The translations under genes and the position numbers were made by a program. The notes beneath the pieces are model-generated. The model was not told where the DNA came from and ran no database searches. It saw only the letters and a list, made by a program, of their open reading frames with translations. A stretch of 54,929 nucleotides of DNA from Nitriliruptoraceae bacterium (GTDB taxonomy: Bacteria > Actinomycetota > Nitriliruptoria > Nitriliruptorales > Nitriliruptoraceae). Of the stretch, positions 1 to 54,929 are shown in pieces. Where the stretch lies: the NCBI GenBank assembly GCA_018401275.1, contig JAGYKW010000009.1:1-54929 (forward strand). Direction: 5' to 3'. The number at the start of each line of letters is the position of its first letter. The stretch's first letter is position 1.

Positions 1-1
1 A

Positions 2-61
2 CCGTTCCTCGCCGAGGTGCTCCACGCCGACCGGGACGCGCTCGACCGAAGGGACGGATGA
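2..61 (+). CDS. 3' end of an unknown gene (partial)
   Basis: An open frame enters from the left edge and ends at a TGA at 59-61, reading PFLAEVLHADRDALDRRDG. The acidic/arginine-rich composition and codon use look like an actinobacterial protein C-terminus, and it would converge tail-to-tail with the lipoprotein gene on the minus strand, 3 nt away. Only 19 codons are visible, so no family can be named and the reality of the gene rests on frame and context alone. Confidence 0.4.
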   Translation, partial: PFLAEVLHADRDALDRRDG

Positions 62-64
62 GGC

Positions 65-1423
65 TCAGCGGACCGCGGCGTAGAGCGCGTCGATGGCTAT
101 CAGGGCCTCGTCGAGTGACTGCTCGCCCGAGATCCATGCGGTCATCTCGGTCCAGAACGATCCGGGCCCCGGGGCCGACCCGACAGCACGCGGCATCCGC
201 TCCGAACCATCGACCCGGAACGTGGTGGCCTGCGCAAGGATCTCTGACGCCCGGCGCGACGAGTCGTCCGTGGAGGTCGTTGCTGCGAGGACCGGTGCGA
301 ACGGTGACAGGGATCCACGGCGTTCGGCCCACGGTCCTCCGGACTCCGGCAGCGCGAGGAACTGCATGAAGAGCATGGCCGCCGGCGATCCGGTCAGCGT
401 CGCGGCGAACTCCCCGCCCCCGAGGACCGGGCGTTGGCCCGGAACGATCGGTGGCAGCGCGAAGAAGTCGTAGTCGACGCCGAAGCGCGCGTCCGGCTCG
501 GCGGCCAGGAGGAAGTCCTCGATCAGATGGCTCTGCCGATGCATGCCGCACTCAGGGTCAGGGCCGAGGATCCCCGCGGCCGAGGCTCCGAAGCTCTCGG
601 TGGCGATCCGTGCCCGTCCGCCGGCGACGGCGTCGTCGTCGGTCCAGATCGGGACGAGGAACGCTTCCAGTGCGCCCTTGACCTCATCGGACGCGAACGG
701 GAGATCCCCGCGGACCCAGGCGTCGAACGCGTCGACGCCCAGCGCTCGGAGCAGGATGTCCTCGACCCAGTCGGTGGCGACCCAACCGGTCGCACCCGCC
801 GACTCGATGCCGATGCACCACGGCGCCAGACCCTCGGCGATCATCCGATCGCTGAGGGTCATCATCTCCGACCACGTGTCGGGCGTGCTGTAGCCACGAG
901 CCTCGAAGGTCGACGGGCTGTACCAGACGAGCGATTTGATGGTCAGCCGCAGGGGGATCGCGAAGGTCCGATCGTCGAAGCGCACGTCGTCGAGGACGCC
1001 AGCGACGAGGTCCTGCTCAAGGCGAGGGACGTCAAGCGCGTCATCGAGCGCTCGTACGTGGCCCTCGCCGATCAGAGCTGCGAGGAGTTCCACCTGCGGA
1101 TGGATCACGATGTCGACCGGCGCTCCGGTGTCGATGCCCGCTCGCACGAGCTCATCGAGGTCCGTCGCACGCTCAGCGCGGACCGTGATGCCCGGATGCT
1201 TGGTGTTGAAGGCCTCGATGATCGCGTCGAACCCAGCACGGGCTGCGTCACCCGTGTACGGATGGAGGATCGTCAACGGACCGGTCGTTCCCGGCGTCGC
1301 CGACGGGACCTCCGGCCGCGGGTCCGGCGCGACCTCCACCGCCTCCCCGCCGCACGCGGAAAGGAGCACAGCCAACGTTGAAACTCCGAGGAGTCTCCGG
1401 AGACGACCGGGCGAATCGGTCAT
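65..1423 (-). CDS. ABC-type extracellular solute-binding lipoprotein
   Basis: A 452-aa protein beginning MTDSPGRLRRLLGV with a lipoprotein signal peptide: two arginines, a hydrophobic stretch and the lipobox LLSAC, so the mature lipid-anchored Cys is residue 24. The remainder has the layout of family 1 (sugar or polyol) solute-binding proteins, with an early segment on a target moving through 'TILHPYTGDAARAGFDAIIEAFN', which is typical of such receptors. ATG at 1423 was chosen because it gives the signal peptide and has GGAG about 8 nt upstream; longer in-frame starts add Arg-rich non-coding sequence. No permease or ATPase gene lies beside it, so it is an orphan receptor in this window. The ligand cannot be told from the sequence. 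Confidence 0.8.
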   Translation of the reverse strand: MTDSPGRLRRLLGVSTLAVLLSACGGEAVEVAPDPRPEVPSATPGTTGPLTILHPYTGDAARAGFDAIIEAFNTKHPGITVRAERATDLDELVRAGIDTGAPVDIVIHPQVELLAALIGEGHVRALDDALDVPRLEQDLVAGVLDDVRFDDRTFAIPLRLTIKSLVWYSPSTFEARGYSTPDTWSEMMTLSDRMIAEGLAPWCIGIESAGATGWVATDWVEDILLRALGVDAFDAWVRGDLPFASDEVKGALEAFLVPIWTDDDAVAGGRARIATESFGASAAGILGPDPECGMHRQSHLIEDFLLAAEPDARFGVDYDFFALPPIVPGQRPVLGGGEFAATLTGSPAAMLFMQFLALPESGGPWAERRGSLSPFAPVLAATTSTDDSSRRASEILAQATTFRVDGSERMPRAVGSAPGPGSFWTEMTAWISGEQSLDEALIAIDALYAAVR

Positions 1424-1481
1424 CGATGTCTCCGACTGCAGGGAAGATGAGCGGACCACGCACGCGGGATCGGCAGGAGCG

Positions 1482-4400
1482 TCAGCCCAGCGACTCCTCG
1501 AGCAGCTGCGCGAGCTCCTGCAGGTGCACGACCATCTGGCCGGCGGCCGGCGAGGCGGACAGCGCACGGCTGACGCGCGTCAGACGGCGCGCGTCGCCGA
1601 GCTCCTCGAGCAGGTTCCACAGACGACCGTCGACGAACGGCCAGGCGCCCATGTTGCCCGGCTCCTCCTGGACCCAGCGCACGTCCTTCGCCTTCGGGTA
1701 CCGGCGCAGCACGTCCGCGATCCGGGCCTCGGGGAACGGGTAGAGCTGCTCGACACGCACGACGGGGACGTCGAGGTCACGCGCGTCGCGCTCCGTCATG
1801 AGGTCGTAGGCGACCTTGCCCGAGCAGAGCAGCACGCGCTGGGCCTTCGACGCGGCCGCGGCGCGCGCGCCACCCGGCAGGAAGGCCGGGTCGTCGAGCA
1901 CCTCTGCGAACGTGCCCGTCGCGAGATCCTCCACGCGTGACACCGAGTGTGGCGAGCGCAGCAGCGACTTCGGCGTGAACACGATCAGCGGCACGAGCAC
2001 ACCCTCGCGACGCACCTGGCGGCGCAGCACGTGGAAGTACTGCGCGGCCGTGGTCGCGTTGACGACCTGGATGTTGTCCTCGGCGCACAGCGTGAGGAAG
2101 CGCTCGATGCGGGCGGAGGAGTGCTCGGGACCCTGACCCTCGAAGCCGTGCGGGAGCAGCAGGACGAGCCCGGAGCGCTGTCCCCACTTGTCCTCGGCGG
2201 CGACGATGAACTGGTCGATGACGATCTGTGCACCGTTGACGAAGTCGCCGAACTGCGCCTCCCAGGCCACGAGCGTGCCGGGCTGCTCGACCGAGTAGCC
2301 GTACTCGAAGCCGAGCGCCGCGTACTCGCTCAGCGGCGAGTCGTGGACGAAGAACTTGCCCTGGTCCTCGCCGAGGTGGGCGAGCGCGACGTGGTCCTCG
2401 CCGGTGGCGTAGTCGACCTGGACGGCGTGCCGGTGGGAGAACGTGCCGCGCCGGGAGTCCTGACCGGCGAGCCGGACCCAGGTGCCCTCCGCCAGCAGCG
2501 TGCCGAACGCGAGCGTCTCACCCAGCGCCCAGTCGACCTCGCCCTCGCGGTAACGCTCGTGCGCGCGCTGCAGGATGCGATCGAGCTTCGGGTGGCGCTG
2601 GAAGCCGTCGGGGATGGCGAAGTTCACGTCGACGACGCGGTCGAGCAGCGCGGTGTCGACCGCGGTGTCGGCCGGGGGGAGCACGCCGCGCTCGATGGGC
2701 GCGCGTGCCAGCGGCGGCTCGGGCTGCTTCGCCTCCTTCGCCTCCTCGAACGCCGACTCGAGGCGCGCCTGGAAGTCACGCAGCGCGATCTCGGTCTGCT
2801 CGTCGGTCAGGTCACCGCGCTTCGCGAGGCGCTCGGTGTAGAGGCGTCGCACCGACGGACGCTCGTCGATGAGGCGGTACATCTCGGGCTGCGTGAACGA
2901 CGGGTCGTCGGCCTCGTTGTGGCCGTGACGGCGGTAGCAGACGAGGTCGATGACGATGTCGCGGTGGAAGGCCTGGCGGTAGTCGAACGCGAGCCGTGCG
3001 ACGCGCACGACCGCCTCCGGATCGTCCCCGTTGACGTGGACGATCGGCGCCTGGACGGCCTTCGCGACGTCGGTCGCGTAGTGCGACGACCGCGAGGAGG
3101 CGGGCGAGGTGGTGAAGCCGACCTGGTTGTTGATGACGACGTGCACGGTGCCACCGGTGCGGTAGCCCCGCAGCTGCGACAGGTGCAGCGTCTCGAACAC
3201 GACGCCCTGACCGGCGAACGCTGCGTCACCGTGCATGAGCAGCGGCAGGGCGGGGAACTCGCCGCTGTCGCCGCGGTCGTAGCGGTCCTGCATCGCACGC
3301 ACGATGCCTTCGACCACCGGATCGACGGCCTCGAGGTGCGACGGGTTGGGCGGCAGGTGCAGATCGACGGTCGCACCGGAACGCGCGGTGTAGGTGCTGT
3401 GCGCACCGAGGTGGTACTTGACGTCGCCGGAGCCCTGGACCGTGTCGGGCTTGAGCTCACCCTCGAACTCGCCGAAGATCTGACGGTGCGACTTGCCGAG
3501 CACGTTGGACAGCACGTTGAGGCGGCCGCGGTGGGCCATGCCCATCACGACGTCCTCGAGGCCGGCGTCGGCGGCACGCTCGCAGACCGCGTCGAGCAGC
3601 GGGATGAGCGACTCCGCGCCCTCGAGCCCGAAGCGCTTCTGTCCGACGTACTTCGTGTGGAGGAACGACTCGAACGCCTCGGCGGCGTTGAGGCGTTCGA
3701 GGATGCGCCACTGGTCCTCGGACGACGTCTGGTTGCTGACCCCCTCGAGGCGCCCGCGCAGCCAGCGCTTCTCCTCGGGATGGAGCACGTGCCCGAACTC
3801 GACGCCGATCGTGCGGCAGTAGGCGTCGCGCAGCACGGCGAGGATCGTCCCGAGCTGCATGCGCATCGGTGCGCCGCCGGCGATCTCGACGAGGAACTCG
3901 CGGTCGAGGTCCCAGATCGACAGGCCGTAGGTGTTCGGGTCGAGCTCGGGGTGCATGCTCGGCGGCTTCTGACGCAGCGGGTCGAGGTCGGCGATCAGAT
4001 GACCGCGCACGCGGTACGCGTTGACGAGCTGGCTGACCTTGAGCTGCTTCGCGAGCTGCGCGTCGGTCGAGTCCTGCGCGGCGTCGTCGCGGCGCCAGCG
4101 CGCCGGCTCGTAGGGCAGGCCGAGCGCGCGGAAGATGTCGTCGTAGAAGCCGTGCTCGCCGATGAGCAGCTCATGCACGCGCTTGAGGTAGAGGCCGGAC
4201 TCTGCACCCTGGATGACACGGTGGTCGTAGGTCGAGGTGAGCGTCACGACCTTGCTCACACCGAGGTCGGCGACGGTGCGCGGGTCGGCGGCCTGGAACG
4301 CGGCCGGCAGGTCGATCGAACCCACACCCAGGATGACGGACTGCCCGGGCATGAGCCGCGGCACCGAGTGCACCGTGCCGATCGTGCCGGGGTTGGTGAT

Positions 4401-5108
4401 CGTGAGCGTCACCCCGGTGAACATCGCCGTGTCGAGGTCGTTCGCACGGATGCGGCGCACGACGGCCTCGTAGGCGGCGAGGAAGCCGGCGAAGTCGAGC
4501 GACGTGACGTCCTTGATGGCAGGGACGAGCAGCGAACGCCCGCCGTCCGCGGCCGGGACGTCCACCGCCAGGCCGAGACCGATCGGACCACCGTCGATGA
4601 CGGCAGGTCTGCCGTCGACCTCGGTGTAGCGACGGACCATCGCCGGGACCTCGTCGAGCGCACGCACCATCGCGTAGGCGATGAGGTGGGTGAACGAGAC
4701 CTTGCCGCCGTCGATGCGCTTGAGGTAGTTGTTGGCGATCCGGCGGTTCACCTCGAGCAGCTTCGCGGGCACCTCGCGCACCGACGTCGCGGTCGGCACG
4801 GCGAGCGAGCGGTCCATGTTCTCGACGATGCGTGCGCCGGTGCCACGAAGGCGACGCGGCTCAGGTCCATCGGGGTCGATGGGCGCGACGGCCGGCTCGA
4901 GACCACGGCCGGACGGGGAGCTCGCAGCACCGTTCGTGTGCTCGCCGTTCGCCGCGCCGCCAGCGCCGTTGCCTCCGGCACGGAAGTGCGCCTGCCAGTC
5001 TGCCGGAACGGAGCTGGGATCCTCGCGGAAACGCTCCTCCATCTCCGCGATCAACCATGCGTTGACGACGGGGCGCGCAGGACCGGAGGCGGCATCGGTC
5101 GGAGGCAT
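1482..5108 (-). CDS. kgd: Multifunctional 2-oxoglutarate metabolism enzyme (E2-like/E1 fusion)
   Basis: A 1208-aa actinobacterial Kgd. In the family it performs thiamine-diphosphate-dependent 2-oxoglutarate decarboxylation and the E1 plus succinyltransferase steps of the TCA-cycle 2-oxoglutarate dehydrogenase. Visible parts: an E1-type N-terminal helix (residues 16-42, NAWLIAEMEERF), an Ala/Gly linker (45-82), an acyltransferase (E2) domain (about 85-330) with the catalytic motif DHRVIQ (His296), then the E1 domain with HRGRLNVL (526-533), the ThDP region starting GDAAFAGQG (627-635) and the downstream NNQVGFTT. No lipoyl domain is present, as expected for this class. ATG 5108 is preceded by GAGG; upstream sequence in the same frame is low-complexity. 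The gene is transcribed divergently from the DUF4349 lipoprotein gene. Length matches mycobacterial and corynebacterial homologues (about 1220-1230 aa). Confidence 0.95.
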   Translation of the reverse strand: MPPTDAASGPARPVVNAWLIAEMEERFREDPSSVPADWQAHFRAGGNGAGGAANGEHTNGAASSPSGRGLEPAVAPIDPDGPEPRRLRGTGARIVENMDRSLAVPTATSVREVPAKLLEVNRRIANNYLKRIDGGKVSFTHLIAYAMVRALDEVPAMVRRYTEVDGRPAVIDGGPIGLGLAVDVPAADGGRSLLVPAIKDVTSLDFAGFLAAYEAVVRRIRANDLDTAMFTGVTLTITNPGTIGTVHSVPRLMPGQSVILGVGSIDLPAAFQAADPRTVADLGVSKVVTLTSTYDHRVIQGAESGLYLKRVHELLIGEHGFYDDIFRALGLPYEPARWRRDDAAQDSTDAQLAKQLKVSQLVNAYRVRGHLIADLDPLRQKPPSMHPELDPNTYGLSIWDLDREFLVEIAGGAPMRMQLGTILAVLRDAYCRTIGVEFGHVLHPEEKRWLRGRLEGVSNQTSSEDQWRILERLNAAEAFESFLHTKYVGQKRFGLEGAESLIPLLDAVCERAADAGLEDVVMGMAHRGRLNVLSNVLGKSHRQIFGEFEGELKPDTVQGSGDVKYHLGAHSTYTARSGATVDLHLPPNPSHLEAVDPVVEGIVRAMQDRYDRGDSGEFPALPLLMHGDAAFAGQGVVFETLHLSQLRGYRTGGTVHVVINNQVGFTTSPASSRSSHYATDVAKAVQAPIVHVNGDDPEAVVRVARLAFDYRQAFHRDIVIDLVCYRRHGHNEADDPSFTQPEMYRLIDERPSVRRLYTERLAKRGDLTDEQTEIALRDFQARLESAFEEAKEAKQPEPPLARAPIERGVLPPADTAVDTALLDRVVDVNFAIPDGFQRHPKLDRILQRAHERYREGEVDWALGETLAFGTLLAEGTWVRLAGQDSRRGTFSHRHAVQVDYATGEDHVALAHLGEDQGKFFVHDSPLSEYAALGFEYGYSVEQPGTLVAWEAQFGDFVNGAQIVIDQFIVAAEDKWGQRSGLVLLLPHGFEGQGPEHSSARIERFLTLCAEDNIQVVNATTAAQYFHVLRRQVRREGVLVPLIVFTPKSLLRSPHSVSRVEDLATGTFAEVLDDPAFLPGGARAAAASKAQRVLLCSGKVAYDLMTERDARDLDVPVVRVEQLYPFPEARIADVLRRYPKAKDVRWVQEEPGNMGAWPFVDGRLWNLLEELGDARRLTRVSRALSASPAAGQMVVHLQELAQLLEESLG

Positions 5109-5334
5109 GCGGCTGCTCGTCCTCGTCGGCGGTGCAGGACCGCCGGGCTGGGTGCGGAGCGGTGCAGGCGGATGCTGCCTGCACGCAGGACGCAGGGTAG
5201 TCCCTCGGGCCCGGATCATCCGTCCCTGTCCGGGCGGTTCGGCCCGGTCCGGCGCCTGGTCCGGTCCTGCCGATGTGGCCCGGGCCATCCGGCCCTGCCG
5301 AGCGGCCGACGCCTGGGCGTAGCCTGCGAACATC
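5109..5334. promoter_or_regulatory. Divergent promoter region between kgd and the DUF4349 gene
   Basis: A 226-bp divergent intergenic region. On the plus strand a TAGCCT (-10-like) lies about 10 nt before the ATG at 5335 with little room for a ribosome site, suggesting a leaderless or near-leaderless mRNA. On the minus strand TACCCT occurs near 5196-5201. An inverted repeat GCAGGC-N7-GCCTGC lies at about 5164-5183. The rest is C/G-rich repetitive sequence of CCGG-type words. Promoter assignments are by eye. Confidence 0.4.
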
Positions 5335-6312
5335 ATGGACACCTTCCGGACCACCACGCCCCGCACTCTTCATCGCCGCTCGTCGGTCCGTCGCCGCTCG
5401 CCGGTCGTACCGGCCGCCGTGCTGACGCTCGCACTCCTCACCGCCGCCTGCGGTGGCGGGGATGACGCAGCCTTCGACGTCGCCGGCCCGATGCCGATGC
5501 CAGCACCGGGCATGCCGGACATCGCGTTCGATGGCAGCGCGAGCTTCGACCGCGGCGTCGAGACCGTCCCCAGCGTCAGCAGCAGCGTCGAGGGCCGGGC
5601 GGACGACGGACGCGCCATCGTGCGCAACGCATCGATCGAGCTCGTCGTCGATGACGGCGCTGCCGCGGTCGATGCGGTCGCCGCGCAGGCGCTCGTGTTC
5701 GGCGGCCACGTCACGACCACCGCACTGTCGCGCGACGAGGACGGGACCGTGTCCGGCACGCTCGTGCTGCGCGTGCCTGCCGAGCGTCTGGACGAGCTGG
5801 TCGACGCGCTCGACGACCTCGCGCGTTCCGTCCCGTTCCGCACCATCGACGAGATGGACGTGACGCTGGAGCTCAGCGACCTCGATGCGCGGCTGGCGAA
5901 CCTGCGGGCGTTCGAGGACGAGCTGCGGACGCTGCTCACCGAGGTCCGTGAGCGTGACGGCACCGTCGAGGGCCTCGTCGCGGTCGCCGCGCAGCTGAAC
6001 GCGGTCCGCACAGAGATCGACATGTTCGAGGGGCGTCGCATCCAGCTCGCCGACCAGGTGGCGATGTCGACCGTGTTCGTCTCCGTCAGCCAGGCGCGCT
6101 CGACGACACCGGTGGTCGGCACGTGGGACCTGCCGACGGTCGTGCGTGATGCGCTCGCTGCGACGGTGCGGCTCGGACAGCTCGTCGTCGAGGGCGTGGT
6201 CTGGCTGCTGCTGACCGTCGTCCCCGCGCTCGTCGCGCTGGTCGTGATCGTCGGCATCGTGCGCGCCGTCCGTCGCCGACGCGCTCCGGCCGACATGGAC
6301 CTGCCCGGCTAG
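5335..6312 (+). CDS. DUF4349 domain-containing membrane lipoprotein
   Basis: A 325-aa protein with an Arg-rich N-terminus, hydrophobic stretch and lipobox LTAAC (Cys39), a Met/Pro/Ser linker, then the DUF4349 pattern: an opening strand 'RNASIELVVDD', the motif 'GGHVTTTALSRDEDG', 'LVLRVPAERLDELVDAL' and a helical/coiled segment (about 180-240). A transmembrane helix (about 278-308, ending VGIVRAVRRRR) puts a short basic tail in the cytosol. The family is widespread in Actinobacteria and Firmicutes and has no settled function; it is an envelope protein. It is divergent from kgd. Confidence 0.85.
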   Translation: MDTFRTTTPRTLHRRSSVRRRSPVVPAAVLTLALLTAACGGGDDAAFDVAGPMPMPAPGMPDIAFDGSASFDRGVETVPSVSSSVEGRADDGRAIVRNASIELVVDDGAAAVDAVAAQALVFGGHVTTTALSRDEDGTVSGTLVLRVPAERLDELVDALDDLARSVPFRTIDEMDVTLELSDLDARLANLRAFEDELRTLLTEVRERDGTVEGLVAVAAQLNAVRTEIDMFEGRRIQLADQVAMSTVFVSVSQARSTTPVVGTWDLPTVVRDALAATVRLGQLVVEGVVWLLLTVVPALVALVVIVGIVRAVRRRRAPADMDLPG

Positions 6313-6327
6313 CGTCTCGCCCCGAAC

Positions 6328-6406
6328 GCGACACGGGCTGGACGCGACACGGGCTGGACCCGGAACGGACGCACGCGCACCGTGCTGCGTCGCACCGTGC
6401 TGCGTG
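6328..6406. repeat. Two short tandem duplications before the HhH-GPD gene
   Basis: The 16-mer GCGACACGGGCTGGAC is present twice in tandem (6328-6343, 6344-6359). Just downstream the 15-mer GCACCGTGCTGCGTC is duplicated (6377-6391, 6392-6406, last base changed). They fill the 126-bp gap after the DUF4349 gene and resemble replication-slippage duplications. Confidence 0.8.
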
Positions 6407-6438
6407 CGGTGCGACCTGTGGGACACGAGGGGGCGAGG

Positions 6439-7019
6439 ATGGCGACGGCGCAGCTCCGGCTCACCGGTGATGCAGCGGGCGACGCGCTGCTGTCGAGCAA
6501 CCCCTTCGCGCTGCTCGTCGGCATGATGCTCGATCAGCAGATCCGCATGGAGATCGCGTTCCTCGGACCGCACCGGTTGGCCGAGCGGCTGGGCGTCACG
6601 CTGACCCCCACACGATCGCGAGCACCGCACCGGACGAGCTCGAGGCGGCGTTCAGGGTCAAGCCCGCGATCCACCGCTTCCCCGGTGCGATGGCCGGCCG
6701 GGTCCGCAAGCTCGCCGAAGCGATCGTCGACGGCTACGACGGCGATGCGGAGGCGGTCTGGCGTGACGTCACCGACGCGACCGTCGTGCATGCGCGCCTC
6801 GCCGCGCTGCCCGGCTTCGGTGACGAGAAGGCCAGCATCTTCATGGCGCTGCTCGCCAAGCAGCTCGACGTGCGTCCACGCGGCTGGAAGGCAGCGACCG
6901 GCGAGTACGGCCTGAAGGGCTACCGCTCGATCGCGGACGTGACCGACCCCGACAGTCTGCTGCTCGTGCGGGAGTCGAAGCAGGCCGTGAAGGCCGCCGA
7001 GCGCGCCGCCGCGGACTGA
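6439..7019 (+). pseudogene. HhH-GPD-type base excision DNA repair protein, one frameshift
   Basis: An actinobacterial HhH-GPD-family DNA glycosylase-like protein. The 5' part (from ATG 6439, preceded by GAGGGGG) encodes MATAQLRLTGDAAGDALL and 'NPFALLVGMMLDQQIRME', the family hallmark. At about 6601-6606 the frame changes: coding resumes one frame over with TIASTAPDELEAAFRVKPAI, 'HRFPGAMAGRVRKL', the hairpin 'LPGFGDEKASIFMALL' and 'GYRSIADVTD', ending at 7019. Adding one G after the CTG at 6601-6603 would give L-D-P-H-T and restore a continuous protein of about 193 aa, the normal family length. Either a one-base sequencing deletion or a very young pseudogene. Confidence 0.8.
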
Positions 7020-7052
7020 GGCCGGACCCGAGCGCGGCGCGCGATCGTCGCG

Positions 7053-7211
7053 TCAGGCGGGGATGACCGTCGCCGAGAACAGCAGGATCCCGGCGAGCCC
7101 CATCGCGAGCATGCCCGCAGGCGCCCACGTCCAGCCACGGCTCCACGGCCACAGCGGCGCGACGAACACGGTGAGCGCCGCGACGATCGTGACCTGCAGG
7201 ACGGGGATCAT
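7053..7211 (-). CDS. 52-aa small membrane protein coupled to the copper ATPase
   Basis: A small frame, [20 protein letters not shown]..., with two hydrophobic segments (about residues 3-20 and 28-48) around a WPWSRGWTW turn, ending [10 protein letters not shown]. Its ATG (7209-7211) overlaps the TGA of the P-type ATPase (ATGA), so it would be translationally coupled. I do not recognise a family. Position suggests an accessory of copper efflux or of the downstream membrane machinery. Coding status rests on hydrophobic pattern and the overlap. Confidence 0.6.
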
Positions 7212-9988
7212 CGGTCGCGCTCCTCGGGGGAGGTGATGGGCGCGGACGGTACGGGAACGAGCTCCGCGACCGTGTCGCGCGCGTCATCGTGCATGAGCAG
7301 CCGGCGGACCGCATCGCCATCGTCGGGGACCGTCCACGTGAGCCGCACGGTCGTGCCGGCGGGGACGACCGTGCCGACCGTGTCGCGACCGTGGTCCATC
7401 GCGACTCCCCCGGCAGCGTCGGCGCGCATCATCGCGAGATCGACGACGTCGACGAGATGGAAGCTCGTGCGCACGTCCGCATCGAGGACGAACGTGACCT
7501 TCTCGCCGGGGACGAGCTCGACGCTCGCAGGGACGATCCCGTCGGCGGTGAGCGCCACATCGATGGCGCGGCCCGGGAGCAGGCTCTGCTGGAACGTCGC
7601 GCCGACGAGCACGACGGCGACGATGCCGGCAGCCATCGCGAGCCGTATGGCGGTCCGCTCCACCTTCTGACGCGGCGTCGCGGCGATCGCGCGTGCGCCG
7701 CGGAAGTCGCGCAGCCGCAGCGAGTTGGTGACGACGAACACGCTGGAGAAGCCCATCGCAGCGGCGGCGACCATCGGGTTGAGCAGGCCGACAGCGGCGA
7801 GCGGGATCGCGAGCGTGTTGTAGCCGAACGCCCACACCAGGTTGGAGCGGATGGTCGACAGCGTGCGGCGCGACAGGGCGATGGCGTCGGCGGCCGCGCG
7901 CGGGTCGCCGCTCATCAGCGTGACGTCGCCGGCCTCGATGGCGACGTCGGTGCCCGTGCCCATCGCGATGCCGAGGTCGGCGCGGGCGAGCGCCGGGGCG
8001 TCGTTGATGCCGTCGCCGACCATCGCGACCGTGCGCCCCTCCGCCTGCAGCTGCTGGATGACGGCGTCCTTCCCGTCGGGCAGCACCCCGGCGACGACGC
8101 GCTCGATGCCGAGCTCGGTGGCGACGGCCTGCGCGGTGCGCTCCTGGTCGCCGGTCAGCAGGACGGTGCGCAGCCCGAGCGCATGGAACGCGGCGACCGC
8201 CTCGCGCGAGGTCGGCTTGATCGCGTCGGACAGCGCGACGACGAGCATGACCGCCGCACCGGCGGGCCCGACGGCGGCGGCGATGACGGTGCGACCCTGC
8301 GCCTCGTGCGTGTCGCGCTCACCCTCGAGCGCCGCGTCGAGCGTGTGACCGTGCTCGGCGAGCAGCGACGGTCGGCCGACGAGGACCTCGAGCAGCACCC
8401 CGTCGACCTCGACGGTGGCGCGGATGCCGAGGCCAGGGAGCGCCTCGAAGTCGGCGAGCGTCGCGGGCGGCAGTCCGTCGTGCCGCTGTGCGAGGTCGCG
8501 GGCGATCGCGCGTGCGATGGGATGCTCGCTCGCAGCCTCGGCGGCGATGACCGCAGCGATCGCGGCGCTGCGGCGCGCGGCCGCCGGAGGCGCGCCTCCG
8601 GCCGCAGCCCCGGCTGCATCGCCGACCGCATCGCCGATCCGGTCGGCGACGACGACCATGCGGCCCTCGGTCAGCGTGCCGGTCTTGTCGAGCACGATCG
8701 TGTCGACCCGGCGCGTCGTCTCGAGCACGTGCACGCCCTTGATGACGACGCCGAGCGACGCGCCACGACCGACGCCGACCATCACGGCCGTCGGTGTCGC
8801 GAGCCCGAGCGCGCACGGGCAGGCGATGACGAGCACCGCGACCGCCCGGGTGAGCGGGTCGGACAGGGACGCGTCCTGGAGGAGGCCGACGAGCAGCGTG
8901 CCGGCAGCGATGAGCAGCACGACCGGGACGAACACGGACGTGACGCGGTCGACGAGCGCCTCGACGGGCGCGCGTCCGCCCTGCGCCTGTGCGACGAGGT
9001 CGACGATCTGCGCGAGCACGGTCGCGCTGCCGACCGCGGTCGCCTCGACGACGAGCCGGCCGGAGCCGTTCAGCGTCCCGCTGACGACGGTGTCACCGGG
9101 TGCGACGTCGACGGGCAGCGGCTCGCCGGTGAGCATCGACGTGTCGATGGCGGAGCGGCCCTCGATGACGCGCGCGTCGACCGCGATGCGCTCCCCCGGA
9201 CGCACCAGGATCCGGTCACCGGCGACGAGCTCCGCGACCGGCACCTCGCGTCCGTCGACGAGCGTCGCGATGCGCGGCCCGAGCTCGAGCAGCTTCGCGA
9301 TCGCCTGCGACGACCGGCCCTTCGCGCGGTGCTCGAACCAGCGGCCCAGCAGGATGAGCGTGACGATCGCGGCGGCGGTCTCGAGGTAGACGTCGGGCAG
9401 GCCGGTGACGCTCAGCCGCATCCCGCCGTGCAGCTCCGCCGCGTCCAGCACGACGAGCGCCCACACGGACCACAGGTACGCGGTGAGCGTCCCGATGGAG
9501 ACCAGCGTGTCCATCGTGACCTGACGGTGCACGAGGTTGATCGCCGCGTTGCGGTGGAACTCCCAGCCCGCCCCGAGCACGACCGGGGTCGTGAGCAGCA
9601 ATGCGACCCACTGCCAGCCGTCGAACATGAACGCCGGCACCATCGAGATGAGCAGCACCGGCACGGTCAGGACGACCGCGACGGCGAGCTGACGCTGCAG
9701 ACGCACGCGACGTCGCTCGTGCATCGCCTTGTCGTCGGGCACCTCCGGGACGGCGTACCCGACCCGTTCGACGGCAGCCTTGAGCGCCGCCGGGTCGACG
9801 AGCGCCGGGTCGTAGGTGACGGCGGCACGATGGGTCGCGAAGTTGACGTTCGCTGCCTCGACACCGTCGAGCTTGGTGAGCGCACGTCCGACGCGGGCCG
9901 AGCAGGAGGCGCAGGTCATGCCCTCGACGGGCAGGATGAGCCTCACCGACGCCGGCGGGATCGTCCTCGTCGGGCTGATCGCACTCAC
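7208..9988 (-). CDS. copA: Copper-translocating P1B-type ATPase with C-terminal cupredoxin-like domain
   Basis: A 926-aa heavy-metal P-type ATPase that would export Cu(I) from the cytosol using ATP. Order: N-terminal HMA domain with GMTCASC (23-29), membrane helices, actuator loop with TGEP (287-290), the CPC metal-path motif (390-392), the phosphorylated Asp in DKTGTLT (Asp434), and [10 protein letters not shown] in the nucleotide domain. After the last helix (about residues 785-810) an unusual extra region (about 815-926) begins '[21 protein letters not shown]' style and has strands with His/Met residues ([18 protein letters not shown]), resembling a cupredoxin-like fold. GTG start at 9988. 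It follows a rhodanese gene (16-nt gap) and overlaps the small membrane gene by ATGA. Confidence 0.9.
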
Positions 9989-10004
9989 GTCGCTCGCACT
10001 CAGC

Positions 10005-10322
10005 TCAGATCACCATCCCCTGCTCACCACTCATGTCCTCGAGACCATGACCGTACGCCTCCCAGCTCTGCAGGCCACCATCGAGGTTCTCGACGGTGTA
10101 GCCGGCCTCCGCGAGCGCCTGGGTGACCATCCCGCTGCGGTTGCCCGAGCGGCACACGCACAGGATGGTGCGGTCGGTCGGCAGCTCGGACTGGCGGGGC
10201 CCGAGCTCGCGCATCGGGATGTGCACGGCGCCGGGCACGTGACCCGCGTCCCACTCGTCGTGCTCGCGGACGTCGAGCAGGAACAGCTCGTCACGACGGC
10301 GGCTGGCTTCGTTGGCATCCAT
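10005..10322 (-). CDS. Rhodanese-like domain protein
   Basis: A 105-aa single-domain rhodanese: '[20 protein letters not shown]' at the front and the active-site loop CRSGNRSG with the catalytic Cys. Such proteins carry persulfide sulfur or act in thiol/metal stress. ATG 10322 has GAGGA about 5 nt upstream. It sits 16 nt before the copper ATPase gene, and rhodaneses are commonly paired with copper efflux genes, so a role in copper/sulfur homeostasis is plausible but not shown. Confidence 0.88.
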
Positions 10323-10335
10323 AGGTTCCTCGTCC

Positions 10336-10383
10336 TTCGGGAGCGGGTCGGTCGTGTGCAGTGCGTTCGGGAGCGAGTCGGTC
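10336..10383. repeat. 18-bp direct repeat between nitrobindin and rhodanese genes
   Basis: TTCGGGAGCGRGTCGGTC occurs at 10336-10353 and 10366-10383 with one mismatch and a 30-bp period; the second copy runs into the nitrobindin stop codon. No function is apparent. Confidence 0.7.
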
Positions 10384-10906
10384 AGGCGCGGTGCAGGACG
10401 GCGCGCAGATGATGCTCGTCCTCGTGACCGGCGTAGGACATCCAGAGGTCGTAGTGGAGCGTGTCGCCGTCGAGGCGGAAGCGGCGGCGCACGTCCCGCA
10501 CGTCCTTCGCGCCGGGCGTGCGCTGGAGCGCTGCACGCGCACCATCGAGCACGAGCGTCGCATCCTCCTCGCCGACGGTGAGCGTCGCGACCTCAGCGAA
10601 GCCCGTGGGCTGGGCGATGATGAGCTCGACGCGACCATCCACGGGCCCGCGCAGGAAACCGGACTCGCCGTGCATCGGCACCTCCGCGTCGATGCGCCAG
10701 GTGCGCTGGCGGTAGGCGAGCACCGGGCGGCCGTCATGGGTGAACTCGACCTCCTCCCGGTAACGGAACGACGTGATCGTCGGGAACGCGCCCTCGCCCT
10801 CGCCACGCCACACGCCGACGAGCTGCGCGAGCGGACCGAGCGCCGGATGCACGGCCGGATGCACGGCAGCATGCGCGGCTGGGGGCGTCGCGAGCGGGTC
10901 ACTCAC
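10382..10906 (-). CDS. Nitrobindin-family heme protein (peroxynitrite isomerase-like)
   Basis: A 174-aa THAP4/nitrobindin-like (DUF1794) beta-barrel. The diagnostic GxWxGxGxG appears as GVWRGEGEG after 'ALGPLAQLVG', followed by 'FRYREEVEFTHDGRPVLAY' and a late LDGDTLHYDLWM. Family members bind ferric heme and can isomerise peroxynitrite to nitrate. I chose the GTG at 10906 because it overlaps the upstream gene's TGA (GTGA); an ATG 36 nt upstream lies inside that gene. The acidic/His-rich end (YAGHEDEHHLRAVLH) carries the candidate heme-ligand His. Confidence 0.88.
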   Translation of the reverse strand: MSDPLATPPAAHAAVHPAVHPALGPLAQLVGVWRGEGEGAFPTITSFRYREEVEFTHDGRPVLAYRQRTWRIDAEVPMHGESGFLRGPVDGRVELIIAQPTGFAEVATLTVGEEDATLVLDGARAALQRTPGAKDVRDVRRRFRLDGDTLHYDLWMSYAGHEDEHHLRAVLHRA

Positions 10907-12108
10907 TGTTCGGCCTCCTCGTCGGTGCGTCCATCTCGCCATGGTGCCTCGTCCGAGTGCACCTCGGGGTCCGTCTCCGCATCGGCAGCGGGGTCCTCGG
11001 CAGCAGGGTCCTCATGGTCCAACGCCGTGATCGCGACCGCCCATTCCTCGCCCGCTCGGCCTGGGCCGCCCGAGCCGCCCGTGCTGCCGGAGCCGATGGC
11101 GAGCTCCAGGCGCCACGCCGCCTCGCCGGGCGTGCGCAGCGCGACCAGCTCGAGGTCCTCGAGGCGGAACTCGAGCTCCTCCGGATCGATCGCGTCGACA
11201 CGGTCCAGTCCGGTCGCGCACCGCACCACCCACCAGGCGAGCGATCGTCCGGCGGCGCCACCGCGCCGGCGACCGTGCACGCCGCCGGAGGCTCCGGCGT
11301 GAGCGAGCATGCGCAGCAGCGCTGCGGTCGTGATCGGGCCGCGCACGGCAGCGGTCGGGCGCGATGCTGCGGCGAGCAGCGCACGACAGGCGTCGTCCGT
11401 GCTGCCGCGCAGGGCGGTGACGGTGATCTCCGCGGCGGACTGCGCTGACCACGGGGCGACGACGTCCTCGAGCGCACGCACGAGCCTCGCGGGGACGCCC
11501 GATGCTGCGCCCGATGCTGCGGGCACCGAGCCGACTACCGCGTCGTGCTCAGCGTCGGGCAGCGGGCCCCATCCGGAGGCGGTCGGAGCCGCGGAGCTCG
11601 CCGCGGTCTCGGAGGGGTCCGGCACGGCACCGTCGAGCCGTTCGGTCGCCCGGTACTCGGGCAGCACGTAGGCCGGCTCGAACGGCTGGAGGACGAGCGG
11701 CGGATCGTCGGGCGCGCCGTGGGCGCGCTCGTCGTCACGCAGGTCCTCGCCACGCAGCACCCGCTCCTGCGCGACGACGGGCAGCAGCGTCGCGTCGAGG
11801 AACGGGGCGAGCTCGCCGAAGGTGTGGTGCTGGGCGACGACCTCGGTCAGTGGGCCGAGCCCGAAGCGCACGACACCGGGCTCGAGCATGCTGGCCGCGA
11901 TGGGTGCGGGAGCGTCGAGCGCGGTCCGGTAGGCCGCGTAGCGCGCAGGCCCCCACAGCTGCCGGCCGGTCTCCTCGGTCGCATCGAGGCATGCCGCTCG
12001 CAGATGGACGAGCCCGTCCCAGTCGTCCAGGGCGGCCAGCCGGTCCACCTCGCGGACGAGCCCGTCGAGGTCGCCGAGCGCGAGCAGGTCCCGGAGGGCG
12101 TCGCTCAG
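10903..12108 (-). CDS. Conserved protein of unknown function (401 aa)
   Basis: I do not recognise this protein. It starts LSDALRDLLALGDLDGLVRE and includes an Asp/Trp-rich helical region 'REVDRLAALDDWDGLVHL', then ATEETGRQLWGPARYAAY and PGVVRFGLGPLTEVVAQHHT, a Pro/Asp/Ala linker, and a C-terminal acidic tail. No signal peptide or membrane helix, so probably cytosolic. The start used is a CTG at 12108, because it overlaps the TGA of the FKBP gene (CTGA) and sits where the protein-like sequence begins; a GTG about 60 nt downstream is the alternative. It overlaps the nitrobindin start (GTGA), so the three genes form one coupled unit. No frame disruption is visible. Confidence 0.7.
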   Translation of the reverse strand: MSDALRDLLALGDLDGLVREVDRLAALDDWDGLVHLRAACLDATEETGRQLWGPARYAAYRTALDAPAPIAASMLEPGVVRFGLGPLTEVVAQHHTFGELAPFLDATLLPVVAQERVLRGEDLRDDERAHGAPDDPPLVLQPFEPAYVLPEYRATERLDGAVPDPSETAASSAAPTASGWGPLPDAEHDAVVGSVPAASGAASGVPARLVRALEDVVAPWSAQSAAEITVTALRGSTDDACRALLAAASRPTAAVRGPITTAALLRMLAHAGASGGVHGRRRGGAAGRSLAWWVVRCATGLDRVDAIDPEELEFRLEDLELVALRTPGEAAWRLELAIGSGSTGGSGGPGRAGEEWAVAITALDHEDPAAEDPAADAETDPEVHSDEAPWRDGRTDEEAEQ

Positions 12109-12638
12109 GGGGTGACCGTGTCGACGAGGTCGACGATGAAGACGAGCGTCTCGCCCGGACCGATCACGTTGCCCGCACCGCGGTCGCCGTAGGCGAGGGC
12201 CGGCGGGATCGTGAGGACGCGTCGACCCCCGACGCGCATGCCCTCGACGCCGAGGTCCCAGCCCGAGATGACCTGGCCGGCACCGAGCGCGAACGTGAAG
12301 GGCTGTCCGCGCGTCCACGACGCGTCGAACGTGCCGCCGTCGCTCCAACGCAGGCCCCAGTACTGCACGACCGCCCCGTCGCCCGCTGCCACCGTCGCGC
12401 CGTCACCTACGGCGAGGTCGACGACCTGCAGCTCGGTGGGCGGCTCGCCCCGGTCGGGGTGGACCGCATCGAGGATGGCGGTCGCGTCGGGCTGGACGCC
12501 GGCCGTCGAGGTCGACGGCGACGACGACTCGGCCCCAGCGCTGGGTTCGTCACCCGCGTCCGACGCGCAGGCGGCGAGGACCAGTGCGGCCCCGAGCAGC
12601 AGCGCCATCCGGGAGGGTCCGTGCTCGCGCATCACCAT
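12105..12638 (-). CDS. FKBP-type peptidyl-prolyl isomerase lipoprotein
   Basis: A 177-aa protein with a lipoprotein signal (hydrophobic ALLLGAALVLAAC, lipobox LAAC) and a Ser/Thr linker, then one FKBP domain: GDGAVVQYWGLRWSDGGTFD, GQVISGWDLGVEGMRVGGRR and PPALAYGDRGAGNVIGPGETL match the FK506-binding core. It would catalyse proline isomerisation in extracytoplasmic proteins. ATG 12638 is fixed by GGAGG 7 nt upstream. It is the first gene of a coupled set with the unknown protein and nitrobindin, and divergent from the CaCA antiporter gene. Confidence 0.9.
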   Translation of the reverse strand: MVMREHGPSRMALLLGAALVLAACASDAGDEPSAGAESSSPSTSTAGVQPDATAILDAVHPDRGEPPTELQVVDLAVGDGATVAAGDGAVVQYWGLRWSDGGTFDASWTRGQPFTFALGAGQVISGWDLGVEGMRVGGRRVLTIPPALAYGDRGAGNVIGPGETLVFIVDLVDTVTP

Positions 12639-12660
12639 CGGTCGTCCTCCAGGAGTCATC

Positions 12661-12725
12661 GGGCAAGAGATCGTGGGGCAAGGGTCGTGGGGCAGGAGTC
12701 GTGGGGCAGGAGTCGTGCGGTGGGG
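12661..12725. repeat. Degenerate tandem repeat (about 14 bp) in the FKBP/CaCA divergent region
   Basis: About four degenerate copies of GTCGTGGGGCAGGA lie in tandem; two central copies are identical. They fall between the FKBP start and the CaCA gene and may affect transcription of either, but no known operator is recognised. Confidence 0.75.
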
Positions 12726-12810
12726 GCTGTGCGATCCGTCCTGGACCGGCATCCCAGAGGCTAGCGGCGGGGCGTGTCCGGGTGACCGTGCGCCAACTAG
12801 CGTGCCGCGG

Positions 12811-13762
12811 ATGCTGACCGATTCGCTCCTGCTCGCCGGCCTCGTGCTCGTCGTCGGTCTCGTCCTGCTCGTCGCCGGATCCGACCAGCTCGTGGACGGC
12901 GCGTCCCGACTCAGCAGCAGGCTCGGCGTCTCCCCCGTCATCGTCGGCGTCATCATCATCGGGTTCGGGACGAGCATGCCCGAGCTGCTGGTCACGCTGC
13001 TGGCTGCGCTCGAGGGCGTGTTCGACCTCGGCGTGGGCAACATCATCGGCTCGAACATCGCGAACGTGCTGCTGGTCATCGGGGTCGCAGCGATCGTGGG
13101 GCCGGTGACCGTGAGCCGGATGACGGTGCGCCGGGAGGTGCCGCTCTCGCTGCTCGGCGTGGCGGCGTTCGCGTGGGCCATCCAGGGCGAGCTCCGACGA
13201 CTCGATGCGCTGCTGCTGGCCGCTCTGCTCGTCGCGGTCCTCGCGCTGCTGCTGACCCTGTCCCTCCGCGAGGGGGCTGAGACGCCTGAGACGCCGGTCG
13301 CAGGCCGAGCACCGCGTCGGCCGGGAGACGGTCCGAGCGGTGCTGGGACTCGCGGTCACGATCGGAGGCGCGCAGGCCGTCGTGGTCGGTGGTGGGGCGA
13401 TCGCTGCTGCGGCCGGGATGTCTGAAGGACTGATCGGGCTGACACTCGTCGCGGTCGGGACGTCGCTGCCTGAACTGGCCGCGGCCGTGCAGTCGGTGCG
13501 ACGGCAGGAGACCGACCTGCTCGTCGGCAACGTCCTCGGCAGCAACCTCTTCAACGCGCTCGCGGTCGGGCCGGTCGTCGTATGGACGGGTGCGAGCCTC
13601 GACAGGCTCGTCTCGCCATCGCTCTCGGGCAGCGCGACGCTGCTGATGCTCGCCGCGGTCGTCACCGTCAGCCTGATGCTCGCCCGGCGACGCATCGGGC
13701 GGGTCGGCGGCATCGCGCTGGTGCTCGCCTACGTCGGAGCCGTCGGCGTGATGGCGCGCTGA
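12811..13762 (+). pseudogene. CaCA-family Na+/Ca2+ (cation:proton) antiporter, one frameshift
   Basis: A member of the YrbG-like calcium/cation antiporter family, about 316 aa with ten or so helices when the frame is restored. The 5' half (ATG 12811) has the alpha-1 repeat 'GFGTSMPELLVTLLAALEG' and 'GNIIGSNIANVLLVIG'. The 3' half has the alpha-2 repeat 'VAVGTSLPELAAAVQSV' and 'GNVLGSNLFNALAVGPVV', in the other frame, ending at TGA 13760-13762. At the G5 run near 13271-13275 one G too many explains the switch: with four Gs the frame reads REGLRRLRRRSQAEHRVGRE into the second half. Homopolymer sequencing error is the simplest reading. Confidence 0.8.
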
Positions 13763-13764
13763 GC

Positions 13765-14805
13765 ATGCGAGGGCGCCGGACCGGCGACGTCCCGGGCCGC
13801 GACGCGTTCGATCTCCTCACGCTGGCCGAGCGCAAGGCCGAGCTCGGACTGACCACGTCGGTCATCATCCCGGCACGCGAGGAGGGTCCACGTGTCGGCG
13901 CGGTCGTGACCGCGATCAGGCGCGCGATGGATCCGGTCGGCACGACGGGCACGGCACTCATCGACGAGCTCGTCGTCATCGACGGCATGTCGCGCGACGA
14001 CACCGCGGCGACCGCGGAGCGTGCGGGCGCGCGCGTCATCGCGCACGAGCCGAGCGGCAAGGGTGCGGCGCTGCGACGTGGCGTCGAGGTGACGTCCGGT
14101 GACCTGATCGCGTTCGTCGACGCGGACGTGCGCGACCCCGACCCGTGGCTGGCCGTCGGGACGCTCGCGCCGCTGCTGCTCGACGAGGACGTGAGGCTCG
14201 TGAAGTCCGCCGCGCAGCGATCATGGCAGGGCGGTGCAGACGCAGGCGCGACCGGGGCGAGCGCGACGGGCGCGGTCGGAGGCAGGAGCGGAGGCGGAGG
14301 GCGCGTCACCGAGCTGACGGTGCGACCGCTCCTCGCGCTGCTGTGGCCGGAGCTCGCGCACATCGCGCAGCCGCTCGCCGGCGAGTACGCGGCCGACCGC
14401 GCGCTGCTCGAGTCGTTGCCGTTCGAGGCCGGCTACGGCGTCGAGCTCGGTCTGCTCCTCGACACGTCGCGCCTGCACGGACCCGAGTCGATCGCGCAGG
14501 TCGACCTCGGGGTGCGTGGCCACGAGCACCAGCCGCTCGACGCGCTGGGACGGATGGCCGGCGAGCTGCTGCTCGTCATGATGGACCGGCTCGCGCTCGA
14601 GGGCCGCGCGCTGGACGATCGTGCGCCGGACGATGATGCGCTCGAGGGCCGGATCGCGACCGATGCGCTGCTGCTGCCGCGACCGGTGCGTGGCGCCGAC
14701 GGTGTGCTGCGCATCGAGTCGACACAGGTCCGCCGCGCGCCGCTGGCGCCGCTCGTCAGCGGCGATCCGCGCCGACGACGACGTGGACCATCACCGACGG
14801 GCTGA
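13765..14805 (+). CDS. gpgS: Glucosyl-3-phosphoglycerate synthase (GT-A glycosyltransferase)
   Basis: A 346-aa family 2/81 glycosyltransferase. Motifs: TTSVIIPAREEGPRVGAVV, DELVVIDGMSRDDTA, HEPSGKGAALRRG and the metal-binding FVDADVRDPDP, all as in GpgS, which makes glucosylglycerate from NDP-glucose and 3-phosphoglycerate, the first step of methylglucose lipopolysaccharide/compatible solute synthesis in actinobacteria. A Gly/Ala-rich insert follows LVKSAAQRSWQGG. ATG 13765 begins 2 nt after the CaCA stop. Its last 50 bp overlap the convergent LytR_C gene end. Confidence 0.88.
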   Translation: MRGRRTGDVPGRDAFDLLTLAERKAELGLTTSVIIPAREEGPRVGAVVTAIRRAMDPVGTTGTALIDELVVIDGMSRDDTAATAERAGARVIAHEPSGKGAALRRGVEVTSGDLIAFVDADVRDPDPWLAVGTLAPLLLDEDVRLVKSAAQRSWQGGADAGATGASATGAVGGRSGGGGRVTELTVRPLLALLWPELAHIAQPLAGEYAADRALLESLPFEAGYGVELGLLLDTSRLHGPESIAQVDLGVRGHEHQPLDALGRMAGELLLVMMDRLALEGRALDDRAPDDDALEGRIATDALLLPRPVRGADGVLRIESTQVRRAPLAPLVSGDPRRRRRGPSPTG

Positions 14806-15394
14806 GTCGCCGCTCGGGCGGAAGGTCCGTCATCACGAACACCTGGCTCACCCCGAGCGTCGAGGCGACCAGTCGCCCCTGCGCCTCGAAGCCGACCGTG
14901 TAGAAGACGGTCGTGACGTCGTAGGGGCGCCCGGGGTTCGACGCGCTGATGCGGAAGCCGGCGTCGGTCAGCGTCGTGCGCACGCGCGCGACCCCTGCCG
15001 AACCGTCCGCCCCGATGCCGTTGAGCAGCTGGACGGTCACGTCGGCCGGACGCGGTCCCTGCGTCGCCGGCGGCTCGGCCGGCGTGTCGTCCTCGCCGTC
15101 GGCGTCGTCACCGTCCGCATCGGTGTCTGCGTCCGTGTCGTCGCCGTCCGTGTCGTCGCCGTCCGCGTCGTCCGTCGGATCGGGCGACGGCGCGGGCGCA
15201 GGAGCAGGGTCGGGCGCCGGCTCGACGGGAGCGGCCGCATCACCTGGCGTCGTATCGCGGTCCTGCCAGGCTCCGACGCCGGCGAACAGCGCTGCAGTGA
15301 GGACGACGAAGCCGACGCCGGTGGCAACGATGCGGGCCGCGGAGGAGGGCAGTGACCTCAGGCCCGCCAGCCTCCCGAACAGTCCGGCGGCCAC
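14756..15394 (-). CDS. LytR C-terminal domain protein, membrane anchored
   Basis: A 212-aa protein with one N-terminal transmembrane helix (about 22-45, ATGVGFVVLTAALFAGVGAW), a long Pro/Asp-rich linker (Asp-repeats, about 50-105), and a LytR_C domain: 'VTVQLLNGIGADGSAGVARVRTTL', then DAGFRISASN and the closing strand 'VMVHVVVGADRR'. The domain accompanies LytR-CpsA-Psr cell-envelope enzymes in actinobacteria. GTG start 15394 is 2 nt after the DUF3263 stop, so the two genes are coupled. It converges with, and overlaps, gpgS by 50 bp. Confidence 0.85.
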   Translation of the reverse strand: MAAGLFGRLAGLRSLPSSAARIVATGVGFVVLTAALFAGVGAWQDRDTTPGDAAAPVEPAPDPAPAPAPSPDPTDDADGDDTDGDDTDADTDADGDDADGEDDTPAEPPATQGPRPADVTVQLLNGIGADGSAGVARVRTTLTDAGFRISASNPGRPYDVTTVFYTVGFEAQGRLVASTLGVSQVFVMTDLPPERRLSPSVMVHVVVGADRR

Positions 15395-15396
15395 GT

Positions 15397-15699
15397 TCAG
15401 CTCGCGTCAGCGGTCGCCCGTCGTGCTGCACGCTCACGCTGCCGGGCGGCGCGCATGCGCCGCAGGCGACGGACGAGCATCGGGTCGTAGGCGAGGGCGT
15501 CCTCGTCATCGAGCAGCGCGTTGAGCAGCTCGTAGTAGCGGGTCGTCGAGAGGTCGAACCGCTCGCGGATCGCCTGCTCCTTCGCGCCTGCGAAGCGCCA
15601 CCAGCCACGCTCGAAGTCGAGGATCTCACGCGAGCGGACATCCAGCGCCGACGGGACGTCGGACTGCGGCATCGCGGTGTTCATCGTGTCGACTGCCAT
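15397..15699 (-). CDS. DUF3263 domain-containing protein (HTH-like)
   Basis: A 100-aa protein with the DUF3263 core 'REILDFERGWWRFAGAKEQA' and 'RFDLSTTRYYELLNALLDDE', followed by the basic tail 'RRLRRMRAARQRERAARR'. The helix-turn-helix-like block and basic end suggest DNA binding; the family is restricted to actinobacteria and lacks a proven role. ATG 15699 is fixed by GGAGG 6 nt upstream. It is transcribed away from tRNA-Thr and coupled with the LytR_C gene. Confidence 0.87.
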   Translation of the reverse strand: MAVDTMNTAMPQSDVPSALDVRSREILDFERGWWRFAGAKEQAIRERFDLSTTRYYELLNALLDDEDALAYDPMLVRRLRRMRAARQRERAARRATADAS

Positions 15700-15791
15700 G
15701 CGGGCCTCCGGGTCGGAGCGGTTGCGTGCTGCAGTGAACCACATCCGTGGAACTCCGCCCGTGTGGGCCCGACAGCAGTCGCAGGAGGCCA

Positions 15792-15819
15792 CTGAGCGCC
15801 CGTGCGGCGGCGGTAGCGT
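15792..15819 (+). promoter_or_regulatory. Candidate promoter of tRNA-Thr
   Basis: CTGAGC (15792-15797) and TAGCGT (15814-15819) with a 16-bp spacer precede the tRNA by 9 nt. The -10 matches the actinobacterial TANNNT pattern; the -35 match is weak. Confidence 0.4.
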
Positions 15820-15828
15820 CCCGGTCAC

Positions 15829-15901
15829 GCCGGGGTAGCTCAGTTGGTAGAGCGCCCGCCTTGTAAGCGGATGGTCGCGGGTTCGATTCCCGCCCCCGGC
15901 T
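15829..15901 (+). tRNA. tRNA-Thr (anticodon TGT)
   Basis: A 73-nt cloverleaf: acceptor GCCGGGG with CCCCGGC, D arm GCTC/GAGC, anticodon loop CTTGTAA, T arm GCGGG-TTCGATT-CCCGC and discriminator T. Anticodon UGU reads ACA (Thr). The C27-A43 pair in the anticodon stem is mismatched; the other four pair. CCA is not encoded. The 3' portion is the target of the duplication seen at 17994-18042. Confidence 0.95.
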
Positions 15902-15908
15902 CCGAATT
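15860..15908 (+). repeat. 49-bp direct repeat, tRNA-side copy (attL-like)
   Basis: Identical over 49 bp to 17994-18042. It spans the anticodon loop to the 3' end of tRNA-Thr plus 7 bp beyond. Such 3'-end duplications mark integration by tyrosine-recombinase elements into tRNA genes. Confidence 0.9.
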
Positions 15909-15949
15909 CGGCGCGATTCAGGGCGATTCTGCGTGCGGCCGGTCGCCCA

Positions 15950-15970
15950 GGGAGCCAAACGGGGAGCCAA
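15950..15970 (+). repeat. Paired GGGAGCCAA repeats near attL
   Basis: GGGAGCCAA at 15950-15958 and 15962-15970 (12-bp period), 42 bp after the 49-bp repeat. The same pair, with the same period, recurs near 17870 and 18082. This resembles arm-type recombinase binding sites. Confidence 0.75.
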
Positions 15971-16015
15971 AGTCCGCGAGCACCACGGTGCCACGGACCA
16001 GACCCCCACAACGCG

Positions 16016-16040
16016 GAGGGGCGCCCGCAGGCGCCCCCTC
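16016..16040 (-). terminator. Strong hairpin, candidate terminator
   Basis: GAGGGGCGCC, a CGCA loop, then GGCGCCCCCTC: a 10-bp GC stem (one bulged C) 20 bp downstream of the LRR gene stop. No U-run follows, so it is an inefficient intrinsic terminator or a mere hairpin. Confidence 0.55.
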
Positions 16041-16059
16041 ACACGATGCTCGATGCAGA

Positions 16060-17663
16060 TCAGCCGGCCGTGACCAGCCTGCGACCCGCGACCACCACAC
16101 CCGCAGCAGCGAGCAGCGCGAGCAGGACCGCACCGAACGGCACGCTCCCCTCACCCGCAGGCACCGACGCCGGCACCGGACCACCCACCACACCCGAGCG
16201 ACATCGGGCGCTGTCCAGTCCACCAGCTCCACCGTCAGCTCCTCACCGAGCGCTGCAGCCGGGACCGATGAACGAGAACTCCCCCGACCCCGACGCGTCG
16301 AGCGTCACGCCCGGCCTCAGCGATCACCGGGTTGTAGGCGGCACGCCACAGGATGTCGATGCCCGCATCACCACCGGTGACCGTGCACGTCACCAGCGCA
16401 CCGACCGCCGGTGGGCTCTCCGGCATGCAGGCGAGCACCGGTCCGACCGGGCCGGATGGAGCAGGAGCAGCGGCGCGCACCAGGACGAGACCGTTCCACA
16501 GCCCGCCACCATCCAGCACGAACCCCGTCGCCAAGAAGCCGATGTTCGCCGTCGCCCCGTCCGCAACATCGTGGAAGGCGCTAGTGCCGACCGAGGACGG
16601 TGCGTTCCCCTCGAACGTCACCGACGTCAGAGCAGAGTTGCCGAAGAAGGCATCGTCGCCGATTGACGTCACCGACTTCGGAATCACAATCGACTCCAAA
16701 CCCGAAGACTCGAAAGCACGGGTGCCGATCGTCGTCAACGCCGAACCCGCTTCGAACGTCACCGACGTCAGAGCAGAGTTGTCGAAGAAAGCATCCGCTC
16801 CGATTGACGTCACCGACTTCGGAATCTCAATCGACGTCAAACCCGAAGACGTCGAAAGCATCGATACCGATTGTCTGCAGCGCTGAACCCGCTTCGAACG
16901 TCACCGACGTCAGGCCAGAGGTGCCGTCGAAGGCACCATTGCCGATTGACGTCACCGACTTCGGAATCTCAATCGACTCCAAACCCGAAGACGCGAAAGC
17001 ATCGCTACCGATTGTCTGCAGCGCTGAATCCGTTTCGAACGTCACCGACGTCAGGCCAGAGGTGCCGAAGAAGGCAATGTCGCCGATTGACGTCACCGAC
17101 TTCGGAATCACGATCGACGTCAAACCCGAACCCGCGAAAGCATCGCTACCGATTGTCTGCAGCGCTGAATCCGCTTCGAACGTCACCGACGTCAGACCAG
17201 AGGTGCCGGAGAAGGCACCATTGCCGATTGACGTCACCGACTTCGGAATCTCAATCGACGTCAAACCCGAACCCGCGAAAGCATCGCTACCGATTGTCTG
17301 CAGCGCTGAATCCTCTTCGAACGTCACCGACGTCAGACCAGAGGTGCCGGTGAAGGCAAAATCGCCGATTGACGTCACCGACTTCGGAATGGTTACGGCA
17401 CCCGTGCAAGAGGACCCGGCACTGACGACGTCGCTACTGATAGTGAACGACCCACCGCCTGAGCAGCTCGTGGTCGCCCACGCTGGGGCTGCTGGCACAC
17501 CGAGCGTCACTGCAGCGACGACCGTGAGTGCGATCACGGCAGCACCGAGCGCGCCCGCTGCAGGCTGCCGGGCGCCCGTCAGCCGCAGCTGCGCAGGCCA
17601 GACCCGCCGGAGCGACGACGCACGCGACACAGGGAACAACGAACGGATGGCGATGCGTGACAT
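16060..17663 (-). pseudogene. Secreted leucine-rich repeat (BspA/LRR_5-type) protein, several frameshifts
   Basis: Starts MSRIAIRSLFPVSRA at 17663 with a long signal peptide (LGAAVIALTVVAAVTLGV...PAWA), then LRR_5 repeats of the [20 protein letters not shown] kind. Coding in this frame runs to 16827; there the frame breaks and repeats resume in the next frame (16235-16861). Three more single-base breaks lie near 16310, 16246 and 16180-16205; beyond them the frame ends with a C-terminal hydrophobic anchor ([21 protein letters not shown], stop 16060-16062). LPxTG is absent. The first break is proven by repeat spacing (142 instead of 141). Either a decayed adhesin-like gene or a badly sequenced repeat. 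BspA-type LRR proteins are surface/adhesion proteins; the ligand is unknown. Confidence 0.8.
16660..17390 (-). repeat. Six copies of a 141-bp tandem repeat inside the LRR gene
   Basis: The landmark ACCGACTTCGGAAT begins at 16671, 16812, 16954, 17095, 17236 and 17377. Intervals are 141, 142, 141, 141 and 141 bp: 47 codons, two LRR_5 units each. The single 142 marks an inserted base. Copies are 85-95% alike by eye, so this region is prone to slippage and recombination. Confidence 0.92.
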
Positions 17664-17993
17664 GGGAGGCTCTCGGTCGACCCGCCCGGGAACGAGGTAC
17701 GACTCAAGGCCCAGACGGGACAACCCGAAGATGACCTGAACCTACAGCCCACCCTCCGCGACCGCCCGAACACTCTCAGCACCGTCGCGAAGTGCGGGAG
17801 CGGCGGAAGAACGCACATGAGCGTCGTCCGCCTCCACGGGGTGCTTCTGAGCGCAATGCCTCTCGACCAGGGAGCCAAACAGGGAGCCAAGTGGGCGACC
17901 CCACCGGGACGCTGCCGGACACGACCGGACACAGAACCGCCACCAGCGGACGAACAGGACGGGGTGGGACGCAGCAGGACGCTCGGGACGCGA
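17664..17993. other. Intergenic part of the island
   Basis: No convincing gene. Contains the LRR gene's upstream region, a second pair of GGGAGCCAA words (17870-17878 and 17882-17890, 12-bp period), and GC-rich sequence leading into the second tRNA repeat copy. Open frames here on either strand are shadow frames of the tRNA repeat and of the repeat words. Confidence 0.5.
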
Positions 17994-18042
17994 CTTGTAA
18001 GCGGATGGTCGCGGGTTCGATTCCCGCCCCCGGCTCCGAATT
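17994..18042 (+). repeat. 49-bp direct repeat, distal copy (attR-like)
   Basis: Exact copy of 15860-15908, carrying the tRNA-Thr anticodon loop to 3' end but not the 5' half, so it is not a functional tRNA. After it, sequence is related but diverged from that after the first copy for about 80 bp, e.g. GGATTCAAGGCATTCTGCGT against GCGATTCAGGGCGATTCTGC. Confidence 0.9.
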
Positions 18043-18081
18043 GGGTGGATTCAAGGCATTCTGCGTTCTGCGGGTCCCCGA

Positions 18082-18102
18082 GGGAGCCAAGTCGGGAGCC
18101 AA
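18082..18102 (+). repeat. Paired GGGAGCCAA repeats near attR
   Basis: GGGAGCCAA at 18082-18090 and 18094-18102, period 12 bp, 39 bp after the distal 49-bp repeat. Same arrangement as near attL. Confidence 0.75.
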
Positions 18103-18141
18103 ACTCGCCGAGCACCAAGGTGGCGTGTCGACGCGTTCATT

Positions 18142-18164
18142 CACAGGCCCGGGATCGGCCCTTC
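18142..18164 (+). repeat. 23-bp repeat upstream of toxin-antitoxin module 1
   Basis: CACAGGCCCGGGATCGGCCC plus TTC, repeated at 18906-18928 with two G/A differences. One copy lies before each toxin-antitoxin operon; see the second copy. Confidence 0.7.
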
Positions 18165-18238
18165 CGTCGAAACTCCGTGCGTCCTACGGTCGTGGAGCGG
18201 TCACGTCCCGAGGCTGCTCGACCTAAGGGGGAGCAGAG

Positions 18239-18556
18239 ATGACTGAATTCGGTGCTACATTTGGCACCATGGACCTGACCAACGACGTCGAGCCGGTCAC
18301 CGTGCTCAAGCGCAGCGCCGCCGAGCTCATCGCGCGCGCGACGGATCGGCACAGCCCGATCGTCATCACCCAGAACGGCCGGCCGACCGCGGTCCTCCAG
18401 GACGTCCACACCTACGAGCGCCAGCAGCGCGCCCTCCATCTCCTCAAGCTCCTCGCGCAGGGTGAGCAGGACCATCGGGCCGGACGCACGCTCGACACGG
18501 CCACGGTCGACGACCTCGTGCGCACGCACTTCGCCGAACGTCACGGGACGGCGTGA
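18239..18556 (+). CDS. Phd/YefM-family antitoxin
   Basis: A 105-aa type II antitoxin of the prevent-host-death family: the N-terminal DNA-binding half has 'VLKRSAAELIARATDRHSPI' and 'VITQNGRPTAVLQDVHTYE', and the C-terminal half (HLLKLLAQGEQDHRAGRT) is the toxin-wrapping segment. ATG 18239 is preceded by AAGGGGGAG at 6-7 nt; an in-frame ATG at 18269, directly after an inverted repeat and TACATT, would be a leaderless alternative giving a 95-aa protein. The TGA overlaps the toxin's GTG. It should repress its own operon together with the toxin. Confidence 0.88.
   Translation: MTEFGATFGTMDLTNDVEPVTVLKRSAAELIARATDRHSPIVITQNGRPTAVLQDVHTYERQQRALHLLKLLAQGEQDHRAGRTLDTATVDDLVRTHFAERHGTA
18251..18268. 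promoter_or_regulatory. Inverted repeat at the antitoxin 5' end, candidate operator/promoter
   Basis: GGTGCTACATTTGGCACC: arms GGTGC and GCACC around an 8-bp core. TACATT (18256-18261) resembles a -10 and ends 7 nt before the ATG at 18269, which would give a leaderless mRNA with the operator over the promoter. Antitoxins of this family bind such palindromes. Inferred by eye. Confidence 0.45.
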
Positions 18557-18891
18557 GCGCGCGCTCCACCGTCCGCTGGACCCGCACCGCCGCCGACGAT
18601 CTGCTCGATGTCGTCGACTACGTGGTCGGCCGGGACGGGGTACCCGCCGCGCACCAGCTCGCCGAACTCGTCACGGGCGAAGTAGCGACGCTCGCGACGA
18701 TGCCGCTCCGGTGCCGCGTCGTCCCCGAGCTCGAGGCGGAGGGCATCGACGGCTACCGCGAGCTGCTCGTCGGCCCCTACCGGATCATGTTCGCCCTGCG
18801 TGACGGCGACGTCATCGTGCTCGCTGTGCTCGATGGACGTCGCGACCTCGCCGAGCTGCTCATCGCACGGGCACTGCGGGAGCGGACCTGA
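18553..18891 (+). CDS. RelE/ParE-family toxin
   Basis: A 112-aa RelE/ParE-like toxin: 'VRWTRTAADDLLDVVDYVV' at the start, 'LATMPLRCRVVPELEAEGIDG', the strand 'YRELLVGPYRIMFALRDGDV' and 'VIVLAVLDGRRDL' at the end, the usual order of the family. RelE members cleave ribosome-bound mRNA, ParE members poison gyrase; sequence alone does not settle which. GTG start overlaps the antitoxin TGA (GTGA). Confidence 0.88.
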   Translation: MSARSTVRWTRTAADDLLDVVDYVVGRDGVPAAHQLAELVTGEVATLATMPLRCRVVPELEAEGIDGYRELLVGPYRIMFALRDGDVIVLAVLDGRRDLAELLIARALRERT

Positions 18892-18905
18892 CGCAGAGGT
18901 CCGTC

Positions 18906-18928
18906 CACAGGCCCGAGATCGACCCTTC
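18906..18928 (+). repeat. 23-bp repeat upstream of toxin-antitoxin module 2
   Basis: CACAGGCCCGAGATCGACCC plus TTC. 15 bp after the RelE/ParE stop and 158 bp before the second antitoxin. Same word as 18142-18164 with two G/A changes. May be a shared regulatory element or a copy left by duplication. Confidence 0.7.
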
Positions 18929-19085
18929 AGCGAGCGAGAAGGACCCGTACGTTCCTGGAGACGCGCCAGCCAGACGACCACGAGAAGCCCCCCAGGAGCC
19001 ACGTCCTGCGATATCTCTTGCTGACATCTTTCGGGTCGGAGCGGACGACCCACGACGAGATCCGTCCACCACGGGAGATGCGACG

Positions 19086-19307
19086 ATGACCGACATGCTC
19101 ATCCGCGGCGTGCCCGACGATGACGTCGCATCCCTGGACGCGCGGGCGCGACGGCTCGGTCTCTCCCGCACGGAGTTCCTCCGACGCGAGCTCGCGCGCA
19201 TCGCTGCGTCCGACCGCGGACCCGTCACCAGCGAGGCACTCCGCGCCTTCGCGGCGACGTTCGAGGATCTGGCCGACCCTGACGTGATGCGCCGGGCCTG
19301 GGAGTGA
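19086..19307 (+). CDS. VapB-like ribbon-helix-helix antitoxin
   Basis: A 73-aa antitoxin. The ribbon-helix-helix reads '[20 protein letters not shown]', [17 protein letters not shown], and the C-terminal tail '[20 protein letters not shown]' would occupy the PIN toxin. ATG 19086 is chosen with GGGAG about 9 nt upstream. It overlaps vapC by GTGA. Confidence 0.88.
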
Positions 19308-19705
19308 ACGGCTGGCTCATCGACACGTCGGCGCTCGTGCGGCTCGGCTCCTCCTCCGCTGCTGACGAGTGGGCGACCCGCATCGAGCGTGGCCTCGTCC
19401 GGATCAGCACCGTGACCCGCCTCGAGGTCGGCTTCAGCGCTCGGTCCGGCGGAGACCTGCGTACCGCGCTGCGCCAGCCGCCGCTCAGCTCGATGCCGGT
19501 CGAGCATCTCACCCCCGCGATCGAGGAGCGTGCCGTCGAGGTCCAGCTGCTCCTCGCCGACCGCGGCCAGCACCGTGCACCGTCGATCCCCGACCTGCTC
19601 ATCGCGGCGAGCGCCGAGCTCGCCGGGCTCGTCGTGCTCCACGACGACAAGGACTTCACGCTCATCGCCGAACTCACCGGACAACCGACCGAACGACTGC
19701 ACTGA
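19304..19705 (+). CDS. VapC-like PIN-domain toxin
   Basis: A 133-aa PIN-domain nuclease. Acidic active-site residues are visible: Asp7 in [10 protein letters not shown], Glu in TRLEVGFSA, Asp in [13 protein letters not shown], and the late HDDKDF. VapC toxins cleave tRNA or rRNA. GTG 19304 overlaps the antitoxin TGA. No gene follows on this strand before the subtilisin gene, which is convergent. Confidence 0.9.
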
Positions 19706-19932
19706 CCGTTCGCCTGCTCGCCCGAGCAGCATCGGTGCCGTTCGCGTCGCCCGAAGCGCACAGAACGCTTGCGCGCGACGCTTGGAAGAGCCAGCCCGGC
19801 CATGTCGGACGCCCGACATCTGTCCGGCGCCTCAAGGTCTACGAGCAGGCGCGGGCCCACTGGGGCGAGCTCGATCGCTGGGCCGGTGGCGGAGCTCGAC
19901 GATCGGGACCAGCTTCCCGGCCTGCACCCGCT
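19706..19932. other. Convergent intergenic region, with inverted repeat
   Basis: No convincing gene in 227 bp. An exact 7-bp inverted repeat, ATGTCGG-N4-CCGACAT, lies at 19802-19819 and could form a hairpin ending either convergent transcript. Confidence 0.4.
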
Positions 19933-19982
19933 CTACGGTCGTCGGCCGCGACCGAGGCCGGGCGGTGTCGCCGGCGTCTGCG

Positions 19983-21839
19983 TCACTCCCCGTCCGGCGG
20001 AGCTGTTGCCCCGCTCGACGATGGGTGGCTGCGGACGCGGTGCCTGTTCGGGAGCGACCGGCTCGGGCTCAGGCTCGGGCTCGGGCTCCGGCTCCGGCTC
20101 AGGGGTGGGCGCCGGAGCCGGCTCAGGTTCCGGAGTCGGCGCTGGTGCCGGGGCTGGCGTCGGGCGACCCGGAGGCGTCCGATCGGCGAGACCTGGCGGG
20201 ACCCGACCGTCCTCGGTCGCGAGTCCGGCGACGACCGTCCGGACGGCAGGCGCCGCACCGTCCTCGCGATCGGCAGACCCGGCGGCACCCGACCCTCCTC
20301 GCGGTCCGCGAGACCGGGGGGCAGGCGCCCGTCGAGGCCGGGAGCACGCTCGAGGCCGGGGATCGGACCACCGAAGCCCGGAGGCAGCAGTCCACCGAGG
20401 CCGGGGGGCGAGTCGGGACGGCCCTCACCGTCGCGCTCACGCTCGTCGTCGTCCTCGTCGCCCTCCTCGTCGTCCTCCTCATCCTCGAGGCACTCCTCGG
20501 GCAGCGCGAGACCGTCCTCCTCGAGCAGCTCGCAGATCTCCTCGAGGCATTCCTCGGGGATCGGCTGGCCCTCCTCGAGGCCCTCCTCGTAGAGGAGCTC
20601 GCACTCCGACTTCTCCTCATCGAAGTCGACCAGGTTGGCGAGCAGGTTCGGCGAGCCGGCCGGATCGTTGACGGTGTCGGTCGTCGCCGACCCGGTCAGC
20701 AGGGACGTGATGCGCGACGGCCCGGCGCTCGGCTCGGCCTGCAGCAGGCGCGCCGCGATGCCCGCCACGTGCGGGGCGGCCATCGAGGTGCCCGACAGCG
20801 TCGCCGACGCGCCACTGCTCGTGTGCCACGCGGACGTGATGCCGCTGCCCGGCGCGAACAGGTCGACGCAGCCGCCGAAGTTGGAGTAGCTGGCACGAAC
20901 GTCGGACGATGTGGTCGCCCCGGTCGTCACCGCTGAAGCGGCACGGGCCGGCGACACGTCGCACGCGTCACCGGCGTTGTTCCCGGCGGCCGTGACGACG
21001 GTCAGGCCACGGGCGGTCGCGTCGTCGACGGCACGGTCGACCGCACTGTTCGCCGGACCACCGATGCTCATGTTGATGACGCCCGGACCGCCGGGGTGGT
21101 TCGCGATCACCCAGCTCAGACCGGACACGACGGAGGAGGCGAACCCGGACCCGTTGCAGTCGAGGACGCGGACCGCGACGACCGTCGCGCCCTTCGCGAC
21201 CCCGAAGGAGGATCCGGCGACGGTGCCGGCGACGTGCGTGCCGTGCCCGTTGCAGTCCTCCGAGCCGCGGTCGTCCTCGATCGCGGACCAACCGGGCACG
21301 ACGCGCCCGGCCAGGTCGGCGTGGTCCGCACGGACCCCGGTGTCGATGACGTAGACGCGCACGCCCGCGCCGGTGCTCACGAACCGGTAGCTGCCGTCGA
21401 GTGACTCGTCGACCGCGTCGATGCGGTCGAGCCCCCACGACGGGACCGGCTGCTGGGTCGTCGTGGTCGACAGCGTGCTGATCGGCGTGTCCGCGACCTC
21501 CTCGACGTCGGCGAGCTCGAGGCGAGCCGCGACGGAGGCGGGGACGGTGAACGTCGTGCGGTCGTCACGCACCGACAGGACGGCCGGCTCGGACTCCGCA
21601 AGTGTCTGAAGCTCGTCGGACAGCAGCTGTGCGCGGTCCGCGTCGACGGTGAGGATCACGTAGTCCTCGGTCCGCTCGAGCGGGATCGGCGACGGGGTGA
21701 AGCCGGGCGCCATCGCCAGCTCGAACTCCTCGCCGTCATCGCCGAACAGCGTGACACCGGGGATCCCGACGGTCACGGCCGTGACGAGCCCGGCCACCAG
21801 CGACAGGGCGAGCCCACCGGCGAACACCGGACGCAGCAT
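19983..21839 (-). CDS. Membrane-tethered S8 (subtilisin) serine protease, C-terminal frameshift
   Basis: Subtilase domain with the whole triad: Asp in VYVIDTGVRADH, His in NGHGTHVAGTVAG, Ser in SGTSMAAPHVAG. An oxyanion Asn is in AAGNNAGD. Before the catalytic domain are a transmembrane helix (AGGLALSLVAGLVTAVTVGI) and an I9-like segment. After it is an acidic region (EEGLEEGQPIPEECLEE...) and Pro repeats. At about 20262-20267 a G seems missing: with it, the frame continues as IAEDGAAPAVRTVVAGLATE into Pro-Glu repeats and stops near 19933. The N-terminus is probably longer (see 21773-22075). The gene follows an ECF sigma factor gene on the same strand. Confidence 0.85.
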   Translation of the reverse strand: MLRPVFAGGLALSLVAGLVTAVTVGIPGVTLFGDDGEEFELAMAPGFTPSPIPLERTEDYVILTVDADRAQLLSDELQTLAESEPAVLSVRDDRTTFTVPASVAARLELADVEEVADTPISTLSTTTTQQPVPSWGLDRIDAVDESLDGSYRFVSTGAGVRVYVIDTGVRADHADLAGRVVPGWSAIEDDRGSEDCNGHGTHVAGTVAGSSFGVAKGATVVAVRVLDCNGSGFASSVVSGLSWVIANHPGGPGVINMSIGGPANSAVDRAVDDATARGLTVVTAAGNNAGDACDVSPARAASAVTTGATTSSDVRASYSNFGGCVDLFAPGSGITSAWHTSSGASATLSGTSMAAPHVAGIAARLLQAEPSAGPSRITSLLTGSATTDTVNDPAGSPNLLANLVDFDEEKSECELLYEEGLEEGQPIPEECLEEICELLEEDGLALPEECLEDEEDDEEGDEDDDERERDGEGRPDSPPGLGGLLPPGFGGPIPGLERAPGLDGRLPPGLADREEGRVPPGLPIARTVRRLPSGRSSPDSRPRTVGSRQVSPIGRLRVARRQPRHQRRLRNLSRLRRPPLSRSRSPSPSLSPSRSLPNRHRVRSHPSSSGATAPPDGE

Positions 21840-22075
21840 CCCGCGCAGGGCACTGGGCAGGGCACTTGGCAGGGCGCCCGTCCTCGCGCCGAACCGGCCG
21901 GCGCGGTCGCCGTGCCACGGGCCACGGCGCTCGCCGCAGCGACGTGGCTGCGGCGCACGTCGGCGTCCGGGCGCGAGCGCAGCGGCGCAGCGATCGCTCG
22001 CAGCAGCCGCGCCAGCGCGGAGTCGTCCGGACCGTGGTCCGGGGCGGGCAGGGAGGGGGTGTCGTTGGTGTCCAT
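21773..22075 (-). pseudogene. Cytosolic N-terminal segment of the subtilisin gene (split by a frameshift)
   Basis: From ATG 22075 the frame reads MDTNDTPSLPAPDHGPDD then 'SALARLLRAIAAPLRS' and 'DVRRSHVAAASAVARG', which resembles the short cytosolic helical part of anti-sigma-like membrane proteins (the DUF5667-type pattern). Past about 21915-21925 it becomes Cys-rich nonsense, while the neighbouring frame reads WHGDRAGRFGARTGALPSAL into the membrane helix of the protease. One missing base in a G/C run joins them. If joined, the protein has cytosolic anti-sigma-like domain, helix, protease. Confidence 0.6.
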
Positions 22076-22117
22076 ACGGCTGTCAGCGCCGCAGGCCCCG
22101 TTCGCGTGACGCGCCCG

Positions 22118-22675
22118 TCAGGCCTGGTCGAGGACCTCGCGCAGGGTCGCCAGGGCCCGCCGGGTGATGGCCGCGACCGCGTTAGCGCTGCGTCCGGTGA
22201 CCTCTCCGACGGTGGCCGTGTCCAGGTCCGCGGCGAAGCGCAGCAGCAGCACCTCCCGCTGCTCCTCGGTCAGGTGTGCCAGCAGGCCATCGAGCAGCTC
22301 CCGGTCGGCGAGCCGGGCGGCCACCGCCTCGATGTCCTGCTCCGATTCGCGCAACGCGTCCGAGACCGGCACGAGCCGCTCGGGAGGCAGCGGCGCGGTC
22401 GGGCGGCGACGGCGCGTCCGTGACGCATCGAGCAGCCGCCGATGCGCGATGGTGAACACCCAGGACCGGAACCCCGCCTCGTCACCGGTGAAGCGCGGCA
22501 GGTCGCGGGCGACCTGCAGGAACGTCTCCCCCAGCTGGTCCTCGGGCTCCGGTGCACCTCGGCCACGCAGGTAGCCGAGCAGCTGTCCCGACAGGTCGTC
22601 ATACAGCACTGTCCAGGCCAGCTCGTCGCCGTCGCGGGCTCGCGCGAGGATGCGCTCGAACCCGTCGCCGATCAC
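22118..22675 (-). CDS. ECF-type RNA polymerase sigma factor
   Basis: A 185-aa extracytoplasmic-function sigma factor with region 2 ('ELAWTVLYDDLSGQLLGYLR', FLQVARDLPRFTGDEAGFRS, 'WVFTIAHRRLLDASRTRRRR') and region 4 ('LTEEQREVLLLRFAADLDTA', TVGEVTGRSANAVAAITRRA). It would direct RNA polymerase to a small regulon under envelope signals. GTG 22675 overlaps the rlmB stop (GTGA), and the protease gene follows 42 nt downstream, so the regulator is likely the membrane protease protein. It lies in an operon of housekeeping genes. Confidence 0.92.
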   Translation of the reverse strand: MIGDGFERILARARDGDELAWTVLYDDLSGQLLGYLRGRGAPEPEDQLGETFLQVARDLPRFTGDEAGFRSWVFTIAHRRLLDASRTRRRRPTAPLPPERLVPVSDALRESEQDIEAVAARLADRELLDGLLAHLTEEQREVLLLRFAADLDTATVGEVTGRSANAVAAITRRALATLREVLDQA

Positions 22676-23559
22676 GTGACCACCGCTCCGCCTTCACCGA
22701 CCTCGCCGTGCGCGTCACGGGCGGCGAGCAGCGTGTAGAGCGCCACCCCCGCCGCGACCGACGCGTTGAGCGAGCCGACCTGGCCGTGCATCGGCAGCCG
22801 CACGAGCGCATCGCAGCGTTCGCGGACCAGCCGCGACAGCCCATCACCCTCCGCACCGATGACCAGCACGACCGCTCCGGCTGCGAGCGGATGACCGCCG
22901 AGGGTCGCAGGGGCGTCTCCGTCGAGACCGATCGACCAGACGCCGGCGCGTCCGAGCTCGACCAGCGTGCGCGCGAGGTTCGTCACCCCCGCCACCGGGA
23001 GGTGGGCGAGCGCGCCGGCCGCGGCCTTCTCGACGACGGGCGTGATCGGGGCGCTGCGTCGGTCGGGCAGCACCAGCCCGTGCGCACCCACCGCCTCCGC
23101 GGTGCGCGCGATCGAGCCGAGGTTGTGCGGGTCGGTCACCCCGTCGACAGCGACGAGCAGCGGCGGCCGGCCTGACGCCGCAGCGTGGGCGAGCAGGCGG
23201 TCCACATCGACGAGCGGGAACGGCGGCGCGATGGCGACGACCCCCTGGTGGACAGCACCGGGGGCGAGCCGCTCGAGCTCGCCCGGGCCGGCCTGGCGGA
23301 CGGGGACCCCGGCGGCGGCGGCGAGCGCCACGATGTCCGCGACCGGTCCGGAACCACCGCGCGCCTCGGCGATCACGATCTCCTGCACCGGCCGGGCCGC
23401 ACGCAGCAGCTCGCGGACCGGATGGATGCCGTGCACGACGCGTTCGTTCGGCCGGGCACCGGGCTTCACGCTGTCACGGCGGGACGGTGTGTCACGGCGC
23501 GTCGGCGTATCGCGGCGGGGCGGGCGGGGTCTGCGGCCGGACGAGCGCTCGCCGCTCAC
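22672..23559 (-). CDS. rlmB: 23S rRNA (guanosine-2'-O-)-methyltransferase, RlmB/TrmH family
   Basis: A 295-aa SPOUT methyltransferase with a basic N-terminal extension. The TrmH substrate-binding part includes VVHGIHPVRELLRAA. The SPOUT core has VDGVTDPHNLGSIARTAEA (motif 1), VIGAEGDGLS (motif 2) and LPMHGQVGSLNASVAAGV (motif 3). It would methylate a 23S rRNA guanosine, E. coli G2251 in the archetype. GTG start overlaps the cysS stop (GTGA). Confidence 0.92.
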   Translation of the reverse strand: MSGERSSGRRPRPPRRDTPTRRDTPSRRDSVKPGARPNERVVHGIHPVRELLRAARPVQEIVIAEARGGSGPVADIVALAAAAGVPVRQAGPGELERLAPGAVHQGVVAIAPPFPLVDVDRLLAHAAASGRPPLLVAVDGVTDPHNLGSIARTAEAVGAHGLVLPDRRSAPITPVVEKAAAGALAHLPVAGVTNLARTLVELGRAGVWSIGLDGDAPATLGGHPLAAGAVVLVIGAEGDGLSRLVRERCDALVRLPMHGQVGSLNASVAAGVALYTLLAARDAHGEVGEGGAVVT

Positions 23560-24992
23560 GTGGCGGGCCGCAGCGCCTCGGCCGCGTACCAGACCGCCCC
23601 GGCCGCGGTGTCCTCGACGACCACGCCGGCGGCAGCCAGCCGGTCACGGATCGCGTCCGCCGCGGCGAAGTCCTTGGCCGCCCGCGCCTGCGCCCGCAGC
23701 TCCAGCTCGCCGTCGACGAGCGGCGCGATGCGCTGCTCGAGCGCGCTCGCCCGGTCGAGCACCTCGGCGATGCCGAGCCCGAGCACGTCATCGCCGAGCG
23801 TCACGAGCGTGTCGGCGAGCTCCGCGACCGCACCCTGCGCGGCCTGGTCACCCTTCGCGGCCGCCTTCAGCGGCCCGTCGGCGTCGGTGATGAGCTGGTG
23901 GAGCACGGACACGGCGACGGGCGCGTTCAGGTCGTCATCCATCGCCGCGGTGAACGCGTCGCGATGGGTCGCGCCCGCGACACCGTCGCGTGCGGCGCCA
24001 GCGGCAGCGCGCCGCGCGGCTCGCACGAAGGTGACGAAGCGCCCGAAGACGGCGCGCGCATCGTCGAGCCGCTCGTCGTCGAACGTGAGCGGGCTGCGGT
24101 GGTGCGCCGACAGGTACCACAGGCGCAGCGGACCGCGACCGACCGCCTCGACCGCCTCGGCCAGGCCGACGACGTTGCCGACGGACTTCGACATCTTCGC
24201 GTCGCCCATCTGCACCATGCCGTTGTGCACCCAGTGGCGCGCGAACGTCGTGCCGTGGGCGGCCTCGTGCTGAGCGATCTCGTTCTCGTGATGGGGGAAC
24301 ACGAGGTCGAGCCCGCCGCCGTGGATGTCGAACCCGGCGCCGAGATGCGTCGCGGCCATCGCGGAGCACTCGATGTGCCAGCCCGGTCGACCCGGTCCCC
24401 ACGGGGACGGCCAGGACGGTTCGTCGGGCTTCGCGGACTTCCACAGCGCGAAGTCGAGCGGGTCCTCCTTGCGGTCCCGGTCGACGACGTCCGCGCCCTC
24501 GACGAGCTCGTCGATGCGCCGGTTCGACAGTGCGCCGTAGGTGGGGAACGCACGCACGCGGAAGAACACGTCGCCCTCGACGGCGTACGCCTTGTCGGCG
24601 GCGATCAGGGTCGTGATCAGCGCCTGCATCTCGAGCAGGTGCCCGGTCGCGAGCGGACGGACGTCGGGCGGCAGGACCCCCAGCAGTTCCATGGTGCGCT
24701 CGAACGCGCGTGCGTAGCGCGTCGAGATGACCGCATGGTCGACGCCCTCGCGGCGGGCGCGCAGGATGATCTTGTCGTCGATGTCGGTGACGTTCTGCAC
24801 GAACCGCACGGCGAGCCCTGAGGCGGCGAGATGCCGGCGCAGCACGTCGAAGACGACGGCCGCCCGGCCGTGCCCGACGTGCGCGTCGCCCTGCACGGTC
24901 GGACCGCACACGTACATGCCGACCCGGCCCGGCTCGGCGGGCACGAACGCGACCTCCTGACGGCGCAGGGTGTCGTAGAGCATGAGGGCCAT
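23556..24992 (-). CDS. cysS: Cysteinyl-tRNA synthetase
   Basis: A 478-aa class I synthetase: Cys-containing '[20 protein letters not shown]', in which HVGH stands for the HIGH motif, and KMSKSVGNV for KMSKS. Zn ligands include [10 protein letters not shown] and the [10 protein letters not shown] block. MshC, the paralog of mycothiol synthesis, is shorter and lacks this pattern. ATG 24992 has GGAG 5 nt upstream; an ATG 9 nt later is possible. It follows ispF by 28 nt. Confidence 0.95.
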
Positions 24993-25020
24993 GGTCGCTC
25001 CGAACGGATCGCCGGCGAGG

Positions 25021-25563
25021 CTACTCCGCGGCCACAACCGGCCCGGGACGCTCGCCCCCGACGACGAGCGCGACGGCCCACGCGGCGATCCCCTCGGCAC
25101 GCCCGATGCTGCCGAGCCCGTCGGTCGTCGTGGCCTTCACCGACACGGCGTCCGGCGCGATGCCGAGCGCGATCGCCAGCGCCTCCCGCATCGCGTCGCG
25201 GTGCGGGGCGACGCGCGGTCGTGCGGCGACGACGGTCACGTCGACGTTGCCGGGGCGCCATCCGGCCGCACGCAGCTCGGTGACGACCTCGCGCAGCATC
25301 CGCATCGAGTCCGCACCATCCATCGCCGGGTCGTCGACCCCGAAGCGTGTGCCGATGTCGCCGAGCCCCGCCGCGCCGAGCAGCGCGTCGATGACGGCGT
25401 GCGCGACGACGTCGGCGTCCGAGTGGCCCTCGAGCGGCGCATCAGCCGCGATCCGCACGCCGGCCAGCACGACGGTCGCGTCGGGCGCGGGCGCACCGAA
25501 GGCGTGCACGTCGATGCCGCTGCCGACCCTCGGCCACTCGGGCGTGCTCGGACTCGGACTCAT
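25021..25563 (-). CDS. ispF: 2-C-methyl-D-erythritol 2,4-cyclodiphosphate synthase
   Basis: A 180-aa MEP-pathway enzyme that makes MEcPP. The metal site GIDVHAFG (Asp, His) and 'LEGHSDADVVAHAVIDALLG' are standard, with DIGTRFGVDDP and VKATTTDGLGSIGRAEGI. ATG 25563 overlaps the TGA of the IspD-like gene (ATGA). Separate from ispD (27119-27827), so the MEP genes are split. Confidence 0.95.
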   Translation of the reverse strand: MSPSPSTPEWPRVGSGIDVHAFGAPAPDATVVLAGVRIAADAPLEGHSDADVVAHAVIDALLGAAGLGDIGTRFGVDDPAMDGADSMRMLREVVTELRAAGWRPGNVDVTVVAARPRVAPHRDAMREALAIALGIAPDAVSVKATTTDGLGSIGRAEGIAAWAVALVVGGERPGPVVAAE

Positions 25564-26120
25564 CCGATCGTCCCGTCCGCAGTCACGCGGACCGTCATCG
25601 GATCACCGTCCGTCGGGACGACGACGACGGCATGACCTGCGGCGAGCAGCAGCGCGACAGCGTCGTGCGCCTCCCCATCGCCGGCCGCGGCCTCATCGTC
25701 GAGCGCGGCGGCGAGCGCCGCACGGTCCAGGACGAACGGCAGGCACGGGATCATCAGCCCGTCGCGCTCGAGCCCGGAGATGACGACGTCGCCCTCGATC
25801 CGCTTGAGCGCGTCCGCCATCGGACGGGCTGCGACGACCGCTGCTGGCCCGTCGGACGCTGCATCCGCGGCGGCGATCAACCGACCGAGCATGACGATCG
25901 TCGCCGCGTCCTCCGTCAGCGTCGCGTCGAGCTCGACCACACGCGTCACGTGGGACGGGATCACCGCCAGCGCTCCGACCATCGAGGCGTCCGTGGTGAT
26001 CGCCAGCGCCCCATCGAGATGCGCGGACAGCCCTGCGGCGAGCGCGCCGTCGCCACCGACACCGCCGGTCGCCGCGCCTGCGGCAGCCATCGGGAGACGC
26101 AGCACGCCCCAGGTCACCAT
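25560..26120 (-). CDS. Degenerate IspD-like protein upstream of ispF
   Basis: A 186-aa protein with the outline of IspD (cytidylyltransferase) but eroded motifs. The N-terminus MVTWGVLRLPMAAAGAATG and GGVGGDGAL echoes the LAAGxGxRxG loop without the arginine; VVAARPMADALKRIEGD matches the region around V..TDTIKR; and 'HDAVALLLAAGHAVVVVPTD' matches the IspD C-terminus. The HDAARP signature is lost. ATG 26120 has GAGG 6 nt upstream. It would be a pseudoenzyme partner for IspF or a relic of an older ispDF pair; the intact-type ispD is 1 kb away. The IspD link is a by-eye inference. Confidence 0.55.
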   Translation of the reverse strand: MVTWGVLRLPMAAAGAATGGVGGDGALAAGLSAHLDGALAITTDASMVGALAVIPSHVTRVVELDATLTEDAATIVMLGRLIAAADAASDGPAAVVAARPMADALKRIEGDVVISGLERDGLMIPCLPFVLDRAALAAALDDEAAAGDGEAHDAVALLLAAGHAVVVVPTDGDPMTVRVTADGTIG

Positions 26121-26137
26121 GCGCGCCTCGACCCATC

Positions 26138-26164
26138 CATCGCAGCCATCGCAGCCATCGCAGC
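26138..26164. repeat. Three tandem copies of CATCGCAGC
   Basis: A 9-bp word repeated three times, plus related words to 26216, in the divergent region between the IspD-like and HAD genes. No function seen. Confidence 0.75.
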
Positions 26165-26262
26165 ACTTCCATCGCACGTCGCAGCACTGCCGTCGCAGCC
26201 CTGCGCTGCGTCAGGCTAGTCGTGAGGGTCCGCAGCGTCCGGGCCGCCCATCCCGGCCGTCC

Positions 26263-26268
26263 TATCCT
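26263..26268 (+). promoter_or_regulatory. Candidate -10 box before the leader ORF and HAD gene
   Basis: TATCCT ends 6 nt before the ATG at 26275. This spacing suits a leaderless mRNA starting at that ATG. No clear -35. Confidence 0.4.
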
Positions 26269-26274
26269 CCCGCC

Positions 26275-26334
26275 ATGCACGCACCCGCGGACCCGCACAC
26301 CCCTGCCACCGGCCCATCGACGCGTCCGTCGTGA
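26275..26334 (+). CDS. 19-codon leader ORF upstream of the HAD gene
   Basis: MHAPADPHTPATGPSTRPS ends in a TGA that overlaps the GTG start of the HAD gene (GTGA), while its ATG follows a -10-like TATCCT. Could be a short leader that couples translation, or the HAD gene's 5' end in a shifted frame. No peptide homology known to me. Confidence 0.35.
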   Translation: MHAPADPHTPATGPSTRPS

Positions 26335-27122
26335 TCCGGCTGGTCGCGAGCGACGTCGATGGGACCCTCCTCGACCACCACGGGGTGCTGCCCCCTGCGC
26401 GCGCCGATGCGGTCAGGGCGCTGAGTGCGGCCGGCATCCCGCTGGTGCTCGCCACCGGCAAGCTGTGGACGTCGGTCCGCGCGCTCACCGACCTGCTCGA
26501 CCTGCCCGGCCCGCACGTGGCCTGCAACGGCTCCGTCGTGTTCGACGCCGACGGGCGCCTGATCCGCACCTCGCTGCTCGACGCTGCCGTCGCCGACGAG
26601 GTCGCCGCGGTGCTCGCCGCACGCCGCATCCCCCACGCGCTCTACCTCGAGGACGGCTCGCTGGTCACGGCGCGTCTCGATGCCGCGCACGACGTGCTGC
26701 CGGTGCTCGGTGAGCCGCTGCCCACCGTGGCGGGACGGTCCGGACGTGGCGTCCTCAAGGTGCTCGCGATCCTCGGTCCCGACGACGAGGGCGAGCTGCG
26801 CACGCTCGCCGCCGACGTCGCCCGGGTGCAGCGCACCGGTCCACGCTTCCTCGAGTGGAACGCGGCCGACGCGGACAAGGCGACCGGCCTCGCGACCGTC
26901 ACCGAGCTGCTCGGTATCCCGATGGGCGACGTGCTGGCCGTGGGCGATGCCGAGAACGACGTGCCGATGCTGCGCGCCGCGGGCATCGGCGTCGCGGTCG
27001 TCGGCGCGAGCCCGGCCGCGTCGGCCGCCGCGGACCGCACCCTCACCCTCGACCTCGCGGACCTGCTGCTCGAGCTCGCCGCGACGCATCAGCTCGACCG
27101 TCCCCACGCGAGCCGCGCATGA
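26331..27122 (+). CDS. HAD-superfamily Cof-type sugar/phosphate phosphatase
   Basis: A 263-aa HAD hydrolase: nucleophile motif 'LVASDVDGTLLDHHGVLPPA', the Cof-type cap (VLATGKLWTSVRALTD, 'VACNGSVVFDADGRLI'), and motif IV 'VLAVGDAENDVPMLRAAG'. Substrate unknown; the family hydrolyses phosphosugars and flavin phosphates. GTG start 26331 follows the leader ORF. Its TGA overlaps the ispD ATG (ATGA). Confidence 0.9.
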   Translation: MIRLVASDVDGTLLDHHGVLPPARADAVRALSAAGIPLVLATGKLWTSVRALTDLLDLPGPHVACNGSVVFDADGRLIRTSLLDAAVADEVAAVLAARRIPHALYLEDGSLVTARLDAAHDVLPVLGEPLPTVAGRSGRGVLKVLAILGPDDEGELRTLAADVARVQRTGPRFLEWNAADADKATGLATVTELLGIPMGDVLAVGDAENDVPMLRAAGIGVAVVGASPAASAAADRTLTLDLADLLLELAATHQLDRPHASRA

Positions 27123-27827
27123 CGACGACGGCGATCCTGCTCGCGGGCGGCTCGGGGACGCGGCTCGGGACCGGCGACAACAAGGCGTACCTCACGCTCG
27201 ACGGGCATCCGCTGCTCGTGTGGTCGCTCGTCGCCTTCGAGCGCTGCAGCGCGATCGACGACGTCGTGCTGGTGACGCGACCCGAGGATCGCGAGCGCGC
27301 CCACGAGGTCGCGGCGGCCGCCGGCGTCACGAAGCTGCGGGCGGTCGTCGACGGTGGCGCGACGCGGCATGCGAGCGAGCAGGCGGGGCTGGACGCGGTG
27401 GCCGATCGACATCACGTCGGGCCGGACGACGCTGGTCGCGATCCATGACGCCGCACGCCCGTTCGTCAGCGGCGCGCTGCTGACACGCCTGCTCACGACC
27501 GCGGGCGAGCGCGGGGGTGCGGTCCCGGCCCTGCCGGTCGGGGCACCGTTCCTCGTGCGCGACGGCGCGCTCGTCGCGACCCATGACCTGCGGCGCATGC
27601 AGACCCCGCAGGCGTTCGAGGCGTCAGGACTGCTCGCCGCCTACCGGGCCGCCACCGCCGCGGGCTTCCACGGGGTCGACACGGCGGAGACGGTCGAGCA
27701 CCACGGAGCGCTCACGGTCGCGGTCGTCGACGGTGACCCCGACAACCGCAAGGTCACGTTCGCCGACGACCTGCGTGCGGCACAGGAGCGGGCACGGACA
27801 TGGCCCGAGGCGCCGACCCGCCGCTGA
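27119..27827 (+). pseudogene. ispD: 2-C-methyl-D-erythritol 4-phosphate cytidylyltransferase, one frameshift
   Basis: The MEP cytidylyltransferase, CTP + MEP to CDP-ME. The 5' part has the nucleotide-binding 'TAILLAGGSGTRLGTGDNKA' and 'PLLVWSLVAFERC'; the 3' part has VAIHDAARPFVSGALL and MQTPQAFEASGL, in the next frame. The switch lies at about 27400-27412 (GCCGATCGACATC); removing one C from GATCGAC gives A-V-A-D-D-I-T-S-G and a single 235-aa protein. ispD is essential where MEP is the only isoprenoid route, so a sequencing insertion is favoured. ATG overlaps the HAD TGA. Confidence 0.85.
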
Positions 27828-27843
27828 GCGCGGTCCCCCGAGG

Positions 27844-29100
27844 TCAGCGGGCGTCCTGGACGGCGCGCAGCCGCCGGATCGTCGAGTCGACCGTCTCGAC
27901 CGCATCCGCCGGCAACGGCTCGCCGGCACGGACCGGTCGGGTCACCGTCGCGCCCTCCGCGAGGCCGAGCAGCAGCAGCCCGCCGGCCTCCTCCACCGGA
28001 TGGACGACACCGCGCACGTGCGTGCCGCCGATCCCGTCGATGACGTCCCCGGGGACCAGATCGCGCTTCGCGGTCGCGACGACCTCGGCGACCCAGTGCG
28101 AGGCCTGCAGCGCCGGCGTGCCGTAGAGCACCGCGGTCGTGATCGTGCGCGGCGCCTCGATGCTGGCGAGGTGGTAGGGGCGGTAGAGCACGAAGTACGG
28201 CCCGTCACCGAGCTTGAGGTACTCGAGCTCCTCGACCACGGTCGGGTCGTCGGAGGTCACGACGACGAACACGCCGGGTGCTGGGCCGTAGGCGTAGTCG
28301 ACGCGCCCTGAGGCGGACAGCACGCCGCCGTCGGCGACGGGGATGAGCGTGCGGCGCAGCTCGTCGACCGATGCGGTCACGCCGTGCATGCCGACCACGT
28401 CGATGCGCAGGCCCGTCGCGTTCGCGAGCGCCGCCATCTCGATCATCGTCTTCGAACCGTCCTGGAAGCTCGCGAGCATCTTCGGGTTCATGCGCTTCGA
28501 CGCGGCCTCGGCCGCGCACGACTCGGGCGTCGCGGTCGGGATGAACGGGTTGTTCTTGCCCTTGCCCGCGGCGACGACCTCGAACGACAGCTCGGTCGCG
28601 AAGTCGAACAGCTCCTTCGCGCACACGGGCTCGTCACCATCCGCGACCGAGTACACGACGCCGTTGCGGTGCGCGATGTCAGCGAGCGCCAGCCCGATCG
28701 TCACGTCGCACTCGACGTTGAGCATGATGACGTGCTTGCCCGCGGCGAGGCATGCCTCGCCGATCTGCGCACCGACCTCGGGCACTCCCGTCGCCTCGAC
28801 GACGACGTCGACGTCGAGCTCCGGCAGCACGGCGGCGTCCACGAGCGCCGCACCCGCGTCACGCGCGACGGCGTCGACCGCACGATCGGGGTCGGTGACC
28901 GGCGAGGCGTGGCCGGCGGCGCGCATGGCCGTGAGCGCACGGTCCGGGTGTCGGTCGACGACGGCCGCGAGGTCCATGCCGTCGATGCGGCCGATCTGTG
29001 CGGCGAGGCCGCGACCCATCTGGCCGGCGCCGACGAGCGCGACACGCACAGGACGACCGAGACGCTCCGCATGTGCGGCGAGCTGCTCGAGACGGGTCAT
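27844..29100 (-). CDS. NAD(P)-dependent oxidoreductase with SAF domain
   Basis: A 418-aa protein: an N-terminal Rossmann domain ('RVALVGAGQMGRGLAAQIGR'), a homoserine-dehydrogenase-like middle with KGKNNPFIPTATPE, MNPKMLASFQDGSK, and a C-terminal SAF domain (ATAKRDLVPGDVIDGIGGTH). Members of this family act on sugar acids or related carbonyls; the substrate is not evident. It is convergent with ispD (16 nt apart) and follows carD by 31 nt. Confidence 0.8.
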   Translation of the reverse strand: MTRLEQLAAHAERLGRPVRVALVGAGQMGRGLAAQIGRIDGMDLAAVVDRHPDRALTAMRAAGHASPVTDPDRAVDAVARDAGAALVDAAVLPELDVDVVVEATGVPEVGAQIGEACLAAGKHVIMLNVECDVTIGLALADIAHRNGVVYSVADGDEPVCAKELFDFATELSFEVVAAGKGKNNPFIPTATPESCAAEAASKRMNPKMLASFQDGSKTMIEMAALANATGLRIDVVGMHGVTASVDELRRTLIPVADGGVLSASGRVDYAYGPAPGVFVVVTSDDPTVVEELEYLKLGDGPYFVLYRPYHLASIEAPRTITTAVLYGTPALQASHWVAEVVATAKRDLVPGDVIDGIGGTHVRGVVHPVEEAGGLLLLGLAEGATVTRPVRAGEPLPADAVETVDSTIRRLRAVQDAR

Positions 29101-29131
29101 CGGTTCGGCCGGGGCGACGAGGCCGGGGCCG

Positions 29132-29623
29132 TCAGCCCTGGGACTCGCGGAGGATGCGGTCGATGAGCTCCTCCGTCTTCGCCTCGTCCTTCTTGATGGC
29201 GACGGAGATCTCGGAGAGCAGGATCTGCTTCGCCTTCGTCAGCATGCGCTTCTCACCGGCGGAGAGCCCCTTGTCGTCATCCTGGCACGACAGGTTCCGC
29301 ACGACCTCGGCGACCTGGTAGATGTCACCGGAGCGCAGCTTCTCGTAGTTGGCCTTGAACCGGCGCGACCAGTTCCCGGCCGCCTTCGGCTCGGGCTCGC
29401 GCAGCACGTCGAGGACGCGCTCGCTCTCACGCTTCGAGACGACCTTGCGGATGCCGACCTCCTCGCAGGAGTCGGCGGGCACCATCAGCGTCAGATCCCC
29501 GTAGGTCAGCCGCAGGACGAGGTAGTCGCAGACCTCACCCTTGAGCTCGCGCCGTTCGGTCCTCTCGATGACCGCTGCACCGTGGTGGGGGTACACGACG
29601 GTGTCGCCGACGCTGAACGGCAT
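29132..29623 (-). CDS. carD: CarD-family transcriptional regulator
   Basis: A 163-aa CarD: the RNA-polymerase-interaction domain begins MPFSVGDTVVYPHHGAAV, continues DYLVLRLTYGDLTLMVPADS, and the C-terminal helical DNA-binding domain has NWSRRFKANYEKLRSGDIYQ and the conserved 'SAGEKRMLTKAKQILLSE'. In mycobacteria it stabilises open complexes at rRNA promoters and is essential. The gene stands alone in front of the SAF gene; about 160 nt separate it from disA. Confidence 0.95.
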   Translation of the reverse strand: MPFSVGDTVVYPHHGAAVIERTERRELKGEVCDYLVLRLTYGDLTLMVPADSCEEVGIRKVVSKRESERVLDVLREPEPKAAGNWSRRFKANYEKLRSGDIYQVAEVVRNLSCQDDDKGLSAGEKRMLTKAKQILLSEISVAIKKDEAKTEELIDRILRESQG

Positions 29624-29786
29624 GCGCTGCTCCCTCGAGGATGGGGCAGGCGGGACGCCATACCCGGACCGGCTGTGCTCTGTCTGAGGGCGAGGGTACC
29701 AGTGGTCGAAGGTCGGAGCAGACGCGGTCGGAGAGGCATCTAGCGCACCTCAGGGGCCGTTTCCCGCCCTCGATGCATCCGCCGGA

Positions 29787-30848
29787 TCAGGCGCGCGGTG
29801 TGAGCTGCTCGCGCCTGCGCCGCAGCCATTCGCGGATGGCACGGGCACGGGTCGGACCGACGCCCTCGACGTCCCCCAGCGCAGTGGTGGTCGCCTCGAG
29901 GATGAGCGGGAGGGACCCGAAGTGCTCGATGAGCCGCTCGACGACGACCATCGGGAGCCGTGGGATGCGGCCGAGCATCCGGTAGCCACGGGCCGTGACA
30001 CGCCGGTCGAGGTCGCCCGCGTCCCCCACGAGCAGCCCCGCGACCAGCGCGTGATCGAGCAGCGCATCGGTGGTGAGCGCGCCGAGCTCGGCGACGGGAC
30101 GGGACGGTCGACGTCGACGGTCCCCCAGGTAGTCCCGCACGATCAGCTCGAGGACGGACTCGACCGGTTCGAACAGCTCCTCGAGCTGCAGGGCGATCAT
30201 GCGCCCCTCCTCGCCGAGCTCGATCACGTGGCCGTCGAGCTTGTCCGCGATGCGTCGCAGCATCTCCGCACGCTGCAGGGCGAGCGCGACGTCGCGCAAC
30301 GTCACCTGGTCCTCGAGCTCACGGGTCGCGAGCATCTCGATGACCTCGTCGAAGCGTGACCGGTAGCGCTCGAGCGTCGACATCGCCTGGTTCGCGCGGT
30401 ACATCACGGTCGCGACCTCGTCGACGACGTAGCGCACCCCGTCGAGGTAGAGGCTCACCGCACCCAGCGACTCCGACACGGCGACGACCGGCATGCCGGT
30501 CTGCTTCGCGGTGCGCTCGGCGCTGCGGTGCCGTGTGCCCGTCTCGTCGGTCGGGATGGTCGGGTCGGGGACGAGCTGCACGTTCGCACGCAGGATGCGT
30601 CCCGCCTCAGCGTCGACGACGAGCGCTCCGTCCATCTTCGCGAGCTCCGCGATGCGCTGGCCCGTCGCCGGACTGTCGATCGCGAAGCCACCGGAGCACA
30701 GCGACATGACCTGTGGTGTCGAGCCGAAGACGATGAGGGTGCCGCGCCCGGCCCGCAGGATGCGCTCGATGCCGTCGCGCATCGTCGTCCCCGGCGCGAG
30801 CATCGCGAGGATCTCGCGCCGTCGCGCCTCGTCGACCGGCTCCGCCAT
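29787..30848 (-). CDS. disA: DNA integrity scanning protein, diadenylate cyclase
   Basis: A 353-aa DisA. N-terminal DAC domain: DGALVVD (73-79) and GTRHRSAERTAKQTG (104-118) with the RHR motif; a helical spine; a C-terminal HhH region 'DVEGVGPTRARAIREWLR'. It makes c-di-AMP from two ATP and scans DNA for branched structures. ATG 30848; the long frame upstream is a reading through the helicase gene and is not coding. The usual partner radA is absent; a helicase gene precedes it by 47 nt. Confidence 0.95.
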   Translation of the reverse strand: MAEPVDEARRREILAMLAPGTTMRDGIERILRAGRGTLIVFGSTPQVMSLCSGGFAIDSPATGQRIAELAKMDGALVVDAEAGRILRANVQLVPDPTIPTDETGTRHRSAERTAKQTGMPVVAVSESLGAVSLYLDGVRYVVDEVATVMYRANQAMSTLERYRSRFDEVIEMLATRELEDQVTLRDVALALQRAEMLRRIADKLDGHVIELGEEGRMIALQLEELFEPVESVLELIVRDYLGDRRRRPSRPVAELGALTTDALLDHALVAGLLVGDAGDLDRRVTARGYRMLGRIPRLPMVVVERLIEHFGSLPLILEATTTALGDVEGVGPTRARAIREWLRRRREQLTPRA

Positions 30849-30895
30849 GACTGCTCCCCGCGGGCGAAGCGACGCTGTGGCCCGCTGCTGGCAGC

Positions 30896-32605
30896 CTAAC
30901 GGCCGCCGTCGCCCACGTCGGGGAATCCTGCCAGCCGTCCGATGAGCGGCTCGAGCGGACCGCCGGGCGGACCGCCGGTCGGTCCGGGAGTGCCGGGCGC
31001 GCCGGGCAGATCGAGGTCGGTCAGGTCGAGGTCGGTGCGGACCCGTGCGACCCCGTCGACCTGCGCGAGGAAGCCGTGATGACCGCCACGTGCGGGATCC
31101 TCGAGCGTGCCACTCGCGTGCAGCAGGACCAGGTGAGCCGCGCGGCCGTCCGGCTTCAGGCGCAGCACGCGGCCGAGCCTCTGGATGAGGTGCCGTCGTG
31201 TGCGGAACGCCGACAGCGCGAGGGCGACGTCGGCATCGGGCAGGTCCACCCCCTCGTCGAGCACGCGCGGTGCGGCGAGCGCGACGAGCTCGCCACGTCC
31301 GAAGCGCGCGAGCCGCGAACGGCGCTGCCGGTCCTCGAGGCCGCCGTGCAGCACCGATGCCGCCGTGCCGCCACGACGCAGCAGCGCGACGACGCCCTCG
31401 GCCTGCTCGACCGTGTCGGTGAACACGAGCGTGCGTCGCGCAGCGAGCGCCGGCGCGAGCGCGGCGACGACGTCGGACTTGCGCGCCGCGCCTGCGGCGA
31501 CGGTGCGGCGCTCGCGCACGGCCGACAGGTACTCGCGCGCGGCCCGGACCTGTGGTCCGTCCCGACCGGTCCGCTGCGCGTCGGCGACGATCGCACTCAG
31601 TGCGGAGATCAGCGCCCGCGGGTCGCGAGGCAGGCCGGATCCGGCGATGAGGCTGCCCGTGAGGCGTCGCACACGAGCGTCGAGCGCGTCGTGCCGCTCC
31701 CGCTCCACGGGGGTGAGCGGCACCCCGACGAGCGTGAGGTCGAACGGCGCGATGGTCCCGTCGCGCGCCGCATCCGCGTAGGAGTAGCGGTGCACGACCT
31801 CGCCGAAGTACGGGGCGAGCACGTCGAGCACGCCGTCGTCCTCCCGCTCGAACGTCGCGGTCAGCGCGAGTCGCAGCGCGAACTCGGGCTTCAGCGCGCT
31901 CCCCCATGTCGCAGCGCCGTAGCGGTGCGCCTCATCGGCGACGAGGAGTCCGGGCGGACCGTGCGGAGGGGTGATCGGCAGCTCCGCGGCCGACTGGGGC
32001 GTCGCGACCAGGACGTCGTTGCTGTCGAGATCATCCGCACGACCACCGCCGAGCCGTCCGATGCGTCCGCGCGGCACGACCGAGGCGAGCTCACGGACCC
32101 ACTGGTCCTGCAGCCCGAGTGACGGGACCAGCACGAGCACCCCGCCGCCCCGTTCGACGACGAGCCGGACAGCGGCGAGCGCGAGCCGCGTCTTGCCCGA
32201 CCCGGTGACGGCCTCCACCACCCCACGACCCGTCGCGCTCCAGGCGGCGAGCGCGTCGGCCTGCCAGTCGCGCAGCTCCAACGCATCGAGACCGGCGCGC
32301 GACACGTCGCGGTCGACGACGCGCACGCCGGTCCCGTCCTCGCCTTCACCGCCCACCGCGTCGGTGCGCTCCATGGCGACGAGGTCCCCGTCGAGATGCC
32401 AGCGGATCCGCCCGAGCTCCTCGATCGCGACGCAGGCCGGATCGTCGGCGAGGCTGCGCTCCACGACCGAACGGGACACGCGCGTGGCGCCGAGCGAGCG
32501 CAGCGTGCTCATCAGCTGCGGGACGGTCGCGTCCGCGTCCGCGAGGGCGGTGCGGATCAGCCCTCGGACCTGCCCGCCCGCCGGCCCACTCATCTGCCCA
32601 CTCAT
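30896..32605 (-). CDS. DEAD/DEAH-box superfamily 2 helicase (XPB/RadD-like)
   Basis: A 569-aa SF2 helicase. An N-terminal part (about 1-110) includes 'RGLIRTALADADATVPQLMS', then the core: Q-like ELRDWQADALAAW, Walker A 'VEAVTGSGKTRLALAAVRLV', DEAH as VADEAHRYGAATWG, TATFEREDD, and RecA2 motif VI 'LIQRLGRVLRLKPDGRAAHL'. No nuclease domain. ATG 32605 overlaps the mutY TGA (ATGA). The set mutY-helicase-disA suggests DNA damage response. Confidence 0.85.
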   Translation of the reverse strand: MSGQMSGPAGGQVRGLIRTALADADATVPQLMSTLRSLGATRVSRSVVERSLADDPACVAIEELGRIRWHLDGDLVAMERTDAVGGEGEDGTGVRVVDRDVSRAGLDALELRDWQADALAAWSATGRGVVEAVTGSGKTRLALAAVRLVVERGGGVLVLVPSLGLQDQWVRELASVVPRGRIGRLGGGRADDLDSNDVLVATPQSAAELPITPPHGPPGLLVADEAHRYGAATWGSALKPEFALRLALTATFEREDDGVLDVLAPYFGEVVHRYSYADAARDGTIAPFDLTLVGVPLTPVERERHDALDARVRRLTGSLIAGSGLPRDPRALISALSAIVADAQRTGRDGPQVRAAREYLSAVRERRTVAAGAARKSDVVAALAPALAARRTLVFTDTVEQAEGVVALLRRGGTAASVLHGGLEDRQRRSRLARFGRGELVALAAPRVLDEGVDLPDADVALALSAFRTRRHLIQRLGRVLRLKPDGRAAHLVLLHASGTLEDPARGGHHGFLAQVDGVARVRTDLDLTDLDLPGAPGTPGPTGGPPGGPLEPLIGRLAGFPDVGDGGR

Positions 32606-33483
32606 CGGGGCGACCGCAGCACGTCGCCGTCCCAGCGGGCGAGCCCGTCCGCAACGAGCCCATCGGCGACGCGGCGTGCCCGTGCGTCGTCGGCGAAGCC
32701 CGTCACGTCGTCGAGCTGCTCCGCCGCGACGCCTGCGCTCGACGTTCCGCGCAGGGCGGCGAGCAGGCGGCCTCGCCCCTGACGATCGGACCCGGCGAAG
32801 GGCGCCTGTGGACGCGACGTCCCAGCGGTCGTGCGCGCCGGATCGGTGACGTCCGGCGCACCGCGCCAGACGCAGACGTCTGCCAGCGGGCAGACGTCGC
32901 AGCGCGGGGTCCGCGCGGTGCAGACCGTCGCGCCGAGGTCGAGCAGCGCCTGGTTGTGCAGCCATGCCGCTCCGGCCGGCACGAGCGTGTCCGCGAGCCG
33001 CTGCACACGCGTCGCGGTCATCGGTTCGCCCGCGACGGCGCGCGCGAGCACGCGCGCGACGTTCGTATCGACGACCCCGTGGTCGTGCTCGAAGGCGAGC
33101 GCGAGCACGGCGCGAGCGGTGTAGGCGCCGATACCCGGGAGGGCGAGCAGCGCGTCGAGGTCGTCGGGCACACGTCCGTCATGCCGCTCGACGATCGCAG
33201 CAGCGGTGCGGTGCAGGTCACGTGCGCGCCGGTAGTAGCCGAGCCCGGCCCACGCGTCGAGCACCTCGGCGAGCGGCGCGTCGGCCATCGCGGCCGGGTC
33301 GGGGAAGCGGGCGAGGAACGGTCCGTAGCGGTCGAGGACGCGGGCCACCTGGGTCTGCTGCAGCATCGCCTCGCTGACGAGCACGGCCCACGGGTCGCGT
33401 GTCCGGCGCCACGGCAGGTCGCGCAGCGCACCTGACCCCCACGCGTGGAGCGCCTCGACGAGTCGGCGCTCGCGTGCGCTCAC
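32602..33483 (-). CDS. mutY: A/G-specific adenine glycosylase
   Basis: A 293-aa MutY, removing adenine mispaired with 8-oxoguanine. 'ALRDLPWRRTRDPWAVLVSE' contains the catalytic Glu, with AMLQQTQVARVLDRYGPF; HhH 'LPGIGAYTARAVLALAFEHD' and HGVVDTNVARVL; [4Fe-4S] loop C-x6-C-x2-C-x5-C in CTARTPRCDVCPLADVC. GTG 33483 was chosen for VSARERRLVEALHAWG; upstream in-frame sequence is low-complexity and lies within dtxR. Without a long NUDIX-like C-terminal domain, as in other short actinobacterial MutY. Confidence 0.92.
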   Translation of the reverse strand: MSARERRLVEALHAWGSGALRDLPWRRTRDPWAVLVSEAMLQQTQVARVLDRYGPFLARFPDPAAMADAPLAEVLDAWAGLGYYRRARDLHRTAAAIVERHDGRVPDDLDALLALPGIGAYTARAVLALAFEHDHGVVDTNVARVLARAVAGEPMTATRVQRLADTLVPAGAAWLHNQALLDLGATVCTARTPRCDVCPLADVCVWRGAPDVTDPARTTAGTSRPQAPFAGSDRQGRGRLLAALRGTSSAGVAAEQLDDVTGFADDARARRVADGLVADGLARWDGDVLRSPR

Positions 33484-33493
33484 GTCCGGCCGG

Positions 33494-34147
33494 TCAGGCG
33501 GGCAGGACGAAGACGAGCCGCGCGTGCACCGCGTCGAGCACGACGGCTCCGTCGCTCCCGCGCAGGACCGTGCCCTCCCCCTGCCGCTCGACGTCGATCG
33601 TGGCGCCCGCGCGTACGCCCGCGGCGAACAGCGACGCGACCAGCTCCTCTTCCCCCTGGATCTGCTCGGACAGCGAGTGCACGCGCGCACGACCGCCGGC
33701 GAACGTGTCGAGCGACGTCGCGGTCGGCCCCTCGAACGCGCTGCCGGGGATCGGGTTGCCGTACGGGCTGGTCGTCGGATGGCCCAGCAGCTCAGCGATG
33801 CGCTGCTCGACACGGTCCGAGATGACGTGCTCCCAGCGACAGGCCTCCTCGTGGATGTACGCCGGGTCGAGCCCGATGACGTCCGCGAGCAGACGCTCCG
33901 CGAGCCGGTGCTTGCGCATCACGCTGGAGGCCCACGCGCGTCCACGCTCGGTGAGCGCGACGGTGCGGTCCTCGGTGAGGACGAGCAGCCCCTGCTCCTC
34001 GAGGCGCGACACGCCCTCCGAGACCGAGGGCGCGGACAGATGCAGCCGCTCGGCGACCCGTGCGCGCAGCGCGGGGACGCCCTCCTCCTCGAGCTCGAGG
34101 ACGATACGGAGGTACATCTCCGTCGAGTCGATCAGGTCGTGACCCAC
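33494..34147 (-). CDS. DtxR/IdeR-family metal-dependent regulator
   Basis: A 217-aa iron- or manganese-dependent repressor. HTH 'VAERLHLSAPSVSEGVSRLE', metal/dimer part 'VMRKHRLAERLLADVIGLDP', IHEEACRWEHVISDRVE, and a C-terminal SH3-like end. Fits IdeR (Fe) or MntR-like. GTG start. It lies between clpC (24-nt gap) and mutY (10-nt gap) and may link iron to oxidative DNA repair. Confidence 0.92.
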   Translation of the reverse strand: MGHDLIDSTEMYLRIVLELEEEGVPALRARVAERLHLSAPSVSEGVSRLEEQGLLVLTEDRTVALTERGRAWASSVMRKHRLAERLLADVIGLDPAYIHEEACRWEHVISDRVEQRIAELLGHPTTSPYGNPIPGSAFEGPTATSLDTFAGGRARVHSLSEQIQGEEELVASLFAAGVRAGATIDVERQGEGTVLRGSDGAVVLDAVHARLVFVLPA

Positions 34148-34171
34148 GCCGGGCCCCCCGTCCGTGTGGAC

Positions 34172-36715
34172 TCAGTCCGCCTCAGGCGCAGGGAGCGGAT
34201 CCGCGTCGCCACCGCCGCCGCTGCCGGCCAGCTCGACCGGCGGGGTGTCGGGGGCGACGGGCGCGTCGATCGCGCGGAAGTCCACCGTGGTCCCGTCGGC
34301 GCTGACGTCGGCGACGATCAGCTGGCCGGAGTGGAACTCGCCGGTGAGCAGCCGCTCGCTGAGCACGTCCTCCAGCTCGCGCTGGATGGTGCGGCGCAGC
34401 GGACGAGCACCGAGCTGTGGGTCGTACCCCTTCTCCGACATCCAGATCTTGAGCGCCTCGGTGAGCTCGAGGTCGAGACCCTTGACCGCCATCTGCTTCT
34501 TCACGCGCACCATCATGAGGTCGACGATCCGGGTGACCTCCTCCATGGTGAGCGGGTGGAAGACGATGGTGTCGTCGATGCGGTTGAGGAACTCCGGACG
34601 GAAGTGCTTCTTCAGCTCGTCGTCGACCTGACGCTTCATCTTCTCGTACATCGACTCGTCGTCGGCCTTGATGAACCCGACCGCCGGGGAGGTCAGGTTC
34701 TTCGTGCCGAGGTTCGACGTCATGATGAGGATCGTGTTCTTGAAGTCGACGGTGCGTCCCTGGGCATCGGTGAGCCGCCCGTCCTCGAGGATCTGGAGCA
34801 GCGTGTTGAACACGTCGGGGTGCGCCTTCTCCACCTCGTCGAAGAGCACGACGGAGAACGGCTTGCGCCGGACCTGCTCGGTGAGCTGCCCGCCCTCGTC
34901 GTAGCCGACGTAGCCCGGGGGCGAACCGATGAGCCGGCTGACCGTGTGCTTCTCCATGTACTCGGACATGTCGAGGTGGATGAGCGCGTCCTCCTTGCCG
35001 AACAGGTACTCGGCGAGGGTCTTCGCGAGCTCGGTCTTGCCCACGCCCGACGGGCCGAGGAAGATGAACGAGCCGGACGGACGCTTCGGGTCCTTGAGGC
35101 CCGCGCGCGTGCGGCGGATCGCCTTGGAGACGGCGGAGATCGCCTGCTCCTGACCGATGACGCGCTTGTGGAGCTCGTCCTCCATGTGCAGGAGCCGGTC
35201 GGACTCCTCCTCGGTGAGCTTCACGATCGGGATGCCGGTCCAGTTCGACAGCACGTCGGCGATGACGTCCTCGTCGACGGTCAGGACGGTGTCCATCCCC
35301 TCGCTGCGCCACTCCTGCTCACGACGCTCGCGCTTCTCGAGCAGCTTGCGCTCCTCGTCGCGCAGGCCGGCGGCGCGCTCGAAGTCCTGCGCGTCGATCG
35401 CCGCCTCCTTCGTCGAGCGCATCGCTGCGATCTCCGCGTCGAGGTCCTGCAGGTCGGGCGGCGTGGTCATCGAACGGATGCGCAGACGCGAGCCGGCCTC
35501 GTCGATGAGGTCGATGGCCTTGTCCGGCAGGAAGCGGTCGGAGATGTAGCGGTCCGCGTACTCGACGGCCGCCGACAGCGCGTCGTCGGTGATCGTGACA
35601 CGGTGGTGCGCCTCGTAACGGTCGCGCAGGCCCTTGAGGATCTCGACGGCGTGCTCGAGCGACGGCTGGTCGACCTTCACCGGCTGGAAGCGCCGCTCGA
35701 GCGCGGCGTCCTTCTCGAGGTGCTTGCGGTACTCGTCGGTGGTCGTCGCACCGATGGTCTGCAGCTCGCCACGCGCGAGCATCGGCTTGAGGATGCTGGC
35801 CGCGTCGATCGCACCCTCGGCCGCACCTGCGCCGACGAGCGTGTGGATCTCGTCGATGAAGAGGATGATGTCCCCGCGGGTGGTGATCTCCTTGAGGACC
35901 TTCTTCAGGCGCTCCTCGAAGTCACCGCGGTAGCGCGAGCCGGCGACGAGCGCACCGAGGTCGAGCGTGTAGAGGTGCTTGTCGGTCAGGGTCTCGGGGA
36001 CCTCGCCGGCGACGATGCGCTGGGCGAGTCCCTCGACGATCGCGGTCTTGCCGACGCCCGGCTCACCGATGAGCACCGGGTTGTTCTTCGTGCGACGCGA
36101 CAGGACCTGCATGACGCGCTCGATCTCGCGCGCACGCCCGATGACCGGGTCGAGGTCGCCCTCGCGTGCGGCCTGCGTCAGGTTGCGCCCGAACTGGTCG
36201 AGGATCGCGGACCCGTCACGCGCGCCGCCGGTCGAGCCCTCGCCCACGCCAGCGCCGGCCTTCGAACCCTCGCCACCGGCGTAGCCGGCGAGCAGCTGGA
36301 TGACCTGCTGGCGCACGCGGTTGAGGTCCGCACCGAGCTTCTGCAGCACCTGCGCGGCGACACCGTCGCCCTCACGGATCAGCCCGAGGAGGATGTGCTC
36401 GGTGCCGATGTAGTTGTGTCCGAGCTGCAGCGCCTCACGCAGGGACAGCTCGAGGACCTTCTTCGCACGCGGGGTGAACGGGATGTGCCCGGCCGGAGCG
36501 GACTGGCCGCGACCGATGATCTCGCCGACCTGCTCGCGGACGTTCTCGAGCGACACGTTCATCGACTCGAGCGCCTTCGCGGCGACGCCCTCACCCTCGT
36601 GGATCAACCCGAGGAGGATGTGCTCCGTCCCGATGTAGTTGTGGTTGAGCATCCTCGCCTCTTCCTGGGCGAGGACCACGACCCTGCGGGCCCTGTCGGT
36701 GAACCGCTCGAACAT
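34172..36715 (-). CDS. clpC: ATP-dependent Clp protease ATP-binding subunit
   Basis: An 847-aa ClpC: two N-terminal Clp_N repeats ([20 protein letters not shown] and '[19 protein letters not shown]'), AAA-1 with '[19 protein letters not shown]', a UVR-like middle '[20 protein letters not shown]', AAA-2 '[20 protein letters not shown]'. Unfolds substrates for ClpP. ATG 36715 with AAGG 9 nt upstream. Long upstream in-frame sequence is non-coding. Confidence 0.96.
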
Positions 36716-36918
36716 CGCGCTGCCTTCTCGTCGTCGGGGCCGAGCGTAACCCATGCCTCCGTCGGCGCTCCGGGCCGGAAGGGCCGGAACCGCTGCCGGA
36801 GAGGCAGGGGGACGCTCTTCTGAGGGTTCGGCGCCGACTGGGGTCACGGTTCACCCGGGCGGTCCACACCGGGCGACAGGCGCAGGACCTGCGCCGGCGT
36901 CGCGCAGGTCACCTGCTG

Positions 36919-38448
<1,530 letters not shown>

Positions 38449-38523
38449 GGGGGCCTCGCGGTCAACGGTCAGCGGTCGGCGGCCGCTCGGGGCGCTCCGG
38501 CCACGCGGAGCGTCGCGCGGACC

Positions 38524-39549
38524 CTACCCCTCATCCCCTCCGGCCCGAGGGTCGGCCGTCCCTGCCAGCGCGTCGAGCAGGCGCTGCTCGTCGGCCGCAT
38601 CACCGAGCAGGACGTTGTCGATCAGCCGGACGGTGGCCTCGCCCGCACCGACGTGGGCGGCGACGGCGAGCAGCATCTGGACCCGGCGCGCGTCCGGCCC
38701 CTCGCCCGCCTCCCCGCCCGGCCCCTCGCCCAGCCCCCCGATCGGGCGCTCGATCGGGACGATGCGGTCGGGGTCGACGGTCTCGAGGTAGTCGATGCGC
38801 AGCCCGTCACCGGCGAGCACCGCGGTGGCCGCGTCACGCACGCCCACCGGATCGAGCGCTGCGCCTCGCGCGCGTGCCTCGCGGGCGACCGCGACCCCGG
38901 CGGCGAGCGCAGCAGGGATCCGGCGCGCGACCGCGCGCGCAGCGTCGTCGAGCAGCCGGTTGCGGCTCGAGGTCGCGACGCCGTCGTGGTCGCGCACCGT
39001 CGGGGCGGCGTCGACCTCCACGGCATGGCCCTGCATCGCGACGAGCCGGCGCACGACCACCAGCTGCTGATGGTCCTTGCGGCCCATGACGACGACGGTC
39101 GGCCGCACCGCACGCAGCAGCGCGTCGACGACGGTCGCGACACCGTCGAAGTGTCCGGGACGCGACGCCCCGCACAGGTGATCGGTCACGTCGGGCACCC
39201 GCAGCGTGCGCGCCGCACCGTCGGGGTAGACGTCGTCGACGCTCGGGGTGTAGACGATGAGGGAGGCGTCGAGCGTCGCGGCGAGCGCAGCGAGCTGCGC
39301 CAGGTCGTCGTCGAGGGTGCGCGGGTAGGCGGCGAGGTCGGCTGCGACATCGAACTGGGTCGGGTTGACGAAGATGCTGACGACGACGGTCGGTGCGAGC
39401 GTCGCGGCGCGCCGCACCAGCGTGAGGTGCCCGACGTGCAGCGCACCCATCGTCGGGACGAACGCGATCGCCTCTGCACTCGCACGCGCCGCGTCGAGCG
39501 CGGCCTCGAGCGCCACCCGGTCGTCACATCGGACGAGCGTCCCGCTCAT
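38524..39549 (-). CDS. panC: Pantothenate synthetase (pantoate-beta-alanine ligase)
   Basis: A 341-aa PanC: 'VPTMGALHVGHLTLVRRAAT' holds the HxGH, with VVVSIFVNPTQFDVAADLAA and MGRKDHQQLVVVRRLVAMQG; KTTR-like loop as ATSSRNRLLDDAARAVARRI. Joins pantoate and beta-alanine. ATG overlaps the DUF2520 TGA (ATGA), typical of actinobacteria. panD is not here. Confidence 0.95.
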   Translation of the reverse strand: MSGTLVRCDDRVALEAALDAARASAEAIAFVPTMGALHVGHLTLVRRAATLAPTVVVSIFVNPTQFDVAADLAAYPRTLDDDLAQLAALAATLDASLIVYTPSVDDVYPDGAARTLRVPDVTDHLCGASRPGHFDGVATVVDALLRAVRPTVVVMGRKDHQQLVVVRRLVAMQGHAVEVDAAPTVRDHDGVATSSRNRLLDDAARAVARRIPAALAAGVAVAREARARGAALDPVGVRDAATAVLAGDGLRIDYLETVDPDRIVPIERPIGGLGEGPGGEAGEGPDARRVQMLLAVAAHVGAGEATVRLIDNVLLGDAADEQRLLDALAGTADPRAGGDEG

Positions 39550-40433
39550 GCGTCAGCCCCGGACGGCCCCGCCGACGGCTCGGCGAGCAGCTGCGCGAGG
39601 GTCGCTGCGGCCTCCGGGTCGAGCGCCGGTCGCACGGCGAGCAGCACGGCCCGCGACAGCGCCCGGTAGGCGGCGGCGACCTCGGGGAGGTCGGGCGCGA
39701 TCGCGTCGAGATGCGCGCGCACGGTCGCCGCGTCACCGCGCACGACCGGGCCGGTGAGTGCCGCTGCACCGCCCGCGGCGGCCGTGTCGACGCTCGCGTG
39801 CGCGATCGGTGCGATGAGCCGACCCGCGTCGGCGATGCCCGCCGAGCGCAGCAGCAGCCCCGCGGTGACGACCGCAGCACCGACGGTGTTCGACGCGAGC
39901 GCGAGCGCTGCGTGGTAGCGCACGCGCGCGTCCTCCGGCACGTCGAACGGGTCACCACCGAGGTCGTGCACCAGCTCGTGGGCCCAGCTGCGGTCCCGGC
40001 TCCCCGCGGTGACCGCCCATGCGACACCGTGCAGCAGTGACGGGTCCGACGCGCCGGTCGGCACGGTCGTCGCCGGATGGAGCGCAGCGATGCGGGCCCC
40101 GGCGAGCCCTGCGCGACGCAGCGGAGCCGTCCCGTGCACACCGGCGAGATGGACGACGCCGTGGGACTCGTCGAGCGCATCGGCGCGGACCAGCCGGTCG
40201 ACGACGGCCTCGATCGCCGCGTCGGGGGTCGCGATCACGACGAGTCCGACGCCCTGCGCGACCTCCTCGAGCGGCACGTCGCGCACCCCTGCGAGGCCTT
40301 CGCGCAGCCGTGCCCGTGACGCGTCCGACCCGCCGGCGACGCGCACGACGGACGTCCCCGACGCGGTCAGCGCGTGCGCGACGAGCGTGCCGAGTCGCCC
40401 CGGCCCGACGACCGCAGCACGACGCGCACTCAT
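39546..40433 (-). CDS. Rossmann-like/DUF2520 protein (oxidoreductase-like)
   Basis: A 295-aa protein with an N-terminal dinucleotide-binding 'RRAAVVGPGRLGTLVAHALT' and a C-terminal helical DUF2520 ('RVRYHAALALASNTVGAAVV'). Resembles ketopantoate reductase, and is conserved next to panC in actinobacteria; a role as pantoate-forming reductase is plausible. ATG 40433 lies 10 nt after folK. Confidence 0.88.
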   Translation of the reverse strand: MSARRAAVVGPGRLGTLVAHALTASGTSVVRVAGGSDASRARLREGLAGVRDVPLEEVAQGVGLVVIATPDAAIEAVVDRLVRADALDESHGVVHLAGVHGTAPLRRAGLAGARIAALHPATTVPTGASDPSLLHGVAWAVTAGSRDRSWAHELVHDLGGDPFDVPEDARVRYHAALALASNTVGAAVVTAGLLLRSAGIADAGRLIAPIAHASVDTAAAGGAAALTGPVVRGDAATVRAHLDAIAPDLPEVAAAYRALSRAVLLAVRPALDPEAAATLAQLLAEPSAGPSGADA

Positions 40434-40443
40434 GACGGCACGC

Positions 40444-41091
40444 TCATGATCGGGCCCCGTGCTCGCGCGCCACGTCCTCGAGGCCGGGCCGCAGGAAACC
40501 GGCGGCCGGCGCGATGGGACCGTCGGGCTGCGCGAGGTGCGCGGTCGGGGCCTCCTCGAGCCGGCCCACGAGCTGGATGTCCTCGATCGGCCCACCGGCG
40601 GCGAGCCGGCTCAGCGCGACCGCGATGCGCGTCCCGTCCCCCGGCAGCGCACCACCCGGCCACACCTCGAGCAGCGGCACGAGCACGAAGGCGCGCTGCG
40701 TGATGCGCGGGTGCGGGACGGTGAGCTCGGGCAGGTCGCGCAGCTCGTCGCCGTGCACGAGCAGGTCGATGTCGATCGGGCGCGGCCCCCAACGCTGCTC
40801 GTCCGTCCGGTCACGACCGAGCAGGCCTTCCAGCTCGAGCGTCGCGGCGAGCAGCGTCTCCGGACCGATGTCAGCGCGCGCCCGCACGACGAGGTTGAGG
40901 TAGTCGTCCTGAGGGACATGACGAGGGTCGTCCGGTGGCGGCCATGGCGGCGTCGCGTAGACCGACGAGACCTCCTCGACCGTGACACCGTCGAGGTCGC
41001 CGATCAGCTCGACAGCGGCCGCGAGCTGCGTCATCGCGTCCCCGACGTTCGCCCCGAGGCCGAGCAGGACCGGGCTGTGCACGACGCTCAC
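40444..41091 (-). CDS. folK: 2-amino-4-hydroxy-6-hydroxymethyldihydropteridine pyrophosphokinase
   Basis: A 215-aa HPPK: 'VLLGLGANVGDAMTQLAAAV', the substrate stretch VSSVYATPPWPP, 'RWGPRPIDIDLLVHGDELRD' and 'LTVPHPRITQRAFVLVPLLE'. Transfers pyrophosphate in folate synthesis. GTG 41091 overlaps the folB TGA. A C-terminal extension of about 45 residues beyond the core is low in conservation. Confidence 0.93.
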   Translation of the reverse strand: MSVVHSPVLLGLGANVGDAMTQLAAAVELIGDLDGVTVEEVSSVYATPPWPPPDDPRHVPQDDYLNLVVRARADIGPETLLAATLELEGLLGRDRTDEQRWGPRPIDIDLLVHGDELRDLPELTVPHPRITQRAFVLVPLLEVWPGGALPGDGTRIAVALSRLAAGGPIEDIQLVGRLEEAPTAHLAQPDGPIAPAAGFLRPGLEDVAREHGARS

Positions 41092-41447
41092 CGCGTGCGC
41101 CGGACCGTCACGACGACGTCGGCCAGCGGGACCGGCACGGGAGCATGCGGCTTGTGGACGGTGACGGTGACCGCGTCGACCTTCGGTCGGTCGAGGCAGA
41201 CCTCTGCCAGTCGCGTCGCGAGCCGCTCGATGAGGTCGTAGCGCTCGTCACGGACGACAGCAGCGAGGTCGGCCGACAGCGCGCCGTAGTCGACCGTGTC
41301 GCCGAGGTGGTCGCTCGCTCCGGCGGGTGCGAGGTCCAGCTCGAGCGCGACGTCGACGGTGAACGTCTGCCCGAGCTCCTGCTCGTGGGGCAGCACGCCG
41401 TGACGCCCGAAGGCCTCGATGCCGCGCAGCTCGATCCGGTCCATCAT
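41088..41447 (-). CDS. folB: Dihydroneopterin aldolase
   Basis: A 119-aa FolB: 'RIELRGIEAFGRHGVLPHEQ' and VDVALELDLAP, DTVDYGALSADLAAV, ERYDLIERLATRLAEVCL, 'VTVTVHKPHAPVPVPLADVV'. ATG 41447, overlapped with the folP stop. Confidence 0.95.
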   Translation of the reverse strand: MMDRIELRGIEAFGRHGVLPHEQELGQTFTVDVALELDLAPAGASDHLGDTVDYGALSADLAAVVRDERYDLIERLATRLAEVCLDRPKVDAVTVTVHKPHAPVPVPLADVVVTVRRTR

Positions 41448-42322
41448 CGTCTCCCGCTCTCCGGGTCGCGCTGACCCGCATCGATCGCCTGCTGGACGGC
41501 GAGCGCCTCCACGGTCGCGGCGACGTCGTGGACCCGCAGGATGCGGGCTCCGTCGCGCGCCGCGAGCACGGCACTCGCGAGTGAACCCGCCAGGCGGTCC
41601 GAAGGGGACGCGACGCCGGTGAGCCGGCCGAGGAACGACTTCCGCGACGTCCCGACGAGCACCGGCGGGCCCAGCGCGCACAGGCGCGGGAGGGCGCGGA
41701 GCAGCGCCAGGTTGTGCTCGAGCGTCTTGCCGAACCCGATGCCCGGATCGATGGCGAGCGCGTCGCTCGCGATGCCGGCGGCACGGGCCGCATCGACGGC
41801 GGTGCGCAGCTCGGCCTCGACCTCGGCGACGACGTCGTCGAAGCGTGGGTCGTCCTGCATCGTGCGTGGTTCGCCGCGCAGGTGCATCGCGACGTAGCCC
41901 GCACCTGCGGCGGCGACGGCCGCGAGCATCCCGTCGTCCGGAGCGAGCGCGCCCACGTCGTTCACGAGCGACGCGCCCGCGTCCAGCGCGGCACGTGCGA
42001 CCGCGGTGCGGCGCGTGTCGATGGAGACGACGACGCCGTGGGCCACGAGCCCGGCGACGACGGGCACCACCCGTGCACGCTCGTCATCGACCGCGACGGG
42101 GGACGCACCGGGGCGGGTCGACTCGCCGCCGACGTCGACGCAGTCGGCACCGTCGGCGATCATGGCGAGTCCGAGCGCGATCGCGCGGTCGGGTGAGCCG
42201 TCCGCGCCGAGCGCACGACCGCCGTCGCTGAAGGAGTCGGGCGTGACGTTGAGCACGCCCATCACCACGGGCCGGCGCGAGGTCGGGAGCGCACCGGTCG
42301 CATGCCGCAGGTCGGTGGTCAC
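41444..42322 (-). CDS. folP: Dihydropteroate synthase
   Basis: A 292-aa DHPS: '[20 protein letters not shown]', [18 protein letters not shown], '[20 protein letters not shown]', [15 protein letters not shown]. Condenses p-aminobenzoate with the pterin pyrophosphate. GTG 42322 overlaps the folE TGA; the frame upstream is a shadow of folE. Confidence 0.94.
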
Positions 42323-42959
42323 CGGCGCAGCAGCGCCATCGCCTCGGCGCGCGTCTTCTCGTCGCTGCGGAAGATGCCGCGCACGCTCGAGGTCACCGTG
42401 GAGGCGCCGGGCTTGCGGATGCCACGCATCTCCATGCAGAGGTGGCGGGCCTCGATGACGACGAGCACGCCGCGCGGCTCGAGCGCACGTTCGAGCGCGT
42501 CGGCGATCTGCGTCGTCATGCGTTCCTGGAGTCCGGGCCGCTTCGCGCACACGTCGACGAGCCGAGCGAGCTTCGACAGGCCCGTGATCCGGCCGTCCTT
42601 GCCGGGCAGGTACGCGACGTGCGCCTCGCCCATGAACGGCACCAGATGATGCTCGCACATCGAGTGGAACGGGATGTCGCGCATCATCACGATCTCGTCG
42701 TGCGACTCATCGAACGTCACGGAGAGCACGTCGGCCGGGTCGATGTGCATCCCGGCGAAGATCTCGTCGTAGGCGCGCGCGACGCGGGCGGGCGTGTCGA
42801 CGATCCCCGGACGCTCGGGGTCCTCCCCGATGGCCTCGAGCAGGAGCCGGACCGCGTGCTCGATCTTCGCGTGGTCGAACACGGCCTGCGGTGCGACGCC
42901 GGTGACGTGCTCGACGCGTGCGGCGGACAGCTCGTCGCTCCCGTCGGGGCGGTCGATCG

Positions 42960-42966
<7 letters not shown>
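42319..42966 (-). CDS. folE: GTP cyclohydrolase I
   Basis: A 215-aa GTP cyclohydrolase IA: '[20 protein letters not shown]' with Zn ligands Cys and His, '[20 protein letters not shown]', and [15 protein letters not shown]. First step of tetrahydrofolate. Either of two adjacent GTGs (42966, 42963) could start; the latter overlaps the ftsH TGA. Confidence 0.95.
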
Positions 42967-44954
<1,988 letters not shown>

Positions 44955-45081
44955 GGGATGACCTCAGGGTCCCCGCGAGGTGGACCGCAGCGGGACGGAG
45001 GGGGCCGGACTACGCGGAACCTGAGGCTACCACCGCCCTGGGATGGCCCCTCGGGCCGTTCAGGCGCCGGTCACGCGCCGG

Positions 45082-45672
45082 TCACGCGCCGGTGCCGGGC
45101 TTGAGGCTCACGATGTGCGGGATGCCGCGGTAGCGCTCGGCGTAGTCGAGCCCGTAGCCGACGACGAACACGTCGGGGACCTCGAAGCCGATGTAGCGCA
45201 CGGGCAGTTCGACCTCGCGGCGGCTGGGCTTGGTCAGCAGCGACAGCACCTCGACGCTCGCAGGGTTGCGCGAGCGCAGGTTCTTGATGAGGTAGTCGAG
45301 CGTCAGTCCGGTGTCGACGATGTCCTCGACGAGCAGCACGTCGCGGCCCTCGATCTCGGTGTCGAGGTCCTTGAGGATGCGGACCACGCCCGACGAGGTC
45401 GTGGACGACCCGTACGACGAGCAGGCCATGAAGTCGATCGCGGACGGGATGGTGAGCCGGCGGGCGAGGTCGCTGAGCGTGAAGACGGCACCCCGCAGCA
45501 CGCCGACGAGCAGCAGGTCGGTGTCACGGCCGGCGTAGTCCCGGTCCACCTCGGCAGCGAGCTCGTCGAGCCGCGCGGCGATGCGGTCCGCCGGGATGAG
45601 GATCTCCTCGACGTTTTCTCGCAGCTGCTCAGGGATCCAGAGGTCGTCGCGTTCCGCGGATGTGCTCGACAT
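45082..45672 (-). CDS. hpt: Hypoxanthine phosphoribosyltransferase
   Basis: A 196-aa purine-salvage PRTase. PRPP motif as 'RDVLLVEDIVDTGLTLDYLI', and FMACSSYGSS (flexible loop). ATG 45672 chosen with GAGGG upstream; tilS stop lies 59 nt upstream. tilS-hpt-ftsH is a conserved order. Confidence 0.95.
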   Translation of the reverse strand: MSSTSAERDDLWIPEQLRENVEEILIPADRIAARLDELAAEVDRDYAGRDTDLLLVGVLRGAVFTLSDLARRLTIPSAIDFMACSSYGSSTTSSGVVRILKDLDTEIEGRDVLLVEDIVDTGLTLDYLIKNLRSRNPASVEVLSLLTKPSRREVELPVRYIGFEVPDVFVVGYGLDYAERYRGIPHIVSLKPGTGA

Positions 45673-45731
45673 GGCGCCCTCGTCCTGCGACGGTCCGGGA
45701 GGCGCCGCGGGAGTGAGACTACTCGCGCCGG

Positions 45732-47132
45732 TCACGTGCTCGGATCGTGCACCGTCACGTCAACAGCGAGCCCCGGGACCCAGCGCGGTAGGCCATCGCG
45801 GTCGGTGACGACCGGCAGCAGGTCGCGCACGACGCGTGGCACGCCGGCCTCCCCCATCACGTCCGCGAGCGTGCGCGTCCCACCGGCGAGCCGGATTCGG
45901 TCGCCGGGGCGACGGGTGCGAACGGTGAGCGGCCCCGTGAGCGCACCGACCGCTCGGAGCCGTACAGCACGGCGAGTCGATGCGAGTCCGGGCGGCAGGA
46001 CGCCGTCCCCGACCACACCGAGTTCGAGCCGCGCGTCGTCGCCGGCACCGAGGAGAACGGCATGAAGCCGAAGCGACGAGGCGGGATGATGGAGCTCGAC
46101 GCTTCCGAAGCGGCCCGGGAGGAGGATGACGTGCGCGAGTTCGCGGGGATCGAGCGGGCGGGCGGGACGCACGAGGTGCCAGCCGCGATCGACGGTCGCG
46201 TCGAGGGGGCCGGGAAGCGTCGCTCGCCATCCGTCGGGCGCGTGGAGGAACCGTTCAACGCTCGCCGAATCGATGGGGCCGAGCAGCCGCCGGAGCAGCC
46301 GGCGCGTGAGCGCTACGGGGGCATCGCGCAGCACGTCGCTCGCGATGGCACGCACCGGCCCGACACGAACGATCGGCGAAAGGGCGACGAGCGCGTCGAC
46401 AGCAGCTTCGAGGACCTCCACCTCGTCGCGCGCGAGCGCTGCGGTGCGGGTGAGCGCACCGACGGGATCGGGACCGAGGTCGGCGAGCACGGGGAGGACG
46501 TCGCGCCGTAGGCGGACGCGTGCGAATGACGGGTCGTCGTTCATCGGATCATGGGTCGCGTGACTCATCACGTCCGGGTCGATGGCGTGCGCAGCAGCAT
46601 GGACGTCATCACGTCGGATGTTGAGGAGCGGTCGCAAGCGCGGTCCAGCGTGGTGCGTCATCCCTGCGAGGCCGTCCGTCCCTGTCCCGCGGACGAGCCG
46701 GAGCAGCACGGTCTCCGCTTGGTCCTCCGCGTGGTGGGCGAGCAGAACCGCATCCGCCCCACGCCGTGAGGCTTCGGCCTCGAGCGCACTGTGACGTGCG
46801 TCTCGGGCGTCGGACTCGATGCCACGCCCGGTGCGGCTGACGGTGACGGGCAGCACGACATGCTCCACGCCGAGCCTGAGGGCGAGCGATGCGACGGCCT
46901 CGCCCTCACGCTGGTCATCGGCTGGGGTGCGCAGTCCATGCGTGACATGCGCAAGGACGAGATGGAGGTCGGGCCTCGCGGCTCGGGCGAGGACGGCGAG
47001 CGCGATCGAGTCGGGCCCGCCCGAGCAGGCGAGGAGGACGACGGAGCCGGTCGCGCTCGAGGCGAGCCGAGCGCGGACGGACGCGAGAACAGCGTCAGGA
47101 CCAGTGCTGGGTGGAAGCGCCCCGATGGTCAC
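45732..47132 (-). CDS. tilS: tRNA(Ile)-lysidine synthetase
   Basis: A 466-aa TilS; the ATP-pyrophosphatase loop is 'VVLLACSGGPDSIALAVLAR', with 'AVLLAHHAEDQAETVLLRLV' and the C-terminal substrate domain 'LTVRTRRPGDRIRLAGGTRT'. Modifies C34 of tRNA-Ile(CAU). GTG 47132 is the best start before TIGALPP; the SD is weak. Confidence 0.92.
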   Translation of the reverse strand: MTIGALPPSTGPDAVLASVRARLASSATGSVVLLACSGGPDSIALAVLARAARPDLHLVLAHVTHGLRTPADDQREGEAVASLALRLGVEHVVLPVTVSRTGRGIESDARDARHSALEAEASRRGADAVLLAHHAEDQAETVLLRLVRGTGTDGLAGMTHHAGPRLRPLLNIRRDDVHAAAHAIDPDVMSHATHDPMNDDPSFARVRLRRDVLPVLADLGPDPVGALTRTAALARDEVEVLEAAVDALVALSPIVRVGPVRAIASDVLRDAPVALTRRLLRRLLGPIDSASVERFLHAPDGWRATLPGPLDATVDRGWHLVRPARPLDPRELAHVILLPGRFGSVELHHPASSLRLHAVLLGAGDDARLELGVVGDGVLPPGLASTRRAVRLRAVGALTGPLTVRTRRPGDRIRLAGGTRTLADVMGEAGVPRVVRDLLPVVTDRDGLPRWVPGLAVDVTVHDPST

Positions 47133-47146
47133 CGCGAGACCGGCGT

Positions 47147-47530
47147 TCAGCGTCGTGTCGGCGCCTTGGCGCGGCCCGGACGCTCGACGGCCCGCCAGTA
47201 GACGAGCCCCATCGTTGCAAGGCCACCGAGCCCGAGGAAGGTCAGGAGCCACGCCGCTCCCCAGGTGAACGGGACCTCGCGGTCCTCGTAGCCGCCGAGC
47301 TCGCGCGCCGGGTTCTCCTCGGCGTCACGCGGGGCGGGGTCCGGGCCGAGGAGCTCGGCGCCCTCGACCGCTAGCACGACCGAGTCAGACCCGGTCGCCG
47401 CAGCAGCGGACCCGGCCGCGCCGGCGAAGAGCATCACAACGGCGAGCATGACTGCGAAGGCAGCACCCAGCGCGCGCCGCACTGGTGGGATCAGTGGGCG
47501 GGTGAGGGTCGCATCGAGTGCCACGGCCAT
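47147..47530 (-). CDS. Secretory-type membrane protein, unknown function (127 aa)
   Basis: N-terminal hydrophobic signal segment (about 22-46, AFAVMLAVVMLFAGAAGSAA), a Pro/Glu/Asp-rich middle outside, and a C-terminal helix (WLLTFLGLGGLATMGLVYW) with basic tail. Family not recognised. Stops 14 nt before tilS start. Confidence 0.7.
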   Translation of the reverse strand: MAVALDATLTRPLIPPVRRALGAAFAVMLAVVMLFAGAAGSAAAATGSDSVVLAVEGAELLGPDPAPRDAEENPARELGGYEDREVPFTWGAAWLLTFLGLGGLATMGLVYWRAVERPGRAKAPTRR

Positions 47531-47589
47531 CCCAATCTCCGGTCGCTTCGGACATCGAAGAGTAGCCGAGGCGGTCCGGATGACCTCTC

Positions 47590-49323
47590 TCAGTGGAGCC
47601 CGTCGGGTGCCCGCTCGTCGTGCGCAGGGGCGCGGAGCGGATGCGACCCGTCGACCCCGACCGACTCGAGCGCCTCTGTGAGCGAGGACCGGTAGCAGCG
47701 GTCGAGCAGGACCTCCCGCGTACCGGCACGGACGACCGCATCGCGCAGCGGACCGCGGAGGGACACGAGCCGGAGCTCGACGCCGGCCGCAGCAAACCCG
47801 TCTGCAAGATCGGCGAGCATTCGGAGTCCGGTCGCGTCCATCTCGGTCACGCCGGACGCGTCGAGAACGATCCAGTGCAGCTCTGGGCGCCCCGCGACGA
47901 GACGCCGGAGCTGGGTGCCGACAGCACTCGCATCGAGAAAGTCGATGCTGCCCTCGACCCGCACGATGGCGCCATCGTCAGCGACGACCGATGGGTAGCG
48001 GGTGCGGTTACGGTAGATGACTGTCCCAACGACCCGGCCGAGCTCGACGATGTCGGGGCGCATGCGCCGGGCGAGGTGGACGGCGAGGTTCACACCGAGC
48101 CCGAGGGCGAGACCTGGCAGCGCGCCGACGGCGAGCGAGGCGACGAGCGTCACGATGGCGATTGCACCTTCCATGCGATCGATCCGGAGCAGCTCGAGGA
48201 ACCCTCCGACGTCGATGAAGCTCACGACCGACGCCATGATCAACGCCGCCAGGATCACCCGAGGCAGCGGCTCAAGGACAGGCGTGAGCAGGAGCAGGAC
48301 GAGGCTCAGCGCGAGCGCGGCCACTCCGAGCGCGACCCGTGACCGCGCACCGGCGGACCCGAGCACGGACGAGAGCGACAGGCTCCCGGCGGTCGGGAAG
48401 CCACCGAACAACCCGGATGCCAGGTTGGCGACGCCGGACGCACGGAACTCGCGGGCAGCGTCGATCCGCTGGCGCGAACGTGCGGCGATGGCCTTACCGA
48501 CCGCGATGGTCTGTGCGTACCCGACGACCGCGATGGCGAGCGCCGAGCCGGCGAGGGCTTGCGCATCCGCGAGCCCGACCGACGGGACGCTCGGCACCGG
48601 GAAGCCGGAGGGGATGTCCCCGACGATGCGGACACCACGCGACTCGAGGCCGAACGAGGCGGACGCGACGACCGCGAGCACGGCGAGCGTCAGGACCATC
48701 GGGAAGCCGGGCCGGACCGCGCGCGACACGAGGAGGAGGACGAGCGAGGTGACACCGATCGCGGCGGTCAGCGGGTGGAGATCACCGAGCAGCGGCACGA
48801 CGATCGCAATGGCCTCAACGAAGATGTCGGAGCCGGACGCCACGATGCCGAGCAGGTCGCGCAGTTGGCTTGTGGCGATTGTCAGCCCCACCCCGGCGGT
48901 GAATCCGAGCAGCACCGGGTACGAGATGACGTCGACGATCGCTCCGGCACGCAGCAGCCCAAGCACGATGTGAAGGCCGCCGACCATGACGGCGAGGAGC
49001 CCCACCAGCGCGAGTGCTCGCTCGACGTCACCCCCGGCGAGTGGCGCGACCGCGGCACCGCTGAGGAGCGACACGATCGCAATCGGTCCGAACGAGAGAC
49101 CGCTGCTCGAGCCGAGGAGCGCATACACGAGCAGCGAGACGAGCGCCGAGTAGAGGCCCGCGACCGGCGGCACACCGACGAGCGCGGAGAACGCCATTGC
49201 CTGCGGGATGAGGACGACGACGAGCGAGAGCCCCGCGATGACGTCCGCGCGCAGGCCGGGTCGACCATACGTGTCGGGCAGCCCAAGGACCCCACCGACC
49301 CGCTCGAGTGCGCCCGCGCTCAC
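47590..49323 (-). CDS. SulP-family anion transporter with STAS domain
   Basis: A 577-aa SulP transporter. Multi-helix core with 'LSLVVVLIPQAMAFSALVGV', PVAGLYSALVSLLVYALLGS, SRQRIDAAREFRASGVANLA, and a C-terminal STAS domain (about 440-560: 'GAIVRVEGSIDFLDASAVGT', LHWIVLDASGVTEMDATGLR). Transports sulfate or bicarbonate or another oxyanion; sequence does not fix the substrate. GTG 49323 overlaps the TorD-like TGA, so it is coupled to the molybdoenzyme operon. Confidence 0.93.
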   Translation of the reverse strand: MSAGALERVGGVLGLPDTYGRPGLRADVIAGLSLVVVLIPQAMAFSALVGVPPVAGLYSALVSLLVYALLGSSSGLSFGPIAIVSLLSGAAVAPLAGGDVERALALVGLLAVMVGGLHIVLGLLRAGAIVDVISYPVLLGFTAGVGLTIATSQLRDLLGIVASGSDIFVEAIAIVVPLLGDLHPLTAAIGVTSLVLLLVSRAVRPGFPMVLTLAVLAVVASASFGLESRGVRIVGDIPSGFPVPSVPSVGLADAQALAGSALAIAVVGYAQTIAVGKAIAARSRQRIDAAREFRASGVANLASGLFGGFPTAGSLSLSSVLGSAGARSRVALGVAALALSLVLLLLTPVLEPLPRVILAALIMASVVSFIDVGGFLELLRIDRMEGAIAIVTLVASLAVGALPGLALGLGVNLAVHLARRMRPDIVELGRVVGTVIYRNRTRYPSVVADDGAIVRVEGSIDFLDASAVGTQLRRLVAGRPELHWIVLDASGVTEMDATGLRMLADLADGFAAAGVELRLVSLRGPLRDAVVRAGTREVLLDRCYRSSLTEALESVGVDGSHPLRAPAHDERAPDGLH

Positions 49324-50207
49324 GACCCCTCCGTCCCTGCCTCAGACCCGCCCTCCGCACCGCCACCCGCGAGCTGGCGCTCGATGATGCTGGCGGTCCG
49401 GTGGAGCCGTTGTCGCCACCAGGCGGCGACGTCATCCCCGCCGGTAGCGGCCACAGCCGCGAGGCCATCCGCCTGACGATAGGCCTCGGCGGCCAGCCAG
49501 CCGAGCACCGCCCGCGCATCCTGATCGAGCAGGGCTCGCAACGTGTAGGCCCGTTCTCCCACGCGTGCGCCGAGCTCGAGGTCGCGAGCCGCGCGCGTGA
49601 GATCCGCGCGCGCGATGACGAGACCGCTGCGCACCGGCGCCAGCAGCCCCGCGGTCCATTCGGCGGCGGTCGCCTCCTCAGGCTCCGGCAGGACCGGCGC
49701 TTCGCGGAGCGCTGCGGGGAGCTCCGGTGGCGGCCCATGCTGCTCCAGCTCGGCTGCGAGCACGGCGATCGTCAGCCGTGCCCAGGCACGGAGTGGCTCC
49801 GCGCCGAGGTCCATGACGCGGACGAGGAAGCGGCCGGCCCACGGTCCGATGTGCTCGTGGAGCAGCACGCTCCGTGCATGCTCGGCGCGGGGCCCTCCGG
49901 CATCCGCGAGGTCGGTGAGGTCGGCGTAGGCGTGCAGCAGCACGACGAGATGGTCAGGTTCCGGCGGGGGTGTGACCCCGAGCACGCGCAGGAAGCCTGC
50001 GACTCGGTCGCGCGCATCGCCGCCGAGCATCCCGCCCTCCCCGAGGTGCACGGAGCCATAGGGATAGAGCTGGAAGTCGAACAGGTCCGTGTGCTCGGCG
50101 GACGTCGGCGGCCGCGGGAGCTCGAGCGCCTCAGCGATCGCGCTGCTGCCCGCATGAGGTCGCGCCGCGAGATCGGCGAGCGCACGCAGCAGCCCTGCGC
50201 TGCTCAA
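49320..50207 (-). CDS. TorD/DmsD-like molybdoenzyme chaperone
   Basis: A 295-aa mostly helical protein. DLFDFQLYPYGSVHLGEGGM and 'VLGVTPPPEPDHLVVLLHAY' match the TorD/NarJ-like chaperone fold that guides molybdoenzyme maturation. TTG start overlapping the catalytic subunit TGA (TTGA). Longer than E. coli TorD by some 90 residues. Confidence 0.75.
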   Translation of the reverse strand: MSSAGLLRALADLAARPHAGSSAIAEALELPRPPTSAEHTDLFDFQLYPYGSVHLGEGGMLGGDARDRVAGFLRVLGVTPPPEPDHLVVLLHAYADLTDLADAGGPRAEHARSVLLHEHIGPWAGRFLVRVMDLGAEPLRAWARLTIAVLAAELEQHGPPPELPAALREAPVLPEPEEATAAEWTAGLLAPVRSGLVIARADLTRAARDLELGARVGERAYTLRALLDQDARAVLGWLAAEAYRQADGLAAVAATGGDDVAAWWRQRLHRTASIIERQLAGGGAEGGSEAGTEGS

Positions 50208-53152
50208 CGGTCAGCGACGACGCCATCCGCGCGACGCCCGACCGGCCCATCGATCCGGAACGCGTCAGCGGTGGGCTTGAGCGGACGGATCAACCAGCGT
50301 GGACGTCGCTCGCCGTTGGGTGAGACGATCCGAGCGTTGCGCGTCTTCGCGAGCCAGTCGCGGTAGACGGCACGCGAGCGGTCGGTGTCGACGAAGACGT
50401 CCCCCGCACGGTCGCCGGACTTCGCAGGCACGACGCGGACCGCCTGGTGCCAGCAGTGCATCCCTGACACGGGATCGGGGTGGACACCGAACGTCATGTT
50501 CTGGTGCACCCCGACGTCGGTCCACCAGATGCGTGCGGTGTCCGGGTCTGCACTGTCGAACGCACCGTGGGCCTTCTCCGGACTCATCGACCACTGCGAT
50601 CCGTCGTGCGCGAGCGAGACCGTCGTGGTGTTGAGACGGTGCCCGTGCTCGTGGCCGGTCAGACGCCAACGCCCCATGTGGTGCGAGCAGGCGACGACCC
50701 CGGGACGGATGCCCTCGGTGACCCAGGCCTTGACCACGAAGTGGCCGAGCTCGGTCTCCACGCGGACGAGGTCTCCCGTGATCACCCCCATCGTCGCGGC
50801 CTGCGTGGGGTGGATCCACAGCGGGTTCGTGTGCGAGAGCTCGTCCAACCACTTGGAGTTGGCGCTGCGCGTGTGGATCTGCGTGACCAACCGGAACGTC
50901 GAGATGAGCGGCACCTGTCCGTCCTCGAGGTTCTCCGGATGGATGTGGCTCTTGATGTAGGTCGGGATCGCGTGCTCGCCCCAGCCCCAGTCGACGAGCG
51001 TCCGCGAGTAGAACTCGAGCAGCCCGGACGGCGTCGGGAACCCGCGCAGGACCTCGCCGTCGATCTCGACACCGACCGCTCGACGCCCCTCGGCGTCCGG
51101 ATCGGGCGCTCCCGTCGGCGAGTAGTTCTCCTTGGCCGGTTCAGGGTCTCGGGAGTAGACCCTCCCGTAACGGTCGGTCCGCCGGTCCGTCGCGAACTGC
51201 TCGGGGCCGATCGGCGTCTCGTGCAGCGGACCGATGCCGGCGCGGATCTCGAACGAGCCGTAGCGGCGCATGTACTGGAGGGCCGTGAGCCCCTCCTCTG
51301 CTGCTCGCTCCTTGAGTCCGGGCACCGAGTTCTCGAACATCCAGCCGTAGTACTCGTCCACGCCGAGCTTCGTCCCCGGCTCCGCCTTCGACTCGAAGTA
51401 CTCGCGGATCCCGAGCGACCCGTCCGGGTCGATGCGCCACGACAGGTCGATCCAGAACTCGTTCTCCTCCCAGACCTCCCCCGGGTTGACCTGGCGGGTG
51501 TCGGTGATCGTCTCCCCCATCCGCTCGCGCGCGGCGCGGAGCACGGGCTGACGGAACGCGAGCCACTGCGCGTCGTACTGCTCGTAGCTCGTGACGTCGT
51601 GACGTTCGCTCGACATCCCCATCGGGAGGACCAGGTCCGCGAAGTACGCGGTCTCGTTCCATGTCGGCGTGAGCGCCGCGTGCAGTCCGACCTTGCGGTG
51701 GTCGGTCAGCATCTCGATCCAGCTGAACCCGTCGGGGTTCGTCCACACCGGGTTGTAGACGCGCGTGAAGTACACGTCGATGACCCCGCGGCCCTCCTCG
51801 AGGAAGTGCGGGAGGAGGAAGGACAGTTCGTTCTGTGCGATCGGGTACTCGAGCGGGTACGTGAGCTCGTTCCACGCGGCCGGGTGATGCGGCAGATGGA
51901 TCGGACGCGCGACGAACTTGTTCCACGCGTTCGGGTAGGTGCCGCCCGGGACGGCGATGGCACCCATCAGCGCGGACAGCATGAACAACGTGCGCGAGAC
52001 CTGCCAGCCGCCCTCGTTGCCCGCCGCGGCCGAGCGCCAGGAGTGGACGGCGAGGCGCGACCCCGCCTCCGCCACGGCGGCGTAGACCGCCTGGATCTGT
52101 GCGACGGAGATGCCGGACTCCTGCGACGCGTAGGCGAACGTGTACGAGGCGTAGAGATCACGCAGCACACCCTCGAAGGCCTCGAAGGTCACCGGGAGTT
52201 CCGGGTGCTGCTCGGTGAGGTACTGCTTCCAGTTCCACCAGCGACGGACGTACTCCCGGTCGTAGTCGTCGTTGTGGATCAGCTCCCGCGCGATGGCCAG
52301 GAGGATCGCCGGCTCGCTCCCCGGGTAGGGGGCGAGCCACTCGGTGGCATGCGTCGCGGTGTTGGAGAGCCGCACGTCCATCACGATCAGCTTCGCGCCG
52401 TTCTGCTTGGCCTCGATGATGCGCTGCGCGTGCGGGTTGAAGTAGTGCCCGGTCTCCAGGTGCGACGAGATGAGCAGGATCGTGCGCGCGTTCGCGTGGT
52501 CCGGGCTCGGACGGTCGATGCCCGTCCAGAACTGGAAGCCGGTACGACCGCCCGACGAGCACACGTTCGTGTGCGAGTTGTGCCCGTCGACGCCCCACGC
52601 GGCGAGCACGCGCTCCGTGAAGCCGTCCTCGCCCGGACGACCCACGTGGTACATCACCTCGTTGTGACGGTCGGTCCGGATCGCCGTCCGGATGCGCAGC
52701 GCGAGCTCGTCGAGCGCCTCGTCCCAGCTGATGCGTTCCCATCCGCCCGCACCACGTTCGCCGACGCGACGCATCGGGTGGAGGATGCGGTCGGGGTCGG
52801 TGATCTGGTTGTGGACCGCCGGACCCTTCGCGCAGTTGCGTCCCCGTGAACCGTGCGATTCGGGGTTCCCCTCGAACTTGCGGACCTGCATCGTGTCCTT
52901 GTCGACGTACGCCAGCAGGCCGCAGGCCGATTCGCAGTTGAAGCAGGTCGTCGGGACGAGCATGAAGCGCTTCTCGACGCGCTTGGGCCATGCACGGCTG
53001 TCGAGCTCGACCCAGTCGTCCCAGCGTTCCTTCGGCGGGAAGGCCGCGAGCTGGCTGCGCGAGGGCCCCTCGTAGAACGTCTCTCCACGGGCCTCGGTGG
53101 CGGCGCGCGCCGCGTCGACCCGCTCAGCCAGGCGGTGGAGATCTGCGTCCAT
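50204..53152 (-). CDS. Molybdopterin oxidoreductase catalytic subunit (DMSO reductase superfamily)
   Basis: A 982-aa Mo/W-bisPGD enzyme. N-terminal [4Fe-4S] motif C-x2-C-x3-C-x29-C at Cys70, 73, 77 and 107 (in 'TTCFNCESACGLL' and SRGRNCAKGPA); probable Mo ligand Cys198 in HTNVCSSGGRTG; C-terminal pterin-binding domain near TGDLVRVETELGHFVVKAWV. No Tat signal: the N-terminus is MDADLHRLAERVDAARAAT, so it is predicted cytosolic. ATG 53152 has GAGGAG 7 nt upstream; ATG 53185 gives an 11-residue extension with poor SD. Cys ligation puts it near the PsrA/PhsA/PadB side of the superfamily. Substrate not determinable. Confidence 0.85.
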   Translation of the reverse strand: MDADLHRLAERVDAARAATEARGETFYEGPSRSQLAAFPPKERWDDWVELDSRAWPKRVEKRFMLVPTTCFNCESACGLLAYVDKDTMQVRKFEGNPESHGSRGRNCAKGPAVHNQITDPDRILHPMRRVGERGAGGWERISWDEALDELALRIRTAIRTDRHNEVMYHVGRPGEDGFTERVLAAWGVDGHNSHTNVCSSGGRTGFQFWTGIDRPSPDHANARTILLISSHLETGHYFNPHAQRIIEAKQNGAKLIVMDVRLSNTATHATEWLAPYPGSEPAILLAIARELIHNDDYDREYVRRWWNWKQYLTEQHPELPVTFEAFEGVLRDLYASYTFAYASQESGISVAQIQAVYAAVAEAGSRLAVHSWRSAAAGNEGGWQVSRTLFMLSALMGAIAVPGGTYPNAWNKFVARPIHLPHHPAAWNELTYPLEYPIAQNELSFLLPHFLEEGRGVIDVYFTRVYNPVWTNPDGFSWIEMLTDHRKVGLHAALTPTWNETAYFADLVLPMGMSSERHDVTSYEQYDAQWLAFRQPVLRAARERMGETITDTRQVNPGEVWEENEFWIDLSWRIDPDGSLGIREYFESKAEPGTKLGVDEYYGWMFENSVPGLKERAAEEGLTALQYMRRYGSFEIRAGIGPLHETPIGPEQFATDRRTDRYGRVYSRDPEPAKENYSPTGAPDPDAEGRRAVGVEIDGEVLRGFPTPSGLLEFYSRTLVDWGWGEHAIPTYIKSHIHPENLEDGQVPLISTFRLVTQIHTRSANSKWLDELSHTNPLWIHPTQAATMGVITGDLVRVETELGHFVVKAWVTEGIRPGVVACSHHMGRWRLTGHEHGHRLNTTTVSLAHDGSQWSMSPEKAHGAFDSADPDTARIWWTDVGVHQNMTFGVHPDPVSGMHCWHQAVRVVPAKSGDRAGDVFVDTDRSRAVYRDWLAKTRNARIVSPNGERRPRWLIRPLKPTADAFRIDGPVGRRADGVVADR

Positions 53153-53213
53153 CCTGTGCTCCTCGTGCTCCTCAGTGCTGCTCATGACGATGCGATGTGA
53201 TCGCCGGATGCGA

Positions 53214-54803
53214 TCAGGCGAGCGGGACCGACTGCCCTGCCTGCACGTACGCGTGCTCGAACGCCCAGAGGCCTGCGAGTGCGGCGAGTGCAGCGGGCAG
53301 TGCCAGCAGGGGTGCGGCCGGCGCGAGCAGGGCGACGCCGCTGAGGACGACGCCCGCTCGGAACGGGACCTTGAAGCGACCGCTCGTCAGGTTGTGCGCA
53401 GCAGTGCGGGCGTGCGCGGTCGGATGAGGGAGCGCGACCTCGCCGAGGATCATCAGCAGGTGCACCGCAGCGCTGACCGCGACCGTCCACGCGAGCGCCG
53501 ACTCCACGCGCACGCCGAGGTCCATGACGGCAGCGACGGGAATGAGCGTGGCCGCGCCGGCGAGCACCGCCTGAACCGCGAGGTGCGGCGGCAGCAGCGG
53601 GTTCTGCCACAGATCGCGGGCCTTGGCCTGCGCGAACAGGAACGCGGTGTAGACACCGGTCATGACCGCCGCTGGCACGCCGAGGACCGCGAGCCAGCGC
53701 AGCGGTCCGCCGGCGCTGGGACCGGCGAGGACTCCGGCCACGAAATGCACGGCGAGCACCGCGGCGTAGACCCCGAGGATGACCGCACCACGGACGAGCC
53801 AGCTCTTCCACTGCGGTCGGGTGAGCAGGTAGTAGAAGCGCTCCGGGTGCTCGAGGTCCCAGATCAGCACCACGCCGGTGATCGCGAGGAACGCCCCGGC
53901 GAGGACCGGCGTGACGATGGTCCACAGCAGCGAACCGGTGTCGAGCACGCCGAGGACGACGAGCGCCGCGACCACTGGATAGATGCCTGCGGAGATGCTC
54001 TTCGTCCAGGTGTAGAGCCCCACCCGCCAGTCCCACGGCACGCTGTGCCCGACGTCGTAGGAGATGACGGCTGCGGCCGACGAGCTCGACCGACCCGGCT
54101 CGGACCCGGAGTTGATCGTGTGACCATCCTCGTGCGCCTGCTGCGCCCACGCGAAGATGTCACCGGTCGGGCGGGTCGCTGCCAATGGATCGAGCGTCGA
54201 TGCGTGGGCTCCCCGGTAGAAGAGCTTCGGCTTCGTGTCTTTCTCGGGGCGGCGGACGGCGACCGGTTCCCGGTTGACCATGTGCGAGACTTTCGAGGTC
54301 GGATCGTTGAGGTCGCCGACGAAGATGGCCTCGACCGGGCAGACGACGACGCAGGCGGGTTCCATCCCCATGTCGATGCGGTGGGCACAGAAGTTGCACT
54401 TCTCCGCCGAGTGATCCTCCGGGTTGATGAAGATCGCGTCATAGGGGCAGGCGGCGACGCAGGCCTTGCAGCCGATGCAGGCTTCCTTGTCGAAGTCCAC
54501 GATCCCGTCCTCACGCGTGAACATCGCGCTCGTCGGGCAGGCGGTGACGCATGGTGCGTCGACACACTGGTTGCAGCGAGTGACCTGGAAATTGCGTCGG
54601 ACCTCGGGGAACAGTCCCACGTCGACCGACTTGACGTACGTCCGCGACACGCCGACGGGGACCTCGTTCTCCGACTTGCAGGCCGTCGTGCAGGCATGGC
54701 AGCCGATGCACCGTTCCTGGTCGATGATCTTGGCCCACTTGACCCCAGCATCGGCGGTGGCCGGCGCTCCGGCGAGTGGCAGTGGCGTTCGGAGATCGGT
54801 CAC
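53214..54803 (-). CDS. 4[4Fe-4S] ferredoxin subunit fused to NrfD-like membrane subunit
   Basis: A 529-aa fusion. Residues 22-160: four cysteine sets, CIGCHACTTAC (32-42), CNQCVDAPCVTAC (77-89), CIGCKACVAAC (109-119) and CNFCAHRIDMGMEPACVVVC (136-155). Residues about 260-529: NrfD-like quinone-interacting integral membrane part, 7-8 helices (SISAGIYPVVAALVVLGVL, TPVLAGAFLAITGVVLIWDL, 'WLAVLGVPAAVMTGVYTAFL'). In other systems these are two genes (PsrB+PsrC). GTG 54803 has GGGAG 6 nt upstream. First gene of the operon in this window; 61 nt before the catalytic subunit. Confidence 0.9.
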   Translation of the reverse strand: MTDLRTPLPLAGAPATADAGVKWAKIIDQERCIGCHACTTACKSENEVPVGVSRTYVKSVDVGLFPEVRRNFQVTRCNQCVDAPCVTACPTSAMFTREDGIVDFDKEACIGCKACVAACPYDAIFINPEDHSAEKCNFCAHRIDMGMEPACVVVCPVEAIFVGDLNDPTSKVSHMVNREPVAVRRPEKDTKPKLFYRGAHASTLDPLAATRPTGDIFAWAQQAHEDGHTINSGSEPGRSSSSAAAVISYDVGHSVPWDWRVGLYTWTKSISAGIYPVVAALVVLGVLDTGSLLWTIVTPVLAGAFLAITGVVLIWDLEHPERFYYLLTRPQWKSWLVRGAVILGVYAAVLAVHFVAGVLAGPSAGGPLRWLAVLGVPAAVMTGVYTAFLFAQAKARDLWQNPLLPPHLAVQAVLAGAATLIPVAAVMDLGVRVESALAWTVAVSAAVHLLMILGEVALPHPTAHARTAAHNLTSGRFKVPFRAGVVLSGVALLAPAAPLLALPAALAALAGLWAFEHAYVQAGQSVPLA

Positions 54804-54929
54804 GTTCGCTCCCTCGACGTGGGTGGTGCATTGCGACCTTCGTGGACCGCTGCCCCCGAGGCCACGCGGCACCTCGGAGTCATGCTGGTCCCGTTCCTTC
54901 GGTACCCGTTCAGAACCTACTTCTTCCTT
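54804..54929 (-). promoter_or_regulatory. Upstream region of the molybdoenzyme operon
   Basis: 126 bp to the window edge. Contains a perfect palindrome GTTCAGAAC at 54908-54916 with another GTTCC half nearby; candidate operator. No gene seen; the promoter may lie beyond the edge. Confidence 0.3.

Follow-up and report, generated by a model that had tools for sequence, protein, structure and literature searches.

Reciprocal loss of active-site residues in two IspD-family genes suggests a heterodimeric IspD in Nitriliruptoria and other Actinomycetota

The window, by which we mean the whole 54,929-nt stretch of Nitriliruptoraceae DNA analysed (contig JAGYKW010000009.1), contains two divergently transcribed genes of the IspD family, together with ispF and a phosphatase gene. 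The features of this locus are listed below, with coordinates, strand and, where it applies, the basis of the assignment.

25021..25563 (-): ispF, ordinary full length (profile match)
25560..26120 (-): predicted IspD-family pseudoenzyme of 186 aa, which would serve as the arm subunit (partner) in a heterodimeric IspD
25755..25823 (-): retained beta-arm motif of the partner, PMADALKRIEGDVVISGLERDGL (alignment to E. coli IspD)
26121..26330: spacer of 210 bp separating the divergent partner gene from the HAD-ispD pair (coordinates)
26331..27122 (+): Cof-type HAD-IIB phosphatase (profile match)
27119..27827 (+): catalytic IspD, the proposed catalytic subunit, interrupted near 27,410 by a one-base shift that is confined to this assembly
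27182..27184 (+): codon of the conserved catalytic lysine (E. coli K27) of the catalytic subunit (sequence)
27444..27461 (+): HDAARP motif (E. coli D106, R109), intact and downstream of the frameshift (sequence)
27534..27590 (+): decayed beta-arm in the catalytic subunit, PVGAPFLVRDGALVATHDL (window sequence and relatives)

The TGA stop codon of the 186-aa gene and the ATG start codon of ispF share four nucleotides (ATGA), and the eroded IspD-like gene overlapping ispF that had been described in the original prediction is real. The spacer at 26121..26330 is a probable promoter region shared by the partner gene and the HAD-ispD pair. Imperfect tandem repeats of about 9 bp (ccatcgcag) are located at 26136-26200, immediately upstream from the partner gene.

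The 186-aa protein matched the Pfam IspD profile at 32.3 bits (cut-off 27) over its C-terminal half only, in agreement with the proposed derivation from IspD, and scored 33.5 bits against TIGR00453 (cut-off 181); the lack of any IspD profile hit, named in the original prediction as refuting it, was thus not observed. Residues are numbered hereafter as in E. coli IspD, the sequence of which was verified against 1I52/1INI. In the alignment to this reference, the partner of the window lacks the glycine-rich loop, K27, HDAARP and K213, confirming the loss of the nucleotide loop and HDAARP that had been noted before. The motif PMADALKRIEGDVVISGLERDGL holds the equivalents of D139, K142 and R157 (the last being R119 of the partner), with Ala in place of T140, and the MVTWGVL start of the protein is kept in relatives. 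The AlphaFold model (pLDDT 81, pTM 0.79) folds the arm as a hairpin, and nothing but IspD, IspDF, TarI and human ISPD appears among its best 50 structural matches (Z 11.7-14.6). With catalytic residues absent and the fold kept, the suggestion of a pseudoenzyme holds; judged from sequence and model together, the 186-aa gene is an IspD-family pseudoenzyme. As a member of a conserved family, it is not a relic.

Two reading frames of 27119-27827 (+) both matched IspD, at 65 and 87 bits. Comparison with the intact protein of a congener (G001) located a single-base break near 27,410, the halves being otherwise clean (85% and 76% identity), as expected from the earlier description of a canonical ispD split by one extra base. 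IspD motifs are present across both halves, the downstream half keeping all of its own, and the gene is unbroken in 17/17 relatives of the class. Because the frameshift is private to one draft genome (1.73 Mb, 96% complete), in which ispE, ispF and ispG are all present, it is better explained by a fault of sequencing or assembly, or by a very recent mutation, than by a broken pathway, and the defective MEP step that had been considered is unlikely. Programmed frameshifting was rejected, since the shift occurs in one genome only and the sequence at 27,400-27,415 shows no slippery heptamer. The arm of this catalytic protein, PVGAPFLVRDGALVATHDL, carries no equivalents of D139, T140, K142 and R157; in the predicted structure of the catalytic subunit, the best of five models and the sole good one, the arm has a pLDDT of 51-61 and does not form a proper hairpin. 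What the original prediction had missed is that, to judge from the alignments, the 'true' ispD has lost exactly the part that the eroded copy has kept.

In the ordinary IspD homodimer, each arm reaches over to hook onto its neighbour, where it helps to bind MEP. In the E. coli structure described by Richard and colleagues in 2001, R157 and T140 are said to come from the neighbouring subunit. This action in trans agrees with published statements on the arm and the interface, according to which the beta-arm hooks one subunit to the other and the active site lies where they meet (PMC11796317), the MEP site is on the arm (137-159) and R157 and K213 contact the MEP part (PMC11770629), and T140 contacts methylerythritol in E. 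coli (PMC3111433). Compared with the E. coli homodimer (YgbP, EC 2.7.7.60; 1I52/1INI), the catalytic subunit here has the fold and catalytic residues in common, and the partner has D139, K142 and R157 of the beta-arm. The E. coli enzyme, however, forms two identical active sites from one gene, while here the loops and the arm are encoded by two genes, allowing at most one site per dimer. The combination of an arm-less catalytic protein with an arm-only protein therefore points to two halves needed by one active site.

The reciprocal pattern was examined in 57 catalytic copies, 53 partners and 34 ordinary IspDs. K27, R20, H105, D106, R109, T165 and K213 were each present in 57/57 catalytic copies, and residue 18 was Gly in 54 of them; K142 was found in none (0/57) and R157 in 5/57, mostly with doubtful alignment. 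The partners presented the reverse picture, with R157 in 53/53 and K142 in 50/53, and with K27 in 0/53, K213 in 3/53 and R109 in 7/53. The ordinary single-copy IspDs kept all these residues (34/34). Within the class Nitriliruptoria, K27, R20, S88, H105, D106, R109, T165 and K213 occur in 17/17 catalytic copies, the arm (E. coli 137-159) of which is degenerate in all 17; the partners carry D139 and R157 in 18/18 and either Lys (16) or Arg (2) at position 142, and ordinary single-copy IspDs of the class keep D139, T140, K142 and R157. Conservation of the arm strands was 0.69/0.59 for partners and 0.79/0.67 for ordinary IspDs, against 0.51/0.46 for catalytic copies, while the G-loop, HDAARP and the K213 loop gave the opposite result. 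The same mirror image between the two genes was observed over the 56 positions conserved in ordinary IspDs.

The MEP site, however, is not simply reassembled from the two proteins, since T140 is replaced by Ala in 18/18 class partners and T189 by Val or Ala in 17/17 class catalytic copies. The loss of these two hydroxyls suggests, from the residues alone, a rearranged MEP site in the class. The sole IspDs of two Pseudomonadota MAGs, Nevskia (L133 4546-5424) and Rhodospirillales (L134 5581-6363), carry T140A together with R157N/Q, the rest of the arm being intact and a partner being absent; R157 alone is thus dispensable in some IspDs, and a residue regarded as positioning MEP varies in nature.

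The first clue to a wider distribution was a set of weak opposite-strand IspD matches near a full-length ispD in several genomes of relatives, and about 60 regions of relatives were read for gene order. The majority of class genomes carry a single ordinary ispD in the order carD-ispD-ispF-cysS-rlmB. The others carry a short IspD-like gene at or near the ordinary ispD slot, with a full-length ispD divergent close by. A profile of the short gene detected the 186-aa family in 19/66 class genomes, with a clear gap between the family (at least 81 bits) and ordinary IspDs (at most 65 bits), and this recurrence is a pattern beyond chance. Partner and ispD are divergent in 18/18 class genomes, at a spacing of 35 bp to 2.7 kb in 17 and of 7.4 kb in one. 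The partner overlaps or abuts ispF in 10/18, and in the other eight it adjoins the full-length ispD instead. Arm loss was of predictive value: four genomes with an arm-less ispD in which a partner had at first been missed (G036, G039, G041 and G047) each proved to have one, located beside ispD or ispF with a profile built from the other partners. As to exceptional gene contents, G050 has two complete ordinary ispD-ispF pairs (L068, L105). Neither ispF nor a strong ispD was found in G006 and G018, two drafts (about 88% complete) of the same family and of genus g4, while a third genome of that genus, G030, has both.

Outside Nitriliruptoria, a search with the partner profile detected no partner, because distant partners were too divergent for it. 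A search with the catalytic subunit, in contrast, recovered the same arm-less type in other Actinomycetota, including 34/395 genomes of a second class, and the supposition that the pair is confined to Nitriliruptoria proved to be wrong. Most arm-less copies outside the class are adjoined by arm-intact partners. The pair is convergent and overlapping in family f29, convergent or nearly so in f60, where the catalytic copies are near ispF, and divergent in f53; the partners of f29 and f53 adjoin ispD away from ispF, and those of f6 and f17 are located elsewhere in the genome, beside ispF. In two complete f29 genomes (G130 and G416), the pair is the sole IspD. Altogether, an arm-bearing second IspD gene was found, often adjacent, in 55/58 genomes with an arm-less ispD, the window included, and none was found within the stretches read of G444, G750 and G457. 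In G457, the 19 kb read contain two distinct arm-less catalytic IspDs (L276 4816-5565 and 9146-10156), separated by about 4 kb, and no gene for an arm-bearing partner. Horizontal capture by phage was also considered and set aside, one viral-contig scan for the partner having given no match.

The second copies form a graded series. In G087 an arm-less IspD accompanies a complete second IspD; in G100 the second copy lacks only the G-loop and K27; in f6 and f29 partners HDAARP is altered as well; and the partners of Nitriliruptoria, about 147-190 aa in most genomes, are the most reduced. The series suggests, from gene content, that duplication or acquisition was followed by loss of the arm from one copy, by dependence, and then by decay of the other copy. 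The intermediates outside the class likewise suggest that a homodimer was duplicated and that its copies then decayed step by step in complementary parts. All 25 catalytic copies tested fall in one clade (100/99), while the partners long enough for tree placement group with ordinary IspDs, in two places. As the arm-less copies form one clade, the 57 catalytic cases are not independent, and a single arm loss, or a small number of them, is probable.

Both genes of the pair are under purifying selection. For the closest pair of genomes (G043, L130), pN/pS was 0.18 for the partner and 0.18 for ispD, and for G002-G003 it was 0.43 and 0.49, respectively; pairs more distant than these are near saturation. 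The distances of catalytic subunit and partner are correlated (r 0.78), whereas each correlates with IspF only at 0.31-0.36 (0.31 for the partner), and the partial correlation of the two given IspF is 0.75 (permutation p 0.0002). With a median partner distance of 3 per site, most of the partner protein is near saturation.

Based on the observed reciprocal residue loss, recurrence, linkage, selection and fold, IspD in this organism is likely to be an obligate heterodimer, in which a catalytic subunit and a pseudoenzyme arm subunit complete one active site. The product of 27119-27827 would bind CTP-Mg and perform the chemistry, its own dimerisation arm having decayed, and the product of 25560-26120 would have given up nucleotide binding and kept the arm. 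The partner arm would then furnish R157, with D139 and K142, in trans, so that the one active site on the catalytic subunit is complete. That the two proteins associate, that activity requires both genes, and that CDP-ME is still the product is what we infer. Counted against such a heterodimer were the five catalytic copies with an Arg aligned near 157, the partner-less stretches of G444, G750 and G457, the frameshift in the catalytic gene of the window, the changes at T140 and T189, the single IspDs with R157N/Q, and the confinement of arm loss to one clade.

Some of these points are equally what would be expected if the partner were a non-catalytic regulator or stabiliser that docks through its arm onto a catalytic subunit using its own rebuilt MEP site, in particular T140 replaced by Ala in class partners, T189 by Val or Ala in class catalytic copies, and the existence of single IspDs with R157N/Q. 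Pure docking, however, leaves unexplained why polar residues are kept, R157 in 53/53 and K142 in 50/53 of partners that are otherwise near saturation, and we regard this alternative as unlikely. A change of substrate, so that the pair would be a different cytidylyltransferase (for instance for ribitol phosphate) and not the MEP-pathway enzyme, might also account for the T140 and T189 changes, and the catalytic copies of five intact relatives do score slightly under the TIGR00453 equivalog cut-off (163.1-180.6 against 181.3). Against the ribitol-5-phosphate model, however, catalytic copies reach only 81-99 of the required 166, genomes that have other MEP genes contain no IspD besides the pair, and in f60 the catalytic copies lie near ispF, making this reading highly improbable.

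The original prediction had offered two other readings of the 186-aa gene. That it works as a scaffold for IspF or channels substrate with it, much like bifunctional IspDF, could be supported by its contact with ispF in 10/18 class genomes, but the partner lies at ispD, away from ispF, in the other eight and in f29 and f53, linkage to ispD is found in 18/18, and partner distances follow ispD (r 0.78) and not IspF (0.31). The linkage to ispF is, moreover, ancestral, because ordinary ispDs of relatives fill the same ispF-linked slot; a scaffold for IspF is thus very improbable. That it is a relic, the decaying pseudogene of an ancestral ispD replaced by another copy, would suit its place in the ancestral carD-ispD-ispF-cysS slot and the disappearance of most IspD motifs. 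The frame is nevertheless open and one motif invariant in all genomes, pN/pS in the closest pair is as low as that of ispD, and the partners predicted from arm loss were found, so that decay is scarcely credible.

The heterodimer proposed here may be compared with known systems. Trypanosomatid AdoMetDC-prozyme (PMC5201418) likewise combines a catalytic subunit with a dead paralogue, and the two IspD-family genes are also co-inherited paralogues of which one is dead; the active heterodimer is established there and is proposed here from sequence. The prozyme, however, relieves autoinhibition of a different enzyme, whereas the dead subunit here would supply active-site residues in trans. Bifunctional IspDF (Campylobacter 1W55, Helicobacter 8XHU) shows a similar genetic tie between IspD and IspF and is among the top structural matches of the partner model. 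IspDF, however, is a complete IspD fused to IspF, while the ispF-adjacent gene of the window is a separate, overlapping gene without catalytic residues, and its partner is another IspD. TarI, a ribitol-5-phosphate cytidylyltransferase, has its fold in common with the partner model (Z about 12) but differs in substrate, and the catalytic copies score well below the TarI family model. The literature searched, which lacks most subscription journals, yielded no account of a split IspD.

Taking the distribution and the graded series together, we favour, with some reserve, the view that a split, obligate-heterodimer IspD occurs widely in Actinomycetota, in at least 11 of its families, and that one IspD clade lost its arm and came to depend on the resident IspD, which decayed stepwise and more than once to an arm-donating pseudoenzyme. 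If so, an essential enzyme could be seen ratcheting from a homodimer into an obligate heterodimer, with the intermediates still alive. IspD, an essential enzyme of the MEP pathway at which drugs and herbicides are aimed, has been described as homodimeric. Should the split be genuine, many of the actinobacterial genes labelled ispD or hypothetical would encode half-enzymes, expression of either gene singly would fail, and the subunit interface would be a distinct target. The intact, loop-less, HDAARP-less and shrunken partners would then form a natural series for testing complementary loss in such a transition.

The catalytic ispD of the window is flanked on both sides by genes that recur beside it elsewhere. 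Upstream, the stop codon of the Cof-type HAD phosphatase gene shares four nucleotides with the start of ispD, to which it is translationally coupled, and the phosphatase also adjoins ispD in G001-G003 and G007. Downstream, the catalytic ispD is adjoined by a gene for a DRL-type SAF-domain oxidoreductase (27844-29100), and in the distant family f6 a similar protein is encoded next to it (G077; L242 4421-5743).
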